DNA of 61,985 nt from Bacteroidales bacterium (GTDB lineage: Bacteria > Bacteroidota > Bacteroidia > Bacteroidales > UBA932): NCBI GenBank assembly GCA_017429765.1, contig JAFROJ010000047.1:1-61985 (forward strand). Direction: 5' to 3'. Made by a program: the position numbers and the translations under genes. The number at the start of each line of letters is the position of its first letter. The stretch's first letter is position 1. Below, piece after piece: positions 1 through 61,985 of the stretch. The notes under the pieces are model-generated. The model ran no database searches and had not been told where the DNA came from. It saw only the letters and a program-made list of their open reading frames with translations.

Positions 1-188
1 AAGCCGGTCTCAAATTCTTTCAGAAGGGAGAACGAGAAACTCTTGGTGGCCTCATTGCAGGCGTCCTGTCTCGTGTCAAGAGATATGGGCCTGAATTCAT
101 TATCCGGATTGTCGTCGATCACCTCTTTCTGGCATCCGAAGAGTGCCAGAGAGAGGAGCAATGTGCAACAATAAAAAAGTTTATTCAT
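1..188 (-). CDS. Serpin-like lipoprotein (partial, C-terminus outside window)
   Basis: The first 62 codons of a minus-strand gene are present and the rest lies beyond the window edge. The protein opens with a lipoprotein signal (hydrophobic stretch ending in ALFGC, Cys at residue 19), so it is probably anchored on the cell surface or periplasmic face. After a short acidic linker comes a segment with NEATKSFSFSLLKEFE, which resembles the first helix of the serpin fold (phenylalanines spaced as in FAFxLxKxL). The next gene upstream in transcription (310-1644) is a clear serpin with a similar layout, so a tandem pair is the best reading. The reactive loop is not in the window, so inhibitory ability cannot be judged. 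Base composition is AT-rich like the rest of the 1-5.8 kb island. Confidence 0.6.
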   Translation of the reverse strand, partial: MNKLFYCCTLLLSLALFGCQKEVIDDNPDNEFRPISLDTRQDACNEATKSFSFSLLKEFETG

Positions 189-309
189 TAGTTTCAGCGA
201 TTATATTATGCATCAATTCCAGTAATCAACAGGAGAGATTCTTTGTGTATACGTCATGTTGTATTTATACTCTACATCATTGAGTTCCGCCTCTGAATTA
301 ATGGAAAGC

Positions 310-1644
310 CTAAGATCCTGAATATGTTCCAATGAATAGAACAAGTCCGGACCCGGCCTCGGAAATCATGAAAGCGAAAGGATGGTTGGCGTTGAATATC
401 TCTATTTGCTCTGAATCTTTATTATCAATTACTCCCGAAGCCTGGGTGGTTGTCGCCGCGGAGGCTCCTTCCTCATTAATTTCCACAAGCGTTTTCTGCT
501 TTATACGCGTGAAAGGGAACACATGCGCCCCTTCTTTCGCCAATCCATCCATTTGGTTGAAATATGATTTTTTGAAAGAATCGTCTATGTAAGAGAACAC
601 GTTGTTCTCATTAAAAGAGACTGAGAACCGAGGAACACTTAGTGAGACTTTTTTCAACAACAAATTCTCGCGGATAGTGTTCCATGTTTTAGCGCTCATC
701 CCTTCTATGACACTATCAAGGGTTTTGCCGGTGTTAGGTAACACAATAGTGAAAAGGAAAGAAGCGTTTCCAAACGGAAGAATAGCTGCCGAGAAAGAGT
801 CTCCTTTATAAAAAGGATAATATCCCAACCTTGACATTAAAGGTTTCTCCACAGTCGCGTTATCGTCAATATAGAAAGGTTGGTTGCTTGTCTGGTTTGG
901 ATCGAATGTATATGACCACGTTCCATTGAAACACAAGACGTTGAACAAGGATGCCATTTCCGGCAAGACCGGTTCAGGAGCACGGTCAATCAATCCGGAC
1001 GTCTTTCCTTTTACCCAAAGATCCTCGGGCCTTTCTCCAATGGGTTGGTCTTCCAAAGATTTGGCCTCTAATACGGAATAATCCACGAGATAATAATTCT
1101 TCAACTTTCCTAAAAACTCTTCCGGAAAATCTGGAACCCCGATGTCTTTCATAAGAGCGTTGGCGACAATCATCCTCGTGTCTTCACCAATCTTAGCCAC
1201 ATCGCTGATCAGTTTATTGAAATAAGAGTTAACTTCTTCAATGCAACCCTTGATTCCAATCATTTCAGTCAGAGCGGAATTATCCGGGATTTGATTCCCC
1301 AACATTCCGCATATGAACTGTACGCTCAAAGGACTTGAAATGACACTCGCTGGTTTATTATCCTTGAATTCTTTAGCGAAGTATCTGAAAGTGAATTCGT
1401 TGCCAGGAGTGATATTCGTCATTTCCCCCTCGTTTAAAGAGAGCTTTGTCTGTGGGGGTGTATATTGGCTTTCCGATGACGATGGCGTGGCCTCATTGTT
1501 TTCGGTATTATTCTCCGTCACAACTTCCGCTTTCTCAGGCTGCTCCACAATCTCTTTCTTGACAGGGTTCTCTCTCTCGCACGAGACAAAAAGCGGCGCC
1601 AAAACCGCCAAAGCGAAGAGGGAATATTTAGTGATTGTTTTCAT
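310..1644 (-). CDS. Secreted/lipoprotein serpin with inhibitory-type hinge
   Basis: A 444-residue serpin with an N-terminal lipoprotein-type signal (Cys at about residue 22), a low-complexity Glu/Thr/Ser linker to about residue 75, and then a full-length serpin domain. Serpins trap proteases by a conformational change after cleavage of an exposed reactive loop. The hinge here reads EEGASAATTT (residues 391-400), close to the inhibitory consensus of small residues at P15-P8. Counting from P17 (E391) puts P1 at D407 with P4-P1 GVID. The conserved distal segment (NANHPFAFMI) and a C-terminal FIGTYSGS follow. It is transcribed after the C10 protease gene (135 bp gap) and before a second serpin, suggesting either self-protection against that protease or defence against host proteases. 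The fold call is firm; the target is inference. Confidence 0.9.
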   Translation of the reverse strand: MKTITKYSLFALAVLAPLFVSCERENPVKKEIVEQPEKAEVVTENNTENNEATPSSSESQYTPPQTKLSLNEGEMTNITPGNEFTFRYFAKEFKDNKPASVISSPLSVQFICGMLGNQIPDNSALTEMIGIKGCIEEVNSYFNKLISDVAKIGEDTRMIVANALMKDIGVPDFPEEFLGKLKNYYLVDYSVLEAKSLEDQPIGERPEDLWVKGKTSGLIDRAPEPVLPEMASLFNVLCFNGTWSYTFDPNQTSNQPFYIDDNATVEKPLMSRLGYYPFYKGDSFSAAILPFGNASFLFTIVLPNTGKTLDSVIEGMSAKTWNTIRENLLLKKVSLSVPRFSVSFNENNVFSYIDDSFKKSYFNQMDGLAKEGAHVFPFTRIKQKTLVEINEEGASAATTTQASGVIDNKDSEQIEIFNANHPFAFMISEAGSGLVLFIGTYSGS

Positions 1645-1779
1645 TATGTTGTTAGTTTAAATCAAAACGTTGAGGTCTTTATTTGTAATAACTCAAAAAT
1701 AGAAATAAAGTCAAAATAATACAACCATCTACTAAATCCCAAAATTACAAAACCTTGCATAAACAACAGCAAGGAGTCA

Positions 1780-3234
1780 TCACAAAAGATTCCCGGTTTC
1801 TAAATTATATAAAATCAATGGACTCACGCTGTAAATCCAGTTACTATTCGAAGTGTCTATACTGTAACATCCGTTGTCGTTTTGGCCGTCCCAACCGTAA
1901 TTCATCAAAAGGTATTTCGTTGAATCGCTGTAATGAGTATGTCTTGACCAACCATCATATATGTTAGGACATTCCAAATGAGCTTCCGCATCGGTAAGAT
2001 AGATTGCTCCCGTAGGATATAGAACACCAGTCTGGTAGGCATAGTAGATAATGGTGCTGTCTGTTGAGAAAGTCCTGTCAACCAGACCGTCTATTATCCA
2101 CGCATGTCCGCTATTTTGATTGTTATATGCCACCACAAGAACCGGTTTCGCGTCTAAAATATTACTCTTTACCGTAGAGTATGAATAAGAAGAGGAGTTT
2201 GCGCTTGTAAAACCACAAGGAGAAAGATTACTGTAGGAATATAGCGGGGCGCTTGTAGCCGCTGATGCATACGTTGCGTTCATTCTTACTCCCACGTCCA
2301 TTATTAGATCTGAGACATAAGATGCGTTTCCTGTACCGTTTTGGGTCTTGGGCATAGATTCCCAATGGGGAGAGTATTGATAGTAATCACTTTTAGAAAG
2401 GCTTAATTTATATTTACCACCATTTAAACTTTGGGAAATGGTGGGGGTTATTTGATGCCATAAATCAGAGGGATATCCAGTAAGAGAATGGAAATAATAC
2501 AATACTTGAGATACGGCTGTAGGTGCGCAGCCCGTTAAAAAATGCGACTCAAAACCCAACTCCAAGATAACAGGGTCTAACGGAAGGTTCATATTCCAAG
2601 GATAACTCTGCCCCCATTTGGTCTCAATCAGATGTGGTACGCTATCAACCACATTCGAAGTGCTGACAGTAATAATCTTCACCCAAGTAAGATCGCCACC
2701 CGGTTCAAGTGATTTGCTGGAAGAACTGCTCAAACCCTTTTTTATTCCGTTCCAAAACGCGACGGTTTTCGGGTTTATCTCACCTTCAGGCCTCCCAAAG
2801 GTTTTCACATGATAGATGAAATTAGCTGTTGTCTCAAGCCAGGCCTTCAATCCTTCGTTTTCCAATGTTTCGGGGTCTAAGTTGTCAACTTCGCTGTCCC
2901 CAAGGATTGATTTCGCCCTTGAATCAGCAGAAACAGCCATCCATCCTTTCTCGAAATTGATGATGTAGAAACAGGTAACGCCCTTATATGTGTATGCTTC
3001 TGTGCTGACAATCTCAGACTTTCCCTTAATGATCCTTACATATTCTTGGGCCATTTCCGCGGTTATCTCATATTTATCACCATCACCCTTCGCCTCTGAT
3101 CGTGTCAAGAAAGAAGGACTATTATCCTTCGTTGGAGAAAGAACCTCTTCAGGATAAGATGATTCACATGAGGATAAGCAGACCATGGCAAAGATCGCGC
3201 TTGCCATGAAACAGAGAATGTGATTGATTCTCAT
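1780..3234 (-). CDS. C10 family (streptopain-like) cysteine protease lipoprotein
   Basis: A 484-residue secreted cysteine protease. Residues 1-23 form a lipoprotein signal ending LSSC. Residues about 50-150 look like the inhibitory Spi/C10 propeptide, with aromatic and VSADSRAKSILG-type sequence. The mature domain has the catalytic cysteine in TGCAPTAVSQVLYYF (C236) and the catalytic histidine in SGHAWIIDG (H377), followed by the NYGWDG motif typical of the family. Streptopain and Bacteroides Bfp enzymes belong to this clan CA family and are secreted as zymogens. The gene follows the DUF3244-like gene by 11 bp, so the two are almost certainly co-transcribed, and the serpins follow downstream. 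Base composition is AT-rich compared with the chromosome right of 5.9 kb, suggesting transfer. Confidence 0.9.
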   Translation of the reverse strand: MRINHILCFMASAIFAMVCLSSCESSYPEEVLSPTKDNSPSFLTRSEAKGDGDKYEITAEMAQEYVRIIKGKSEIVSTEAYTYKGVTCFYIINFEKGWMAVSADSRAKSILGDSEVDNLDPETLENEGLKAWLETTANFIYHVKTFGRPEGEINPKTVAFWNGIKKGLSSSSSKSLEPGGDLTWVKIITVSTSNVVDSVPHLIETKWGQSYPWNMNLPLDPVILELGFESHFLTGCAPTAVSQVLYYFHSLTGYPSDLWHQITPTISQSLNGGKYKLSLSKSDYYQYSPHWESMPKTQNGTGNASYVSDLIMDVGVRMNATYASAATSAPLYSYSNLSPCGFTSANSSSYSYSTVKSNILDAKPVLVVAYNNQNSGHAWIIDGLVDRTFSTDSTIIYYAYQTGVLYPTGAIYLTDAEAHLECPNIYDGWSRHTHYSDSTKYLLMNYGWDGQNDNGCYSIDTSNSNWIYSVSPLILYNLETGNLL

Positions 3235-3245
3235 TGTTTTTTTAT

Positions 3246-3650
3246 TTATGGTTTATTGAATTCTCCTTGATATTGTTGACCTGATGGCAGGGTAAATGTT
3301 AAGATATAGTGTCCCGAACCAAGATTGATAGGAATAATGGCATAGAGGTATTGTGTGTCGATGTTATATGAACAGAATCCTCCGTTGGTTGAGTTTAATA
3401 CATCGACCCCGATTACACCCATACTCTGTGAAAACCACAAGATGGCAGAGGACGTTATAGTTTCATAACTTGCTGAAATGGGTACATTAGACGGAGTTTT
3501 TGGAGGATTATTAGGAAGAGGATACGGATTGATAACAATTATAGAATCACGGCTGTAGCAAGGAGCCATCTCTGCCTTTAGATTTATCTGAAATCCAATA
3601 CAGAGAGCAAGAATTGAGATACTAAATAGAAAAGGGCTTGTTTTATACAT
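3246..3650 (-). CDS. Small secreted DUF3244-like protein
   Basis: A 134-residue protein with an N-terminal Sec signal (residues 1-26, ending NLKA) and a compact beta-rich remainder (alternating hydrophobics, SGHYILTFTLPSGQQYQGEF near the C-terminus). Size, signal and sequence pattern resemble DUF3244, small immunoglobulin-like secreted proteins of Bacteroidales often found beside C10 proteases. Its function is not established. It is the first gene of the unit that continues into the C10 protease 11 bp downstream. A role as chaperone, inhibitor or substrate adaptor of the protease is possible but unproven. No catalytic motif is visible. Confidence 0.6.
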   Translation of the reverse strand: MYKTSPFLFSISILALCIGFQINLKAEMAPCYSRDSIIVINPYPLPNNPPKTPSNVPISASYETITSSAILWFSQSMGVIGVDVLNSTNGGFCSYNIDTQYLYAIIPINLGSGHYILTFTLPSGQQYQGEFNKP

Positions 3651-3665
3651 ATCTTTTTGTTTTCA

Positions 3666-3673
3666 CAAACATA
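3666..3673 (-). promoter_or_regulatory. Putative -7 element for the DUF3244/C10/serpin unit
   Basis: On the minus strand the sequence is TATGTTTG, an exact match to the Bacteroidota -7 consensus TAnnTTTG, 15 bp before the start codon of the DUF3244-like gene. No convincing TTTG lies at the usual -33 distance, so the promoter may need an activator. Confidence 0.45.
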
Positions 3674-3720
3674 GAACAATAATTACTAACGAGAAAAAGA
3701 AAAACATAACAGAAACAGCG

Positions 3721-3812
3721 TTGTAACGATATTGTTTATAAGTTAAAAATAATTAATTAGAAGACACTGATTTTCAATGTCTTAAAAAACAATAAAAAAG
3801 GCAGTTGTAACG
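3721..3812. promoter_or_regulatory. Pair of TTGTAACG boxes upstream of the protease unit
   Basis: TTGTAACG occurs at 3721-3728 and again at 3805-3812 (84 bp apart), in the 176 bp gap between the TPR regulator stop and the DUF3244-like gene. The same pair with 86 bp spacing lies upstream of the regulator gene. The proximal copy is part of CGTTGTAACG, an interrupted inverted repeat. This is a candidate operator or sigma-factor site inferred only from repetition. Confidence 0.4.
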
Positions 3813-3826
3813 GGCGAAAAAAGAGG

Positions 3827-5482
3827 TTATTCAAAAAAATAAAGATAACTCTCTTTGCCAGGTGCGTCAGACTCTTTAATCTTCTTTTTTAATCGACTTT
3901 TCTTAACCCTCGTATTTTCTAGAGTAGAGATATCCATGATAAGCGTTATAAGAGTATTATCAAATCCAGCGAACACTAAACTAGCCAAACGATAATCTTC
4001 GTTTTTTAAATTACGGAAATCGTTTCTGAAGGCATCCATTATTCCATCAGATTCAATATTCAGAAGCTTTTCAAATTCTGTTTGACTCTTCTTGTCTTTT
4101 CCTAAAATCTTAGTTTGGCTGCTAATTATTTGGTACAACTTTTCAGCAGATAGGTCTTTTCCATTTCTGCCTATACCGTGAACCCCTTCGAATAGTTGAG
4201 ACAAGTACTTAAAATGCCGTCTTGTCCTATTTATTCTTATAGTATCAAAATGATCGTTTACAATCTTTAATTCGCGAACACGTTCTTTCAAAGAATCAAT
4301 AATAATATCTTTCCGACCATTTTCTTCTTGCTGCGTTTTTCTTTTCCACAACAGATAGGATGAACTAATTAAAGAAAGAGATAAAAAGAAAAGAAATAGA
4401 AATAAAAACCTCCAACCCCTCCTTTGGGATCTGAGTTCTTGTTCTTTCAGGCGATTTTCCAAGAAGGCCTTTTGTGCAATTGACGCGGATCTGTTTATGC
4501 TCTCTCGCGAAATTGAGTCTGTGTACTCTTTAGCAGACCATAATAAATAATATGCATCCCTGAAATTCCCTTGGGCTTTACATAGCCGGTACTTCCAATA
4601 GTCATATGAGGACTTTTCTGTCTCGGTATTATGTGGTATGGTTTCAAATAAGAGGTTTGATTCTTCTGTCAATCCAATATACCCGAGAGAATACGCATAT
4701 GCGAAATATTGATCGTAACCATCAAGACCTCCGTTGATTGTTAAGGCGTTTTTGAAATGATCCACGGCAAGGGCATCGTCAATTTTCTGATTATAGAGAA
4801 TGTACATCGCATAATCAGCCTCTATCGTTCCAACTTCTCTATGGGAAAGAGAGTTCTCTGACATTAATTGTTGGAAATAGTTTCCGGCTTCTTCCAGTTT
4901 GGTTTGTCGGACCAACATCCTCGCCTTAATGATTTTCTCTAACGCTTCTTGATCTTTCCTTCCACATTCTGAAAAGCTCTGAATCGATTTGTCAATGTAC
5001 TCTTCGGCCAAAGCATATTCTTCGGTAGAGGTATATGTTTCCGCTATTTTAGAGTACAGAACCCCAACCAGGTTTTTGTCTGTGTCTTCTAGAATCGATT
5101 CCTCTGCTTTATAGAAAGAAACAATAGCCTGACGATAATCTTTCAAGTTATGATAGATCGTCCCCATGTACATAAACGCCTTGAGCCGCTCTTCGGGAGA
5201 GCCGTGTCTGGAGTAATAGTCAACAGCCGGCAGGACGACTCTGGTGTCCGCCGTGTCGATGTAGTTCTTGTCCAGCGCCATGGCGTGGAGAAGGGAGAAC
5301 TTGGCCTTCTCGGCTCGTGTTTTCAGGTCGAGGGTGTCAATGGCCCGGAGGACCGACAGGGCGCTGTCGGGTCGATCGTCGATGTAAGACTCCACATCCG
5401 AAAGCCGTTCCATCATCCTTCCCCCGCAAGAGGATAGCGTTAGCGTCACTAGCGCGCAGATAATCAATACATTTTTTCTCAT
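3827..5482 (-). CDS. TPR membrane lipoprotein with C-terminal HTH (putative regulator)
   Basis: The protein has about 551 residues if it starts at the ATG at 5482, which gives a proper lipoprotein signal (LTLSSC, Cys at residue 19). A longer frame to 5557 would run through a -7 element and lacks a signal at its start. Residues about 70-340 are tetratricopeptide-like helical repeats. A transmembrane helix (FLFLFLFFLSLSLISSSYLL) falls near residues 352-375, followed by a coiled-coil segment and a C-terminal LuxR-like helix-turn-helix with the characteristic end KSRLKKKI. This architecture is common in Bacteroidota and is thought to regulate neighbouring genes, here most likely the protease/serpin unit 176 bp downstream. 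The 5' third of the gene (from about 5150) is GC-rich while the rest is AT-rich, so the gene looks chimeric. Confidence 0.75.
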   Translation of the reverse strand: MRKNVLIICALVTLTLSSCGGRMMERLSDVESYIDDRPDSALSVLRAIDTLDLKTRAEKAKFSLLHAMALDKNYIDTADTRVVLPAVDYYSRHGSPEERLKAFMYMGTIYHNLKDYRQAIVSFYKAEESILEDTDKNLVGVLYSKIAETYTSTEEYALAEEYIDKSIQSFSECGRKDQEALEKIIKARMLVRQTKLEEAGNYFQQLMSENSLSHREVGTIEADYAMYILYNQKIDDALAVDHFKNALTINGGLDGYDQYFAYAYSLGYIGLTEESNLLFETIPHNTETEKSSYDYWKYRLCKAQGNFRDAYYLLWSAKEYTDSISRESINRSASIAQKAFLENRLKEQELRSQRRGWRFLFLFLFFLSLSLISSSYLLWKRKTQQEENGRKDIIIDSLKERVRELKIVNDHFDTIRINRTRRHFKYLSQLFEGVHGIGRNGKDLSAEKLYQIISSQTKILGKDKKSQTEFEKLLNIESDGIMDAFRNDFRNLKNEDYRLASLVFAGFDNTLITLIMDISTLENTRVKKSRLKKKIKESDAPGKESYLYFFE

Positions 5483-5487
5483 GCGCA

Positions 5488-5495
5488 CAAAGATA
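5488..5495 (-). promoter_or_regulatory. Putative -7 element for the TPR regulator
   Basis: Minus-strand TATCTTTG matches TAnnTTTG exactly and ends 5 bp before the ATG at 5482. It rules out the longer start at 5557 and implies a very short or absent 5' leader. No clear -33 element is seen. Confidence 0.45.
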
Positions 5496-5533
5496 TTATT
5501 AGTTATCAAAAAAGAAGGGTTATTAACAGGTTC

Positions 5534-5627
5534 TTGTAACGCTTTTTTTACGAACAACTTGGCCTCTTTGCGTTTGCCTATTGATTATTAAGAACTTATA
5601 AAAGAATTGGCGGAGCGGTTTGTAACG
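5534..5627. promoter_or_regulatory. Pair of TTGTAACGCTTTTT boxes upstream of the TPR regulator
   Basis: TTGTAACGCTTTTT occurs at 5534 and at 5620, each followed shortly by ACGAA, with box starts 86 bp apart. The proximal box is about 52 bp upstream of the regulator start. A related TTGTAACC lies at 8431 between yfhO and the nucleotidyltransferase operon. Candidate regulator or ECF sigma-factor sites shared with the protease unit. Confidence 0.4.
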
Positions 5628-5713
5628 CTTTTTCACGAAGGTTTACCAAAGTCGTCTGTAAATCGGGTCTTATTCAGGCGGCGAATCAAGAGTATCAACC
5701 CCCATTTATACTA

Positions 5714-5834
5714 ATTTTAGGCTGGTATGGAAGTGGTTGATTACTAGGTTATAACGCAATCAGATGGTACTGAAATCAGCACCATCTGATCACATAAAGT
5801 CTTTATATTCAAACACTTCCGTATCAGCCTAAAT
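5714..5834. repeat. Nested inverted repeat (about 121 bp)
   Basis: Outer arms of 27 bp (5714-5740 and 5808-5834) pair through AGGCTG, TA and GGAAGTG blocks. Two of the three substitutions between the arms would still allow G-U pairs in RNA. Inside lies a perfect 10-bp inverted repeat, ATCAGATGGT (5759-5768) and ACCATCTGAT (5781-5790), with a 12-nt loop. It begins 31 bp past the yfhO stop. There is no T-run, so it is not a standard terminator. A small non-autonomous mobile element or a structured 3' UTR would both fit. Confidence 0.6.
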
Positions 5835-5865
5835 CATTCTCTAAAGAGACGCGGGGCGCGGACAA

Positions 5866-8376
5866 TTATTTCCTGAAGACGAACAGTCCGCAGAGGGCGA
5901 GCAGAAGCAGGGCGAAGATGGCGGCTGAGGCGAAAAGGGAGATTCTGGCCCCGACTTTATAGGAACGGGGGTCCATCCTCATCGTGATCTCATGATTGCC
6001 GGCTGGGACGATCGCGCCCCTGAGGATCCAGTCGGCCCTGAATAAATCCAGCCTTGTGCCGTCCTCAAGGCTTGCCCTCCAGCCGAAAGGATAGTAGATC
6101 TCGCTGAATATGGCGGCCCTTGGTTTTGAGGCTTTATAGCTGAATCTCAACTCGTTGGGAGCATAGGAGGTCATGACGATCCAATCATCTTCCCCCGCTG
6201 CCGGTGGCACGAAAACATCCTTGAAATCAGGTCCCAGGACAGCCGTCCCGCTTAGGTCGGTCTTCCCGAGAAGATCAATCTCCTCGTCGGGGTTGTCAGC
6301 CGTCACGGAGCTCCTGACAAACCATGCGTTGCCCATCGCCTGGGGGTTGAGGATGGGCGGCCAGTCGGCGTCCGCTATGAAATACTTGGTGTTCAACATT
6401 GCCAGCGCCGGAACAGGGGCGAGGTTTTTGTTGAACTGCTCCACTGTCTCATATTCCTGGATCGTCTTCCGGACAATGTTCAGCTCGTCCTTCAGGCGCT
6501 TCTCGATCAGGTCCTGGTAGCGGCCGAGCTTGGCGGCGCTGTAGCCGCCTATGCTCTTGTGATAGAAACTCGTCCTGGAGTCGTTGAACGCGTCCACGGT
6601 CAGGTCCGCCACCCTGAAAGACGGGCTCTCGTCCTCAAGGATCATCTTGTCCACCTCCCTCTCGGACCAGTTTCCGCTGAAGTCGTTCCACTTTGTGAAA
6701 TGGCTGGAATTCAGATATCTCCTTCCTGTCCCGAAGAAGTTGACCGTCACCAGGAGACAGACAGCCGCGGCCGCAATGTTCCTTGAGCGGACAGGGTTTT
6801 TCTTCCTGAAGGACCAGACCAGGATCAGATAGGTCGCCGCGATCAACGCGAGCGACAGGAAAGCGTCGTTCCTGAGCAAAGTCTTTCTGTCCTGGATCAA
6901 AGCCTTGGCGTGGGCTTCTGACAGGGTGGGATCCACCGAGCCTTTGAAATCCCCCGCAAGACCGGGAATGACGCTGAAAATAAGGCAAATACCTCCGGTG
7001 ATGGCGAAAGCGATAAGTCCTTTCTTAATGAAGGCCTTTTTGTCAACATCTCCTTTCAGAATCCTGTCCAACGCGATGAAAGCCAGCATCGGGACAACGA
7101 ACTGGAGAATCACAAGGGCCATCGACACCGCCCTGAACTTATTGTAGAAAGGCACGTGGGCGTGGAAGAACCTTGTGAGAGGCATGATGTTGTTCCCGAG
7201 AGCCAGTCCTATCGAAAGGATGGCGGCCGCCAGCATCCACCACTTGTCCTTCCCTTCACAAACCAAGAGGCCTAAAACGAAAAGGAATATGCTGATGGCT
7301 CCGACGTACATCGGCCCGGCCGTTCCTGGCTGCGGGCCCCAGTAAAGCGGCTGCTCCTTGACAACCTGACTCTTATTCTTGACGTCCGATGCCTTGATCA
7401 GTTCCTCGGTCTTGGAGTTCCTGGGCAAAGCCCCCTTGGTCGCTCCTCCGTTGAAGTTGGGGATCATCAGGTTGGGAAGTTCCTCCCAGCCGTAGGAGAA
7501 GGCTGTTGAATAGTCGAGATCGAGACCCTCGGAAGATCCCCCCGAGAGTTCGGAGCCTCCCCTGGTCGTCTGGGAGGTGTATTCCCAGACAGGCACAAGG
7601 TCGCAGGCGCTTGTCGCGAAACCGGCACCGCCCGCCACCAGCAACATGCCCGAGGCGGCCAGGAACCTCCACCATAGTTTCGAGAGCCTCTCCTTCGAGA
7701 GGCAGATCCAGACGACCAGGCCTATCACATAAAGGGCCACGATCAAGCCGAGGTACCATGTGATCTGGACGTGGTTGGCCTTGACCTGGAAGGCCATGGC
7801 AAAGCCTGAAAGCACCGCTCCGAGCAAGGTCGCCGGAAGCCATCTCTTCCACCCAACCGCCTCACTGTCAAGCGCTTTCTTGTAGGTGAATATTATTCCC
7901 GCGAGCAGCCAGGGAGCGAAAGCAAGGGCCAGCATCTTGGTGTTGTGGCCAGACTGGATGATCTGCATGTTGTACGAGCAGAAGGTCACGGCCACAGCCC
8001 CTCCCAAGGCCAGGATAGGGCTGATTCCGAGAACCAACATGAGCAGGAAAGCCCCGAGAAGCGAGAGAATCAGGGTGCTGGCGGGGCGGAATTTTTTCTG
8101 GCTCAGGAACTCGAAAACGGGCTTCAGCCAGTCGTTCCGGGAGTTGCCGGTCATCATGATCGTGGGCATCCCGCTGAAGGCCGCACCGGTCCAGGCCGTC
8201 TTGTCGTCGGGATGGGCCCCGTTCCACTCAAGGGTCTCGTGGCTCATCCCGAGATACTTCTCGAAATCGACGGCTCCGACCATCTTCCCGTGGAAGGTCT
8301 GCTCAGGAACGAAGCCGAGGGCCAAAGCCGCGAGGATCACGACGCAGGCAAGATATATTAGAGATTTCTTTTTCAT
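5866..8376 (-). CDS. YfhO family integral membrane protein
   Basis: An 836-residue polytopic membrane protein with an N-terminal helix, many hydrophobic segments across residues about 90-530, a soluble C-terminal part (about 560-800) and a final transmembrane helix (FASAAIFALLLLALCGLFVF). Size and layout match the Bacteroidota YfhO family (GT-C-like fold), whose characterised Gram-positive relatives act in glycosylation of cell-surface polymers. The periplasmic loop after the first helix contains the acidic and aromatic residues usual for such proteins. It diverges from the nucleotidyltransferase/HprK/PqqD/GT operon across an 84 bp promoter region, which suggests a shared surface-glycan role. 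The substrate is unknown. Confidence 0.8.
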   Translation of the reverse strand: MKKKSLIYLACVVILAALALGFVPEQTFHGKMVGAVDFEKYLGMSHETLEWNGAHPDDKTAWTGAAFSGMPTIMMTGNSRNDWLKPVFEFLSQKKFRPASTLILSLLGAFLLMLVLGISPILALGGAVAVTFCSYNMQIIQSGHNTKMLALAFAPWLLAGIIFTYKKALDSEAVGWKRWLPATLLGAVLSGFAMAFQVKANHVQITWYLGLIVALYVIGLVVWICLSKERLSKLWWRFLAASGMLLVAGGAGFATSACDLVPVWEYTSQTTRGGSELSGGSSEGLDLDYSTAFSYGWEELPNLMIPNFNGGATKGALPRNSKTEELIKASDVKNKSQVVKEQPLYWGPQPGTAGPMYVGAISIFLFVLGLLVCEGKDKWWMLAAAILSIGLALGNNIMPLTRFFHAHVPFYNKFRAVSMALVILQFVVPMLAFIALDRILKGDVDKKAFIKKGLIAFAITGGICLIFSVIPGLAGDFKGSVDPTLSEAHAKALIQDRKTLLRNDAFLSLALIAATYLILVWSFRKKNPVRSRNIAAAAVCLLVTVNFFGTGRRYLNSSHFTKWNDFSGNWSEREVDKMILEDESPSFRVADLTVDAFNDSRTSFYHKSIGGYSAAKLGRYQDLIEKRLKDELNIVRKTIQEYETVEQFNKNLAPVPALAMLNTKYFIADADWPPILNPQAMGNAWFVRSSVTADNPDEEIDLLGKTDLSGTAVLGPDFKDVFVPPAAGEDDWIVMTSYAPNELRFSYKASKPRAAIFSEIYYPFGWRASLEDGTRLDLFRADWILRGAIVPAGNHEITMRMDPRSYKVGARISLFASAAIFALLLLALCGLFVFRK

Positions 8377-8395
8377 GGGAATATTCCTTTCAACA

Positions 8396-8433
8396 CAAAG
8401 ATATAAGAAATAGGCTGATTAATACTATATTTG
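8396..8433. promoter_or_regulatory. Divergent promoter region yfhO / nucleotidyltransferase operon
   Basis: Minus-strand TATCTTTG (8396-8403) precedes yfhO, and plus-strand TATATTTG (8426-8433) precedes the operon starting at 8461. Both match TAnnTTTG exactly. Neither has an obvious -33 TTTG. Confidence 0.45.
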
Positions 8434-8460
8434 TAACCTATAACGCGTTTTGGGAGGATA

Positions 8461-9525
8461 ATGGATACTTTCAGAGAGGCATTTCAATCCATTCGGGAGG
8501 GTTTGCTCAGCGAAGAAGACAGGCGCTTGCTTGAACTGTCTTTCTCTTCCGGCATCGCCCAAGAGGATTTGGACGCGTTCCTTGAGTCATGGGACTTAGA
8601 GGCCGCCCCGATCCAAAGCGTGATGCTCCTGGCCTACCTCAAAAAAGTCCACCCGGAACTCGCTTTCCCCGAGAAGATTAACCCTCGCCTCAAGGGGGTT
8701 CTGACCTTCTGCCGTTTCCAGAATCTAAAGCTCTCCTCACATTTCCACAAGATCGCCGAGGAGCTAAGGAAAGACGGCGTCCCCTTCCTTCTTCTGAAGG
8801 GCGGCGCGATGAAAATCTATCGCCCGGACTTTCCCAGGTGGATGGCCGACATGGACATCCTGGTTCCGGAAGAACACTTCAACCAGGCCGTGGCCTCTGT
8901 CACCCGGCTCGGTTACGAGTCCTTCAAGTCGGCCCACAGCCACGACATGCGCCTTCCCGGAACAAAGGAGAACATAGTGGACATTCATCGTTTCCTCCAC
9001 ATGGAAACCGGCAAGGAACGCCTCCTGAACGACGATCTTTTCGACCGGGCCCGCAAGGTCCGGATGTTCTCTTCGGAGGGCCTTGTCCCCTGCCCGGAGG
9101 ACATGGTGTTCATCTCCCTTGTGAACTTCTGGAATAACGTTTCTTACCGGACCAGCGCCGGAAGCGTGGTCAGCGCCTTCTTCGACATTAAGTACCTTGT
9201 GGACAGCACTCCGGGATTCGACTGGGACATGGTCCGTTCAGACGCTCTCAAGACCGGTTCCGCCAATGAGGTCTGTCTTTCAACCATCATTCTGGACTCT
9301 TTCGTTCCGGATGTCCTGCCCAAGGCGTTCATGGCCTTTGACGGCGACCTCAAGAGAACCGATCTGGTAGTGAAACGCGCCGCCTACAACCGCGACATCC
9401 TCTTTCCCCTGAGGGAGAAGATCGGTGATTTCAACATCCCGGCGACCATCAGGAGCGGCAGGAATCTTTGGGAATATCTTCTGCTTCGCGCCAGGTTTTT
9501 CTTCCTAAAAAGGATGAGACCATGA
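8461..9525 (+). CDS. Nucleotidyltransferase family protein (NTP_transf_5 type)
   Basis: A 354-residue cytoplasmic protein. The central region has a LLLKGGAM motif and, about 20 residues on, RWMADMDILVPEE with the acidic DxD pair expected to bind metal and nucleotide. It then continues through a segment rich in aromatics and histidines (VDIHRFLH). This pattern matches the uncharacterised nucleotidyltransferases (PF14907) that accompany HprK-like kinases and PqqD-like proteins in lasso-peptide-type and exopolysaccharide clusters. It is the first gene of a five-gene operon and overlaps the next gene by ATGA. The transferred nucleotide and acceptor are unknown. Confidence 0.75.
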   Translation: MDTFREAFQSIREGLLSEEDRRLLELSFSSGIAQEDLDAFLESWDLEAAPIQSVMLLAYLKKVHPELAFPEKINPRLKGVLTFCRFQNLKLSSHFHKIAEELRKDGVPFLLLKGGAMKIYRPDFPRWMADMDILVPEEHFNQAVASVTRLGYESFKSAHSHDMRLPGTKENIVDIHRFLHMETGKERLLNDDLFDRARKVRMFSSEGLVPCPEDMVFISLVNFWNNVSYRTSAGSVVSAFFDIKYLVDSTPGFDWDMVRSDALKTGSANEVCLSTIILDSFVPDVLPKAFMAFDGDLKRTDLVVKRAAYNRDILFPLREKIGDFNIPATIRSGRNLWEYLLLRARFFFLKRMRP

Positions 9526-10592
9526 TAGCCTCTCTCTCAGCCGGACACGCCGCCGCCACCGCGGCTCTCATAAGGGACAGGGCAGGAAAGACCGGTCCTG
9601 TCGCGGACGAGCTGTATCTGGATCTCGGAGGAATAAAAAGGGTGAGGGTTCTTTGCCACCATCCGGAGCTTAAAGAGATTATAATCAGGCATTTGGGGTT
9701 TTGTGTCGCCAGTGTGGAAGGAGGTTTCGACGCGGTGATCCACGCCTGGGAGGAGCCTCTTTACAATGATTTCCACAACGAGGTTCTCGGCCTTGGCCTG
9801 GAGAGGGGCGATGACCCTTATGTTCTCCTCGCCCGCAAGGAAGGAGGCTCTCTGGACATATTCGCCGAGTTCGAGTACGGCGCTGGAGTCCTCCGCGCGT
9901 GGGACGGCGATGACTATTATTTCGCCTTCGAGAGGATCGACGACGAGTCGCTCCTGAGGCCCGGCCACCTGTTTGTGAAGAGTCTCTACAAGATTCTCAA
10001 CACACCCTCCTCAAGCCTTGTCCACGGGGCCTGCGTCGGCGTCGACGGAAAGGGTGCCCTCCTCTGCGCGAGGGGCGGCAGGGGCAAGTCCACCCTCGCT
10101 GTCTCCGCCATGCTTAAGGGCTTTGAATATGTCTCCGACGACTATCTTATTCTCGAGAGATCCGACCGAGGTTTGCTGGCCTCGCCGATGTATTCGGTAA
10201 TCGCCCTTTCCCCAGGGATGCGGAGGCGGCTGTCGCCGGACATCGCCCCCGCCGCTTTCGTGGCCGACAACGCCAAGAAGGACAAACTCGTGCTGAACAT
10301 CTCCGCCTGGTCAGACTCCGTCCGCCGCCGTTATCCTGTCCGGATCGGACTCTTCCCGGAGATAGCGGACGTCTCCGAGCCGGAGGTTATCCCTTGCTCC
10401 GCCGTCGAGAAAGGGAAGGCCATCACCCACATGGTCCACTCCACGATGACACAGATGCTGGATCAGGGCGACGCGGCTGCCGTTGTGAAACTTGTGAACA
10501 TGTTGAACAGCTTGGATTTCTACAGGATACTCCTCTCCCCGGACATTCTCGGGAACGTCGAGTGCCTCAGGAACCTTTTGAAGAATATATAA
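9522..10592 (+). CDS. HPr kinase-like ATPase
   Basis: The start is set at the ATG at 9522, which overlaps the upstream TGA (ATGA coupling); a longer frame from 9468 would lie inside the previous gene. The protein has 356 residues. Residues 183-191 form a P-loop (ARGGRGKST, K189) followed by a YVSDDYLIL strand with paired acidic residues, the arrangement found in HPr kinase/phosphorylase C-terminal domains. The N-terminal half is not the usual HprK regulatory domain. Such shortened HprK relatives occur with PqqD-like proteins in peptide-modification and polysaccharide loci, where one lasso-peptide example phosphorylates the peptide. Its substrate here is unknown, since no HPr or precursor peptide is adjacent. 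Confidence 0.7.
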   Translation: MIASLSAGHAAATAALIRDRAGKTGPVADELYLDLGGIKRVRVLCHHPELKEIIIRHLGFCVASVEGGFDAVIHAWEEPLYNDFHNEVLGLGLERGDDPYVLLARKEGGSLDIFAEFEYGAGVLRAWDGDDYYFAFERIDDESLLRPGHLFVKSLYKILNTPSSSLVHGACVGVDGKGALLCARGGRGKSTLAVSAMLKGFEYVSDDYLILERSDRGLLASPMYSVIALSPGMRRRLSPDIAPAAFVADNAKKDKLVLNISAWSDSVRRRYPVRIGLFPEIADVSEPEVIPCSAVEKGKAITHMVHSTMTQMLDQGDAAAVVKLVNMLNSLDFYRILLSPDILGNVECLRNLLKNI

Positions 10593-10599
10593 CAGAGAT

Positions 10600-11013
10600 A
10601 TGAGATATGTGCTAAACGAGGCGAGGATGTTCGCCGACATCTCTGACGGAATGGCAATCATAATCAATTCTGTCACAGGTATTTACTACGGAATGAACGG
10701 CTTCGGCACCAGCGTGTTCGAGAACCTTCTCGCCGGTTCTTCCAAGGAGGATGTGGCCGCCGCGGCCAAGGCTATTCCCGGCGCCCCCGCCGAGATCGAG
10801 GCCAACCTCGACGCCTTCCTCAAAACCATCGAGGATTTCGGGATAGTATTGACCACCCCCGAGGAGACGTCCCGCCCGGCCGTCCTGAACGTCAGGGACG
10901 CGAAGGCCGACTCCTTCGTCCCCGAATGCAACGAGTACAAGGATGTCCAGGAACTCCTGTTCGCCGACCCCATCCATGAGGTGGACGCCGAGCAGGGTTG
11001 GAAACCCGAATAG
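10600..11013 (+). CDS. PqqD-like (RRE) protein with C-terminal extension
   Basis: A 137-residue protein. Residues 1-90 look like PqqD: an N-terminal strand, GIYYGMNGFGTSVFENL and a helical C-terminal half (EIEANLDAFLKTIEDFGIV). PqqD-type domains are RiPP recognition elements that bind leader peptides and present them to modifying enzymes. A 45-residue tail follows, ending LLFADPIHEVDAEQGWKPE, which is not part of the PqqD fold and is acidic. The gene begins 7 bp after the HprK-like gene and ends 7 bp before a glycosyltransferase gene. No separate leader peptide is apparent, so the tail itself may be the interacting or modified segment. That is inference. Confidence 0.65.
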   Translation: MRYVLNEARMFADISDGMAIIINSVTGIYYGMNGFGTSVFENLLAGSSKEDVAAAAKAIPGAPAEIEANLDAFLKTIEDFGIVLTTPEETSRPAVLNVRDAKADSFVPECNEYKDVQELLFADPIHEVDAEQGWKPE

Positions 11014-11020
11014 AGTCCGG

Positions 11021-12013
11021 ATGCCAGCTATTTCCGTAATAGTCCCGGTCTACAACACCGAGGCCTTCCTTGAGAAGACTGTCGGCAGCCTCACCGCGCA
11101 GACTTTCAAGGACATAGAGATCCTGTGCGTCAACGACGGCTCGACCGACGGCTCCCTGGACGTCCTGAGGCGCCTCTCCGAGGCCGACAACCGAGTCAAG
11201 ATCATCAATCTTGACAGGAACAGCGGGGTCTCCGTGGCCCGCAACACGGGGATAGAGAAGGCGAAGGGAGAGTACATCTATTTCCTTGATTCCGACGACT
11301 GGATCGACCCGGACTACCTTGAGGCGATGTATGCCCATGCCGTCGAGACCGGCCTTGACGTCATCGTGAACGCCAATTACATCAAGGAATATGACGACCC
11401 CTCCGCCAACAGGAAGAGCGGCACCTTCGGCTTCATCAACAGCGACGCCGGCTTCTATCCCCCAGTCATCCTCCAGAGCTACTACCCTCCTGTCATCTGG
11501 ACCTGTCTCTACAGGCGGAAGTTCTTGATAGATAATAATATTCGTTATCCGATCGTGAAGGGCGGAGCCGAGGATATCTATTTCACTGGCCTGGCATATA
11601 TGCTCGTTCCTGAGGTCTTCGTGTTCCGGGGACCCTTCCACCACTACCTCCAACGAGCGAATTCTCTCTTCCACCAGAACTCCAACGGGATCTACTATCT
11701 CGAGAGTTTCAGCATCCTTTACGACGAGTTGAAAGCCAGGAACATCCCGCTGGACGGAGTGAAACTGTTCTATGCAGGGCCGATCATATTCGACGCCCGG
11801 GAGAAGTTCGATCTCACCAGGGAGTTCCTGCTGAAAATAGCTCCCGCCGTGATGGCCGACAAGAAGATGTACACCGGCCATGACCTTATGCTCATCGACG
11901 TGGTGACCTCCTGCCCGGACTACGAGACCTATCTCTCAAGGCACAATCCGAACATCTCCATCGAGTTCGTCAGGAACAGCATCAGGGCCAGAAGACAACA
12001 GACCAATGAATAA
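11021..12013 (+). CDS. GT2 family glycosyltransferase
   Basis: Start at 11021 (MPAISVIVPVYNTEAFL), 7 bp after the PqqD-like gene; an earlier frame start lies inside that gene and lacks the family N-terminus. The protein has 330 residues. It has the GT-A opening ISVIVPVYN, the nucleotide-binding VNDGSTDGS, a DSDDW metal site at about residues 90-95 and an ED acid segment (GGAEDIYF) that would position the catalytic base. It lacks membrane helices, so it acts at the cytoplasmic face. The donor sugar cannot be told from sequence, though a UDP-xylose synthase gene lies 640 bp away. Confidence 0.88.
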   Translation: MPAISVIVPVYNTEAFLEKTVGSLTAQTFKDIEILCVNDGSTDGSLDVLRRLSEADNRVKIINLDRNSGVSVARNTGIEKAKGEYIYFLDSDDWIDPDYLEAMYAHAVETGLDVIVNANYIKEYDDPSANRKSGTFGFINSDAGFYPPVILQSYYPPVIWTCLYRRKFLIDNNIRYPIVKGGAEDIYFTGLAYMLVPEVFVFRGPFHHYLQRANSLFHQNSNGIYYLESFSILYDELKARNIPLDGVKLFYAGPIIFDAREKFDLTREFLLKIAPAVMADKKMYTGHDLMLIDVVTSCPDYETYLSRHNPNISIEFVRNSIRARRQQTNE

Positions 12014-12680
12014 ACCCATATCCATAATCATTCCCGTCAAGAACGGGTCGAATTATCTCGGTGAGGCACTTGGCTCGATCGAGAGGCAGGGAATGGATGT
12101 CGAGGTCATCGTGGTGGATGACGGCTCCACCGACGGTACCGTCCAGATCGCCAAGGATCATGGCTGCAAGGTGGTCTCCCATCCCGTCTCAAGGGGCCAG
12201 GTCGCGGCGAAGAACACCGGATTGCGCTATGCCACAGGAGATTACGTGATGTTCCTGGATCATGACGATTTGATTCGGGAGGGTTCTCTCCGGGTTCTAC
12301 TCGACGCTCTTGAGTCCGAGCCTGGGGTCGCCGCGGTCGAGGCCATGGTCAAGGATTTCCTGTCCCCGGAGGTTGAGTCCACCAATGTCGCCCTGAAACC
12401 TGAGCCGTTCTATGGCCTTTTCACAGGCGCCATCCTGATCCGAAAGTCGGCCTTTGACGTGACAGGCCCGTTCAGCGAGAACGTGCACACAGGGGAGATA
12501 ATGGAATGGTTTTCCAAGATGGAGAGAAACGGCCTCGTCGTCAAGAAGATCGACCTGGTCTCCGCCGACCGGCGAATCCACAGGACCAATTTCGGCCAGA
12601 CCAACCGGGCGACAGAGATGAAGAACTACGCCGCCGTCCTCCGCAACCTTCTTAAATCAAGGTCCGGAAATAGTCAATAG
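12006..12680 (+). CDS. Small GT2 family glycosyltransferase
   Basis: A 224-residue GT-A glycosyltransferase overlapping the preceding one by 8 bp, so translation is probably coupled. Motifs run in the normal order: [34 protein letters not shown] and FLDHDD (a DHDD variant of the metal-binding DxD). It is short for the family because little follows the catalytic domain. Its last 29 bp overlap the end of the convergent UDP-glucuronate decarboxylase gene. It is the last gene of the nucleotidyltransferase/HprK/PqqD operon. Confidence 0.85.
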
Positions 12681-13584
12681 TCTCCTTAAGTCCTTCTTCC
12701 AGAGACACTTTCGGCTCCCAACCCAGTTTATTCCTGGCCAGGGTTATGTCCGGCCTTCGTGTCTTGGGGTCGTCCTCCGGAAGCGGAAGGAACTCAACGT
12801 GGCTTTTGGAACCTGTCATCTCGATAATCTTCTCCGCCAGCTCAAGGATAGTGAACTCTCCGGGGTTCCCGATATTCACGGGACCTGTGAAGTCATCGCC
12901 GGAGGCCATCATCTTGACCATCCCGTCGACAAGGTCGCTGATGTACTGGAACGACCTGGTCTGGGACCCGTCCCCATAGATAGTGATGGGCTCGTCCTTC
13001 AGGGCTTGCATGATGAGATTGGAGACTACTCTCCCGTCGTTTTTGGCCATTCTGGGGCCGTAGGTGTTGAATATCCTGATAACCTTTATCCGGACGTTGT
13101 GTTGCCTGTGGTAGTCGAAAAACAGGGCCTCCGCGCAACGTTTTCCCTCGTCGTAGCAGGAACGGATCCCGATAGGGTTGACATGGCCCCAATAAGGTTC
13201 CGGCTGCGGATGGACAGTCGGGTCTCCGTAGACCTCGCTTGTGGACGCCTGAAGAATCTTGCATTTCGTGCGCCTCGCAAGGCCCAGCATGTAGTAGGCC
13301 CCGAAGAAGCTGGTTTTGGTCGTCTGGATCGGATCCAATTGATAATGAATAGGTGAGGCCGGGCAAGCCAGGTTGTAGATCTCGTCGATCTCCGCCCAGT
13401 AGGGCTGGCAGATGTCGTGCCTGACGATCTCGAAATTAGGCTTCCCGAGAAGGTGCCAGACATTCTCTTTGCGCCCGGTGTAGAAGTTGTCCAGACAGAT
13501 CACATCATTGCCGTCGTTCACAAGCCTCTCGCAAAGATGAGAGCCGATGAAGCCGGCGCCTCCCGTCACTAAGATCCTTTTCAT
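12652..13584 (-). CDS. UDP-glucuronate decarboxylase (UDP-xylose synthase)
   Basis: A 310-residue extended SDR enzyme. It shows the NAD-binding GGAGFIGSH at residues 7-15, the [11 protein letters not shown] loop, the catalytic TSEVYGDP and SCYDEGKR (YxxxK) motifs, and IFNTYGPRM typical of UXS proteins. The enzyme oxidises and decarboxylates UDP-glucuronate to UDP-xylose (or the 4-keto intermediate). It is 19 bp downstream of hflX on the same strand and converges on the GT2 gene. UDP-xylose would be a plausible donor for the nearby glycosyltransferases, which is inference. Confidence 0.9.
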
Positions 13585-13603
13585 CTTATTCTATATTAAT
13601 AAA

Positions 13604-14791
13604 TTACCACAGGAAGTTGTTGAAAGGATACCTTCCCGCGTGGATTTCGGCGACCATCTTGTAAAGGTCGCCCCGTAGTTTGTCAATATTTGTTTTGTTG
13701 ATGGCTGACATGAATATGCAAGGAGTCTTCTCCTGGGCTATCCAAGTGTTTTTCAGCTCGTCGAGAGTGAGGTTCCCCCGCCCCTTCGGGGTCAGCGAGA
13801 ACTCGTCATACTCCTCATATTCGTAAGCGTCTATCTTGTTGAATATCACATAGACAGGCTTGTTGGCCGCGCCTATGTCACGCAGGGTTTTCTCGACAAC
13901 CTCCATCTGCTCCTCGAAGCCTGGATGGGAGATGTCCACCACATGGAGCAGGATGTCCGCCTCCCTCACCTCGTCCAGAGTGCTCTTGAAAGCCTCCACA
14001 AGCTGGGTTGGAAGTTTCCTTATGAATCCGACCGTGTCGCTCAGGAGGAAGGGTACATTCTCTATCACCACCTTCCTGACAGTCGTGTCGAGGGTGGCGA
14101 AGAGTTTGTTCTCCGCGAAAACGTCCGATTTGGCCAGAAGGTTCATTATCGTGCTTTTGCCCACGTTGGTGTAGCCGACCAGCGACAGCCGGACCATCGA
14201 CCCCCTGTTGCTCCTCTGGGTCGCCATCTGGCGGTCGACTTTCTTGAGCTGTTCCTTGAGTTTGGAAATCCTTTCCTTGACAATTCGCCGGTCGACCTCT
14301 ATCTGGGTCTCACCCATACCGCCTCGGGTTCCCATGCCTCCTCTCTGCCTCTCGAGGTGGGTCCACATGCCGGCCAGACGGGGCAGCATGTAGTTGTACC
14401 TGGCCAGCTCGACCTGCATCTTGGCGTAGGAGGTTTTGGCCCTCTGGGCGAAGATCTCAAGGATCAGGCTGGTCCTGTCTATGACCGCTCCGGTCTTGAT
14501 TACCTTCTCGATGTTTCGCTGCTGCATCCCGGTCAGCTCATCGTCGAAGATGACGTAGCTGATCTCGTTATCTTCACAATAATCAGCGATTTCCTGAAGT
14601 TTCCCGCTTCTTATGTAGGTCGATTTCTCGGGTTTGTCGAGCCTTTGGACGAACTTTCTGTCGCCCGTTGCCCCCGCTGTCTCGGCTAGAAACTCGAGCT
14701 CGTCAAGGTATTCCATCACCTTGCGCTCGTCATCTTCCTGGCGGATGATCCCTACGAAAACCGCTTTCTGGATGATATCCTCGGTGTTCAT
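13604..14791 (-). CDS. hflX: GTPase HflX
   Basis: A ribosome-associated GTPase that splits stalled or stressed ribosomes. The N-terminal HflX domain includes the family RAKTSYAKMQVELARYNY region and the glycine-rich MGTRGGMGETQIE. The G domain has GYTNVGKST (G1), DTVGFIRKLP (G3) and NKID (G4). The start is placed at 14791 (395 residues) because the longer start at 14815 would lie inside the terminator hairpin 14804-14837. Confidence 0.93.
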   Translation of the reverse strand: MNTEDIIQKAVFVGIIRQEDDERKVMEYLDELEFLAETAGATGDRKFVQRLDKPEKSTYIRSGKLQEIADYCEDNEISYVIFDDELTGMQQRNIEKVIKTGAVIDRTSLILEIFAQRAKTSYAKMQVELARYNYMLPRLAGMWTHLERQRGGMGTRGGMGETQIEVDRRIVKERISKLKEQLKKVDRQMATQRSNRGSMVRLSLVGYTNVGKSTIMNLLAKSDVFAENKLFATLDTTVRKVVIENVPFLLSDTVGFIRKLPTQLVEAFKSTLDEVREADILLHVVDISHPGFEEQMEVVEKTLRDIGAANKPVYVIFNKIDAYEYEEYDEFSLTPKGRGNLTLDELKNTWIAQEKTPCIFMSAINKTNIDKLRGDLYKMVAEIHAGRYPFNNFLW

Positions 14792-14803
14792 TCTCTCTTT
14801 ATT

Positions 14804-14837
14804 AAAAAAGGCCATCCGGTTGGGGACGGCCTTTTTT
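14804..14837 (-). terminator. Rho-independent terminator after tonB
   Basis: AAAAAAGGCC (14804-14813) and GGCCTTTTTT (14828-14837) form a strong hairpin with a 14-nt loop and T-runs on both strands. It lies 16 bp past the tonB stop and just before hflX, so tonB transcription ends here and hflX probably has its own start or relies on readthrough. Confidence 0.85.
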
Positions 14838-14853
14838 GCTTTCTTGTCCGTTA

Positions 14854-15543
14854 TTAGCGAAGCTGGAAGATCACGGGGAAGGTGTAGGTCACCTTGACGG
14901 CGCGGTCACGCTGCTTGCCGGGCTTCCACTTCGGGGAGCTCTGGACGACACGGACAGCCTCCTTGTCAAGCGAGGAATCAACTCCGCGGAGAACCTTGAC
15001 GTTGGTCACGGAACCGTCCTTCTCAACAGTGAACTGGAGAGTGACACGGCCCTGGACACCGTTCTCCTTGGCGATCTCGGGATAGACAAGCTTGGAGTTA
15101 ACCCACTTCGAGAACTCATTGGCGTCTCCGCCGTTGAAAGAAGGTTTCTCCTCCACGAGCTGGAACGGAATGGCCTCTTCCTCAACGACTTCCTCCTTGA
15201 CTTCCTCGACGTAGTCCATGATCTCGACACCCAGGTTGGCGTCATCCTCAAGGCTCATGAAGTTGTCTTCAACCTTGATGTCGTCCTCGACGATGTCGAT
15301 CTGGTCGGACAGAACAGGGATCTGGGGGGCCTCAGGCGGCGGGGGAGGAGTCTCCTGGGTGATAGGGACCATGTCCTCTACCTCGACAACCTCGTCTCCC
15401 GTGTCGAACATCTGGACGGTCTTCTCTTTTGTCCCGTATGAGAAAGCGCCCCACACGAGAAGAAGAGCGATCACGAGTCCGATCTCTGTGAAGAGAAGTC
15501 TCCTGTTCTCAAGATTGGCTTTTTCGGTTTTCTTCTGTTCCAT
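14854..15543 (-). CDS. tonB: TonB family energy transducer
   Basis: A 229-residue protein with one N-terminal transmembrane helix (residues about 20-38), a periplasmic Pro/Glu-rich spacer (TPPPPPEAP and long acidic stretches) and a C-terminal TonB domain (about 140-229) with NGVQGRVTLQFTVEKDGSVTNVKVLRG and a closing KVTYTFPVIFQLR. TonB transmits proton-motive force to outer-membrane receptors. No ExbB/ExbD genes are adjacent. The gene has the best promoter of its kind on the minus strand (15579-15609) and a terminator downstream, so it is monocistronic. Confidence 0.93.
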   Translation of the reverse strand: MEQKKTEKANLENRRLLFTEIGLVIALLLVWGAFSYGTKEKTVQMFDTGDEVVEVEDMVPITQETPPPPPEAPQIPVLSDQIDIVEDDIKVEDNFMSLEDDANLGVEIMDYVEEVKEEVVEEEAIPFQLVEEKPSFNGGDANEFSKWVNSKLVYPEIAKENGVQGRVTLQFTVEKDGSVTNVKVLRGVDSSLDKEAVRVVQSSPKWKPGKQRDRAVKVTYTFPVIFQLR

Positions 15544-15578
15544 ATTATTAACGTTTAATCATCCCTACACTAGGCCTC

Positions 15579-15609
15579 CAAAGTTAGAAATAATAATTTT
15601 CATTTCAAA
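15579..15609 (-). promoter_or_regulatory. tonB promoter
   Basis: Minus-strand TTTG (15606-15609), 19-bp spacer and TAACTTTG (15579-15586) match the Bacteroidota primary sigma consensus at both elements. Start of transcription is expected about 30 bp before the tonB ATG. Confidence 0.7.
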
Positions 15610-15628
15610 TTTTTTGAATTAATAGTTG

Positions 15629-15636
15629 TAGATTTG
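15629..15636 (+). promoter_or_regulatory. Putative -7 element for ybeY-mnmG
   Basis: TAGATTTG matches TAnnTTTG 25 bp before ybeY. No well-placed -33 TTTG is present. Confidence 0.4.
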
Positions 15637-15661
15637 CGCTAACTTTTGCAAACATCGTGCT

Positions 15662-16081
15662 ATGATAAGGTATTTTAACGAGGGTGTACAGTTCACGTTG
15701 AAGGACAAGTTGGCCAATAACCGTTGGCTGAAGCTTGTAGCCGGCAGCGAGGTCCGCTCGATCGGAGACATCAACATCATCTTCTGCTCGGACAATTACA
15801 TTCTCGACGTGAACCTTCGTTACCTGGGTCACGACTACTTCACCGACATCATCACCTTCGACTATTGCGAGGGCAAGAAACTTTCCGGCGACCTGTTCAT
15901 AAGCGTGGACAGCGTCAGGGAGAACGCCATTGAATATGGGGTCGAGTTCGAGGAGGAGATCCACAGGGTCATGGTCCACGGGCTGCTCCATTTGATCGGC
16001 TACGACGACCATACTCCGGAGGACGAGCGGCTCATCCATGATAAGGAGGACTATTATCTTAAATTAAGGAATATAGCCTGA
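15662..16081 (+). CDS. ybeY: Endoribonuclease YbeY (16S rRNA maturation)
   Basis: A 139-residue metal-dependent RNase acting in 16S rRNA 3' processing and ribosome quality control. The metal site [12 protein letters not shown] (HxxxHxxxxxH pattern) lies near residues 104-115, and the family DIITFDY segment precedes it. The gene sits 4 bp before mnmG and divergent from tonB. Length is slightly short of the family norm but complete. Confidence 0.93.
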
Positions 16082-16085
16082 CCCT

Positions 16086-17948
16086 ATGGAAAGCCGTTAT
16101 GACATAATTGTCGTCGGCGGGGGTCACGCCGGTTGCGAGGCGGCTGTCGCCGCGGCGAACCTCGGGTGTTCCGTCCTGCTCCTGAACGCCGACCTTCGGA
16201 GCTTCGGGAGAATGTCTTGCAACCCGGCGGTCGGCGGAATAGCCAAAGGACAAATCGTCCGCGAGGTCGACGCGCTCGGCGGAATGATGGGACTGGTCAC
16301 AGACGCCACGACCCTCCAATTCCGGATGCTGAACCGTTCGAAGGGTCCGGCGATGTGGAGCCCGAGGGCGCAGTGCGACAAACAGGCCTTTTCCTCGTGC
16401 TGGCGTACAATTCTCGAAACTCATTGTAAATTAAACATTTACGCCGATTTTGCGGATTTTTTCCTCTTTGAGAATTCAAAAATCGCCGGAGTTCGTACAA
16501 CCACCGGGGCGATTTTCAAATCTCAAGCGGTTATCTTGACCGCCGGAACCTTCCTTGGAGGGAAACTTTTCATTGGGAGGACTTCTTTCGAGGGAGGAAG
16601 GATCGGAGAGCTGGCGTCGCATGGTCTGACCGAGCAGCTCGTCTCTCTCGGGATCCGGACGGGAAGGATGAAGACAGGGACTCCTCCCAGGATCGACATC
16701 TCCTCTGTCGACACCTCGAGGCTCACCCTTCAGCTTGGCGACCCGGAGCCGGAGAGGTTCTCCTATCTCGATGTTCCCTCTTCGGTTCAGGGGGGATCTC
16801 CCCAGATGCCTTGTTACATCCTTCACACGAATTCGAAAGTTCACGACATCTTGCGGGAAGGTTTCAAGGACTCTCCCCTGCTGAACGGGCTGATCACCGG
16901 CAAAGGCCCGAGGTACTGTCCGAGCATCGAGGACAAGCTTCGGGTTTTCCCTGACAACGACTCGCACCAGCTGTTCCTTGAGCCGGAGGGGCGGGACACT
17001 AATGAGTACTATCTCCAGGGATTCTCCTCCTCGCTTCCTCTTCAGACCCAGCTCGACGCTCTCCACGCGATCGAGGGCTTAGAGTCAGTTAGAATATTCA
17101 AACCCGCCTACGCTGTCGAATATGACTATTTCGACCCTACTCAGTTGAAGGCGACTCTTGAGCTTAAGGATGTCGAGAATCTTTATTTCGCGGGCCAGGT
17201 CAATGGCACCACGGGCTACGAGGAGGCGGCGGCGCAAGGCATCATGGCGGGGATAAACGCGGCTTTGAAAGTTCAGGGAAAGGATCCTTTTATATTAAAT
17301 AGGGACGAGTCTTACATCGGGGTTTTGATTGATGATTTGATCACCAAGGGTGTGGACGAGCCGTACAGGATGTTCACTTCACGGGCGGAGTACAGGATCC
17401 TTTTGAGGCAGGATAATGCGGATTTCCGACTGACTGAAAAGTCGTTCAATTTGGGCCTGGCTTCAGAAAAGCGTTACACGATAATGGACTCCAAGCGCTC
17501 CCAGGCGGGGATTCTGAAAGAAAAGTGTTACAACACCAAGTTACGGCACGAGGTGGTCAACCCCTATCTTGAGTCTTGCGGATCGACTCCATTGACGGAC
17601 TCAAAGAGGGTTTTTGAGTTGGCTTCTCGACCGGAAGTGAAGCTTTCTGAATTGTTGAAATTTGTTCCACGTGGAACAAATTTCTCGAAAGAGATTGTGG
17701 AATCGGTGGAAATCGAGTTGAAATATAAAGGCTATATCGATCGTGAGAGAGCTGTCGCGGAGAAGATCTCCCGCCTTGAGAATTTAAAGATTCCAGAGGG
17801 TTTTGATTTCGACAGCATAACCGGCCTCTCGATAGAATGTCGCCAGAAATTCAACCGCTATCAGCCCCGCACCATCGCCCAGGCCTCCCGCATTTCCGGC
17901 GTCTCCCCTTCCGACATCTCCATCCTCCTCGTCTACTTCGGCCGCTAA
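16086..17948 (+). CDS. mnmG: tRNA uridine-5-carboxymethylaminomethyl modification enzyme MnmG
   Basis: A 620-residue FAD protein that with MnmE modifies the wobble uridine of several tRNAs. The dinucleotide-binding [12 protein letters not shown] is at residues 9-20, followed by [14 protein letters not shown] and the C-terminal GidA-associated domain. It is co-transcribed with ybeY (4 bp gap). A 16-bp parS-like site (17663-17678) is embedded in the coding sequence and adds the peptide VPRGT near residue 528. The stop is 2 bp from the end of convergent ruvA. Confidence 0.96.
17657..17684. promoter_or_regulatory. parS-like ParB binding site inside mnmG
   Basis: TGTTCCACGTGGAACA at 17663-17678 is a perfect palindrome matching the bacterial parS consensus (TGTTNCACGTGAAACA and its symmetric form). 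The symmetry extends to 28 bp without mismatch (17657-17684). A second copy lies in sufS. ParB sites cluster near the replication origin in many bacteria. Confidence 0.8.
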
Positions 17949-17950
17949 GG

Positions 17951-18541
17951 TCACATCATTCGGAGGGCGGACTTGATGATCTGCTCGACTTTGGCGTTGG
18001 GGTTGGCTTTGAGAATGGTCTGGATGGCTTTGTTGACGGCAGGTTTGGCGAAGCCGAGCATGACGAGGGCGCGGGACGCCTCTTCCACAATCTCGTTTCT
18101 TGCTGATCCCCCGAACAGCTCTGAAGAATCAGCCCCCTCGCCCTTGACAACCTTGTCTTTGAGCTCGATGATGAGCCTCTGGGCGCTCTTCACCCCTATT
18201 CCCTTGACGCTCTTGATCCGGGCCACATCCTCGGACAGAATCGCCTGCCGGATCTCCTCTGAGGACAGCGAGGACAGCATCATTCTGGCTGAGGCGACAC
18301 CTATTCCGGAGACACTGATAAGAAGCTCGAAAAGCTCCCTCTCGTCTTTCGTCGCGAAGCCGAAATATTCCTCCACCTCCTCGCGGAGATAGTGGAAGAT
18401 GTAGACCTTGGCCTCCTTTTTCTCCTGAAGAGCCTGATAGGTTTGCAAAGATATCAAGATGCTGTAGCCGATGCCCCCGCACTCCAGGGTCAACTCTGCG
18501 GGCGACAGCTCGACAATGGTTCCTTTGATGTAGTCGATCAT
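17951..18541 (-). CDS. ruvA: Holliday junction branch migration protein RuvA
   Basis: A 196-residue DNA junction-binding protein that recruits RuvB. Domain I is an OB fold (MIDYIKGTIVELSPAELTLE). Helix-hairpin-helix motifs follow (LISVSGIGVASA and IKSVKGIGVKSAQRLI), and domain III is at the C-terminus. It diverges from sufS and converges on mnmG with a 2 bp gap. Confidence 0.95.
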   Translation of the reverse strand: MIDYIKGTIVELSPAELTLECGGIGYSILISLQTYQALQEKKEAKVYIFHYLREEVEEYFGFATKDERELFELLISVSGIGVASARMMLSSLSSEEIRQAILSEDVARIKSVKGIGVKSAQRLIIELKDKVVKGEGADSSELFGGSARNEIVEEASRALVMLGFAKPAVNKAIQTILKANPNAKVEQIIKSALRMM

Positions 18542-18558
18542 ATGCTCGGAATTCTGTT

Positions 18559-18595
18559 CAAAGATACGAAATCATTAATGATTTTGTTAATTTTG
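18559..18595. promoter_or_regulatory. Divergent ruvA / sufS promoter region
   Basis: Minus-strand TATCTTTG (18559-18566) lies 17 bp before ruvA, and plus-strand TAATTTTG (18588-18595) lies 24 bp before sufS. Both fit TAnnTTTG; no clear -33 elements. Confidence 0.45.
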
Positions 18596-18619
18596 TAAGT
18601 TAAGACAGTAAAAATCCAG

Positions 18620-19843
18620 ATGAGAATCCAGGATATCAGAAATATGTTTCCTGCCCTGACGGCTAGCGTCTACGGCAAGCCCCTGGTGTACTTCGACAAC
18701 GCCGCCACGAGCCAGAGGCTGGACAGCGTCGTCAGAAAGATGGAGGATCTGGCCTTTTGGAAAAACGCTAACATCCACCGGGCCGTCCACAGCCTTGCCT
18801 CCGCCGCCACCGAGGAATACGAGAGCGCCCGAGACGCCGTCCGGGAATATATCAACGCCGCCTCCAGGGAAGAGATTGTGTTCACCTCCGGCACGACCGA
18901 CTCCATAAACCTTGTCGCCTTTTCCTTCGGAGAGAGCTTTGTGAAAGAGGGCGACGAGATCGTCGTCACAGAGGAAGAGCACCACTCCAACATTGTCCCG
19001 TGGCAGATGCTCTGCCAGAGAAAGGGAGCTGTCCTGAAAGTCCTTGAGGTGGATGACCAGGGCCATCTGAAGACAGAAGACCTCCGCTCTCTAGTCACCG
19101 GGAAGACAAAACTCGTCGCGGTCACCCACATCTCCAATGTCCTGGGGATTATTAACCCTGTTAAAGAGATTGTAAACATTTGTCACTCAATGGGTTGTCC
19201 AGTCTTGGTCGACGGAGCCCAGGGAATAGTCCACGAGAGTGTTGATGTCCAGGATCTCGGCTGCGATTTCTACGCGTTCTCTGGCCATAAGATCTACGCC
19301 GCGACCGGAACCGGAGTCTTGTACGGGAAAAAGGAGTGGCTGGACAAGATGGTTCCTTATCAAGGCGGAGGGGAAATGATCTCAACGGTACGTTTCTCCG
19401 GAACCACCTATGCTCCTCTTCCGGGCAAATTCGAGGCAGGGACAAGGAATATTAATTCAATCCCTACTTTGAAGCCTGCTATGGATTTTCTGAAATTGTT
19501 GAGAGACAAGGAATTACAAAAAGAGACAGCCGCCGTGAGGGACTTCTTGCTCCAGGCTCTTCTGTCTCACGAAAGAGTGAGGTTGTATGGGGTTCCACGT
19601 GGAACAGAGGCAAAGATTCCCCTATTCTCGTTCACCGTGGATGGCGCCCATCATGAGGATCTCGCCCTGATTCTCGATAAGATGGGAATAGCCGTCCGTT
19701 CCGGCCAGATGTGCGCCGAACCGCTGATGGACCGTTACGGCGTGACGGGCATGGTCCGGGTCTCTCTTGCCCCCTACAACACCATGGAAGAGGCTGAAAA
19801 GTTTGTGGGATCGCTGGATAAGGCTATCTCAATGTTGATTTAA
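18620..19843 (+). CDS. sufS: Cysteine desulfurase SufS
   Basis: A 407-residue PLP enzyme that removes sulfur from cysteine for Fe-S cluster assembly. The PLP lysine is in FSGHKIYAATG (K224) and the persulfide cysteine in RSGQMCAEPLM (C365), typical of the SufS/CsdA class. It is followed 11 bp later by the sufE-sufT fusion, its sulfur acceptor. No sufBCD genes are in the window. A second parS-like site lies at 19591-19606, encoding VPRGT near residues 325-329, a position where SufS proteins do not normally carry this peptide. Confidence 0.95.
   Translation: MRIQDIRNMFPALTASVYGKPLVYFDNAATSQRLDSVVRKMEDLAFWKNANIHRAVHSLASAATEEYESARDAVREYINAASREEIVFTSGTTDSINLVAFSFGESFVKEGDEIVVTEEEHHSNIVPWQMLCQRKGAVLKVLEVDDQGHLKTEDLRSLVTGKTKLVAVTHISNVLGIINPVKEIVNICHSMGCPVLVDGAQGIVHESVDVQDLGCDFYAFSGHKIYAATGTGVLYGKKEWLDKMVPYQGGGEMISTVRFSGTTYAPLPGKFEAGTRNINSIPTLKPAMDFLKLLRDKELQKETAAVRDFLLQALLSHERVRLYGVPRGTEAKIPLFSFTVDGAHHEDLALILDKMGIAVRSGQMCAEPLMDRYGVTGMVRVSLAPYNTMEEAEKFVGSLDKAISMLI
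19591..19606. promoter_or_regulatory. parS-like ParB binding site inside sufS
   Basis: GGTTCCACGTGGAACA contains the 14-bp perfect palindrome GTTCCACGTGGAAC and differs from the mnmG copy only in its first base. It lies about 1.9 kb from that copy. Confidence 0.7.
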
Positions 19844-19854
19844 ACAATTTGATA

Positions 19855-20616
19855 ATGAGCACGTTGGAAGAAGCGAAAAAGGCTGTTGTCGAAGAGTTCT
19901 CCATGTACGATGAGTGGCTCGACAAGTACGAGTATCTCATCGATCTCGGAAAAAACCTCGAGCCATATCCTGAAGAGGAAAAGACCGAGGACAAGCTGAT
20001 CAAAGGCTGTCAGTCAAGAGTCTGGCTGGATTCCAGGTTCGAGGACGGGAAGATTTATTTCAAGGCGGACAGCGACGCCATAATCACCAAAGGGATCATT
20101 TCCCTCCTGATCTGGGTTTATTCCGGACGAGAGCCGAAAGAGATCGCCGAGGACGATTTCGGTTTCATCAGCGAGATCGGCCTCAAGGAGAACCTTTCCC
20201 CCACCAGGGCCAACGGTCTTGTCTCCATGATAGAGAGAATAAAGGAATTGGCTAAAGAGAAGGCCGCCACTCTGGATGACAATGTCCTGACCGCCGAGGA
20301 CGCCAAGGCTCTAGCGCCGTTGTACGACAACGTTGTGCTGGCCCTGAAACAGGTCTATGACCCGGAGATCCCGGTCAACATCTACGACCTCGGACTCATT
20401 TACGAATTGATTATCAACAAGAGACACGAGACGTACATAAAGATGACCTTCACGGCCCCGACATGCCCGATGGCGGACGAGGTGCTCGCCGACGTCAAGA
20501 AAAGCGTGTCCGATGTGCCAGGGATCAAGGCCTGCGAGGTCGAATTGACCTTCGACCCGCCTTGGGACCAGTCCATGCTATCCGAAGAGGCCCGAATAGA
20601 CCTTGGAATGGACTGA
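19855..20616 (+). CDS. SufE-SufT (DUF59/MIP18) fusion protein
   Basis: A 253-residue protein with two domains. Residues 1-140 are SufE, the persulfide acceptor that stimulates SufS, with its cysteine in LIKGCQSRVWL (C52). Residues about 155-253 are a MIP18/SufT domain with VYDPEIPVNIYDLGLIYEL and the reactive cysteine in FTAPTCPMAD (C204), linked to Fe-S cluster assembly or delivery. The ATG at 19855 is chosen over an in-frame TTG two codons upstream. It follows sufS by 11 bp. The fusion puts sulfur transfer and cluster maturation factors in one chain. Confidence 0.9.
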   Translation: MSTLEEAKKAVVEEFSMYDEWLDKYEYLIDLGKNLEPYPEEEKTEDKLIKGCQSRVWLDSRFEDGKIYFKADSDAIITKGIISLLIWVYSGREPKEIAEDDFGFISEIGLKENLSPTRANGLVSMIERIKELAKEKAATLDDNVLTAEDAKALAPLYDNVVLALKQVYDPEIPVNIYDLGLIYELIINKRHETYIKMTFTAPTCPMADEVLADVKKSVSDVPGIKACEVELTFDPPWDQSMLSEEARIDLGMD

Positions 20617-20648
20617 AAAAGAATGATTAACATAAAACAATAACCGCC

Positions 20649-21683
20649 ATGAAAGTAAGATTTATTTTGCTAGCCCTGCTCGCGGCCCTGGCCCTCGGAT
20701 GCCGGAGTGAGAGACAGCGGGCCGGAGAGTCCGATGTCATCAACTTGATCATGGAGACCGACATAGGCAACGATGTCGATGACGCCCTCGCTATGGATTT
20801 GCTCTACAAATATGTCGACGCGGGCAAGATCAACCTTCTCGGAGTCTGTATCAACAAGGAAGGCTCCGCCCCCGGAGAGTTCGTGGACATCCTCAACACC
20901 TGGTACGGACACCCGGATATTCCTATCGGGATAATCAGGGAAGGAGCGGATTGCGAGACCGACGCCATCAACTACGCCAAGGCTGTCGTGATGATGAGGG
21001 ACGAGGCCGGCGAACCCGCCTTCTCCAGAACTCTCAAAGGCTATGACGACCTTCCCGAGGCACCGGTCCTCTATCGGAAACTCCTTTCGGAAGCCGCTGA
21101 CAATTCGGTGGTTATAGCCTCCGTCGGTTTCTCCACAAACCTGATAAGGTTGCTGGAGACCGGCGCTGACGAATATTCAAAACTGGACGGGAAAGCCCTT
21201 GTCGCGAAGAAGGTCAAACTGCTTGTCACCATGGCCGGCGATTTCGAGAACCCGGATGTCCATGAGTACAATGTCGTCAAGGACGTGCCTGCCGCCAAGG
21301 TGATATTCGGCGAGTGGCCGACCCCTGTCGTTACCTCCCCTTTCGAGCTTGGACGCCAGATTAAATACCCCGCCACAAGCATTGAGAACGACTTCGGATG
21401 GGCCGGTCTCCATCCCGTGGTTGAGGCTTACAAAGCCTACATGCCCATGCCTTACGACCGCGACACCTGGGATCCCACAGCCGTTCTTTACGCCGTGGAG
21501 GGAGGCTCCTGGTTCAATGTCTCCGAGCCCGGACTTATCACAGTCTCCGACGAGGGCTCGACTTTCTTCACCCCCGATCCAGCCGGGACAAGGAAATACC
21601 TGTCAGTCGATCCCGCCCAGGCCGAGGCCATAAAGGCCCACTTCATCGAGGTCATCACATCCGCCCCGGCCAACAGGAAATAA
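20649..21683 (+). CDS. Nucleoside hydrolase-like lipoprotein
   Basis: A 344-residue protein with a lipoprotein signal (ALALGC, Cys at residue 18). The mature part opens with METDIGNDVDDALA, the calcium-binding aspartate cluster of inosine-uridine nucleoside hydrolases. It also has EYNVVKD and DTWDPTAVLYAV, matching the family's later metal and ribose contacts. It should release ribose and base from nucleosides outside the cytoplasm. A ribokinase gene follows 13 bp downstream, which fits ribose salvage. Exact nucleoside preference is unknown. Confidence 0.85.
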   Translation: MKVRFILLALLAALALGCRSERQRAGESDVINLIMETDIGNDVDDALAMDLLYKYVDAGKINLLGVCINKEGSAPGEFVDILNTWYGHPDIPIGIIREGADCETDAINYAKAVVMMRDEAGEPAFSRTLKGYDDLPEAPVLYRKLLSEAADNSVVIASVGFSTNLIRLLETGADEYSKLDGKALVAKKVKLLVTMAGDFENPDVHEYNVVKDVPAAKVIFGEWPTPVVTSPFELGRQIKYPATSIENDFGWAGLHPVVEAYKAYMPMPYDRDTWDPTAVLYAVEGGSWFNVSEPGLITVSDEGSTFFTPDPAGTRKYLSVDPAQAEAIKAHFIEVITSAPANRK

Positions 21684-21696
21684 TTGATTGTCAGCC

Positions 21697-22596
21697 ATGA
21701 ATAGCAAAATACTTGTTATCGGGAGCACCAACACGGACATGACCGCGTTCTGCGTCAGGATGCCGGCTCCCGGAGAGACCGTACTCGGGAACGATTTCGT
21801 CATGGGGCCGGGCGGCAAAGGCGCCAACCAGGCCGTTGCCGCCAAGCGTCTCGGTGGAGACGTGAGATTCGTGTGCAAGGTCGGGGGGGATATATTCGGA
21901 GAGAACACGATCCGCCATTTCAAGGAGGAGGGATTGGACACCTCCGGTGTCATGGTCTCCAAAAAGCCGTCCGGAGTGGCCCTGATCACTGTGGACGAGA
22001 GCGCCGAGAACAGCATTGTCGTGGCCTCCGGGGCAAACAACGACTACACGGAGGAGGACATCCGCTCGATCAAGGGCTTCATCGACGAGTGCGACATTCT
22101 CCTGATGCAGTTGGAGATTCCGGTCCCCGCTGTTCTGGAGGCCGCCCGGATAGGCCATGAGGCCGGAAAGACAGTGGTCCTGAACCCCGCCCCGGCCATC
22201 GACCTGCCGGAAGAGATATTCAAGCACATCTCCTTGTTCATCCCCAACGAGAACGAGCTGGAGAAATATTCCGGAGTGAAGGTCACCGGCTCCGAGTCCG
22301 CCGCCAAGGCCGCTAAAGCCTTGATGGACAAGGGCGTGGGTGACATCATCGTCACAATGGGAAGCAAGGGCTCGCTGATTTGCCAGGGCGAGGAGACCTC
22401 TTTCGTCTCCGCCAGGAAAGTCGAGGCGGTCGACACGACGGGGGCGGGAGACTGCTATTGCGGAGCGCTCTGCGTGGCCCTTTCCGAGGGCTTGGGCCTT
22501 AAGGCGGCGGCGGAGTTCGCCACCAAGGCCGCGGCCGTGTCCGTCCAGCGTCCCGGCGCCCAGAACGCCATGCCTTTCAGGAACGAGATCGTTTAG
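21697..22596 (+). CDS. rbsK: Ribokinase (PfkB family)
   Basis: A 299-residue sugar kinase. It has the N-terminal GGKGANQAVAAKRLG substrate motif, NPAPAIDLPEEIF, and the C-terminal PfkB signature DTTGAGDCYCGALC with the catalytic aspartate. Ribokinase makes ribose-5-phosphate. The ATG at 21697 is preferred over an upstream TTG. It is in line with the nucleoside hydrolase, and the two together would feed nucleoside ribose into the pentose phosphate pathway. No ribose transporter is seen nearby. Confidence 0.92.
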   Translation: MNSKILVIGSTNTDMTAFCVRMPAPGETVLGNDFVMGPGGKGANQAVAAKRLGGDVRFVCKVGGDIFGENTIRHFKEEGLDTSGVMVSKKPSGVALITVDESAENSIVVASGANNDYTEEDIRSIKGFIDECDILLMQLEIPVPAVLEAARIGHEAGKTVVLNPAPAIDLPEEIFKHISLFIPNENELEKYSGVKVTGSESAAKAAKALMDKGVGDIIVTMGSKGSLICQGEETSFVSARKVEAVDTTGAGDCYCGALCVALSEGLGLKAAAEFATKAAAVSVQRPGAQNAMPFRNEIV

Positions 22597-22614
22597 AATA
22601 AGAAGCTTCGAGTC

Positions 22615-24246
22615 ATGAATAAGAGAATCGCCGTTGCCCTGTTTCTGGCCCTATGTCCGATGATCGTTCTCGGACAGGAGGACAAGGCCGGGAGGATCCG
22701 TGAATATCTTTCCGGCACCTATCCCGCCAAGGTCGTGAACGTCAAAGTCACCGGCAAGAGGGTGATAATCAAGGGTCGGAAGCCCTCCGGCAAAGGCTTC
22801 TGCCTTGCCGAGATAACCCCTTGGGAGGACATTGACGCCAAGGGGCTTGGAGACGAGCTTATCCCTTTACGTCTCAACAGGTTCCGCAGAAGCGTGCCGA
22901 GAAAAGTCCAGCGGGAGGGCATCGTCTATGACCGCTCTTTGTCCCGCTGGGCGGTCGTCAGGATGTCGGAGGAAGGGGTTCCGGAGCTGGGTTCCCACGC
23001 CCGCTACGCCGACGTCGTCCGTCCTGTCCGGAAAGCTGTCCCGACGCCGCTGACCGGCAAGAAGGGAATGGGCGGCTACAGGTTGAACCGTTTCGCCGCC
23101 GACCTGGACACCATGGACATCCGCTCGGTCACGGTCAATATTAATTTGAACTCCCTGATTTACTCCTCGGAGCGTCCCGGGACGTTCGCCAGGGAATACG
23201 GCGGAATCACCTATTGGTTCGACTCCACGAAGGTGGAAACCCTCGACAAGGTCTTGACATATTGCTCTTCAAGAGGTGTCGTCACATCGGCCATCACCCT
23301 GATCGGGCTCAATAGCGCCGATCCCGAGCTGACCCCTGTTTTCCGTCACCCGGATTGCGACGGAGGCTTCTTCTCCATGCCCAACATGACGACGGCGGAG
23401 GGCTTCAACGCCTACGCCGCTGTCCTGGATTTCCTGGCGGACAGGTACTCCACAGGCGAGCATGGCCGGATTAACCATTGGATCATCCACAACGAGGTCG
23501 ATTATGGCATCGGCTGGACTAATATGGGAAAGCAGCCGTATGAGCTGTACATGGACGCCTACGAGAAATCCATGCGCCTCAACTACAACATCGCCCGCCT
23601 CTACGACCAGAACTCCTGGGTTCTCGGGTCTTATACCCACAACTGGACAGTCGGCGAGGACGAGAACGGCTTCCTCGTGAAGGAGATGCTGGAGGATCAT
23701 GTCCGTTACGGCAATCTCGAGGGGGATTTCCTCTGGGGAGTGGCCCAGCATCCTTACCCGCAGGATCTCAACGAGCCGGTGTTCTGGGAACGCGACACCC
23801 AAACAACCTGGTCGATGGATTCCAAGTACTTGACTTTCAAGAATCTGGAGGTGATTGACGAGTGGATCCGCGACCCTGGTCATTTCTACAAGGGGAAGAC
23901 AAAGCGCCTGCTGTTCCTCTCAGAGAACGGGACCAATTCCAGAAGTTATTCGGAGGAGGATCTCGCCAACCAGGCCGCCGGAGCTTGCTGGGCCTGGAAG
24001 AAGATAAAGGCCCTGCCCGGAATCGACGCCGTGCAATGGCACGCCTGGATCGACAACCGCGGTGAGTTCGGCCTGAGGATAGGCCTGCGCCGTTATCCCG
24101 ACGACGAGACGGAGCCTGGAGGGGTGAAACCCGCCTGGGAAGTCTGGCGGGCTGCCGGCACCGACAAGGAAGACGAGGTCTTCGCCCCTTACCTTAAAGT
24201 CATTGGAATAAATGACTGGTCTGAGATATTCCATCCTGTTGAATAA
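22615..24246 (+). CDS. DUF5722 secreted TIM-barrel protein, probable glycoside hydrolase
   Basis: A 543-residue protein with a Sec signal (MNKRIAVALFLALCPMIVLG). An N-terminal beta domain (about 25-150) precedes a TIM-barrel-like region. Two glutamates sit in contexts typical of clan GH-A retaining enzymes: WIIHNEVDYG (NE pair, acid/base) and LFLSENGTNS (nucleophile), with an aromatic AVQWHAWIDNRGE near the last strand. The layout matches DUF5722. Substrate is unknown; it lies in a block with rhamnosidase and fucosidase genes. Confidence 0.7.
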   Translation: MNKRIAVALFLALCPMIVLGQEDKAGRIREYLSGTYPAKVVNVKVTGKRVIIKGRKPSGKGFCLAEITPWEDIDAKGLGDELIPLRLNRFRRSVPRKVQREGIVYDRSLSRWAVVRMSEEGVPELGSHARYADVVRPVRKAVPTPLTGKKGMGGYRLNRFAADLDTMDIRSVTVNINLNSLIYSSERPGTFAREYGGITYWFDSTKVETLDKVLTYCSSRGVVTSAITLIGLNSADPELTPVFRHPDCDGGFFSMPNMTTAEGFNAYAAVLDFLADRYSTGEHGRINHWIIHNEVDYGIGWTNMGKQPYELYMDAYEKSMRLNYNIARLYDQNSWVLGSYTHNWTVGEDENGFLVKEMLEDHVRYGNLEGDFLWGVAQHPYPQDLNEPVFWERDTQTTWSMDSKYLTFKNLEVIDEWIRDPGHFYKGKTKRLLFLSENGTNSRSYSEEDLANQAAGACWAWKKIKALPGIDAVQWHAWIDNRGEFGLRIGLRRYPDDETEPGGVKPAWEVWRAAGTDKEDEVFAPYLKVIGINDWSEIFHPVE

Positions 24247-24256
24247 ATCTAAATAT

Positions 24257-27127
24257 ATGAAAACCAAAATATTAACCCGATTATTGGCGGTCATCTCCGC
24301 CGCCGTCCTGACGATTCCGTCCTCCTCCGCCGCTGGCATAATCCTCACTAGCGACCAGCAGCTACGTGACCTTCAGGATCCTGACAAGAGGATTGACATG
24401 TCCACAGGCTACACTCCTGTGCACAAGACTCTCAGGGAGGTTTGCGAGGAAGGGAAGAGGCGCGGCGACAAGACTCTGACCATAGCTTTCGACGAGTTTT
24501 TCCGCCAGTACCGCCCCCAGGCCGGCACCGACAGGAAACTCACCCCTGACATGGACGAGTATGTCGAGATGATAGGCCACATCGGGGACTTCGCCAAAAA
24601 GTACGGCATGGGCCTCTGCCTGTCCCTCATGAGCCCGCTTGAGCTCGGACCGGCTTTCAAGAATTACACCGGCGGGGACGCCGGCCGCTGGCTGAGCTAT
24701 GAGGTTGGCTTCCGCAACCCCGGGACCGGCGCTTTCAGCCTGGACATCTGGCAGCAGCTCACATGGACAAACAATAAGGGGAAGATTCATCTGCAAAGGA
24801 AGGGAGTGAAGGCTTACGCGTTCAAACAGAAGGCGTTGGCAGGCTCTCACTTCATCGCCGTGAATCCGGACGACATAGTCGAGATCCAGGATATCGGAGT
24901 CGACGAGGGAGACATCGTCGAGGGAGGCGGGAACGGTGACTACGGCATCAAGAACTCCCCCGAGGACATGATATTCCCGGTACAGCGCCTGAGGGTCTAT
25001 TCCAAAGGCGGCCAGAAAGAGCTTGAGGGAATGGACAGGGTTATGGTTCTTGTTGAATATGAGACACCCGAGATGGACTATTTCAGCCCGAAGGCGGAGC
25101 AGTTCCTAAAGGATCTCCTTGACAAATACAAAAAGCGGGGTATAGTTCTCAACGAGTTCTATTCGGACGAGATGCACATCCAGCAGGACTGGATCTATTT
25201 CTCCCACCAGGAGAACGGCCAGCTTAATTTCCGCTATCTTACCGATTCGTTCTCAAAGAGTTACAAGGAAAGGTTCGGTCAGGCCCTGGACGACAAGTAC
25301 ATGCTCTATTTCGCCTACGCCGCCCCGTATTTCGATAACACGGTGGACGCCGTCCGCAATGTGCAGTATGTGCTGGGGGACAAACCGGAGGATATCCACA
25401 GGACATTCCTTCTCCGCGACCGCTACTACAAGATGCTGAACTGGGATGTGGTCGACCTGTTCAAGAACGGCAAGGCCTATGCTGAGGGTCTCTATGGCCA
25501 CGAGTTCCGCACGGGGGCCCACGCCTCCTGGGCGGAGAGCCCCACCATCGACCATTGGGACACCGAGAAGCTCCATGAGAACGCCTACAAGTACGAGTAC
25601 ACCTCGAACTACGTCTGGGGCAACACCGTGCATCAGGCATCGGCCGCGTGCTACGACTATTTCAAATGGGGAGAGTACCTTGAGCCCACGGGGAATGACT
25701 TCGCCGAGTGTGGCTGGGGCGACCGAGATTACTACGGGGCCGCCATGGGCACCTCGATCGGAGTGATCAACCGTTTCCCGAACGCCTATGCAGCCGCCTG
25801 GGGTTTCCCGGCCGACGCCAACGCGTGGAAAAACACCCTTAACGAGGCCTACGGGGCCTCCCCCGGGGCCCAGATGTCGCTGTTGACCGACAGGCTCCAC
25901 CGCGATGTCGAGGTGCTGCTCATCTATCCGATGAACCTGGTGGCTGTCGAGGAGCGTTTCGGAAGCTGGATGACCCAGTACGGCTATTCCAACTACTTGA
26001 CTTCCGAGAAGTTGGTGGAGATGGGTTCGGTGAGTGACGACGGGACTATGAAGGTGGCCGCCAAGGAATACGGCACCGTCGCCGTGATGTTCGAGCCGCT
26101 TCCCTCGAAGGGACTTCTTGACCTTTTGGCGGAGTTCGCCTCCAAGGGTGGGAAGGTGCTCTGGTTCAGCGCTCCCCCGCTGATCGACGGGGAAGGAAAG
26201 GATTGCCGCGACCAGTGGAGCGATCTTTTCGGCGTGAGATATGACTTTGACGTCTTCATGGGCGAGATGGCCTCTGGCAAGATGGTCGAGTTCAAGATGC
26301 CCGGCGTGTCCAACCAGGTGATTCTCACCGATTTCCTTGTGGACAGGATCTATCCCGTGACCGCTGCTGAGGGGGTCAAGGCTGTCGCCGAGGTGGACAA
26401 TCAGATTGTCGGTACTCATAAGAAAACCGGCAAGGGCGACGCCTGGTATTTCGGTTTCCGTCCCCGGGACGACCAGAGCGCCAGTCTCGGCTACGAGACC
26501 CGTACTCTGTTCGAGATCCTGACCTCGGTCGGGGCCTATCCTTCCTCCGGGAAATTCGATGTCAACGACAACCCTGTGGTGGTTTCCAGGACTACTGATT
26601 ATTTCGCAAGCAAGTTCCCCAACGGGACGACGGCCATTGTCAGGCACTATCGGAACCACCGCGAGAGCTGGGACGGCGGTTTCTCCCGCGACAAGGCCCG
26701 TGACGACGCGGCGCTCGCGCTCAACCCCATGCCGTCCGACGCCATCAGTCTCAATGGGTTAAAGGTCAACGGCCACGAGGTCTCATATTCCGGGAAGAGG
26801 ACAATGGCTTTCAACACGGACGCGTCCGGACGCCTCATCGCCTTCAACGGAAGGGAGTCTTCCTCGATCAAGGTGGACGGGGTCGAGTACGCTCTGGCGG
26901 ACAAGCCCGTCTCCCTCGCTTTCGGCCCGGTCTCCGGGAACCAGGCGAGGTACAGGGTGTACGTCGACAGGCCTTGCCACCTGTCCGTCCCTATGCCTCT
27001 GAACGCCGCCAAAGCGACGGTCAAGCAGGGCAAGACCACTGTCAAAGGCGCCCTCACCGAGGGTACATTGGCTATTGAGATAACCCCGGAGCTCGCCGGA
27101 AAGTGGCTTGACGTGACACTGAAATAA
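24257..27127 (+). CDS. Large secreted glycoside hydrolase-like protein, family not recognised
   Basis: A 956-residue protein with a Sec signal ending SSSAAG. Start at 24257; an earlier frame start lies in the previous gene. Residues about 60-560 look like a TIM barrel: LTIAFDEFFRQY, GIVLNEFYSDEMHIQQD with candidate catalytic acids, and long stretches rich in W/Y. Residues about 570-760 look like a Rossmann-type trimerisation-like domain (VEVLLIYPMNLVAVEERFG, KVLWFSAPPLID), as in GH42-type enzymes. The C-terminus is beta-rich. No exact family can be named. It sits 10 bp after DUF5722 and 6 bp before the GH78 gene. Confidence 0.6.
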   Translation: MKTKILTRLLAVISAAVLTIPSSSAAGIILTSDQQLRDLQDPDKRIDMSTGYTPVHKTLREVCEEGKRRGDKTLTIAFDEFFRQYRPQAGTDRKLTPDMDEYVEMIGHIGDFAKKYGMGLCLSLMSPLELGPAFKNYTGGDAGRWLSYEVGFRNPGTGAFSLDIWQQLTWTNNKGKIHLQRKGVKAYAFKQKALAGSHFIAVNPDDIVEIQDIGVDEGDIVEGGGNGDYGIKNSPEDMIFPVQRLRVYSKGGQKELEGMDRVMVLVEYETPEMDYFSPKAEQFLKDLLDKYKKRGIVLNEFYSDEMHIQQDWIYFSHQENGQLNFRYLTDSFSKSYKERFGQALDDKYMLYFAYAAPYFDNTVDAVRNVQYVLGDKPEDIHRTFLLRDRYYKMLNWDVVDLFKNGKAYAEGLYGHEFRTGAHASWAESPTIDHWDTEKLHENAYKYEYTSNYVWGNTVHQASAACYDYFKWGEYLEPTGNDFAECGWGDRDYYGAAMGTSIGVINRFPNAYAAAWGFPADANAWKNTLNEAYGASPGAQMSLLTDRLHRDVEVLLIYPMNLVAVEERFGSWMTQYGYSNYLTSEKLVEMGSVSDDGTMKVAAKEYGTVAVMFEPLPSKGLLDLLAEFASKGGKVLWFSAPPLIDGEGKDCRDQWSDLFGVRYDFDVFMGEMASGKMVEFKMPGVSNQVILTDFLVDRIYPVTAAEGVKAVAEVDNQIVGTHKKTGKGDAWYFGFRPRDDQSASLGYETRTLFEILTSVGAYPSSGKFDVNDNPVVVSRTTDYFASKFPNGTTAIVRHYRNHRESWDGGFSRDKARDDAALALNPMPSDAISLNGLKVNGHEVSYSGKRTMAFNTDASGRLIAFNGRESSSIKVDGVEYALADKPVSLAFGPVSGNQARYRVYVDRPCHLSVPMPLNAAKATVKQGKTTVKGALTEGTLAIEITPELAGKWLDVTLK

Positions 27128-27133
27128 GACTTG

Positions 27134-29449
27134 ATGAATATGAGAATCGGAAAAACCCTGGCGAGGCTCGCCGCGGCCTTGCTTCTCGCGTCCTTCGCGC
27201 TCGCCTGCTCAAAGGATGTCGAGCCGTCCGTGATCTGCGTCGGCGAGGATTACGCCGAAGGCTCCTGGTACGCTTTCAGGAAGGCTTTCGACATCAAAGG
27301 AGACCCATCCACGGCTTCTTTGAAGATCGAGGCGGACACCAAATACTGGCTTTGGGTCAATGGGGAACTAATTGTCCGTGAGGGCAATCTGAAGCGCGGG
27401 CCGACCCCGGAGGACGGCTACTATGACCAGTTCGGATCGGTTCCCGGTCTTGTCAAGGGACATAACGAGGTGGCGGTCCTGGTCAATTTCCATGGAAGAC
27501 AGAGCGTTAATCACATGACGTCCCCGACGGCCGGACTCTGGTTCGACCTGGAGGGGAAGGGGTTCCGTGTGGTCAGCGACGGGACCTGGAAGGCGGTCAG
27601 GCACCCGGCCTTTTATATTCCCGAGGGAGGACGCCCGAACCTAAGGCTTTCCGAGTCTAACATAGGTTATGACGGCCGGGAGAGGATAGATTTCTTCCGG
27701 ACCGGGTTCGACGACAGCACCTGGCCTCAGGCGAAGGCGCTCACCCTCGAAGAGGCCGGATGGGGAAAGCAGGTCCTTCGTCCTATTCCCCAGTGGAAAG
27801 ACTACGGCCTGAAAGACTATGTCTCCACCCGCATGGAAGGGAAAGAACTGGTCTGCGAGCTACCCTATGACTGCCAGGTGACGCCCTACATCAAGGTGAA
27901 TGCTCCCGCCGGGAAGATAATTGACATCTACACAGACCTTTACGGCGGGCCGGTGATTGAGGGGGCAGAGCCTTACAAGATCCCGGATCCTGATCCCAAC
28001 CGCAACCGTACCATCTCCGAGACTCTGGCCATGACGGCGGAAGAGGTTGGGGTTCGTTTCATGTCTTTCCCCCTGCTCTGCACAAGGGCCCAGTACATTA
28101 CGGCCGAGGGGGAGCAGGAGCATGAGGCCCTCGGGTGGATGAACGGGATGAACGTACGTTACAGCATTCCCGACGGGGTCGAGGTTCTTGAGGTCAAGTA
28201 CAGGGAGTCCGGTTACGACACCTCTTTCGCGGGCTCTTTCGAGTGCGACGATCCCTTCCTCAACACCCTTTGGGAGCGGGCCGCTCGCTCTCTTTATGTC
28301 AACATGAGAGACAATTTCTTCGACTGCCCCCACCGCGAGAGGGGCCAGTGGATCGGGGACGCCGCCAACGAGGCGATCCAGACCTACTACGCCCTTGACC
28401 CCAAGTCTCACGCGATGACCGCCAAAGCCATTAGGGAACTCGCTGGTTTCCAAGAGGATAACGGGTCGATGTACGGGCCTGTTCCGGGCTACAACTTCGG
28501 GGAGCTTGTCACCCAGACAACAGCCTTCCTGAGCCGGGCCGTCCCCGAGTACTACATGTACACCGGGGACATCTCGCCGCTGAAGGACGTTTACGAGGCT
28601 TTCAAGAAGTACCTGCCCCTGTGGAAGATAGACTCCGACGGCCTTGTGCTGGAGAGAAAGTCCCTTGGCACACCGATCGCCAACTGGGGAGACTGGGGCG
28701 AGAACAAGGACATGAGGCTGCTTTACAATTCCTGGGTGGCCGTCCTCCTCGGGGCCGCCGAGAAGTATGCCGGATGGATGGGGGATGAGGCCCTGGCCTC
28801 CGAGGCGAAGGAGAGAAGAGAGGCCCTTATCAAGACAGTGAATGAGCGCTATTGGAGAGGAAGCTATTATCAGTCAGAAGAATACACTGGCTGTCCGGAC
28901 GACCGTGGCCAGGCCGTGGCGGTTTTAGGAGGCATCGCGGATCCTTCCCGCTACCCTGCCCTCAGGCCGTTCTTCAAGGAGCATTATCACGCCAGTCCCT
29001 ACATGGAGTACTATGTTCTTGACGCCCTTTGCCGGATGGGTTTCTACCAGGACGCCCTGGACAGGATGCGTGAAAGGTATTCCGAGATGATCTCGGCTGA
29101 TTACTCGACTCTCTGGGAGTTGTTCGGGGACGGCACGGGAAAGACCGACTCTTACAACCACGCCTGGAGCGGCGGCCCGCTCGTGATCCTCTCCAAGTAC
29201 TTCGCGGGGGTCTATCCGACCGAGCCGGGATTCTTCCGTTTCGCCGTGAGCCCGCACCTCGGCGACCTGAACGAGATCAGCGCCAATGTCTCCACCGTGA
29301 AAGGGGACATCAAGGTGAAGGTGAGCCGGGTCGATGGCGGGATGGCCTGCGTCATCACGGTTCCTGAAGGGACTGTGGCTGATCTCATCGCCACCGACGG
29401 GACAGTCACGACACTATCTCCCGGAACGACGGAAACGATTGTCAAATAG
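27134..29449 (+). CDS. GH78 alpha-L-rhamnosidase lipoprotein
   Basis: A 771-residue protein with a lipoprotein signal (LASFALAC). N-terminal beta-sandwich domains (about 30-330) carry WLWVNGE typical of the rhamnosidase N domain. They are followed by the (alpha/alpha)6 catalytic barrel with NMRDNFFDCPHRERGQWIGDA, the GH78 signature holding the general acid region, and NWGDWGENKD. A C-terminal beta domain closes the protein. It would remove terminal rhamnose from glycans outside the cell. It ends a run of same-strand genes that begins with sufS or the nucleoside hydrolase. Confidence 0.88.
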   Translation: MNMRIGKTLARLAAALLLASFALACSKDVEPSVICVGEDYAEGSWYAFRKAFDIKGDPSTASLKIEADTKYWLWVNGELIVREGNLKRGPTPEDGYYDQFGSVPGLVKGHNEVAVLVNFHGRQSVNHMTSPTAGLWFDLEGKGFRVVSDGTWKAVRHPAFYIPEGGRPNLRLSESNIGYDGRERIDFFRTGFDDSTWPQAKALTLEEAGWGKQVLRPIPQWKDYGLKDYVSTRMEGKELVCELPYDCQVTPYIKVNAPAGKIIDIYTDLYGGPVIEGAEPYKIPDPDPNRNRTISETLAMTAEEVGVRFMSFPLLCTRAQYITAEGEQEHEALGWMNGMNVRYSIPDGVEVLEVKYRESGYDTSFAGSFECDDPFLNTLWERAARSLYVNMRDNFFDCPHRERGQWIGDAANEAIQTYYALDPKSHAMTAKAIRELAGFQEDNGSMYGPVPGYNFGELVTQTTAFLSRAVPEYYMYTGDISPLKDVYEAFKKYLPLWKIDSDGLVLERKSLGTPIANWGDWGENKDMRLLYNSWVAVLLGAAEKYAGWMGDEALASEAKERREALIKTVNERYWRGSYYQSEEYTGCPDDRGQAVAVLGGIADPSRYPALRPFFKEHYHASPYMEYYVLDALCRMGFYQDALDRMRERYSEMISADYSTLWELFGDGTGKTDSYNHAWSGGPLVILSKYFAGVYPTEPGFFRFAVSPHLGDLNEISANVSTVKGDIKVKVSRVDGGMACVITVPEGTVADLIATDGTVTTLSPGTTETIVK

Positions 29450-29460
29450 AGAGTTGGATT

Positions 29461-31332
29461 CTATTCGGAATAGAGGAAATTGAATCGTCCTCCGGGCGCC
29501 GCGTCACCGTTGACGTAGAAGTCGAGGATGTTTCCCTCATCCTGCATATTGTCGCTCCACTTGAACTCGAAATCGAGCTTTCCGCTCATTCCGAGGAGTG
29601 ATCTCGCGACCTTGATCTCCATCTTGTTGCCCTTCATGGCGTACTCGAACTTGCCCGCGTCGGTCCATTCCCATTCCGGCCCGGCGCATTTGGAGACCGT
29701 TCCGGATGTGTCGCTCTCGGGATTCTTGTAGTTGAGACAGAAATCATATCCCTTCCAGCCAGTCTCGATCTTGCGGTCCGAGTTGATGAAAAGACGCATC
29801 CACCCGGGGCCGGTCCGGCTGGTGAGGTCGGAGGCTGTCTCGATGTAGAAGTAGACATATTCCTTGTCCCTGGCGACCCTGGCGTCGACCAGGTCATTCC
29901 TTCCTGTGCCGTTGGTGTAAACCTTCCCGCTGTTGGAGTGCTGGAGGTGGTTCCTCCTCATAGTGTTGCCCTTGTAGTGCTTGAAGTCTGGCGACACGTC
30001 TTTCCACCCTTCGAAAGAGCCGATCTTGACGGTCTTTTCCGCCGAGATCCTGGCTTTCTTGCTCACACCCTTGTAGCGGCGCACATTCTGGACAAGCTGG
30101 TAATAATAACAGTCGCCGTAATCTCCCCACTCGGCGTTGGGCTCAATGTCGCGGCTATGCTCCCAGTCATATTGGTCGGGGAAAGCGAAAGGCTTGTAGG
30201 GGTCGTCCGGGGGCCAGTTGGGCTGCTTGCCCGCTATCCATTCGTTCCAGCCGGTGATGAACACCATCTTGTTGTCATATTTGAGGGCCCTGTCCCATTG
30301 CTCCTGGAAGTTAAGTCCCTTGACATAAGCCATTTCCGACTCGTCGTGGCCGTTGGCCTTGGTGTAGCTGCGACCGTAGGTGCCGGGTGAGTTGAAAGCG
30401 TAGCAATGGCCGCGGCTGTAGTCGGATGCGTTCTGCGCGACCCCGACTGTCATCAGCTCGCCGTGATTATATTCATGCTGGGGATAACATTCCAGCCAGC
30501 CCCATTGGCCTTCTCCCCCGCCGTTGACATAATCGGGCTGCCCGGAACGGAACTCGAAGAGGTCCTTTATCGCCTTGTCTGTCGCGTTGGACAGGTCCAG
30601 GTTGTCCGGATAGGCCATGATGACGGGTTTCCCTTTGATGTGGAACCAAAGATTGTCGTAGCGGCGGTCCTTGTAGATCTTGTTGTACAGTTTGCGGATG
30701 GCCGACAGGGAGCCGTCCGTGGGGGCGAAAGCCAGCATGAAGGCTATTCTCGGCACATTGACACCGGCCTTCTGGGCCTCTGTCCAGACCTTCATCAACG
30801 CCTCAGTGGAGTCTTCCCAGATGAAATCCCCGTTGGTGCAATCGAAGAAAACGGCGTCCACGCCGGCGTCCGCCAGCAACTCGGCGTGCTTGCGAAGAAC
30901 CCACTCGTCGGTTGTCCGGTAATAGCCGAACAGGGGCTGGCCCCAGAAGCAGGGCTGGAGCTCCTGGCCCCAGACGGGATGGTTATAGTCTTGCAAGGCT
31001 GCCGGGACTTCCCGCTGGATCTTACTGATATTCACCACTGAAGGGTAATTCAACTGGCGGCTGTCATGCCAGGTCCAGTAGAACATGAGAACGGTCCGGT
31101 CGTCCCGTTTCGAGCGGGCGTCCGTGGGCATGCCTCGCCCGAGCTCGTCCACTGCGACCCATTGGTCCGGTGTCACGACATCGACGTCGGCCGGCTTCTC
31201 GTCGGGCTGGACTGGCTCTTCCTGCCCCGGATCACCGGCTTCCTCGTTACCTTGCTTCTTGTCACATCCGGCCGCCGTGATGGCGAGGATGGCGATCGTG
31301 GTGATTATCGCTCTTGTCCAGGATATTCTCAT
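29461..31332 (-). CDS. GH99/GH71-like TIM-barrel lipoprotein with C-terminal CBM9-like domain
   Basis: A 623-residue lipoprotein (AITAAGC, Cys at residue 23) with an acidic/Pro linker to about residue 55. Residues about 75-400 resemble GH99/GH71-like or WbsX-type barrels: VLMFYWTWHDSR, GVDAVFFDCTNGDF, and FITGWNEWIAG near the end of the barrel, whose NEW motif is typical. Residues about 430-623 form a beta-rich domain (VYFYIETASDLTSRT, WMRLFINSD) like CBM9/DOMON carbohydrate-binding modules. Probably acts on an extracellular glycan; specificity unknown. It converges on the GH78 gene with an 11 bp gap. Confidence 0.65.
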   Translation of the reverse strand: MRISWTRAIITTIAILAITAAGCDKKQGNEEAGDPGQEEPVQPDEKPADVDVVTPDQWVAVDELGRGMPTDARSKRDDRTVLMFYWTWHDSRQLNYPSVVNISKIQREVPAALQDYNHPVWGQELQPCFWGQPLFGYYRTTDEWVLRKHAELLADAGVDAVFFDCTNGDFIWEDSTEALMKVWTEAQKAGVNVPRIAFMLAFAPTDGSLSAIRKLYNKIYKDRRYDNLWFHIKGKPVIMAYPDNLDLSNATDKAIKDLFEFRSGQPDYVNGGGEGQWGWLECYPQHEYNHGELMTVGVAQNASDYSRGHCYAFNSPGTYGRSYTKANGHDESEMAYVKGLNFQEQWDRALKYDNKMVFITGWNEWIAGKQPNWPPDDPYKPFAFPDQYDWEHSRDIEPNAEWGDYGDCYYYQLVQNVRRYKGVSKKARISAEKTVKIGSFEGWKDVSPDFKHYKGNTMRRNHLQHSNSGKVYTNGTGRNDLVDARVARDKEYVYFYIETASDLTSRTGPGWMRLFINSDRKIETGWKGYDFCLNYKNPESDTSGTVSKCAGPEWEWTDAGKFEYAMKGNKMEIKVARSLLGMSGKLDFEFKWSDNMQDEGNILDFYVNGDAAPGGRFNFLYSE

Positions 31333-31428
31333 CTCGGTAGATAAAAAAGTTTTATTTATGGAAAGATAGCGAAAAAAGAGTTAAATTCGTTCACTCTAAC
31401 ACGATAATCATTCTAACAATCGACAACC

Positions 31429-32508
31429 ATGGACAGAAGAGACTTTTTGAAGAATTCGGCGGCCGCCGCTGTGGCGGGGGCGGCGATAACCATTCCCGGG
31501 GTCGGGGCGATTGCCTCCGCCAAACCCCTCGGCCTTGACGACAAGACGCCCGCCGACGGGGTGGCGCATCGCCTGAAGTATGGCAAGGACGGCAAGATAA
31601 AGATACTCCAGTTCACCGACACGCATTACATCGAGGGAGACGAGCGCTCAGAGAGGGCGCTTAAGAACGTCATACAGATGCTGGATGCGGAACGTCCTGA
31701 TTTTGTGATACATACAGGAGACATTGTCTTCGGGAAGCCGGCCGAGGCCTCCGCCAGGCATATTCTTCAGCCCCTTGTGGAGAGGAGGATCCCCTTCGCC
31801 GTCGCTATGGGCAACCACGACAGCGACTTCGACCTTTCCCGTACGGACATGTTCAAGGTTCTGCGCTCTATTCCGGGGAATGTCAACACGATTGACGATG
31901 ACGGCATCTCCGGCTGCTCCAACGACATAATCACCCTTTCCGGGAAGAACGGGGTGGAGAGGGTGTTCTACCTCTTCGACTCGGGCAACAGGGACGAGAT
32001 CGCCGGCATCAAGGGCTGGTCCTATGTCAAGCAGGACCAGATCGCCTGGTACAAAAAACACAGCGCCGAGTTCACTAAGGCAAACGGCGGCAAGCCAGTG
32101 CCTTCGCTCGCCTTCTTCCATATTCCTTTCCCGGAATACAAAGAGGCGATCAGGGACACCTCCAGGGTGATGATGGGGAATATCGGCGAGGAGCCGGGAG
32201 CCCCGAAGTTCAACTCCGGACTCTATCTGGCGATGAGGGAGATGGGCGATGTCCAGGGAGTGGTGACCGGACACGACCACAACAGCGACTACGTGATGCT
32301 GTGGCAGAACTTCTTCCTGATCTACGGCCGTTTCAGCGGTTGCGACACCGTCTACAACGACCTCAAGCCCAACGGGGCGAGGGTCTTCGAGTTCACCGAG
32401 GGAGACGACGGTTTCCGCACCTGGGTCCGTCTTTACGGAGGCAAGGTCGAGCAGGAGCTCTATCTTTATCCCGGAATGGGGAATCTCACATCCCCGAGAG
32501 AAAAATAA
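31429..32508 (+). CDS. Tat-exported calcineurin-like metallophosphoesterase
   Basis: A 359-residue protein with a twin-arginine signal (MDRRDFLKNSAAAAVAG). Metallophosphoesterase motifs occur in order: FTDTHYIEGD, IHTGDIVFG, AMGNHDSD, FFHIPF and VTGHDHNSD, giving a complete dinuclear metal site. It resembles the purple-acid/DCR2-type phosphatases found in carbohydrate clusters. It is 8 bp upstream of the ADP-ribosylglycohydrolase gene, so the pair may act on phosphorylated nucleotide-sugar compounds. Export by Tat implies a folded, metal-loaded enzyme. Confidence 0.85.
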   Translation: MDRRDFLKNSAAAAVAGAAITIPGVGAIASAKPLGLDDKTPADGVAHRLKYGKDGKIKILQFTDTHYIEGDERSERALKNVIQMLDAERPDFVIHTGDIVFGKPAEASARHILQPLVERRIPFAVAMGNHDSDFDLSRTDMFKVLRSIPGNVNTIDDDGISGCSNDIITLSGKNGVERVFYLFDSGNRDEIAGIKGWSYVKQDQIAWYKKHSAEFTKANGGKPVPSLAFFHIPFPEYKEAIRDTSRVMMGNIGEEPGAPKFNSGLYLAMREMGDVQGVVTGHDHNSDYVMLWQNFFLIYGRFSGCDTVYNDLKPNGARVFEFTEGDDGFRTWVRLYGGKVEQELYLYPGMGNLTSPREK

Positions 32509-32516
32509 AGCAGACG

Positions 32517-34058
32517 ATGAAAAAGTTTTCCATCCACATTCTGGCCGTCATGGCCATTGTCGCCGCGGCTTGCGGACAGCGGACCGGCGAGACAACCTCT
32601 GTTCCCAAGGAGGTCACCATGTCCAAGGAGCGTCTCATGGACAAGATCAAAGGCGGTTGGGCCGGCCAGATGATCGGCTGCACCTACGGGGGGCCGACAG
32701 AGTTCCGCTACAGCACCATCATCAACGACAACATTCCCATCGAGTGGCCGGAGCACCGCATCAAGTGGTACTATGACAACATCCCGGGCCTGTACGATGA
32801 CATCTACATGGACCTGACCTTCGTGGAAGTGTTTGAGAAAGAGGGTCTTGACGCTCCGATTGAGTCTTTCGCCAAGGCTTTCTCCACTGCCGGCTACCCC
32901 CTGTGGCACGCCAACCAGGCGGCGAGGAACAACATCCGGAACGGCATCATGCCCCCGGAGTCGGGCTTCTGGAAAAACAATCCGCACTCGGACGACATCG
33001 ACTTCCAGATCGAGGCCGACTATGCCGGCCTGATGGCTCCCGGAATGCCTAACGCCGCGGTTCATTACACGGACGAGATCGGCCACATGATGAACTACGG
33101 CGACGGGTGGTACGGCGGAGTCTATGTGGCGGCCATGTATTCACTTGCTTTCATTTCCGACGACATTGACTTCATTGTCACGGAGGCCCTCAAGGCTATT
33201 CCCGTCGAGAGCAAATACTACCAGTGCATGGCGGACGTGATCCGTTGGCACGACCAGTATCCGGACAACTGGGAGATCACCTGGGCCTTGACGGAGAGGA
33301 AATGGGGCTTCGACATCGGATGCCCGGAGGGGGTTTTCGGGACCACGAACATCGACGCCCTGATCAACAGCGCCTACATCATCATGGGTCTTCTCTACGG
33401 CGAGGGCGATTTCTACAAGACAATCGACGTCTCGACCCGCTGCGGCAAGGACTCTGACTGCAACCCCGCCTCCTCGGGCGGGATCCTGGGGGTCGTGTTG
33501 GGCTATGACGGCATTCCTGAATATTGGAAAAAGGGCATGTACGAGATTGAGGACAGGCCTCTCGCCTTCACCGACATCTCGATGGCCCAGACTTACCAAA
33601 TGTCCTTCAACCAGGCCCTTAAGGTGATCGAGAAGAACGGCGGCGAGGTCAGGGACGATGAGGTGGGCATAAAGTGCCAGACTCCCGAGGCGGTCCGTCT
33701 CGAGCAAGGTTTCGAGGGCCACTGGCCTTTGGGAAGGAAGGACATCCGCAAACAGATCCCGGATTGCGGCGAGTTGGAGTTCGATGGCAAGGGAGTGGTC
33801 TTCACCTACCTGATGCCGATGGACAAGTCCGGTTATGTCGGTAATGTTGAGGTCTACCTCGACGGAGCCCTTGACCAGACTGTGCTTCTTCCGTCTGACA
33901 ACAACAGCAGGCGGCTTGACCTGTATTTCAAGTACGACCTGCCGCTCGGGAAGCACACGGTCTCGTTCAAGGTCCTTAATCCCGACAAGGCTCATCCTGT
34001 CGAGGTCCGCTCGATGATTGTCTACACCGACAAACCACAACCGGTTGAGCATCAGTAG
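32517..34058 (+). CDS. ADP-ribosylglycohydrolase family lipoprotein
   Basis: A 513-residue protein with a lipoprotein signal (IVAAAC). The ARH fold motifs are present: GGWAGQMIGCTYGGP, the acidic DDIYMDLTF near residue 85, HSDDIDFQIEADY, and GKDSDCNPASSGGILGVVLGY, where paired aspartates bind magnesium. A C-terminal beta-sandwich (about 390-513) carries GKHTVSFKVLN. The start is 32517; a longer frame from 32301 lies inside the previous gene. ARH proteins release ADP-ribose from proteins or small molecules. A secreted form next to a phosphoesterase, with a nucleoside hydrolase and ribokinase in the same region, fits ribose scavenging. Confidence 0.82.
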   Translation: MKKFSIHILAVMAIVAAACGQRTGETTSVPKEVTMSKERLMDKIKGGWAGQMIGCTYGGPTEFRYSTIINDNIPIEWPEHRIKWYYDNIPGLYDDIYMDLTFVEVFEKEGLDAPIESFAKAFSTAGYPLWHANQAARNNIRNGIMPPESGFWKNNPHSDDIDFQIEADYAGLMAPGMPNAAVHYTDEIGHMMNYGDGWYGGVYVAAMYSLAFISDDIDFIVTEALKAIPVESKYYQCMADVIRWHDQYPDNWEITWALTERKWGFDIGCPEGVFGTTNIDALINSAYIIMGLLYGEGDFYKTIDVSTRCGKDSDCNPASSGGILGVVLGYDGIPEYWKKGMYEIEDRPLAFTDISMAQTYQMSFNQALKVIEKNGGEVRDDEVGIKCQTPEAVRLEQGFEGHWPLGRKDIRKQIPDCGELEFDGKGVVFTYLMPMDKSGYVGNVEVYLDGALDQTVLLPSDNNSRRLDLYFKYDLPLGKHTVSFKVLNPDKAHPVEVRSMIVYTDKPQPVEHQ

Positions 34059-34093
34059 TGAGGACGGCCGATGACGCCCGACACATCATCGCC

Positions 34094-34597
34094 ATGGGAT
34101 TTGTGAATGTATATTTCTCGCTTGGGAGCAACCTTGGTGACAGGGAGGCTAACATCGCCGGGACCTTGCTTCGCATGGACGAGGCTTTCGGGGTTCCATA
34201 TTCATCGCTATCGAGCTTGATCGAGACGGAGCCGATGGGTTTCTCCGGGGGGAAGTTCCTCAACGCCGTCGTCTTGTACCGGATGGCCTGGAAGGAGGGA
34301 CTGCCATCGGAGATCCTTAGGACGGTCAAGGAGATCGAGCGGGAGATGGGAAGGACGGACTCTCCGGAATATGACGAGGCGGGGCAAAGGATCTACCATT
34401 CCCGGCCGATTGATATCGACATTCTTTTTTATGGCCCGGAAATAATTGATATTCCCGGACTTGTCATTCCACATAAGGGGATTCAGGACAGACCCTTCGT
34501 GATGATTCCGCTGCTTGAGGTGGCGAGACCGTCCCTGAAAAGAGCGTTCCCGGACTATTTCCGGAAAAAAGTTATTGACAAACTAAAACAAATCTGA
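34094..34597 (+). CDS. folK: 2-amino-4-hydroxy-6-hydroxymethyldihydropteridine pyrophosphokinase
   Basis: A 167-residue folate pathway enzyme. It has the N-terminal YFSLGSNLGDRE, central RTDSPEYDEAGQRIYHSRPIDIDILFYG with the two metal-binding aspartates, and VIPHKGIQDRPFVM. Start at 34094 is chosen because it places the SLGSNLGD strand at the N-terminus; a GTG at 34058 would add an unrelated 12 residues. It is inserted between an ADP-ribosylglycohydrolase and a fucosidase, 4 bp before the latter. Confidence 0.93.
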   Translation: MGFVNVYFSLGSNLGDREANIAGTLLRMDEAFGVPYSSLSSLIETEPMGFSGGKFLNAVVLYRMAWKEGLPSEILRTVKEIEREMGRTDSPEYDEAGQRIYHSRPIDIDILFYGPEIIDIPGLVIPHKGIQDRPFVMIPLLEVARPSLKRAFPDYFRKKVIDKLKQI

Positions 34598-34601
34598 CAA
34601 T

Positions 34602-35969
34602 ATGAGAAAAGCGTTATTAGTGATCATCGGCGCCATCCTGGCCTCGGGGGCGGCCCTCGCGCAGGAGAGAGGCGACATCCAGAAACAGGCCGACGGGTAC
34701 GAGTGGCCGACAGACCCTCAGGTCCTTCAGAAACTTGACCAGTGGCAGGATCTGAAATTCGGTGTGCTTATGCACTGGGGGGTCTATGCCACGCAAGGCA
34801 TGGTCGAGTCCTGGGCGATCTGCAACGAGGAGTGGATCAGGCGTCCGGAAGGCTCTGTTTATGAGGAATATAAGAAATGGTACTGGGATCTCTCGAAGGA
34901 GTTCAACCCGGTCAAATTCAACCCCGACCAGTGGGCCGACGTCTTCGACAAGGCCGGGATGAAGTACATGATATTCACGACCAAGCACCACGACGGCTTC
35001 TGCATGTTCGACACGGATTACACGGATTTCAGCATAGCCAACGGGCCGTTCTCCAACAACCCCAAGAAGGATGTCGCGAAATATGTCTTCGAGGCTTTCC
35101 GGTCGAAAGACTTCATGGTCGGGGCCTATTTCTCCAAGCCGGACTGGCACCACCACGGTTTCTGGAACCCGTATTACGCCACCCCGAACCGCATGCCCAA
35201 CTACAACAAGGAGACCCATCCGGACTGGTGGAAGAGTTATGTGGATTTCACCAAGAACCAGCTGCTTGAGCTCACCACGGGCAAATACGGCAAGATTGAC
35301 ATCCTGTGGCTTGACGGAGGCTGGATGACGGGCGACGAGGTAGGTCTGAATGAGGTGCTTCCGAAGTCAAGGGCCTATAGCCCGGGAATGCTCTGCGTGG
35401 ACCGCACCATCCAGGGTCCCAACGAGAATTACCAGACCCCCGAGCAGTCTATTCCCGACCATCAGATCAACCACCCTTGGGAGTCCTGCATCACCCTCAC
35501 GCACAGCTGGGGATGGGCGCCGAACGTCACGTTCAAGAGCTCAAGGAAGGTGATAGGAATCCTGGCTGAGATCACGGCCAAGGGCGGAAGCCTGGCTCTT
35601 GGTGTCGGCCCCACGCCGGAAGGCCTGATCGAGGACAGGGCTATTCCTATTCTCGAGGAGATCGGGGAGTGGCTGGGCCGCTGCGGAGAGGCGATCTACG
35701 CTACCAGGATAACCCCTGATTACCACGACGGCGACATCTGGTTCAACGCCTCCAAGGACGGGAACACGCTTTACGCCATCTATTCCCTGAAGGATGACGA
35801 GACTCTTCCGGCAACCATTTCCTGGACGGGCAATCTTCCCAAGGGCGGCAAGGTTACCTTGCTCAACAACAGCAAGAGGCTCCGCGCCACGGTCAAGGAC
35901 GGGAAGGTCGAGGTGAAGCTCCCGAAGGGGTTGAGGCAGGAGCCTCTGGCTCTCAAATTCAGCCTATAA
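34602..35969 (+). CDS. GH29 alpha-L-fucosidase (secreted)
   Basis: A 455-residue enzyme with a Sec signal ending ALAQ. GH29 motifs: LKFGVLMHWGVYA, YMIFTTKHHDGFCMFDT (active-site His pair), FSKPDWHHHGFW, and IDILWLDGGW carrying the nucleophile aspartate. A short C-terminal beta domain follows. It cleaves terminal fucose from glycans. It is 4 bp after folK and its stop overlaps the convergent gene by 6 bp. A second, different GH29 lies at 43905-45302. Confidence 0.9.
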   Translation: MRKALLVIIGAILASGAALAQERGDIQKQADGYEWPTDPQVLQKLDQWQDLKFGVLMHWGVYATQGMVESWAICNEEWIRRPEGSVYEEYKKWYWDLSKEFNPVKFNPDQWADVFDKAGMKYMIFTTKHHDGFCMFDTDYTDFSIANGPFSNNPKKDVAKYVFEAFRSKDFMVGAYFSKPDWHHHGFWNPYYATPNRMPNYNKETHPDWWKSYVDFTKNQLLELTTGKYGKIDILWLDGGWMTGDEVGLNEVLPKSRAYSPGMLCVDRTIQGPNENYQTPEQSIPDHQINHPWESCITLTHSWGWAPNVTFKSSRKVIGILAEITAKGGSLALGVGPTPEGLIEDRAIPILEEIGEWLGRCGEAIYATRITPDYHDGDIWFNASKDGNTLYAIYSLKDDETLPATISWTGNLPKGGKVTLLNNSKRLRATVKDGKVEVKLPKGLRQEPLALKFSL

Positions 35970-38060
35970 GGCTTTATCACCGAGGGTTAGTTCCCAGTAG
36001 GAGGTGTCTTTCTCCATCAGGGCCAGGGTTGTGACTATCCAGCTCTGGATCCAGCCTGTGAGGGTGCTTTGAGCGCCCCAGCCGGCGTCGGCGTTGGACG
36101 CCCAATAGTCCCAGTTGCGGTAATTGAAGGCCCTGAACCAGGCCCCGTCGACGCTTTTGTACTCGTCGCTCCGGGCCTGGATTCTGATCAGGAACTCCCC
36201 GAGCGAGTCCGCCATCTTCTTGATTTTGGGGTCGTCAGTGGCCCTTGCGGCCTCGTTCAGCCCGAAGAAGGCGAAATTGGAGGTGTAGAGCATGTCGGCC
36301 ACAGGGTCGCCGTTGGCGAAGATCAGCGGCGCCTCAGTGCGGCCGTAATCGGCGTTGCTCTTCTGCGAGCCGTACTGTCCCTTCGCGGGGTCTCCGAGCT
36401 CTTCCCTTATCGCACCGCACTCCACCTGGTTCGCCGCGATGTCGCCCGCGACGCGGTCCAGCCATGCCCTATGCTCTTCTGTCGGGCTCACCCGGTACAG
36501 CCAGGCGAGGGGAAGGATCATCCTGGCCCTCTCCTGCTGGATCCCGTTGGTCCAACGCCAGGAGTCCGGATAGGCTTCCATTGTGAGCGTTATCCCTTTC
36601 TCGGCGAGGTCGAGGTATTTCCGGTCGCCGGTGTTGACATATTGCCAAAGGTAGCAAGCCCAGAGCCAGCTCTCGAAATGGGGATGAGGGTTGACAATGT
36701 CCCTCTGGGAATAGTAGTCCAGGCCGTTGTTCTGGATGTCCTGCTCATGGAGTCTCGGCCCCCTGAAGCCGTTCTTCCCGGTGGTGAGGTAGTTGGCCTC
36801 GATCGCCTCGGCGATCTTCCCGTCCCATTTGTCCGTGCCGAGGACTTTCCCGGCCAGGATGGTGCCGAGAATGGAGCGGGCGTTGTCGTCGCCGTAATAG
36901 ACCCATTTGTGGGTGTAGGCCCAGGAAAGGAGGCCGAAGGTCGGGCTGTCCGGGTCGTTCCTGGGGCCGTCCCGGAACTCCTTGAAGGAATAGTCGGAAA
37001 GCCTTTCGGAAATGTCCTTCCAGGAGGGGATTCCGAGGAGATCCCCCGCGATCGCGAAGGCCATCGAGGACTCCCCTTGCACATCGTCCCTGAGCCAATA
37101 CCTGTAGGCCTGGCGGCCGTCTTTGTAGATCGCTGAGCAATGTCCTTCCAGGACTCCGAGGCTGCCGTCCCCGTCGGGGGCGTCCGCCGGAAGCTCGGGA
37201 CCGACCGGCATCAGGCCGTCTCCCTGATACTTCATCAGCCATGACTCCTTCCAGGAAGGATGGACAAGGAAATGTCCGTTGAAGAACCATTCCACACCTT
37301 TTTTGACGGCCTGGACACGGGCGGAGGTGGGGAGGGCCGCGGTTTGTGAATATGCCGGGGAAATCATTGTGGGCCAATGTGAAAACCGCGTTTTCCGGCC
37401 GGTCATGTCGGTCAGGACAGCCTCCCAGAAGAGCTTCCAGCGTTTTTCGGGCATAAGCCTCTGGCGGGCGAAATCGCTGAGCTTCGAGGTGCTGATCCAG
37501 AGATTGTCGTCAAGCTTGAACACAAGGGGAGAGAAGGGTGTGTCCTCAAGCCCGAACACGGCGTCGTCGAATCCGGCCACCCTGGCGAGAACCATGATCG
37601 GGTCTTCGGCCTCGGCCTCGTAAAAGACCGCCTTGTTCACTGTGAGCAGATCCATCGGGGAAAGGCCTTCGCCGAGTCGCCTGGTGACCACCACCCTCTC
37701 AAGGTCGATCTCTTTCAACTCCGGCTCCTCCTCCTTGACCGCGGCGAATTCGGCGAACACCTTGAGTCCCTTGCTGTCAATGAGTTCCAAATCACCGGAC
37801 GAGAGATGGGCGACTCTCTCCGGATACTGGCTTCCGAGAAGGAGAACCGCCGACCCCTTCCCTGCCGCCTCCAGAGTCCTGGCGGCGGAGTCATATTCCT
37901 TGACTTTGAACCCCTCCTTCCGGAGGAGGCCAACCAGGTCGTTGTTCCCGGAAGGACAGTTGACGTACACGACTTTCTTTCCGAACACGCCGAGACAGGC
38001 CGCCAGCGCCAAAGCCGCGGCTATCACCGCGGCGAGAATCAGAACACGCTTTCCTTTCAT
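35964..38060 (-). CDS. Membrane-anchored six-hairpin-like protein, family not recognised
   Basis: About 698 residues from the ATG at 38060, which gives an N-terminal hydrophobic anchor (ILAAVIAAALALAACLGVF; the AAC may make it a lipoprotein). Residues about 30-180 look like a small alpha/beta domain (VYVNCPSGNNDLVGLLRKEGFKVKEYD). The rest is rich in helical W/Y motifs with periodic NP, HPHFESWLWACYLWQYV and WRWTNGIQQERARM segments, as in (alpha/alpha)6 glycosidases or lyases. No catalytic residues can be assigned safely. It is flanked by fucosidase and lactonase-GH43 genes, which supports a glycan role. Confidence 0.55.
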   Translation of the reverse strand: MKGKRVLILAAVIAAALALAACLGVFGKKVVYVNCPSGNNDLVGLLRKEGFKVKEYDSAARTLEAAGKGSAVLLLGSQYPERVAHLSSGDLELIDSKGLKVFAEFAAVKEEEPELKEIDLERVVVTRRLGEGLSPMDLLTVNKAVFYEAEAEDPIMVLARVAGFDDAVFGLEDTPFSPLVFKLDDNLWISTSKLSDFARQRLMPEKRWKLFWEAVLTDMTGRKTRFSHWPTMISPAYSQTAALPTSARVQAVKKGVEWFFNGHFLVHPSWKESWLMKYQGDGLMPVGPELPADAPDGDGSLGVLEGHCSAIYKDGRQAYRYWLRDDVQGESSMAFAIAGDLLGIPSWKDISERLSDYSFKEFRDGPRNDPDSPTFGLLSWAYTHKWVYYGDDNARSILGTILAGKVLGTDKWDGKIAEAIEANYLTTGKNGFRGPRLHEQDIQNNGLDYYSQRDIVNPHPHFESWLWACYLWQYVNTGDRKYLDLAEKGITLTMEAYPDSWRWTNGIQQERARMILPLAWLYRVSPTEEHRAWLDRVAGDIAANQVECGAIREELGDPAKGQYGSQKSNADYGRTEAPLIFANGDPVADMLYTSNFAFFGLNEAARATDDPKIKKMADSLGEFLIRIQARSDEYKSVDGAWFRAFNYRNWDYWASNADAGWGAQSTLTGWIQSWIVTTLALMEKDTSYWELTLGDKAL

Positions 38061-38114
38061 CCTTATACCCTTGATTATCTTTAGCCAAGATACGAAAAAA
38101 GGCGATTTCTTGAT

Positions 38115-38122
38115 TATATTTG
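38115..38122 (+). promoter_or_regulatory. Putative -7 element for the lactonase-GH43 gene
   Basis: TATATTTG matches TAnnTTTG and ends 5 bp before the ATG at 38128, leaving almost no leader. Confidence 0.4.
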
Positions 38123-38127
38123 TGATT

Positions 38128-40692
38128 ATGATGAGAAGACTTTTAGCGGCGACGCTTAACATCGTGATCCTTCTCCTCGCGGCCGGTTGCTCCGGGGGAG
38201 AGGATGGCTTGACCCTGCTTGTCGGGACTTACACCGATTCGGGGGCCGTGGGTATATATTCCTATTCATTCGACCAGAAGACGGGGGAGAGCGCCCCTTT
38301 GGCCGTGACGGAAGTCGCCAACCCTTCCTTCCTGGACGTGACTCCGGACAGGAGCAGGGTGTACGCTGTCAGCGAGAGCCAGGCGGGGGCAGAGGTCTCC
38401 TCGTTCGGGTTCGACCCGGCGAAGGGGACCCTGACTCTCATCAACAAGCGGCCCGCTCTCGGGAAAGACCCCTGCCACGTCACTTTCTTGGGGAATGAGG
38501 TCGTGACATCCAATTACTCTTCCGGCTCGATGACGGTTTTCCCCGTCGAGGCTGACGGCGGCCTGGGCGAGGGATCGGTGTTGGAGTTTTTCGAGTCCGG
38601 CCCGGTCGCGGGGAGGCAGGCTGGTTCGCATATTCATTCATCACAGGTCACCCCCGACGGAAAATACCTGTTGGTCATTGACTTGGGAGGGGATTACATC
38701 TACCGCTTCCCGGTCTCGGACGGCAAACTGGCCTCGTTGGAGCCTGTCAAGTTCAAGGCTCCCGAGGGTAGCGGGCCAAGGCATTTCGACTTCTCGAAGG
38801 ACGGCCGCTTCATGTACGTCATCACCGAGCTTGGCGGCACCGTGGCCGTTTATGAATACAACGACGGCGACCTTGTCCAGATCCAGGAGATTGAGGCGGA
38901 TCCCCTTCACGCCTCCGGGAGCGCCGACATCCATTTCTCCCCAGACGGGAGATTCCTTTACGCCAGCAACCGCTTGAAAGGGGATGGTCTGGCGATATTC
39001 AGCCAGGATCCCGACTCGGGTCTGTTGACTTATGCCGGCTACCAGAGCACCGGTTCTCATCCGAGGAATTTCGCCATCACTCCCAATGGCCGCCACGTCC
39101 TTGTGGCCTGCCGGGACAGCGACTCGATCCAGGTCTTCGAGAGGGATCCCAAGACCGGTTTGTTGAGGGACACGGGGAAAGCCATCAGTCTCCCCCATCC
39201 TGTCTGTGTGAAATTGGTCTCCAATGAGCCGTTGTCAAACCTGGAAAGCCTGGTGATCCATAACCCGATCATCCCCGGATACCATCCGGATCCCTCTATA
39301 TGCAGGGTCGGGGAGGACTATTACATAGTCAACTCATCGTTCCAGTATTTCCCGGGAGTCCCGATCTACCATTCGAAGGATCTGGCAAATTGGGAGCTTA
39401 TCGGGAATGTGCTGGACCGTGAAAGCCAGATTCCGCTCGAGAGGGCCAATTCCTGGGGAGGGATATTCGCGACGACCATCCGATATCACGAGGGGCTTTA
39501 CTACATGGTCACCACCAACGTCACTAAAGGCGGCAATTTCTTCGTGACGGCAAAGGATCCCGCCGGGCCTTGGTCGGAACCTGTGTATCTGAAACAGGGT
39601 GGCATCGACCCCTCTTTCCTTTTCGAGGACGGGAAGTGCTACATGGTCTCCAATCCTGATGGAATCCAACTGTGCGAGATAGATCCCGTGACCGGGGAAC
39701 AATTGACTGAAAGCAAGTTACTATGGCGGGGAACAGGAGGGCGCTACCCGGAGGGTCCCCATATTTACAAAAAGGACGGGTGGTACTATCTGCTCATTTC
39801 CGAAGGCGGCACCGAGATGGGGCATAACCTGACGATAGCCAGGAGCCGGAATATCTATGGCCCCTATGAGTCCAATCCGGACAACCCTATCCTTTCCCAT
39901 TTCCGGCGAGTCGCCCAGGATAACCAGATCCAGGCGACCGGCCACGGGGACCTGGTCGAGGCCCCCGACGGGTCTTGGTGGATAACCTTCCTGGCTTTCA
40001 GGCGTTTCGGGGGCGATTTCCATCATCTTGGCAGGGAGACCTTCCTGGCGCCCGTGACCTGGGAGAACGGATGGCCCGTGGTGAACGGTGGCGAGCCGGT
40101 CCAGGAGGAGATGACGGTTCCGGCGAGTTGGACGGCCAAGGCTCCGACGTCCCGGTCGTTCAGGGAAGAGTTCGAGGAGCCTCTCGGCGCCAAATGGATA
40201 TATGTCCAGAACCCTGACTCGACGAGATATTCAGTGGCGGGAGGTGTCCTGACGTTGAGAGGAAACACTCCTCTTGAGGATAATGACCATCCAGTGTTCG
40301 TCGGTGTCCGCCAGGAGAGCCCGGCGGTCAGTGTCGAGACAAAGGTCCGTTTGAACACTCCTTCCGGAGAGGCGGGAGTGGCTGTGTATCAGCACGGTGA
40401 CGGCTTCATTTCAGTCGGGGTCTCAAAGGGTAAGGCCTCGTTGCGCCTTAAACTCAAGGCGGTTGACACGATTTTGGGCGAAACGTCCGTGAAGGGCCCC
40501 GAAACCATCATCAGGGTTGAGTCCAAGGACGGGAACATGTATGAGTTTTTCGCCGACGGGAAACTTCTCGGGGAGGTTAACACGTCTTTGATGAGTTCAG
40601 AGGTCGTGGGAGGATTCACGGGGGTTGTTTTCGGTTTGTATGCCGCTGGCGGGACAGCCGGTTTCGAATATTTTGATTATCAGGAAAAATGA
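38128..40692 (+). CDS. Fused lactonase (beta-propeller) and GH43 lipoprotein
   Basis: An 854-residue protein. After a lipoprotein signal (LLAAGC), residues about 25-365 are a seven-bladed propeller of the YbhE/6-phosphogluconolactonase type (LLVGTYTDSGAVGIYSY, SGPRHFDFSKDGRFMYV, HPRNFAITPNGRHVLVACRDSD). It ends with the usual HPVCVKLV. Residues about 380-854 are a GH43 enzyme: IPGYHPDPSICRVGEDYY (first Asp), GGIDPSFLFEDGK (second Asp) and YPEGPHIYKKDGWYYL (acid Glu), followed by a C-terminal beta-sandwich. Both halves appear complete and the junction falls at the natural ends of each domain. Start is 38128 or 38131; the longer open frame upstream is antisense to the previous gene. Probably hydrolyses an arabinoside or xyloside and a sugar lactone; pairing unproven. 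Confidence 0.82.
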   Translation: MMRRLLAATLNIVILLLAAGCSGGEDGLTLLVGTYTDSGAVGIYSYSFDQKTGESAPLAVTEVANPSFLDVTPDRSRVYAVSESQAGAEVSSFGFDPAKGTLTLINKRPALGKDPCHVTFLGNEVVTSNYSSGSMTVFPVEADGGLGEGSVLEFFESGPVAGRQAGSHIHSSQVTPDGKYLLVIDLGGDYIYRFPVSDGKLASLEPVKFKAPEGSGPRHFDFSKDGRFMYVITELGGTVAVYEYNDGDLVQIQEIEADPLHASGSADIHFSPDGRFLYASNRLKGDGLAIFSQDPDSGLLTYAGYQSTGSHPRNFAITPNGRHVLVACRDSDSIQVFERDPKTGLLRDTGKAISLPHPVCVKLVSNEPLSNLESLVIHNPIIPGYHPDPSICRVGEDYYIVNSSFQYFPGVPIYHSKDLANWELIGNVLDRESQIPLERANSWGGIFATTIRYHEGLYYMVTTNVTKGGNFFVTAKDPAGPWSEPVYLKQGGIDPSFLFEDGKCYMVSNPDGIQLCEIDPVTGEQLTESKLLWRGTGGRYPEGPHIYKKDGWYYLLISEGGTEMGHNLTIARSRNIYGPYESNPDNPILSHFRRVAQDNQIQATGHGDLVEAPDGSWWITFLAFRRFGGDFHHLGRETFLAPVTWENGWPVVNGGEPVQEEMTVPASWTAKAPTSRSFREEFEEPLGAKWIYVQNPDSTRYSVAGGVLTLRGNTPLEDNDHPVFVGVRQESPAVSVETKVRLNTPSGEAGVAVYQHGDGFISVGVSKGKASLRLKLKAVDTILGETSVKGPETIIRVESKDGNMYEFFADGKLLGEVNTSLMSSEVVGGFTGVVFGLYAAGGTAGFEYFDYQEK

Positions 40693-41720
40693 ATGCTACC
40701 ATGAGAAAAGTCTTTTTGATAATTTTGGCCGCGGCCCTCTTGTCCGCCGCCTGCTCGCCTAAGCCGATGAAGGTGGTTCTCGAGCCCCTTCCGATGAAGT
40801 ATGGCGACACTTCCCGTCCCGGCGAGCCGTTCGCCAAGGATCCCACGGTGATCCATCACGGGGACAGGTACCTGATGTATTATTCGGTCACGGCCTTTGA
40901 CCCGAACCCGGATAACAGCAAGCCCCCGACATTCGACGACTGGCATTCCGGGATCGCCCAAAGCGAGGATCTCGTGAACTGGGAAAGGGTCGGTGACCTT
41001 GATTTGAGGGACTCCAAGGGGAACAAGCTTCGCGGAGCGGTCGCCCCCTGCGTCCGGAAGATTGACGGGAAGATCCACATGTTCTACCAGATGGCCTGGG
41101 AGGGGACCGACGGGGTCAGCAACATCTGGCACGCCATGAGCGAGGACGGGATCACCTTCACCAACACCTGCGACAGGCCGATAATAGTCCCGGAGACCAC
41201 CTGGTCGATCAAGCGCTCGATCGACGCCGAGGTCTACAAGGTCAAGGACAAGCTGATTCTTCTGTTCGCTACAAGGGACCCTACAAAGACCTACCAGATC
41301 ATGGGAATGGCCGAGGCTCCCTACGGAAGTGACTATGGCCCGGACAAATGGACCCTTCTGACCACGGACGGTCCTTTATTCAAGCCGGAATATCCCTGGG
41401 AGATGAGTTGCACGGAGGCCCCGACTGTGATTAAACACAAGGGCGTCTGGTACATGTTCTACGCCGGGGCGTACAACCATGAGGGGCAGCAGATCGGCAT
41501 GGCGACCTCTACCGACGGCTACCATTTCGAGAGGATCGCACCCGACGGCTTGTTCTTCACCCATGGCCCGGAAGGCTCATGGAACGCCTGCGAGAGCGGC
41601 CACCCCGGAGTGTTCCAGGATGACGACGGTCAGGCCTATTTATTCTTCCAAGGAAAAGAAACCCTCAATTCAACCTATTACCTCTCGGTCTGTAAGGTCT
41701 ATTTCGAGCGGGTCAGGTAG
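40689..41720 (+). CDS. Five-bladed propeller glycoside hydrolase lipoprotein (GH43/GH117-like)
   Basis: A 343-residue lipoprotein (LLSAAC) whose ATG overlaps the stop of the fusion gene (ATGA), so the two are translationally coupled. Repeated propeller motifs include FAKDPTVIHHGDRYLMYYS (first acidic residue), RSIDAEVYKVKDKLILLFA, CTEAPTVIKHKGVWYMFYA and ESGHPGVFQDDDGQAYLFFQG. This order of D, D/E and E resembles GH43/GH117-type inverting enzymes. An internal start at 40701 is also possible. Substrate unknown. Confidence 0.75.
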   Translation: MNATMRKVFLIILAAALLSAACSPKPMKVVLEPLPMKYGDTSRPGEPFAKDPTVIHHGDRYLMYYSVTAFDPNPDNSKPPTFDDWHSGIAQSEDLVNWERVGDLDLRDSKGNKLRGAVAPCVRKIDGKIHMFYQMAWEGTDGVSNIWHAMSEDGITFTNTCDRPIIVPETTWSIKRSIDAEVYKVKDKLILLFATRDPTKTYQIMGMAEAPYGSDYGPDKWTLLTTDGPLFKPEYPWEMSCTEAPTVIKHKGVWYMFYAGAYNHEGQQIGMATSTDGYHFERIAPDGLFFTHGPEGSWNACESGHPGVFQDDDGQAYLFFQGKETLNSTYYLSVCKVYFERVR

Positions 41721-42322
41721 ATGTTCCTGAACTCCATAGGGCCGCCTTCGGACTGGATGGCGATGTAGCCATCTGTGGCGTCGCAGGAGGCCTCGTTGAC
41801 AAGGACCCCGTTGAGCCAGACTTTCATCTCACGGCCCTTGCACAGGAAGTCCATCTCGTTCCACTCCCCGACCGGCTTCTCGGGGCTTTCCTCGACGACG
41901 CGGGGCTTCCGGTAGAAGGGACCTTCAATCCCGTCCATCTTTATCCCGCCCATGAGGGCGCCCATGTCTTTGGGTGTCATCTGGAGCTGGACGCCGAGGG
42001 GCCAGACCACATCGCCGTCCTGGAGGCGGTTGAATATTCCTCCGTCGACACCTTCCCCGCCAGTCCAGCGCCACTCGAGGTGGAGTTTGTAGTCGGCGTA
42101 TTTCTTTTCGGTGCGGATGTAGCCGAAAGGCTTGCCGGTGACGCGCATCAGGCTGTCTTTGGCGCTGAATGTGGAGGCTCCGGTGATGGCGTCGGTGTCG
42201 TCCTTGAGCACCGTCTTCCACCCGTCGAGATTCTCGCCGTTGAAGATGTATTCTTTTTTCTCCCCGCAGGAGATGAGCAGGACGGCGCAGGCTATGGCCG
42301 CGAGAAGGGTTTTGGCTCTCAT
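41699..42322 (-). CDS. DUF1080 (3-keto-disaccharide hydrolase domain) lipoprotein
   Basis: A 207-residue lipoprotein (VLLISC) consisting of one concanavalin-like DUF1080 domain: FNGENLDGWKTV, YKLHLEWRWTGGEGVDGGIFNR, GEWNEMDFLCKGREMKVWLNGV and GYIAIQSEGGPMEFRNIYL. Some members hydrolyse 3-keto-glycosides. It begins 2 bp after the glyS stop and its 3' end overlaps the convergent GH gene by 22 bp. Start 42322 is chosen over an in-frame TTG. Confidence 0.85.
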   Translation of the reverse strand: MRAKTLLAAIACAVLLISCGEKKEYIFNGENLDGWKTVLKDDTDAITGASTFSAKDSLMRVTGKPFGYIRTEKKYADYKLHLEWRWTGGEGVDGGIFNRLQDGDVVWPLGVQLQMTPKDMGALMGGIKMDGIEGPFYRKPRVVEESPEKPVGEWNEMDFLCKGREMKVWLNGVLVNEASCDATDGYIAIQSEGGPMEFRNIYLTRSK

Positions 42323-42324
42323 TA

Positions 42325-43863
42325 TCAAAGCTTTCTGAGGAGATTGTTCATGTTGACTTCCTTGTCGATGATGGAGCGGAGCTCGGCGATGGGAACCCTC
42401 TTCTGCTCCATGGTGTCGCGCTCGCGGACGGTCACGCTGTTGTCGTTCATCGTGTCATTGTCGATGGTCACGCAGAACGGGGTGCCGATGGCGTCCTGGC
42501 GGCGGTAACGCTTGCCGATGGAGTCTTTCGGGTCGTACTGGCAGCGGAAATCGAAGCGGAGCTCGTTCATCACCTCCTGGGCTTTCTCCGGGAGTCCGTC
42601 CTTGTTGACAAGCGGAAGCACGGCGACCTTGACGGGAGCCAGGGGGGCGGGGATGCTGAGAACCACGCGGCTGTCTCCGCCTTCCAGTTTCTCCATTTTG
42701 TAGGAGTGGCTGAGGACGGCGAGGAACATGCGGTCGACACCGATGGAGGTCTCGACGCAGTAGGGGACATAACTCTCGTTAGTCTCGGGGTCGAAGTACT
42801 GGATCTTCTTTCCGGAAAGCCTCTGGTGGTTGCCCAGGTCGAAGTCGGTCCTGGAATGGATGCCCTCAAGCTCCTTGAAGCCGAAGGGGAAGTTGAACTC
42901 GATGTCGGTGGCGGCGTTGGCGTAGTGGGCGAGTTTCTCGTGGTCGTGGAAGCGGTAATTCCCGGCTCCCATGCCAAGGCTCACGTGCCATTTCATGCGG
43001 TTCTCCTTCCATTTGTTGAACCACTCCATCTCGGTGCCGGGGCGGCAGAAGAACTCCATCTCCATCTGCTCGAACTCCCTCATCCTGAATATGAACTGCC
43101 TGGCGACTATCTCGTTGCGGAAGGCCTTGCCGATCTGGGCGATGCCGAAGGGGATCTTCATGCGGCCCGTCTTCTGGACGTTGAGATATTCAACGAATAT
43201 TCCCTGGGCGGTCTCGGGACGGAGGTAGATCTTGTCGTCGGAGGCTCCGGTGTTGCTGATGGCTGTGCTGAACATCAGGTTGAACTGGCGCACGTCGGTC
43301 CAGTTGGCGGTGCCGGAAATAGGGCAGACGATGCCGCAATCCATGATGATGTCCCTGTAGGCCTTGAGGTCGTTGTTGTTCTCGGCCTCGAGGTAGCGGG
43401 CGTGAACCTCGTCGTATTTCGTCTTCTCGCGCAGGACGTTAGGGTTGGTGGCGCGGAACTGCTCCTCGTTGAAAGCGTCCCCGAAACGCTTGCGGCCCTT
43501 GGCGACCTCCTTCTCGATCTTCTCCTCGATCTTGCCGAGATAGTCCTCGATGAGGTTGTCGGCGCGGTAGCGCTTCTTGGAGTCCTTGTTGTCGATGAGG
43601 GGGTCGTTGAAAGCGGCCACATGGCCGGAAGCGACCCAGGTCTTGGGGTGCATGAACACGCAGGAATCGATTCCGACGATATTCTCGTGGAGCCTTGTCA
43701 TGGCGGCCCACCAATAGCTCTTTATGTTGTTCTTGAGCTCGACGCCGTTCTGCCCGTAGTCATAGACGGCGGCGAGACCGTCGTAGATCTCGCTTGACGG
43801 GAAGATGAAACCATATTCCTTGCAATGTGCCACCAGCACCTTGAAGAGTTCGTCCTGTGTCAT
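42325..43863 (-). CDS. glyS: Glycyl-tRNA synthetase (alpha2 type)
   Basis: A 512-residue class II aminoacyl-tRNA synthetase of the single-chain type found in Bacteroidota, archaea and eukaryotes. It has YGFIFPSSEIYDGLAAVYDYG at the N-terminus, motif 2 around FRNEIVARQFIFRMREFEQMEMEFF, motif 3 in ETSIGVDRM, and a C-terminal anticodon domain (KVAVLPLVNKDGLPEKA). It lies between a fucosidase and a DUF1080 gene on the same strand. Confidence 0.96.
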   Translation of the reverse strand: MTQDELFKVLVAHCKEYGFIFPSSEIYDGLAAVYDYGQNGVELKNNIKSYWWAAMTRLHENIVGIDSCVFMHPKTWVASGHVAAFNDPLIDNKDSKKRYRADNLIEDYLGKIEEKIEKEVAKGRKRFGDAFNEEQFRATNPNVLREKTKYDEVHARYLEAENNNDLKAYRDIIMDCGIVCPISGTANWTDVRQFNLMFSTAISNTGASDDKIYLRPETAQGIFVEYLNVQKTGRMKIPFGIAQIGKAFRNEIVARQFIFRMREFEQMEMEFFCRPGTEMEWFNKWKENRMKWHVSLGMGAGNYRFHDHEKLAHYANAATDIEFNFPFGFKELEGIHSRTDFDLGNHQRLSGKKIQYFDPETNESYVPYCVETSIGVDRMFLAVLSHSYKMEKLEGGDSRVVLSIPAPLAPVKVAVLPLVNKDGLPEKAQEVMNELRFDFRCQYDPKDSIGKRYRRQDAIGTPFCVTIDNDTMNDNSVTVRERDTMEQKRVPIAELRSIIDKEVNMNNLLRKL

Positions 43864-43904
43864 ATCAGATTGTGTTTGTTTTTTAGAACGCGAAGGTAGT
43901 CAAT

Positions 43905-45302
43905 TTATTTCACATAAGGTGAATATACTCCGATCTCGGCGATGGAAAGAAGGCCCTCGAAGGAGGTGAAGCGCACTCTGACGGCGTCGGCCTTCACGAC
44001 GGGGAAGCGGCGGATGTGGACGCGCCCTCCGACCCCTTCGACTGGTTCAGGGACCGGGGACCAGGAGCCGCCGCGGAGGACTTCCACGGTGAAGTCCTTG
44101 AGGACGCCGGCCTCGGGCTCCGTGACCACGACCATATTCACCGGCGTGCCCTTTTCGAGATCGACGCTCCACCAGGGATCTTTGACCTCGGGGCTGGACA
44201 CCCAGCAGGAGCTGAAGTTGTCGTCGTTGGCGAAATCCATCAGGTTCATGTCATCAGACCAGGAGGAGTCGCAACTCCTGCCCACCGCCATGTTGATGTC
44301 GGTTATGGGCGCGGGAGCCTCGGGGACATCCACCAAGTGCCCGTCGTTCTTCCATATCTCCCCGATCCGCCTCATCGCGGCCACCGCGTTATCGTCGATC
44401 AGCCCGTCACGGTTAGGGGCAGCGTTGAGGATGTAAGTGCAATAGGCGTTGTTGTAGGGGATTATATTCTCCCTCACGATCCGGTCGACGTCCTTAAGCT
44501 CGTCTGTCGGGAAAGAGGTCTTCCAGAACCAGGTCCGCTGGAGGGGATAGCAGGACATGGCGGGGAGGCTGTTGGTCTCGGCCGAGATCTTCTGGCCGGC
44601 GCCCTGCTCGTAGCAGCGGATGTCTGAATAGAACAGGGCCTCCTTGGGATATTTCGCCCCGTTGAGGTCCATCACGAGGCAGTTCGGCTGGATGCTCTTG
44701 ACAAGCGAGTAGATCTCCGGGAACGATACCTCTGAATATGAGATCCTTCCCCACGGGGCGTCCCAGCCGTCGAACATGATGGTGTTGACCGGGCCATAGC
44801 CGGTAAGAAGCTCACGTAACTGATTCTTTATGAGGTCTTTCTTCTCTTTGGTGAAAGGAAGGGTGGGGCGAAGGCGGTGATGGGTGTCGAGGATCGAGTA
44901 ATGGAACATCACCTGCATCCCGGCCTCGCTCAGGGCCGTGGTGAGCTCTTTCAGGACATCCCTGCCGAGAGGGGTGTTCATCACGCTGTAGTCCGTGGTG
45001 GCGGTGTCCCACATGCAGAACCCGGCGTGATGCTTCACGCTCACGCAGATGAACTTGCAGCCGGCGCTCTTGGCGGTTTCCACCCATTGGCGGGTGTCGA
45101 GTCTCGCCGGGTTGAATATTCCTGGATCAAGGTCAGGGTCGGTCCAGTCCGCGTTCTGGAAAGTGGGCAGGCCGAAATGGACGAACATGCCGAAACGAAG
45201 GTCAACAAACTCTTGCTGAAGTTGATGGAGACTTTTTTCCTGGGCCGTCAGGCAGAGAGGTAGCGCGATAAGGAAGAATAATGACGCCAAATGCTTTTTC
45301 AT
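43905..45302 (-). CDS. GH29 alpha-L-fucosidase with C-terminal discoidin-like domain
   Basis: A 465-residue secreted enzyme with signal MKKHLASLFFLIALPLCLTAQ. Catalytic region: LRFGMFVHFGLPTF, FICVSVKHHAGFCMWDT and NTIMFDGWDAPW, where the Asp is the expected nucleophile. A C-terminal domain (about 350-465) of the F5/8C type carries CWVSSPEVKDPWWSVDLEKG. The segment PVPEPVEGVGG within it is encoded by a dispersed palindromic repeat (44033-44060). It differs from the first GH29 in its domain make-up, hinting at a different fucosyl linkage. Confidence 0.88.
   Translation of the reverse strand: MKKHLASLFFLIALPLCLTAQEKSLHQLQQEFVDLRFGMFVHFGLPTFQNADWTDPDLDPGIFNPARLDTRQWVETAKSAGCKFICVSVKHHAGFCMWDTATTDYSVMNTPLGRDVLKELTTALSEAGMQVMFHYSILDTHHRLRPTLPFTKEKKDLIKNQLRELLTGYGPVNTIMFDGWDAPWGRISYSEVSFPEIYSLVKSIQPNCLVMDLNGAKYPKEALFYSDIRCYEQGAGQKISAETNSLPAMSCYPLQRTWFWKTSFPTDELKDVDRIVRENIIPYNNAYCTYILNAAPNRDGLIDDNAVAAMRRIGEIWKNDGHLVDVPEAPAPITDINMAVGRSCDSSWSDDMNLMDFANDDNFSSCWVSSPEVKDPWWSVDLEKGTPVNMVVVTEPEAGVLKDFTVEVLRGGSWSPVPEPVEGVGGRVHIRRFPVVKADAVRVRFTSFEGLLSIAEIGVYSPYVK
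44033..44060. repeat. Dispersed REP-like repeat inside GH29
   Basis: CCTTCGACTGGTTCAGGGACC and flanking CCCC/GGGG bases match part of the repeat inserted in ahcY (51250-51309). Here it falls in the discoidin-like domain and is read as PVPEPVEGVGG. Confidence 0.55.
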
Positions 45303-45307
45303 AACCG

Positions 45308-45328
45308 CGAAGGTACTAAATAATTTTG
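45308..45328. promoter_or_regulatory. Divergent promoter region fucosidase / G1P dehydrogenase
   Basis: Plus-strand TAATTTTG (45321-45328) fits the -7 consensus 30 bp before the dehydrogenase gene. Minus-strand TACCTTCG (45308-45315) is a one-mismatch match 5 bp before the fucosidase ATG. Confidence 0.35.
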
Positions 45329-45358
45329 TACCTTTAGGGTCGTTAAAACAGTCAACAG

Positions 45359-46696
45359 ATGGATTCCAAACAAAGGATAGCGAACGCGTTGAAGGTGGCT
45401 TCCGACACCAAGGTGTTCGAGATGGGCCCGGGAGCGAGCGCCCTCGCTCCGGATGTGTTCAAAAGGTTTTTTCCTGGCAAGACCGCCAAGATCATAGCGG
45501 ACATCAACACCTGGCCCGCTCTCGGGGAGAAGGTGTACGGCCTTTTCGTCGAGGCCGGGATTCCCGTGGAGAAGTTCATCATCATGGAGAGGGAGTTCCA
45601 CGCCGAGTGGGAATACATCGAGATGGTGGACAAGGAGCTGGATGGGGGATATATCGCTGTGTCAGTGGGTTCCGGAGTGATCAACGACCTGTGCAAGCTC
45701 TGCTCCCACCACCATGGCCAGCAATATCTCACATTGCCCACCGCCGCCTCTGTCGACGGCTATTCCTCATTCGGGGCATCCATCTCCTACCAGAATTCAA
45801 AGCAGACATTCTCCTGCCCGGCCCCCGTGGCGATCGTGGCTGACATTGACGTGATCGCCGCCGCGCCGAAGGAGATGACGGCCGCCGGGTACGCCGACCT
45901 GGCCGCGAAGGTCCCGGCCGGGGCAGAGTGGATGGTGGCGGACCTTATGGGAACGGCTCCTATCAAACCGGACGCCTGGCATGTCCTTCAGGATTATCTC
46001 GATGATCTCCTCTCCAACCCGGAGGGGGTCGCCGCCGGGGATCCCGCCGCGGTGGCCGACTTGTTCGAGGGCTTGACTCTCAGCGGAATAGCCATGCAGG
46101 CCGCCCAGTCGAGCCGCCCCGCCTCCTGCTGCGACCACCTGTTCAGCCATATTCTCGACATGACCCACCACCGCTACAAGGGGAAGCTGCAATCCCATGG
46201 TTTCCAGGTGGCTATTGGCACTCTGACCATGTGCGCCGTCTTCGACGAGCTCTTCAAGATGGACCTGACCAAGCTCGAAGTGGACGCCTGCGTGAGAGCC
46301 TGGCCGAGCCTGGAGAGCGAGCGGGCGAGGGCGCTGGAACTGTTCAAGGACTTCCCTGCCCCGACCCTCGGTTTCGAGAGCATATCCAAGAAATATAATG
46401 ACGCGGCGACGGTGAAGACGCAGCTTGAGAGGGTGAGGGACACCTGGCCCGAGTTCAAGAGAAAGCTGCAAGGGCAGGTCTATTCTTTCGGGAAGATGAG
46501 GGACTTGTTCAAGGCCGCAGGGGCGCCTTACGACCCGGAGATGATAGGGGTGACCCGTCGCCAGATCAAGGAGATGTTCCCGATCGTGCAGTTGATGAGG
46601 CATCGAATCAATGTGCTTGACCTCGCGAAGAGGGGAATGTTCTTCGACGAGCTTGTGGACGCCGTTTTCGCTCCCGGAGGGGCGTGGGAGATCTGA
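45359..46696 (+). CDS. sn-glycerol-1-phosphate dehydrogenase-like protein (AraM family)
   Basis: A 445-residue NAD(P)-dependent dehydrogenase of the iron-alcohol dehydrogenase/dehydroquinate synthase clan. It has VSVGSGVINDLCK (nucleotide-binding), LPTAASVDGYSSFGAS, the metal ligands in AGYADLAAK, SCCDHLFSH and SHGFQVAIGTL, and a helical C-terminal domain. Relatives convert dihydroxyacetone phosphate to glycerol-1-phosphate (AraM in Bacillus) and are sometimes linked to sugar metabolism. It is 11 bp before a stand-alone phosphohistidine domain gene. Its substrate here is uncertain. Confidence 0.82.
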   Translation: MDSKQRIANALKVASDTKVFEMGPGASALAPDVFKRFFPGKTAKIIADINTWPALGEKVYGLFVEAGIPVEKFIIMEREFHAEWEYIEMVDKELDGGYIAVSVGSGVINDLCKLCSHHHGQQYLTLPTAASVDGYSSFGASISYQNSKQTFSCPAPVAIVADIDVIAAAPKEMTAAGYADLAAKVPAGAEWMVADLMGTAPIKPDAWHVLQDYLDDLLSNPEGVAAGDPAAVADLFEGLTLSGIAMQAAQSSRPASCCDHLFSHILDMTHHRYKGKLQSHGFQVAIGTLTMCAVFDELFKMDLTKLEVDACVRAWPSLESERARALELFKDFPAPTLGFESISKKYNDAATVKTQLERVRDTWPEFKRKLQGQVYSFGKMRDLFKAAGAPYDPEMIGVTRRQIKEMFPIVQLMRHRINVLDLAKRGMFFDELVDAVFAPGGAWEI

Positions 46697-46707
46697 CCTG
46701 TTAAGGG

Positions 46708-47106
46708 ATGACAATAAGGGGATCGGGTATCGGCGGATTCGCCAAGGGGCGGGCCTTTGTCGTGGTCGACAGGGGGCAGAGGAATCCTTTTGAGGACATT
46801 CCTCCGGGAAGCGTCCTGGTCGCCCGGACCGTCTCCCTCTCGGACTCTGTCATGATCAATTTCAAGAATGTCGTGGCCATGGTCACCGAGGAGGAGGACA
46901 GGACCGGTCACGCCAGCCTTCTGGCCAGGGGGCTTGGAATCCCCGCCATAGTGGGCATACGAACTTGTTTCAGGGACATTTACAACGGGGACAGGATCCT
47001 TGTCCAGAATCTCGATGTGATCATCAACCCGGACCTGGCCGCCGTGGAGGAGTTCGACAGGCTTCGCCGGGAGTCGGACCCCCAGCTCAGTCTCGACATG
47101 CTTTAG
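46708..47106 (+). CDS. Stand-alone phosphohistidine (PEP-utilising) swivel domain
   Basis: A 132-residue protein made only of the mobile domain of PEP-utilising enzymes: DRTGHASLLARGLGIPAIVG with the phosphoacceptor His (H68), an N-terminal IGGFAKGRAF segment like the start of that domain in enzyme I, and a closing NGDRILVQNLDVIINP. The PEP-binding barrel and ATP-binding domains are absent. It must receive a phosphoryl group from, or compete with, another protein, or act as an adaptor. It follows the dehydrogenase gene by 11 bp and overlaps the convergent dipeptidase gene by 20 bp. Confidence 0.75.
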   Translation: MTIRGSGIGGFAKGRAFVVVDRGQRNPFEDIPPGSVLVARTVSLSDSVMINFKNVVAMVTEEEDRTGHASLLARGLGIPAIVGIRTCFRDIYNGDRILVQNLDVIINPDLAAVEEFDRLRRESDPQLSLDML

Positions 47107-48607
47107 ACTGGACTTCCTCCATCACCCGCAGGAAGTTGCCTCCCCAGAAACCCTTTATCTGGTCGGGAGTGTAGCCGTGTTCCAGCATCTTCACGGTGAC
47201 GTTGACCAGGTCGTTGACCCCGTTACAGCCGATGACACCCCCGCCCCCGTCGAAATCGGACCCGATTCCGACATGCTCCGGCCCGGCCACCTCGACACAA
47301 TGGTTGAAGTGTGACATGAAATCGTCTATGGTCGCACTCGAACGGCACAGGAAATCCGGGACAGTGTAGACCTGGATGACCCCGCCGTTCCCGGCCAGCG
47401 CCTTAAGCTGCCGGTCGTCGAGACCCCGGTCGTGGCCGTAAATGGCCTTGGCGCCGGAGTGCGAGCAGATGACAGGGGCCTCGCTCAAGTTGACGCAGTC
47501 CCAGAACGTCTGGGCGGAGGGGTGGGAGAGATCGATCATGATCCCCTGCCTGTTCATCTCCTTGACAACCTGTTTCCCATATTCAGTCAAACCCTTGGTG
47601 GGGTCGCCTCCGCGGTTGGAGGAGGTATTGCAGATAGCGTTGTCGCTGAAGTGGCATAAAGTTATGTAGACAACTCCCAAGTCCCTCATTCTCTTGATGT
47701 TCCCGAGATCATTCCCTATCCCGTAGCCGTTTTCCAGGGCGACGAGAAAGGCCTTTTTCCCCTCGGCGTTCAGGGCGCGCGCCTCGGCGGGAGTCGTGGC
47801 TATCCCGCAAAGGTGGGGATACTTCGCCACATCCTTTTTGATCTCCGCGATCCTGGCCAGGTTCCTCTCGACCGCGAGGCGGGAGGAGGCGTCGTCTGTC
47901 GGTCCCTGCCAGAGGAAACTGATCAAGATCTGGGAATCGAGGCGCCCCTCGTCCATTCTCGGGACACCGCTTTGGCTCAGGGTCCTGGTTCCTACCGACC
48001 GTCCCTTCTCATAGTCGTCGGGGAGGTCGCTGTGGGTGTCGATCGTGAATATCCCGTCCATCAGCTCGACGGCCCTGCGGTAAGTCCGGGCTTTTCTAGT
48101 GAGTTCCTCGAAAGAGGTGATCCCGAAGGGAAGCCTCCTGAGGCCGTTATCCAGAAGTCTCGAGAGCTCGGATTCCCCGACGAAAGGCATGTTCCAGGTG
48201 GCGACTGTCTTGAACACGAGAATTGAATATTCATTCTCCGCCCTGACCCATCCGTCCGGCATGGCAGCCCCGTCCCAATCCACGGCGGAGAGTCTCAGAT
48301 CCATCACCGAGCAACCTTCGGAGGGCATGTCGACAGGCTCTCCCCCGCTGATCCTGACCATGTCTTTCAAACGCCCGGCCTCCTCGCAGTCCGGGACGGC
48401 TATCCTCGGCCTGAAAAAGTCATTTGCCCGGACGTCACGGGCTATGGGGCCGGAATGGCTGTAGAATCCGGAGATCTCAGCGTCCGCCTTGTTGAACAGA
48501 TTGACAACCTCGGCGGGGATGGTCTGGGCCAGCGCCCCGGAAAGCCCTGACAGCAGGAACAGGATCGCCGCCATGGCCGGCGCGCGGAAGGATGCTCTCT
48601 TTTTCAT
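47087..48607 (-). CDS. M19 family membrane dipeptidase, secreted
   Basis: A 506-residue protein from the ATG at 48607, which gives a good signal peptide (AAILFLLSGLSGALAQ); a frame start at 48637 adds ten residues ahead of it. An N-terminal region (30-190) precedes the metal-dependent dipeptidase barrel with FTIDTHSDLPDDY (HxD), the central bridging Glu in LVALENGYG, YITLCHFSDNA, MIDLSHPS and VGIGSDFDGGGG. These enzymes cleave dipeptides and related amides in the periplasm. Confidence 0.9.
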   Translation of the reverse strand: MKKRASFRAPAMAAILFLLSGLSGALAQTIPAEVVNLFNKADAEISGFYSHSGPIARDVRANDFFRPRIAVPDCEEAGRLKDMVRISGGEPVDMPSEGCSVMDLRLSAVDWDGAAMPDGWVRAENEYSILVFKTVATWNMPFVGESELSRLLDNGLRRLPFGITSFEELTRKARTYRRAVELMDGIFTIDTHSDLPDDYEKGRSVGTRTLSQSGVPRMDEGRLDSQILISFLWQGPTDDASSRLAVERNLARIAEIKKDVAKYPHLCGIATTPAEARALNAEGKKAFLVALENGYGIGNDLGNIKRMRDLGVVYITLCHFSDNAICNTSSNRGGDPTKGLTEYGKQVVKEMNRQGIMIDLSHPSAQTFWDCVNLSEAPVICSHSGAKAIYGHDRGLDDRQLKALAGNGGVIQVYTVPDFLCRSSATIDDFMSHFNHCVEVAGPEHVGIGSDFDGGGGVIGCNGVNDLVNVTVKMLEHGYTPDQIKGFWGGNFLRVMEEVQSKACRD

Positions 48608-48657
48608 AAACGCGAATTTATGAGTATTTTCGTACATTATCGCTAAACTTCGAGACT

Positions 48658-49389
48658 ATGATTGACAGACTTTCTATTGATGGGCGCTGGAGGGCCCTCG
48701 CCGACCTGATTTTCCCGAGAACCTGTGTCGTGTGCGGGAAGTCGTTGACTCTTAATGAGTCTTGCGTTTGCGGGAGTTGCCTGGAAGATCTTCCGAGGAC
48801 ATATTACTCCAAGATGCCGAGAAACCCGATGTCGGCGAGGCTCAATTCCCATCTCCAGGGCCCTGTTCCTTACTCGCTCGCCACGGCCCTTTTCTATTAC
48901 AGGGCCGCCACCGGCTACCGGAACATTACAAAGAGCTTGAAATACAACGCCGATTTCGCCACGGGGCGTCTTTTCGCCAGAATGCTGGCCTCGGAACTGG
49001 CCGGGTCGCCCCTGTTCTCTGACGTGGACGCCGTTGTCCCCGTGCCGCTTCATTGGACCAGAAGATGGTCGCGGGGATACAACCAGGCCGAGGTTATAGG
49101 GAAGGAGATCGCGGCCGCTCTCGGCGCTTCGCTGATCCCTGACGCCCTCCGGCGTCGAAGGAGGACAAGAACCCAGACAAGGCTTTCCATCGAGGGGAAG
49201 GAGTCTAATGTGTCAGGGGCTTTCCGGCCAAGTAACGCTTCCGCGCTGTCGGGAAAGCGCCATGTGCTGATTGTCGACGACGTGTTCACCACGGGCGCGA
49301 CGGTCGGCTCCTGCGTCAGGTCACTGAGGGAAATCCTGCCTTCAGGGACAAGGATCTCAGTGGCGACATTGGCCTGCGTGGGAGGTTAG
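48658..49389 (+). CDS. comF: ComF family phosphoribosyltransferase
   Basis: A 243-residue protein with an N-terminal zinc finger (CVVCGKS and CVCGSC) and a phosphoribosyltransferase domain with HVLIVDDVFTTGATVGSC (PRPP loop). ComF is needed for DNA uptake in naturally competent bacteria, but it is widespread and its role in Bacteroidota is unclear. It begins 50 bp upstream of and divergent from the dipeptidase gene. Confidence 0.88.
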   Translation: MIDRLSIDGRWRALADLIFPRTCVVCGKSLTLNESCVCGSCLEDLPRTYYSKMPRNPMSARLNSHLQGPVPYSLATALFYYRAATGYRNITKSLKYNADFATGRLFARMLASELAGSPLFSDVDAVVPVPLHWTRRWSRGYNQAEVIGKEIAAALGASLIPDALRRRRRTRTQTRLSIEGKESNVSGAFRPSNASALSGKRHVLIVDDVFTTGATVGSCVRSLREILPSGTRISVATLACVGG

Positions 49390-49434
49390 GATTTTTAACT
49401 AAAACAGTTTAAAACGCCGAAGGACAGGCGACAG

Positions 49435-49457
49435 AGGCCGAGGAATTTGGCTTTTTT
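49435..49457 (+). terminator. Weak intrinsic terminator after comF
   Basis: AGGCC and GGCTT form a 5-bp stem (one G-U) around a 9-nt loop and run directly into six T residues, 45 bp past the comF stop. Confidence 0.4.
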
Positions 49458-49563
49458 GTCTGTAGTTTAAACGTTATATAAAACATTCTTACTGTTTATG
49501 TCTCTTAAAAACAGTCACTTAAAACAGTTAAGGCGAAATTTTATAAAAATTTATTATAAAAAA

Positions 49564-49594
49564 TTTGCATAATTAAAAAAAAGCCGTACCTTTG
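49564..49594 (+). promoter_or_regulatory. Strong promoter for candidate small RNA
   Basis: TTTG (49564-49567), 19-bp spacer, TACCTTTG (49587-49594). Both elements are exact, and the spacing and the -7 octamer equal those of the rplC promoter at 61655-61685. Confidence 0.75.
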
Positions 49595-49600
49595 TATCCG

Positions 49601-49713
49601 GGTTGAGCAAGGAGGTTCTCTCCCCGATCAACCTGATTGGTTATTAGTTTTAGTGTTATTAATTATGTGGTTAGAGTGAGGGTCCACGCGTGAGCGTCGA
49701 CGCTCATTTTTTT
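49601..49713 (+). ncRNA. Candidate small non-coding RNA (about 113 nt)
   Basis: A transcript from the promoter at 49564-49594 would start near 49600. It would fold into a first hairpin (GGTTGA 49601-49606 with TCAACC 49628-49633, with inner GGAG/CTCC), a second GTGG/CCAC stem (49667-49670 with 49684-49687), and end at the terminator 49691-49713. It has no open frame of use and no downstream same-strand gene. It does not resemble tmRNA, RNase P RNA or SRP RNA. The end overlaps the nhaA stop codon, so it could pair with the nhaA mRNA 3' end. Confidence 0.55.
49691..49713 (+). terminator. Rho-independent terminator of the small RNA
   Basis: TGAGCGTCGACGCTCA (49691-49706) is a perfect palindrome giving a 6-bp stem with TCGA loop, followed by seven T residues. 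The T-run faces the plus strand only. Confidence 0.85.
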
Positions 49714-51121
49714 ATGCCTTTTTCTCTAACCGATGGATGAGGGCGATCAGCAGGCTTCCGACCAGGCCGGAGCAAAGCGAGCCCAGAAGGACGGCGACCT
49801 TTCCCATATCCCTCAACTTGTACATCACATCCGGTGCCTGGTCTCCGAACGAGAGGGTGTCCACGAATATCGACATGGTGAAACCGATCCCACCTAGGCA
49901 GGCGACAGCGATGAGGGTTTTCCAGGACGCGTTGGCGGGCATCTCGCCGGCGTGTAACTTGACGGCGATGAAACTGGCCAGGGAGATCCCGAGCGGCTTG
50001 CCAAGGAAGAGCCCCAGGAATATTCCCATGCTAACTCCGCCGAGGGCGGGATCGACATGGAACACGTTGAAATAAGAGAAATCCGGGATCTCCACCCCAG
50101 CGTTAGCCAAGGCGAACAAAGGCATTATCAAGAAGTTGACCCACGGGCCCAAGGCGTGCTCAAGCCTGAGTCCCATGGGTATCGAGCCCACGGAGATGTC
50201 GCTGAGCCGCCTGAGGCAAAGCCTTTGCGGCCCGTTGGGGAACTCGGCGGCCGTCGAGGCGATGCCCTTGAATTCCTTGATCCTTTTGATGTATTGGACC
50301 CTCTTCCTGTCGAAGTAAGCCTCGTTGTAGCGCGCCTTCATGGGAATAAGGAAGGCCATCACCACGCCGGACATGGTGGAATGTATGCCAGCGTAATAGA
50401 ATAAAGCCCAGATCACCATCGCCGGAATGAAATAGAACCAGGGCCGTTTCTCGCCCAACCTGTTCATTATTAATAATATGACGACCAGCACCAGGGCTAT
50501 TCCCAACAAGACGAAATTGATCTCTCCTCCATAGAACAAGGCCACGACCAGGATGGCGATGAGGTCATCCGCTATCGCCAGGGCGGTCAGGAACACCTTC
50601 AAGGCCACCGGGACTTTGTCTCCCAGAATCGACATGATGCCGACCGCGAAGGCGATGTCGGTTGCCGTGGGTATACCCCAGCCGGAAGCGGCGGCCGTGC
50701 CATGGTTGATGATGACGAATATCAAAGCCGGGACAGCGACTCCACCGAAGGCGGCGATCACCGGCATCATGGCTTTTTTCACGCTGGACAGCTCCCCGTT
50801 CATCATCTCCCGGCGTATTTCCAAACCCACGGTGAAGAAGAAGACGGTCATCAGGATGTCGTTGATGAAACTCTCGACCGTCATTCCCTTGGGGAACCAG
50901 ATGTCATTGCCGCCCGGAATCTTGAAGAAAAGGGACAGCCTCGTCTCGAGAAGGGTGTGATACGCTTCCTTGGTGAAAGGCAGGTTGGCCAGCAGCATCG
51001 CCACGATCACGCACACGAGAAGGATCATGCCCTGTGCCCAAGGCTGTTTTGAGAATTTCCGTCTGCGGAGGCCGAAGTTCCTCACACCTTTGGTCCAAGT
51101 GTAGATGGGGATCAGTCTCAT
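49712..51121 (-). CDS. nhaA: Na+/H+ antiporter NhaA
   Basis: A 469-residue inner-membrane antiporter with about 12 transmembrane segments. The ion-binding aspartate pair is in LTALAIADDLIAILVVALFY, and the family motifs VFFFTVGLEIRREM and GIPTATDIAFAVGIM precede it. It exports sodium in exchange for protons. It begins 3 bp after the ahcY stop on the same strand, so the two are co-transcribed. Its stop codon lies within the T-run of the opposing small RNA terminator. Confidence 0.95.
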   Translation of the reverse strand: MRLIPIYTWTKGVRNFGLRRRKFSKQPWAQGMILLVCVIVAMLLANLPFTKEAYHTLLETRLSLFFKIPGGNDIWFPKGMTVESFINDILMTVFFFTVGLEIRREMMNGELSSVKKAMMPVIAAFGGVAVPALIFVIINHGTAAASGWGIPTATDIAFAVGIMSILGDKVPVALKVFLTALAIADDLIAILVVALFYGGEINFVLLGIALVLVVILLIMNRLGEKRPWFYFIPAMVIWALFYYAGIHSTMSGVVMAFLIPMKARYNEAYFDRKRVQYIKRIKEFKGIASTAAEFPNGPQRLCLRRLSDISVGSIPMGLRLEHALGPWVNFLIMPLFALANAGVEIPDFSYFNVFHVDPALGGVSMGIFLGLFLGKPLGISLASFIAVKLHAGEMPANASWKTLIAVACLGGIGFTMSIFVDTLSFGDQAPDVMYKLRDMGKVAVLLGSLCSGLVGSLLIALIHRLEKKA

Positions 51122-51124
51122 CTG

Positions 51125-52423
51125 TTATTCTCCGAATAGGTAAACTTTTTGTCTCTCAGTCAGGGTGTCGATTGTGACTCCCCAGTCGGCGAGTTTGCGC
51201 CGCGCCACTTCCCGGTCGATCTCCTCCGGCACATTGTGGAGCATATTCCCCGGACACGGTGGTTCGACTGGCTCACCAACCGTGTCCGGTCCCTGAGCTT
51301 GTCGAAGGGCAGCTTTATTGTCAGCTAGGTATTTGGCGCTCAAAGCCTGGATAGCGAACGACATGTCCATGATCTCGGCGGGATGCCCGTCCCCGGCGGC
51401 CAGGTTCACAAGGCGACCCTCGGCCAGGATGTGGATCTTCCGCCCGTTCGGAAGGTTGTACCGCTCGATGTTCTGTCTCGCCGGCCCTGACGACACAGCC
51501 ATCTTTTTCAGTTTCGCGACAGCCACCTCACAGTCGAAATGCCCGGCGTTGCAGCAGATGGCCCCGTCCTTCATAAGGAGGAAATGCTCCTCGATGATCA
51601 CATCCTCGCACCCCGTGACAGTCACGAATATGTCCCCGACCGGGGCGGCTTCCCTCATGGTCATCACCCGGAACCCGTCCATCACGGCCTCCATCGCCTT
51701 AATGGGGTCAACCTCGGTGACTATCACCCTGGCGCCCAAGCCTTTAGCCCTCATGGCCACGCCCTTTCCGCACCAGCCGTAACCGGCCACCACGACATCC
51801 TTCCCGGCCACGATAAGGTTCGTGGTACGGTTAATCCCGTCCCAGACGGACTGGCCCGTGCCGTAACGGTTGTCGAAGAGATGCTTGCAGTCGGCGTCGT
51901 TGACAAGCATCATCGGGAACTTCAGCCGGCCCTCCTTCTCCATGGCTCTCAGGCGAAGGATGCCAGTCGTGGTCTCCTCACAACCCCCGATCACGTTCTG
52001 GATCAATTGAGGATAATTCTCATGGATCATCGTCACCAGGTCTCCCCCGTCGTCTATGATTATGTTCGGACCGGCCTCGATGACCTTCCGTATCCCTCTC
52101 TCATATTCCTCGGGAGTGGCTCCGTGGACGGCGAAGACATTGAGTCCCTCATGGACCAGGGCGGCGGCCACGTCGTCCTGGGTCGAGAGGGGATTACTTC
52201 CGGTGATGTACATCTCGGCGCCCCCGTCGGAGAGAACCTCGCAGAGGCGGGCGGTCTTGGCCTCAAGATGTACTGACAACGCTATCTTCAGCCCCTTGAA
52301 AGGCTTGGTTTCCTTGAACTCCTTGTCAAGGCCCATCAACAGGGGGGTGTGGTCCCTTACCCAACTGATTTTCAGTTCCCCGCTCTCCCAAAGGCCGGGG
52401 TTTCGTATCTCGCTTCCAGTCAT
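51125..52423 (-). CDS. ahcY: Adenosylhomocysteinase with repeat-derived insertion
   Basis: A 432-residue enzyme that hydrolyses S-adenosylhomocysteine to homocysteine and adenosine. NAD-binding motif VVAGYGWCGKGVAMRAKGLGA and substrate motifs (GCEETTTGILRL, NDADCKHLFDNRYGTGQS, CNAGHFD) are intact. In the C-terminal part (residues about 370-392) the segment AALRQAQGPDTVGEPVEPP interrupts the normally continuous sequence between KYLADN and NVPEEIDREVARRKL. It is encoded by a REP-like palindromic repeat (51250-51309). The insertion is in frame and at a likely surface loop, so the enzyme may remain active. Confidence 0.93.
   Translation of the reverse strand: MTGSEIRNPGLWESGELKISWVRDHTPLLMGLDKEFKETKPFKGLKIALSVHLEAKTARLCEVLSDGGAEMYITGSNPLSTQDDVAAALVHEGLNVFAVHGATPEEYERGIRKVIEAGPNIIIDDGGDLVTMIHENYPQLIQNVIGGCEETTTGILRLRAMEKEGRLKFPMMLVNDADCKHLFDNRYGTGQSVWDGINRTTNLIVAGKDVVVAGYGWCGKGVAMRAKGLGARVIVTEVDPIKAMEAVMDGFRVMTMREAAPVGDIFVTVTGCEDVIIEEHFLLMKDGAICCNAGHFDCEVAVAKLKKMAVSSGPARQNIERYNLPNGRKIHILAEGRLVNLAAGDGHPAEIMDMSFAIQALSAKYLADNKAALRQAQGPDTVGEPVEPPCPGNMLHNVPEEIDREVARRKLADWGVTIDTLTERQKVYLFGE
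51250..51309. repeat. REP-like palindromic repeat inserted in ahcY
   Basis: CCGGACACGG (51250-51259) and CCGTGTCCGG (51280-51289) are perfect inverted arms around GTTCGACTGGCTCACCA. They are followed by CCCTGAGCTTGTCGAAGGG (51291-51309), a short inverted repeat of the CTTCGACAAGCTCAG type seen as dispersed repeats in many bacterial genomes. Confidence 0.75.
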
Positions 52424-52444
52424 TTTGGATCATTTGGTCAGACA

Positions 52445-52494
52445 CAAATATAGCCAATAATTCTTGCCCGTCTTGACAAATAGCCTTATTTTTG
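52445..52494. promoter_or_regulatory. Divergent ahcY / fabG promoter region
   Basis: Minus-strand TATATTTG (52445-52452) precedes ahcY by 21 bp. Plus-strand TTG (52464-52466), 20-bp spacer and TATTTTTG (52487-52494) precede fabG by 29 bp. Confidence 0.5.
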
Positions 52495-52523
52495 TCGAGC
52501 AGAAATGTATTATTAAGACAATT

Positions 52524-53270
52524 ATGGGATTATTGGAAGGAAAAGTCGCCCTTGTGACGGGCGCCGCGAGAGGAATCGGAAAAGCTATCGCGCTTAAATT
52601 CGCGTCCGAGGGAGCCGATGTGGCTTTCACCGACCTTGTGATCAACGAGGCCGCCGAGCAGACCATCAAGGAAATAGAGGCTTTCGGCCACAAAGTCAAG
52701 GGATACGCGTCCAACGCGGCTGATTTCGAGCAGACCCACGCGGTCGTGGAACAGATCGTCGCAGACTTCGGCAGGGTTGACATATTGGTGAATAACGCCG
52801 GGATAACCAAGGACGGCCTGATGATGAGGATGACCGAGCAGCAGTGGGACGCCGTCATCGGTGTCAACCTCAAGTCGGCCTTCAACTTCATCCACGCCCT
52901 CACCCCGATCATGGCTCGCCAGAGGGGAGGAAGCATCATCAACATGTCCTCCGTCGTGGGAGTCTCCGGCAACGCCGGCCAGTGCAACTATTCAGCCTCG
53001 AAGGCCGGGATGATCGGCCTGGCGAAGTCCATCGCCAAGGAGATGGGTCCCCGCGGCATCAGGGCCAACTGCATCGCCCCCGGATTCATCATCTCCGAGA
53101 TGACCAACGCCCTTCCCCAGGACGTCCGCGACGCCTGGACGAGGCAGATTCCCCTCCGCAGGGGAGGCACTCCCGAGGATGTGGCCAATGTTGCCCTCTT
53201 CCTCGCCAGCGACCTTTCCGGCTATGTCAGCGGACAGGTCATCCATTGCTGTGGAGCCATGAACTGCTAG
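52524..53270 (+). CDS. fabG: 3-oxoacyl-ACP reductase FabG-like SDR
   Basis: A 248-residue short-chain dehydrogenase. It has the NADP-binding VTGAARGIGKAIA, the structural NNAGITKD and the catalytic Ser143, Tyr156 and Lys160 (SSVVG, CNYSASKAG). This pattern is typical of FabG, which reduces 3-oxoacyl-ACP in fatty acid synthesis. The ATG at 52524 is the true start; a longer frame begins within the promoter. The stop codon directly abuts the start of a gtrA gene, an unusual pairing that may mean a lipid-carrier or sugar role. Confidence 0.88.
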   Translation: MGLLEGKVALVTGAARGIGKAIALKFASEGADVAFTDLVINEAAEQTIKEIEAFGHKVKGYASNAADFEQTHAVVEQIVADFGRVDILVNNAGITKDGLMMRMTEQQWDAVIGVNLKSAFNFIHALTPIMARQRGGSIINMSSVVGVSGNAGQCNYSASKAGMIGLAKSIAKEMGPRGIRANCIAPGFIISEMTNALPQDVRDAWTRQIPLRRGGTPEDVANVALFLASDLSGYVSGQVIHCCGAMNC

Positions 53271-53699
53271 ATGTCCCCCGTCCTGTTTCTCAAGACCCTT
53301 TTCAGGGACAAGCCGGGCAGTCTTGTCGGGCAACTCTTGAGATACGCCGTTGTGGGAGGAATATCTTTCGTCGTGGATTACGGCAGCCTCTGGCTTCTCA
53401 CCGAGATGGCGGGGGTGCCGTACCTTTGGTCGGCCGCGATCGCTTTCATCCTCGGCCTGACGTGCAACTACATTCTCAGCACCCGCTGGGTCTTCGGCGA
53501 GAGCCGGATCAGGAACGCGTGGGGCGAGTTCGCCGCTTTCGCCCTGATCGGAGTCGTCGGACTCGGTCTCAATGAGCTGATAATGTACGCCTGCACGGAC
53601 GGACTCGGGATCCATTACATGTTCTCGAAAATAGTGTCGACCGGAATAGTGTTTTTCTGGAACTTCCTGGCCAGACGCTTCATAGTCTTCAAATCTTGA
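53271..53699 (+). CDS. GtrA family membrane protein
   Basis: A 142-residue protein with four transmembrane helices (LRYAVVGGISFVVDYGSLWLL, AAIAFILGLTCNYIL, FALIGVVGLGLNELIMY, and FSKIVSTGIVFFWNFLARR). GtrA proteins are thought to flip polyprenyl-linked sugars across the inner membrane. It starts at the base after the fabG stop and is 6 bp upstream of the FAD oxidoreductase gene. Confidence 0.9.
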   Translation: MSPVLFLKTLFRDKPGSLVGQLLRYAVVGGISFVVDYGSLWLLTEMAGVPYLWSAAIAFILGLTCNYILSTRWVFGESRIRNAWGEFAAFALIGVVGLGLNELIMYACTDGLGIHYMFSKIVSTGIVFFWNFLARRFIVFKS

Positions 53700-53705
53700 C
53701 CCTCC

Positions 53706-55265
53706 ATGGGTAGGAATGCGATAATAATCGGCGCCGGGCCGGCTGGCCTCACCGCCGCCCTCGAGCTTCTCCGACAGACCGACATCAAGCCGGTCGTGTT
53801 GGAGGAAAGCCCGTTCGTGGGCGGCATCTCCCGCACCGTGAACAACGACGGGAACAGGATGGACATCGGCGGGCACCGCTTCTTCTCGAAGAGTCCGGAG
53901 GTGATGGATTGGTGGAAGGCGGTCATGCCCGTCCAGGGCGCCCCGGCCCTTGACGACATCCTGCTTGGCCGGGACAAGGAATATGTCCCCGGCGGTCCGG
54001 ACCCGGAGCGTGAGGACAGGACCATGCTGATCAGGGACAGGGTCTCGAGAATATTCTTCCTTCGGGAATTCTTCGATTACCCGATCTCGGTCAAGTGGTC
54101 CACCTTCGCCGGGATGGGTCTTCGTAACACCGTCCGGGTCGCTTGGGGGTACTTGAAGTCCGTCGTCCATAAGCTTCCCGAGACATCGCTTGAGATTTTC
54201 TACATCAACCGCTTCGGCCGTCCTCTCTACGAGATGTTCTTCGAGGACTACACGGAGAAGGTCTGGGGAGTCCATCCGAGCCGTATCGGCGCGGACTGGG
54301 GGGCTCAAAGAGTCAAAGGGCTCAGCGTTCTCTCCATCCTGAAAGACATGCTGACCAAACCTTTCAGGAAGAGAAGCCTGGAGCAGAACAAGGTGGAAAC
54401 ATCTCTGATTGAAAGGTTTATCTATCCGAAGTACGGCCCGGGCCAGCTTTGGGAGACAGTCGCCTCTGAGGTCGGGAAGGCGGGCGGGGAGATCCGCCTG
54501 TCATCCAGGGTGACGGGCGTGAATATTCACGGGAACCGTGTCGAGAGCGTCGAGGTTGAGACCCCGGAGGGAGTTCAGACCCTCGCTTGTGACTACCTTT
54601 TCTCTAGCATGCCGCTGAAGGATCTTGTGGCCTCGGTCAAGGGGGTGGAGATCCCGCCGGAGGTCGCGGCCGTGGCCGCCGGCCTCCCTTACCGGGACTT
54701 CATCACGGTGGGAGTCCTGGTCAAGAGACTCAGGATCACCAACAAGACCAGGATCAAGACTTACGAGGACAGAGTCCCCGACACCTGGATATATGTCCAG
54801 GAGAGGGACGTGAAAGTGGGCCGGCTCCAGATATTCAACAACTGGTCGCCGTACATGGTCGCGGACTTCAAGGGCACCATGTATGTGGGAATGGAATATT
54901 TCTGTGACGAGGGAGACTCTCTCTGGAACATGTCCGACGAGGCTTTCGTGGACATGGCTCTCGGGGAGTTGGAGAAGATCGGGGTCGCCGCGAGGGGTGA
55001 CGTCCTGAAGGCCGACAGGATAAAGGTCAAGAAGGCTTACCCGGCGTATTTCGGGACTTACGGCGGCATCGTCAAGGTCCGGGAATGGCTGGACGGCATC
55101 CCCAACCTTTACTGCGTGGGCCGGAACGGCCAGCACCGGTACAACAATATGGACCATTCGATGCTCACGGCGATGGAGGCCGTGAGATGTGTCAAGGAAG
55201 GCCTTGAGTCCAAGGACAATGTCTGGGATGTCAACACGGAGAAAGAATACCACGAAACCAAATAA
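53706..55265 (+). CDS. FAD/NAD-dependent oxidoreductase (amine oxidase/UGM-like)
   Basis: A 519-residue flavoprotein with an N-terminal Rossmann motif [16 protein letters not shown], the FAD-clasp [10 protein letters not shown], and a C-terminal FAD contact ([26 protein letters not shown]). Overall it resembles the protoporphyrinogen-oxidase/UDP-galactopyranose-mutase-like proteins seen beside GtrA and glycosyltransferase genes in surface-polysaccharide loci. Substrate unknown. It follows gtrA by 6 bp and precedes a membrane protein gene by 15 bp. Confidence 0.8.
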
Positions 55266-55280
55266 AAAACCAAAAAAACT

Positions 55281-56762
55281 ATGAAAAAGGACAGTTACTT
55301 CCGTTTTATCTTCCGGAAAGGCCAGGCGCTGGACTGGCTTGTCATCTTCGCCTCGGTCGCGCTTGGATGCCTCTTTGTGACAAGGACTTACCCTTACCCC
55401 CGGGTCATGTCCGACTCTTACGGTTACATCTGGACGGCCATGAAAGACCAGTTCACCTACCTGAGGCCTTTCGGTTATTCGGCATTCCTTCAGCTGCTTC
55501 ATCACGTCTCGGTCAGCGTCTATTCCGTGATTGTGTCCCAGGCGCTGGTCTACGCCATTTCGTTGTCCCTTCTGACACTTGCCGTCAAAAAGTATTGGCT
55601 AGCCCGTAAGGTCTGGATATTCAGGGCTTTCGAGGTGGTGGTCGCCCTCAGCCCGGCTGCCATATTCATGCTGAACACAATTCTCTCCGACACCCTGCAG
55701 AGCAGCCTTGTCTTCGTGTTGGTCGCCATGATGCTGGTCATGGTTCATGAGAATTCCTGGACGGCCGTGATCATCTACACCCTGGCCCTCTTCGCCTCCT
55801 TCCACACCAGGTACACCTCTGTCTTCTTCCCGATAGCCTTTATTCCCATTCTCGCCGTCAAAGGGAAGACTGTCATGAGGGTGTCGTCCATCCTCCTGAC
55901 TGTGGCCGCGTTCATGATATTCCACGAGCAGAGGACAAGGAGCATGACGAGACTGGTGCTACAGAGGCAGTACTCGACCGGCTTCGAGGGCTGGCAGCTC
56001 GCCAACAACGCCATCCACGTCATTCCCTTTATTGACAAAGACGAGAGCCCGGAGACCCCCGAGGTGAAACGGGTCAGGGAGTTGCACCAGTTCGTCCTTA
56101 GGTACGAGATGGCCAACAACAAGATCCTGGAGAAGACCGATAGCGGCAAGAAGGCGACGGCCGCCTTCATCTGGGACTATGACTCCCCGCTGAAACAGCA
56201 CATGATCCGGGTCATGGGGGAGAAGAATTACGCCGTGACATGGGTGAATCTCGGCACCGGGGTGTTCAAGGAATACGGGAAATGGCTCATTGTCCATTAC
56301 CCCTGGCTGTTCGTCAAATATTACCTTTGGCCGAACTCGAGGCAGGTGTTCTTCACGACCCGTAACGAGGTGGTCTGCGGCCACGAGGAGATCCCCGCTG
56401 GCAAGAGCGAGATCGTGGAGTGGTTCGACCTTCCCTTCAATAAAGATTTCTCGCCAAGAGGAGACGCCTACGGGAAGGTGTTCCGCCCGTTACTCCCTTG
56501 GATAGAGCTGCTTACATGGCTGGTGTTCCTAGCCTCGGCGGTCATGTTGTTCCTGGTAGGGAAACCACGGACGATGTCACGGGAGACGAGGCTGTCCCTG
56601 TGGGTCTTGTTCCTGTTCGGGCTGGTGTATTACGGCACGGTCACATTCGCCAGTCCGGTCGCGCTCCGGTACTGGATGCCCATGCATGCCGTCAAGTTGG
56701 TGTTCGCCTGGATAGCGGTCAGCGAAAGTCTTCGTAGCCTGGCATCCCGAGCCCGGCGATAA
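55281..56762 (+). CDS. Polytopic membrane protein, probable GT-C glycosyltransferase
   Basis: A 493-residue protein with about ten transmembrane helices. The first periplasmic loop carries a paired acidic motif (MSDSYGYIW), as expected of GT-C enzymes that use polyprenyl-phosphate sugars. A large soluble loop of about 170 residues sits before the last helices (LTWLVFLASAVMLFLV). No exact family is recognised. It completes the fabG-gtrA-FAD oxidoreductase operon and its 3' end overlaps manC by 44 bp, the longest convergent overlap in the window. Confidence 0.6.
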   Translation: MKKDSYFRFIFRKGQALDWLVIFASVALGCLFVTRTYPYPRVMSDSYGYIWTAMKDQFTYLRPFGYSAFLQLLHHVSVSVYSVIVSQALVYAISLSLLTLAVKKYWLARKVWIFRAFEVVVALSPAAIFMLNTILSDTLQSSLVFVLVAMMLVMVHENSWTAVIIYTLALFASFHTRYTSVFFPIAFIPILAVKGKTVMRVSSILLTVAAFMIFHEQRTRSMTRLVLQRQYSTGFEGWQLANNAIHVIPFIDKDESPETPEVKRVRELHQFVLRYEMANNKILEKTDSGKKATAAFIWDYDSPLKQHMIRVMGEKNYAVTWVNLGTGVFKEYGKWLIVHYPWLFVKYYLWPNSRQVFFTTRNEVVCGHEEIPAGKSEIVEWFDLPFNKDFSPRGDAYGKVFRPLLPWIELLTWLVFLASAVMLFLVGKPRTMSRETRLSLWVLFLFGLVYYGTVTFASPVALRYWMPMHAVKLVFAWIAVSESLRSLASRARR

Positions 56763-57813
56763 ACTCCTTGAATCGCTTGTCGTCCCGGGGACAGATCAGG
56801 AGAGCGTCCTCGGTGTCGACTATCAGATAGTCCGTCAACCCCTTGACAGCGTAGATTTTACGCTTGTTCTCAGTGATGAGGAGATTGTCCCGGTCCTCGC
56901 TGAAAAGGTGTTTCCCGGAGTTGCTCGCGTTGCCCTTGGCGTCTTTCCCGGGGGCCGCGTTGAACAATGAGTCCCAACTGTCGATGTCGGACCACCCGAA
57001 GTTCCCCGAATAGAGCCAGGCGATGTCGGTTTTCTCCATGACGCCGTAGTCGATGGATATCTTAGGGCACTCAGAATACGCTTTCTCGAGGAAGGTCTTC
57101 TCCCCGGGAGTGTCCAGAATTTCCCTCCAGCCCTTGAACACGGAGACCACATCGGGAAGGTGAGCGGTCATCTCATTGAGGATCACGGAAGCTTTCCAAG
57201 CGAATATTCCGGAGTTCCAGAAGAACTCCCCGCTGTCATAGAACACCTTCGCCAGACTCTTGTCCGGCTTTTCCGTGAAGGTCTTGACTTTCACCGGTTT
57301 CCCTGAGACAGCTCCGGCCTTCCCGCCTTTAACCTGGATGTAGCCGTAGCCGGTCTCCGGCCCGGTCGGGGATATTCCCAAAGTCATGAGCACATTGTTG
57401 TCGGCGGCGTGTTCCATCACGTCGGCGACAGCTTTCTTGAACGCGTCCTCGTCGGAGATGATGTGGTCGGCGGGGGTGGTCACGACGATGGCGTCCGGGC
57501 ATCTTTTAAGGATGGCGAAGGTTGAATAAGCTATGCAAGGGGCTGTGTTGCGGCTGTGCGGCTCCAGGAGCAGATTGTTGGCGGGCAGCTCGGGAAGCTG
57601 CTCTCTCACAAGCTCTCCGAACCTGTCCAGGGTGACCACGAGAATATTCTCGGGAGGAACTATCCTCGAGAACCTGTTGTAAGTCAGCCTTAGGAATGAT
57701 TTGCCGCCACCGGCGATGTCAAGAAACTGTTTGGGGCGCGCCTCCCGGCTGATCGGCCAGAAATGGTTGGCCGCGCCTCCGGCCATAATCACACAATATC
57801 GGTTGTCTATCAT
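56719..57813 (-). CDS. manC: Mannose-1-phosphate guanylyltransferase
   Basis: A 364-residue enzyme making GDP-mannose. N-terminal nucleotide motif VIMAGGAANHFWPISREARPKQFL (a GG-x-x-x-x-x-WP-x-SR variant), TTPADHIISDEDAF, FTEKPDKSLA and FFWNSGIFAW with the YGVMEKT segment. The usual C-terminal isomerase domain is absent, as in single-function enzymes. It is 19 bp downstream of yraN. GDP-mannose could feed the glycosyltransferase operons here and GDP-fucose synthesis. Confidence 0.92.
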   Translation of the reverse strand: MIDNRYCVIMAGGAANHFWPISREARPKQFLDIAGGGKSFLRLTYNRFSRIVPPENILVVTLDRFGELVREQLPELPANNLLLEPHSRNTAPCIAYSTFAILKRCPDAIVVTTPADHIISDEDAFKKAVADVMEHAADNNVLMTLGISPTGPETGYGYIQVKGGKAGAVSGKPVKVKTFTEKPDKSLAKVFYDSGEFFWNSGIFAWKASVILNEMTAHLPDVVSVFKGWREILDTPGEKTFLEKAYSECPKISIDYGVMEKTDIAWLYSGNFGWSDIDSWDSLFNAAPGKDAKGNASNSGKHLFSEDRDNLLITENKRKIYAVKGLTDYLIVDTEDALLICPRDDKRFKEFIAGLGMPGYEDFR

Positions 57814-57832
57814 AAAATATTATCTGAGTATC

Positions 57833-58240
57833 TCACACGTACATCGGGATGAAGGCGTCCGGGAACCACTCGACCCTCTCTTCCCCTCCCTCGAAAGTGA
57901 CCGCAACGATGTCGAAATGAACCTCCATCCCCGGCGTCACCCCCGGATCTTTGCTTCCATGCAGATATCTTAGCGCCGCATTGGCTATCTTCTTCTGTTT
58001 CAGTGTTGTGACATTCTCTTCCGGCGCCACCGCCACAGGAGCCACACGGCTCTTAACCTCTACAAAATGCACGCCGTTCCCGTCGGTTGAGATGATGTCT
58101 ATCTCCAGATGGCCGGACCTGTAGTTCCTTCTCAAAATCCTGTGGCCCGTCCCTTCGAGGAAGCCGCAGGCCACATCCTCCCCCCGTCTTCCCAACAACA
58201 TTCTCGCTGTCGGGGTTTTCCCTTCGTTTCTGTCTTTCAT
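57833..58240 (-). CDS. YraN/UPF0102 family nuclease-like protein
   Basis: A 135-residue protein with the UPF0102 core: GRRGEDVACGFLEGTGHRILRRNYRSGHLEIDIISTDG and VHFVEVKSR, an endonuclease-like fold with E, D and ExK residues. Its biological role is not established. It follows mutS2 by 17 bp and precedes manC by 19 bp on the same strand. Confidence 0.9.
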   Translation of the reverse strand: MKDRNEGKTPTARMLLGRRGEDVACGFLEGTGHRILRRNYRSGHLEIDIISTDGNGVHFVEVKSRVAPVAVAPEENVTTLKQKKIANAALRYLHGSKDPGVTPGMEVHFDIVAVTFEGGEERVEWFPDAFIPMYV

Positions 58241-58257
58241 GGTTTTGGTTCAGTTGT

Positions 58258-60774
58258 CTATTCGAATTCCACCACCGTGACCCCCGAGCCCCCGAACTGG
58301 ATGTGCTCGTCCCGGACCGCGGTGACTCCGGGAATAGTCCGGAGATATTTCTGTAGCTCGTCCCTGAGGGCGCCCGTCCCCTTCCCGTGGATGATCCTCA
58401 CCGAGCCGACCCCAAGCATTATGGCGTCGTCGATGTAGTGGATGACTATGTCCAGGGCGTCGGAGACCCTCTCCCCCCTCACGTCCAGCTCGGGGGAGAA
58501 GCGCAGCCTGCGCTCCCTCAGGCCGGAATTGTCCACGGAAGACGACGGCCTGCGGGACTCGTTCCTCGCGGCCTTGAACTCGTTCGAGGATATTCTCTCC
58601 ACCTTGTCGAGAGCCATCTGGCTGGTAATGTTCCCTATGGCGACGGTGACGGCCTTGTTGGAAACCCTGGTGACCTCGCCGACCATCCCGTTGTCCTTGA
58701 CCCTGACCTTCTCGCCGACTTTAAGGGGCCCGGGCCTGAACTTGTCCTTGTCCTCGGCCTCCATCTTCCTCTTCACGCTGCCTTTACGGGCGTCTGCCTT
58801 GCGCTTGCGCTCGGAGAGCTGCTTGAGCTTCCTGTCAATGTAGTCGTCGTGGTTCTTCTTGTCGTTCTCTTTCTTCGCCTGCAGGGCCCCGAGGAAGTCC
58901 TGGAGCTCTTTCCTGGCGCCGGAGGTCTTCTCCTTGTCGGCCTGTGACTCCTTGATGGCTCGGATCGTGTTCTCGACAGTCTTGTTGGCGCCGAGCACTA
59001 TCTCCTCGGCCTCTTTCTTGGCCTGGTCTAGGATCTCCTTCTTGGTCTTCTTTATGCCCTCCAGCTCTTTCTGATAGCGCTCGGTGATGTTGTCGAGGGT
59101 CTTGTCGGTGTTCTTGATCTTCTGGAGCCTCTCGTCCAGGGCCCTGCGGTTGCGCACGATCTTGCGGAGATTCCTCTCCATCCCGACGAACTCCTCTCCG
59201 GCCCTGTTCTCGGCGTCCTTGACGATGTTCTCGGGAAGCCCCATCTTTCTCGCCAGTTCGAAGGCGAAAGACCATCCGGGCATGCCGATGTCCAGTTTGA
59301 ACAACGGCTGTATCTTGGCCGCGTCGAACTGCATCGCCCCGTTCACGACACCGGTGTCAGGCCCGGCGGCGTAGAGCTTGAGATTGGTGTAGTGGGTCGT
59401 GATCACACCATAGACCCCACGCTTATCCAATTCAGCCAGAATGGCTTCCGCTATCGATCCTCCCGCCGTGGGCTCCGTTCCGGACCCGAACTCGTCGATG
59501 AGGACAAGGGTCTTCGAGTCCGCCTCTTTGAGCATGGACTTCATGTCCTCGAGGAAGGAGCTGTAGGTGCTGAGGTCGTTCTCGATGCTCTGGTCGTCCC
59601 CGATGCTGACCATCACCCGGTCGAAGACCGGAAGCTCGGAACTCTCCGAGGTCGGGACGAGCATGCCCCACTGGAACATGTACTGGAGAAGGCCCGTGGT
59701 CTTGAGGCAGACTGATTTGCCTCCGGCGTTAGGCCCTGATATCAAAAGAATATGCTTCGTGGGGTTGAGCTTGACGGTGACAGGCACGATCTCCCGCTTC
59801 TCCCTCACCAACGCTTTCTCGAGAAGAGGGTGGCGGGCCTTGCGTAGGTTCATCTCGCCGCCCTCGGAGATGATGGGCATCCCGGCCTTGAAATCAAGGG
59901 CCACCTGGGCTTTGGCCACCAGGAAATCCATCTCGCCGACATATTCGGCCGAATGGATCAGGTCGGGGACGTAGGGCCTGACGAAATCGCTGAAAGCGGC
60001 CAGTATGCGCTGGATCTCCTGCATCTCCTCGGCCTTCAGCTCGATGATCTCGTTCTCCAGCTCGACGATCTCGGCGGGCTCCACGAAGGCTGTCTTACCT
60101 GTGGCGGAGGTGTCATAGACAAAGCCGGCGATCTTCCTCTTGCCGGAGGCCGCGACGGGAATAAGGAGTTTTCCGTCCCTGACCGAGAGGCTGGCGTCCT
60201 CGTCAACTATCCCGTCCATCTTCGCCTGGGCCAATATGGCGTTCGCCCTCTTGGAGATGGCTCCTTCCTTGGATTTGAGGGAGCGCCTGATTTGCAGGAG
60301 GTTGTCGGAGGCCGTGTCTTTGACGTCCCCGTATTTGTCCAGGATGGCGTCTATCCTTCTCTGGACCTCGGGGAAACTCATGACAGGGGCGCTCATCTTC
60401 TTCAGGTTGGGATAGATCCCGTCCTTTATTGACATGAAGAAGTTGGTCAGTTTCCTGACGGTCTCGACCATGGTGCGGAGCTTCCCGAGCGAGCCGAGGT
60501 CGATAGTCCAGCCTTCCTCGGCGAGCGGCTCGAGGAAATAGAGGCAGTCGATGTAGCCGTTGGTGGGGAAGCTCTCCTCGAACATCATGATAAGCCTCAT
60601 CTCGTCGGTGAGGGCTAATCTGTGGAATATGATCTTGGGGTCTGTGACGAAGGTCTCGCCGGCTACCCTCCCGACGGCGTATTCCGTCGAGCAGCGGTCA
60701 GAGATCATGGCCCGGATCTGGTCGAACCCGAGTTTCCCCTCAAGCCTGCGGTCTATTCCGTTCCCTTCGATCAC
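58258..60774 (-). CDS. mutS2: Endonuclease MutS2
   Basis: An 838-residue MutS-family protein lacking the mismatch-recognition domain. It has a clamp/core region, the ATPase Walker A SGPNAGGKSVCLKT and Walker B region LVLIDEFGSGTEPTAGG, a long coiled-coil Glu/Lys-rich segment (about 540-670), and a C-terminal Smr domain with LDVRGERVSDAL and IIHGKGTGALRDELQKYL. MutS2 suppresses recombination or rescues collided ribosomes through the Smr domain. It overlaps cdaA by ATGA. Confidence 0.95.
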   Translation of the reverse strand: MIEGNGIDRRLEGKLGFDQIRAMISDRCSTEYAVGRVAGETFVTDPKIIFHRLALTDEMRLIMMFEESFPTNGYIDCLYFLEPLAEEGWTIDLGSLGKLRTMVETVRKLTNFFMSIKDGIYPNLKKMSAPVMSFPEVQRRIDAILDKYGDVKDTASDNLLQIRRSLKSKEGAISKRANAILAQAKMDGIVDEDASLSVRDGKLLIPVAASGKRKIAGFVYDTSATGKTAFVEPAEIVELENEIIELKAEEMQEIQRILAAFSDFVRPYVPDLIHSAEYVGEMDFLVAKAQVALDFKAGMPIISEGGEMNLRKARHPLLEKALVREKREIVPVTVKLNPTKHILLISGPNAGGKSVCLKTTGLLQYMFQWGMLVPTSESSELPVFDRVMVSIGDDQSIENDLSTYSSFLEDMKSMLKEADSKTLVLIDEFGSGTEPTAGGSIAEAILAELDKRGVYGVITTHYTNLKLYAAGPDTGVVNGAMQFDAAKIQPLFKLDIGMPGWSFAFELARKMGLPENIVKDAENRAGEEFVGMERNLRKIVRNRRALDERLQKIKNTDKTLDNITERYQKELEGIKKTKKEILDQAKKEAEEIVLGANKTVENTIRAIKESQADKEKTSGARKELQDFLGALQAKKENDKKNHDDYIDRKLKQLSERKRKADARKGSVKRKMEAEDKDKFRPGPLKVGEKVRVKDNGMVGEVTRVSNKAVTVAIGNITSQMALDKVERISSNEFKAARNESRRPSSSVDNSGLRERRLRFSPELDVRGERVSDALDIVIHYIDDAIMLGVGSVRIIHGKGTGALRDELQKYLRTIPGVTAVRDEHIQFGGSGVTVVEFE

Positions 60775-61583
60775 TGCGCCTTCTCCTCCTTTGTCCCAAG
60801 CAAAAGCTTTAGCTCGTTGATGTTGCCGATGGGAGACAGCTGGCCTCCCCTGACGAAAGATATTCCCCCTGTCTCCTCGGACACGACCACCACGTCGGCG
60901 TCGGTCTCCTCGGATATTCCTATGGCGGCCTTGTGCCTCATCCCGAAACTCGCCGGGATGTCTGTCCTCTGGGTTATGGGCAGGGTGCAGCGGGCCGCCG
61001 AGACGCGGTCGCCCTCGATGATCATGGCGCCGTCGTGGAGAGGGGAATTCTTAAAGAAGATATTCATTATCAGCCTTTTGGAGACTTTGGCGTCGACCAG
61101 GTCCCCTGTCTCGGCGATGAATCTCAATGAGTCCTTGTGGGGCAGCGCTATCAGGGCCCCTGTCTTGGCCTCGGACATCGCCCCGCAGGCCTCGCAGATC
61201 TCGTTGACAGTCTCGTTCCCCAACGGGGTCTCCCTCGTGCCGAAGAGTTTGCCGAGCAGGTCCTTGCCCTTGCCGGCCACCCCGTACCTCGACCCGAGCT
61301 TCATCAGGAAATGCCTGACCTCGGGCTGGAAGATCACGATCAAAGCCAGCACACCCACGTCGATGAAGGTGCCGAGCAGGGCGTTCATCAGCCTCATGTT
61401 GAAGGCGGCGACCACCACCCGCAGCACGAAGAGAAGGATGACGGCGATGAATATACTCATGGCCGCGGAACCCCTGATCCACCTGAATATGAGATAGATC
61501 AGCCCCGCCACCATAAGGATGTCGACGCAGTCGGCGAGCGAGAGGCTCAAGAAACCGAATATCGCTAAGGATTCAGGACTCAT
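60771..61583 (-). CDS. cdaA: Diadenylate cyclase CdaA
   Basis: A 270-residue membrane-bound enzyme that makes c-di-AMP. Three transmembrane helices occupy residues about 10-95, followed by the DAC domain with NSPLHDGAMII (DGA) and GMRHKAAIGISEETDA. The canonical RHR is RHK here. The start is set at 61583 because a -7 element (61605-61612) covers the longer start at 61607. Transcribed first in an operon with mutS2, yraN and manC. It diverges from the rplC operon. Confidence 0.93.
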   Translation of the reverse strand: MSPESLAIFGFLSLSLADCVDILMVAGLIYLIFRWIRGSAAMSIFIAVILLFVLRVVVAAFNMRLMNALLGTFIDVGVLALIVIFQPEVRHFLMKLGSRYGVAGKGKDLLGKLFGTRETPLGNETVNEICEACGAMSEAKTGALIALPHKDSLRFIAETGDLVDAKVSKRLIMNIFFKNSPLHDGAMIIEGDRVSAARCTLPITQRTDIPASFGMRHKAAIGISEETDADVVVVSEETGGISFVRGGQLSPIGNINELKLLLGTKEEKAQ

Positions 61584-61604
61584 GTCTTCTGTTTTCCGGT
61601 CCTG

Positions 61605-61612
61605 CAAAGATA
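61605..61612 (-). promoter_or_regulatory. cdaA operon -7 element
   Basis: Minus-strand TATCTTTG matches TAnnTTTG 21 bp before the chosen start and decides between the two possible starts. Confidence 0.5.
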
Positions 61613-61654
61613 GCGATTTCTCTTTGATTATAAGGGAATAGCGCTGTTGAAAAC

Positions 61655-61706
61655 TTTGTTAATTGGAAAAATTTTAGTACCTTTGCTGCCCGCAAAAATG
61701 TGCGGG
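61655..61706 (+). promoter_or_regulatory. rplC operon promoter and leader hairpin
   Basis: TTTG (61655-61658), 19-bp spacer and TACCTTTG (61678-61685) form a full promoter. A stem of CCCGCA (61689-61694) and TGCGGG (61701-61706) lies at or near the transcript 5' end, followed by about 40 nt to the ATG. The hairpin could protect the mRNA or serve ribosomal protein feedback. Confidence 0.75.
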
Positions 61707-61746
61707 AGAATATAAATTATTCAGTTACAATTAATTAACCAAACCA

Positions 61747-61985
61747 ATGCCTGGATTAATTGGAAAGAAAATCGGAATGACTTCCGTTTTCGGTGCTGAT
61801 GGAAAAAATATTCCATGCACCGTCATCGAGGCTGGTCCGTGTGTTGTCACGCAACTGCGCACTGTCGAAAAGGACGGCTATGAGGCCGTGCAGCTTGCCT
61901 ATGACGAAATCAAGGAGATACACGCCAGCGAGCCCCTCAAGGGGCACTTCAAGAAGGCAGGGACCACCCCCAAGCGCAAGCTCGT
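61747..61985 (+). CDS. rplC: 50S ribosomal protein L3 (partial)
   Basis: The first 79 codons of L3 are present, opening [20 protein letters not shown] and continuing [18 protein letters not shown], a clear match to the family N-terminus. The gene runs off the window. It would be the second gene of the S10 operon in most Bacteroidota, but rpsJ is not upstream here. Confidence 0.95.

Follow-up and report, generated by a model that had tools for sequence, protein, structure and literature searches.

Probable chromosomal parS sites within mnmG and sufS of Candidatus Cryptobacteroides-type Bacteroidales

A 61,985-base stretch of a Bacteroidales draft genome (75 contigs, 2.36 Mb), referred to here as the window, contains two closely similar 16-bp palindromes inside the unrelated genes mnmG and sufS, which raises the question of whether these words serve the two proteins or the chromosome that carries them. 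On the basis of the sequence comparisons given below, the palindromes are very probably (a probability of roughly 0.93) chromosomal parS sites, i.e., the centromere, of Candidatus Cryptobacteroides-type Bacteroidales. The features concerned are as follows.

16086..17948, + strand: mnmG (TIGR00136, 808.6 bits), host of site 1; the putative parS adjoins mnmG in most relatives examined
17657..17684, no strand: 28-bp perfect palindrome round site 1, extending the 16-mer by six pairs at either end
17663..17678, no strand: putative parS site 1, TGTTCCACGTGGAACA, covering mnmG codons 527–531 together with the final base of codon 526
17951..18541, - strand: ruvA (TIGR00084, 194.7 bits), between mnmG and sufS
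18620..19843, + strand: sufS (TIGR01979, 505 bits), host of site 2
19591..19606, no strand: putative parS site 2, GGTTCCACGTGGAACA, inside sufS

When the window was scanned with the 16-mer, the mnmG word had no mismatch and the sufS word had one, and no third place was found at up to 3 mismatches. It was found that GTTNCACGTGNAAC occurs at exactly two places in the 2,362,535 bases of the draft genome, namely the mnmG and sufS sites, and that its reversed-pattern control has 0 matches in the same bases. The two sites are 1.93 kb apart, for which the chance with two random points in 2.36 Mb is, by simple arithmetic, about 0.002. The 28-bp palindrome is the only perfect palindrome of at least 18 bp in the window, and as RNA it folds at −15.1 kcal/mol. 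These scans confirm what the initial annotation had claimed, that is, two parS-like sites about 1.9 kb apart in mnmG and sufS and a 28-bp perfect palindrome about the former; a palindrome scattered round the genome, which it had named as evidence to the contrary, was not seen, as 2/2 genome-wide matches are in this window. Both sites have the 16-bp palindromic form with a CACGTG core that is the mark of chromosomal parS, and they are, as for chromosomal parS, few copies at one place (2/2 within 1.93 kb). The mnmG word is identical to parS2 and parS3 of the Pseudomonas aeruginosa ParABS system (Table 1 of PMC4368675).

The distribution of the sites was evaluated across the genus of the window. 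An exact site was present in 69/91 genus genomes (the window's included) and was not found in the other 22, many of which are incomplete. The chosen set of 80 genomes was made up of that of the window, 76 more from the genus, and 3 others, and many incomplete genomes of the genus that lack an exact site fall outside it; within the set, an MnmG match was present in 74 genus genomes besides the window's, and 68 of these were fetched. Genome-wide site counts were available for 60 of the 69 fetched genus genomes, and in these, 92/92 exact sites were located in the fetched mnmG–sufS stretch. The 14-bp core was exact inside mnmG in 58/69 genomes, the exact sufS site was found in 13/64 (the genomes with sufS in the fetched stretch, including G083, G086, G089, and G401), and 4/69 had only one-mismatch words. 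In relatives, the second site may also be located in the gap between mnmG and the convergent ruvA, the stop codons of which are separated by 2 bp in the window. In G274, the nearest closed relative, no exact site was present; one word with a single mismatch was at codon 527 of mnmG, and a second was 107 bp beyond the mnmG alignment. Beyond the 14-mer, about 8 of the 58 exact genus mnmG sites had at least 5 extra pairs and about 3 had at least 7; there were 7 in the window and 5 in the near relatives G017, G033, G072, and G090. Among the gene-end copies of relatives, some have the shape expected of a terminator. Mutual exclusion of a gene-end site and a sufS site was also considered (both exact in 0/64 genomes, singly in 30 and 13) and was rejected; the 0/64 co-occurrence is not taken as a result because the tree holds only 2–4 independent pairs.

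Beyond the genus, a site at or beside mnmG recurs in most of the relatives examined. In 73 of 80 named loci found through MnmG, a site was inside mnmG or within 200 bp of it (20 inside, 20 within 200 bp on the 5′ side, and 55 within 200 bp on the 3′ side, these classes overlapping), and the reversed-pattern control gave 0 matches in the 746 kb of these loci; the loci span only about 4 kb on each side of mnmG and therefore cannot show sites elsewhere. Starting from the sites, mnmG adjoined the site in 25/30 order-level loci, and 3 more of the 30 order-level genomes had another listed site beside mnmG. In family f113, mnmG was beside the site in 0/5 loci (L205–L209). No exact site was found in 8/59 genomes of other families of the order, in 18/247 genomes of the phylum sample, or in the one-contig genome G339, in which ParB is present.

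Both sites in the window are read GTT CCA CGT GGA ACA, or V-P-R-G-T, at residues 527–531 of MnmG and 325–329 of SufS, and so the same-frame reading given in the initial annotation is correct; a shared frame alone is weak evidence because it has a 1-in-3 chance. It could be argued that this peptide is needed in MnmG and SufS and that the DNA identity follows protein conservation, as in G274, whose word is altered at one base with VPRGT retained, and in several genomes where a broken sufS word still reads VPRG. The codons indicate otherwise: GTT CCA CGT GGA (527–530) showed no synonymous change in 69 genus genomes, whereas mnmG codons elsewhere vary. These four ranked 1–4 of the 210 MnmG positions with a conserved fourfold or sixfold degenerate amino acid, with a modal-codon share of 100% compared to a mean of 44% over the 210 positions, and CCA was invariant at the site though it makes up just 9.5% of proline codons. 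Where the word was broken inside mnmG (11/69 genomes), the peptide was changed too (e.g., VPHGT, VPCGT, and VPRRT). VPRGT was kept at MnmG 527–531 in most genus rows of the alignment and in the sister-genus genome G274; it was absent from ten outgroup MnmG rows of other families, the segment being length-variable (the partial G293 MnmG and the cut G022 SufS were dropped), and in other families the same word is mostly outside mnmG. Because there was no synonymous change over 69 genomes, we conclude that the mnmG DNA word itself is under selection. A protein-level explanation of the words, rejected by the codon analysis, is thus extremely improbable, and the DNA sequence of the site appears to dictate a short piece of each enzyme, MnmG and SufS.

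The palindrome might also be the target of a DNA-binding protein other than ParB, or a terminator or attenuator of mnmG. In favor of the latter, of 36 genus sites that fell outside the ORFs called for mnmG and sufS, 11 were extended by at least 7 pairs, frequently between a leading A-run and a trailing T-run as in a terminator, and one of the extended sites folds at −17.6 kcal/mol. (This group of 36 is made up of 32 sites up to 600 bp past mnmG, of which that of G076 was not placed against ruvA, and the four sufS sites of G083, G086, G089, and G401; the named set in the extension comparison was 53 of the 80 loci.) However, a terminator or an ordinary regulator is not expected to be confined to one locus, as the 92 genus sites are, nor to sit also 5′ of mnmG (the 20/80 loci given above) or within the coding sequences of two genes, and neither requires an invariant CACGTG core; moreover, ParB of P. 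aeruginosa binds this word as parS (PMC4368675). Both window sites are inside genes and have no long T-run, as opposed to an intrinsic terminator. Termination as the primary role was rejected because of the locus restriction, and we regard a terminator or another binding protein as very unlikely. There is next to no likelihood that the matches arose by chance or belong to a repeat element in which CACGTG is present by accident: shuffled windows averaged 0.17 matches when up to 3 mismatches were allowed, and two matches were reached in 2/100 shuffles, but only these two places were found genome-wide, the codons were conserved over 69 genomes, and matches were present in 120/150 genomes compared to 7 reversed-pattern matches across the 150.

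If the palindromes are chromosomal parS sites, a cognate ParB would be expected. A single ParB match was found in the genome (TIGR00180, 188.2 bits), on contig C55, where ParA (257 aa) is followed by ParB (309 aa) in the genome's one parA–parB pair. The initial annotation had located parAB outside the window and would have given way to a genome without parB; the pair is indeed on another contig, and parB is present beside parA. Alignment by spacing with 6sdk and 4umk gave equivalents in this ParB of R173 and G201 (Caulobacter numbering), two residues called absolutely conserved in ParB (PMC7383237), and positions 172 and 204 are both K, in contrast to S and R, respectively, in Caulobacter. Noc, with its binding site NBS, is likewise a ParB-family protein with a related palindrome, but it has Q173 and R201 (PMC7383237), and the window word differs from NBS in being the P. 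aeruginosa parS word (PMC4368675).

The additional clause that SMC loads at such sites was not supported. The Pfam SMC_hinge profile was silent in all of 13 Bacteroidales genomes, the window's own included, and among 14 controls it matched 10 and was silent in 4, one of them Caulobacter. Caulobacter has Smc, and therefore a miss with this profile is not proof that Smc is absent. PMC10197239 reports no known condensin in its two Bacteroidetes.

The proposal that the window is probably near oriC was supported through its relatives, in which there is a coarse GC-skew sign change about mnmG. In 80 stretches of 20 kb sampled in 7 one-contig genomes, the skew was negative in 38/41 to the left of mnmG/parS and positive in 32/39 to the right. 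The sign change was clear in 5/7 of these relatives; in G274 it was weak (the expected sign in 4/5 stretches on each side), and in G336 it was one-sided (right side positive in 2/6). The cumulative skew of the window itself reached its minimum at kb 16 and came almost as low at kb 19. Because the cumulative-skew minimum was at mnmG in just 2/12 genomes (G329 and G336; 20-kb pieces round mnmG), the skew turn is placed to within tens of kb. The dnaA gene was 20–49% of the chromosome away from mnmG in the sampled one-contig relatives. No cluster of DnaA boxes, either TTATNCACA exactly or TTATCCACA with one mismatch, was found in the window or in the pieces (20 kb, one of 15.8 kb) of the 12 genomes. 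At the coarse scale seen in relatives, the sites are probably near the replication origin.

If the system works as known ParABS systems do, the one chromosomal ParB, encoded on C55, would bind both sites as dimers, load as CTP-dependent clamps, and spread over the mnmG–ruvA–sufS region, and ParA would carry the origin region, once replicated, into the daughter halves; it is by this analogy that we infer binding, loading, spreading, segregation, and the position of oriC in this very genome. The sites are intragenic where the stretch is densely coding, as shown by the 2 bp between the stop codons of mnmG and ruvA, and both are in variable segments, presumably surface loops, that would tolerate V-P-R-G-T, such that selection on the DNA word would fix both codons and amino acids there. 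The older arrangement was likely a site just outside mnmG. In the genus, the MnmG linker carries a site at codon 527, and second sites have been lost or gained repeatedly in the mnmG–ruvA gap or sufS.

A broader joint reading, which is speculative and as a whole rather unlikely, would have the Bacteroidia centromere tied to mnmG independently of dnaA, parAB, and any Smc condensin. It would, within the genus, make short hops between homes just past mnmG, in the MnmG linker, and in the SufS loop, under an effective ceiling of roughly two exact sites and with the loss of one home offset by the gain of another. The gene-end copy of some species would then also be a bidirectional terminator stem between convergent mnmG and ruvA, with transcription ending and ParB loading sharing one palindrome.

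Both intragenic parS sites and an mnmG origin have been published before. In P. aeruginosa, nine of ten parS sites are predicted to be inside coding sequences and four are less than 16 kb from oriC; its ten sites include low-affinity ones and two located opposite oriC (PMC4368675), whereas here there are two in all, in mnmG and sufS, with parA–parB on another contig. A Hi-C study of OMM12 gut Bacteroidetes used parS clusters and GC skew to mark the origin, which was not systematically coincident with dnaA; the accessible text names no gene beside the sites and calls none intragenic (PMC10197239). In a Flavobacteriaceae genome, likewise of the Bacteroidota, mnmG marks the origin according to Ori-Finder 2022 and GC skew, but this is another family, and no ParB site is discussed in the text available (PMC12843772). 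Relative to the OMM12 study, the present analysis adds that the sites are linked to mnmG and that there is constraint at the codon level.

These results suggest that in uncultivated Bacteroidota, for which dnaA is misleading, a parS word beside or inside mnmG can serve in practice to mark the origin, and such a marker would help to orient metagenome contigs and to make growth-rate (peak-to-trough) estimates. The locus is also a clear natural case in which a function of the DNA sets amino acids in two conserved enzymes that are unrelated to each other, replicated over 69 genomes, and it makes testable the role of ParB–parS in chromosome folding in a lineage without a recognizable Smc.

A direct pattern search of the window confirmed the two parS-like words at the positions reported in the initial annotation, one inside mnmG and one inside sufS, and translation of the two genes confirmed that each word is read in its host frame as V-P-R-G-T. 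The features concerned are the following:

16086-17948: mnmG, profile match TIGR00136
17657-17684: perfect 28-bp palindrome enclosing the mnmG site
17663-17678: predicted parS site 1, in mnmG, TGTTCCACGTGGAACA
2 bp from the mnmG end: ruvA, convergent with mnmG, profile match TIGR00084
19591-19606: predicted parS site 2, in sufS (profile match TIGR01979), GGTTCCACGTGGAACA

The genome comprises 2,362,535 bases in 75 contigs, of which the window makes up one entire contig, C33. The initial annotation had named an even scatter of the word round the genome, or a missing parB gene, as evidence against the parS reading. It was found that the two window sites are the only matches to GTTNCACGTGNAAC in the 2,362,535 bases, the reversed control having 0 matches in the whole genome, and that the genome has a single ParB-family match (TIGR00180, 188.2 bits), on contig C55. 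There ParA directly precedes ParB, and the Pfam families AAA_31, HTH_ParB and ParB_N were matched. Alignment to solved Spo0J/ParB chains showed that this ParB keeps the equivalents of R173 and G201, two residues that, according to the available part of PMC7383237, are absolutely conserved among ParB proteins and differ in Noc. It has lysine at positions 172 and 204, unlike Caulobacter. The mnmG site has the same sequence as two Pseudomonas aeruginosa sites, parS2 and parS3; in that species, according to the accessible text of PMC4368675, the affinity of ParB for parS sites was measured and 9 of 10 sites are predicted within coding sequences, a location shared with the window's site.

The linkage of the word to mnmG extends beyond the genus. 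Across the order, among 30 genomes for which the locus of the first listed site was covered, that site lay 9-92 bp from an mnmG end in 25 (distance between the mnmG alignment and the midpoint of the closest site); another listed site adjoined mnmG in three more (G096, G122 and G147), and G106 and G125 were counted in neither group. An exact site was absent from 8 of 59 genomes of other families in the order. Among 80 named loci found via MnmG, the word was inside mnmG or at most 200 bp away in 73 and 331 bp away in one, and six had no word within the stretch covered around mnmG. Loci with a site include records titled Flavobacterium, Tenacibaculum, Bizionia, Chryseobacterium, Prevotella, Parabacteroides, Bacteroides, Alistipes and Odoribacter. 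In the phylum sample (L200-L226), a site was present within 250 bp of mnmG in 20 of 27 loci, the others being L205-L209 (one family), L216 and L226. The words in the other-family loci of the order and phylum sets lie outside mnmG, except for one L200 word; one L224 word lies in ybeY. Two loci carry titles that look at odds with their sequences: L298, titled as a Limnohabitans MAG, has an mnmG 56% identical to the window's with flanking parS words, and L282, titled Muribaculum sp. An289, has a site inside mnmG at the same place as in the window's genus.

Within the genus, the mnmG region was compared in 69 genomes (the window's and 68 further). An exact word was present in mnmG in 58 of 69 genomes, at the gene end (just past mnmG) in 32 of 69, and in sufS in 13 of 64; on a quick MnmG tree, these distributions require at least 9, 16 and 4 changes, respectively. 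All 92 exact words found genome-wide in 60 of the 69 genomes fall inside the mnmG-sufS stretch compared. In L136, L146, L151 and L181, sufS is apparently opposite in strand to mnmG (a same-strand copy was not found), and the exact site is still present. Only one-mismatch words were found in four of the 69 genomes (L153, L161, L180 and L194, from G022, G069, G404 and G050), with changes mostly within the CACGTG core; the ParB of these four could have an altered preference.

MnmG codons 527-530 (GTT, CCA, CGT and GGA) showed no synonymous change among the genus genomes. They ranked first to fourth in uniformity among 210 four- or sixfold positions at which the amino acid is conserved (mean modal share 0.44), even though CCA is used for proline less often than any other codon in the genus mnmG genes examined. 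The VPRGT peptide is absent from ten outgroup MnmG rows of other families, and many genus members (for example, L176 and L178-L189) carry in-frame insertions, some as long as roughly 100 residues, that follow it immediately after codon 531. Therefore, this segment of MnmG tolerates change; SufS residues 325-329 are variable too. In all 11 broken genus mnmG words, the peptide is altered (VPHGT, VPCGT, VPRRT or VPHRT) or lost altogether. Counting against constraint at the DNA level, VPRG is retained in some sufS copies despite a broken word, and VPRGT is retained in G274 despite a one-base change.

The palindrome at the window's mnmG site extends 7 pairs beyond the 14-mer. At least 5 extra pairs were present in about 8 of the 58 exact genus mnmG sites, including four near relatives, and at least 7 in about 3 of the 58, so the window's longer palindrome is uncommon. 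Outside the mnmG and sufS ORF calls there were 36 genus sites, 32 within 600 bp past mnmG and four other-strand sufS sites, and in 11 of the 36 the palindrome extended 7-16 pairs beyond the 14-mer, versus 1.9% with arms re-paired randomly. Gene-end copies lie in perfect palindromes of 28-46 bp in the genus loci L154, L177, L179, L184, L186-L188, L191-L193 and L198, and of at least 54 bp in L291. Many extended gene-end palindromes are preceded by an A-run and followed by a T-run, and one such stretch gave an RNA fold of -17.6 kcal/mol. Judged from these sequence features, the gene-end copies may double as a bidirectional terminator between the convergent mnmG and ruvA.

The proposal that the window is near oriC was supported coarsely by GC skew in one-contig relatives. 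In 80 sampled stretches of 20 kb, skew was negative in 38 of 41 left of the site and positive in 32 of 39 right of it. Five genomes (G209, G251, G265, G344 and G391) showed the change clearly; in G336 it was one-sided, and in G274, the nearest relative with a closed genome, it was weak. Stretches lying about 9-29 kb to the left of the site and 11-31 kb to its right have opposite signs in G265 and G336, although one stretch of G265 some 0.2 Mb left of the site is positive. The skew turn is placed only coarsely, because the cumulative minimum coincided with mnmG in just 2 of 12 genomes (G329 and G336) when 20-kb pieces spanning the gene were analysed. In the window, cumulative skew reached its minimum at kb 16 and dropped almost as far at kb 19. 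A search for DnaA-box clusters in the window and near mnmG in 12 genomes yielded none. The one-contig records of G274 and G329 (L130 and L125) begin or end 0.6-2.4 kb from mnmG/parS, and were perhaps rotated to the skew minimum.

Loading of Smc at the sites, also proposed initially, was not supported: SMC_hinge matched 0 of 13 Bacteroidales genomes, the window's among them, versus 10 of 14 controls. Caulobacter possesses Smc and was among the silent controls, and therefore the apparent absence of Smc is no more than suggestive. The same absence (no known condensin) is reported, in the available part of PMC10197239, for two Bacteroidetes of the OMM12 Hi-C study.

Two other features of the window were also observed. 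Positions 1-6000 have a GC content of 0.39-0.42, versus 0.52-0.60 elsewhere, and a serpin gene that adjoins a gene for a C10 peptidase carrying an inhibitor propeptide; this region looks like an acquired island. At 19849-20616, one 255-aa protein fuses SufE and FeS_assembly_P (SufT-like) domains, the two halves of which align as separate pieces in L054 and L060.

An origin at mnmG is already in print: in the accessible portion of PMC12843772, mnmG marks the replication origin of a Flavobacteriaceae genome, like the skew turn about mnmG in the sampled relatives. PMC10197239, in its accessible portion, finds parS at the skew origin in gut bacteria including Bacteroidetes, with dnaA not reliably there. 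Among the one-contig genomes sampled here, nine have exact sites; in these, the distance from the site to dnaA amounts to 20-49% of the chromosome, and that to parB ranges from 55 kb to 1.66 Mb. Judged by titles and abstract openings of the papers listed, no published description of parS fixed at mnmG in Bacteroidota was found. The survey of Livny et al. 2007, reportedly the main one of parS sites, may list some of the present sites. What the present data add is the recurrent linkage of parS to mnmG.
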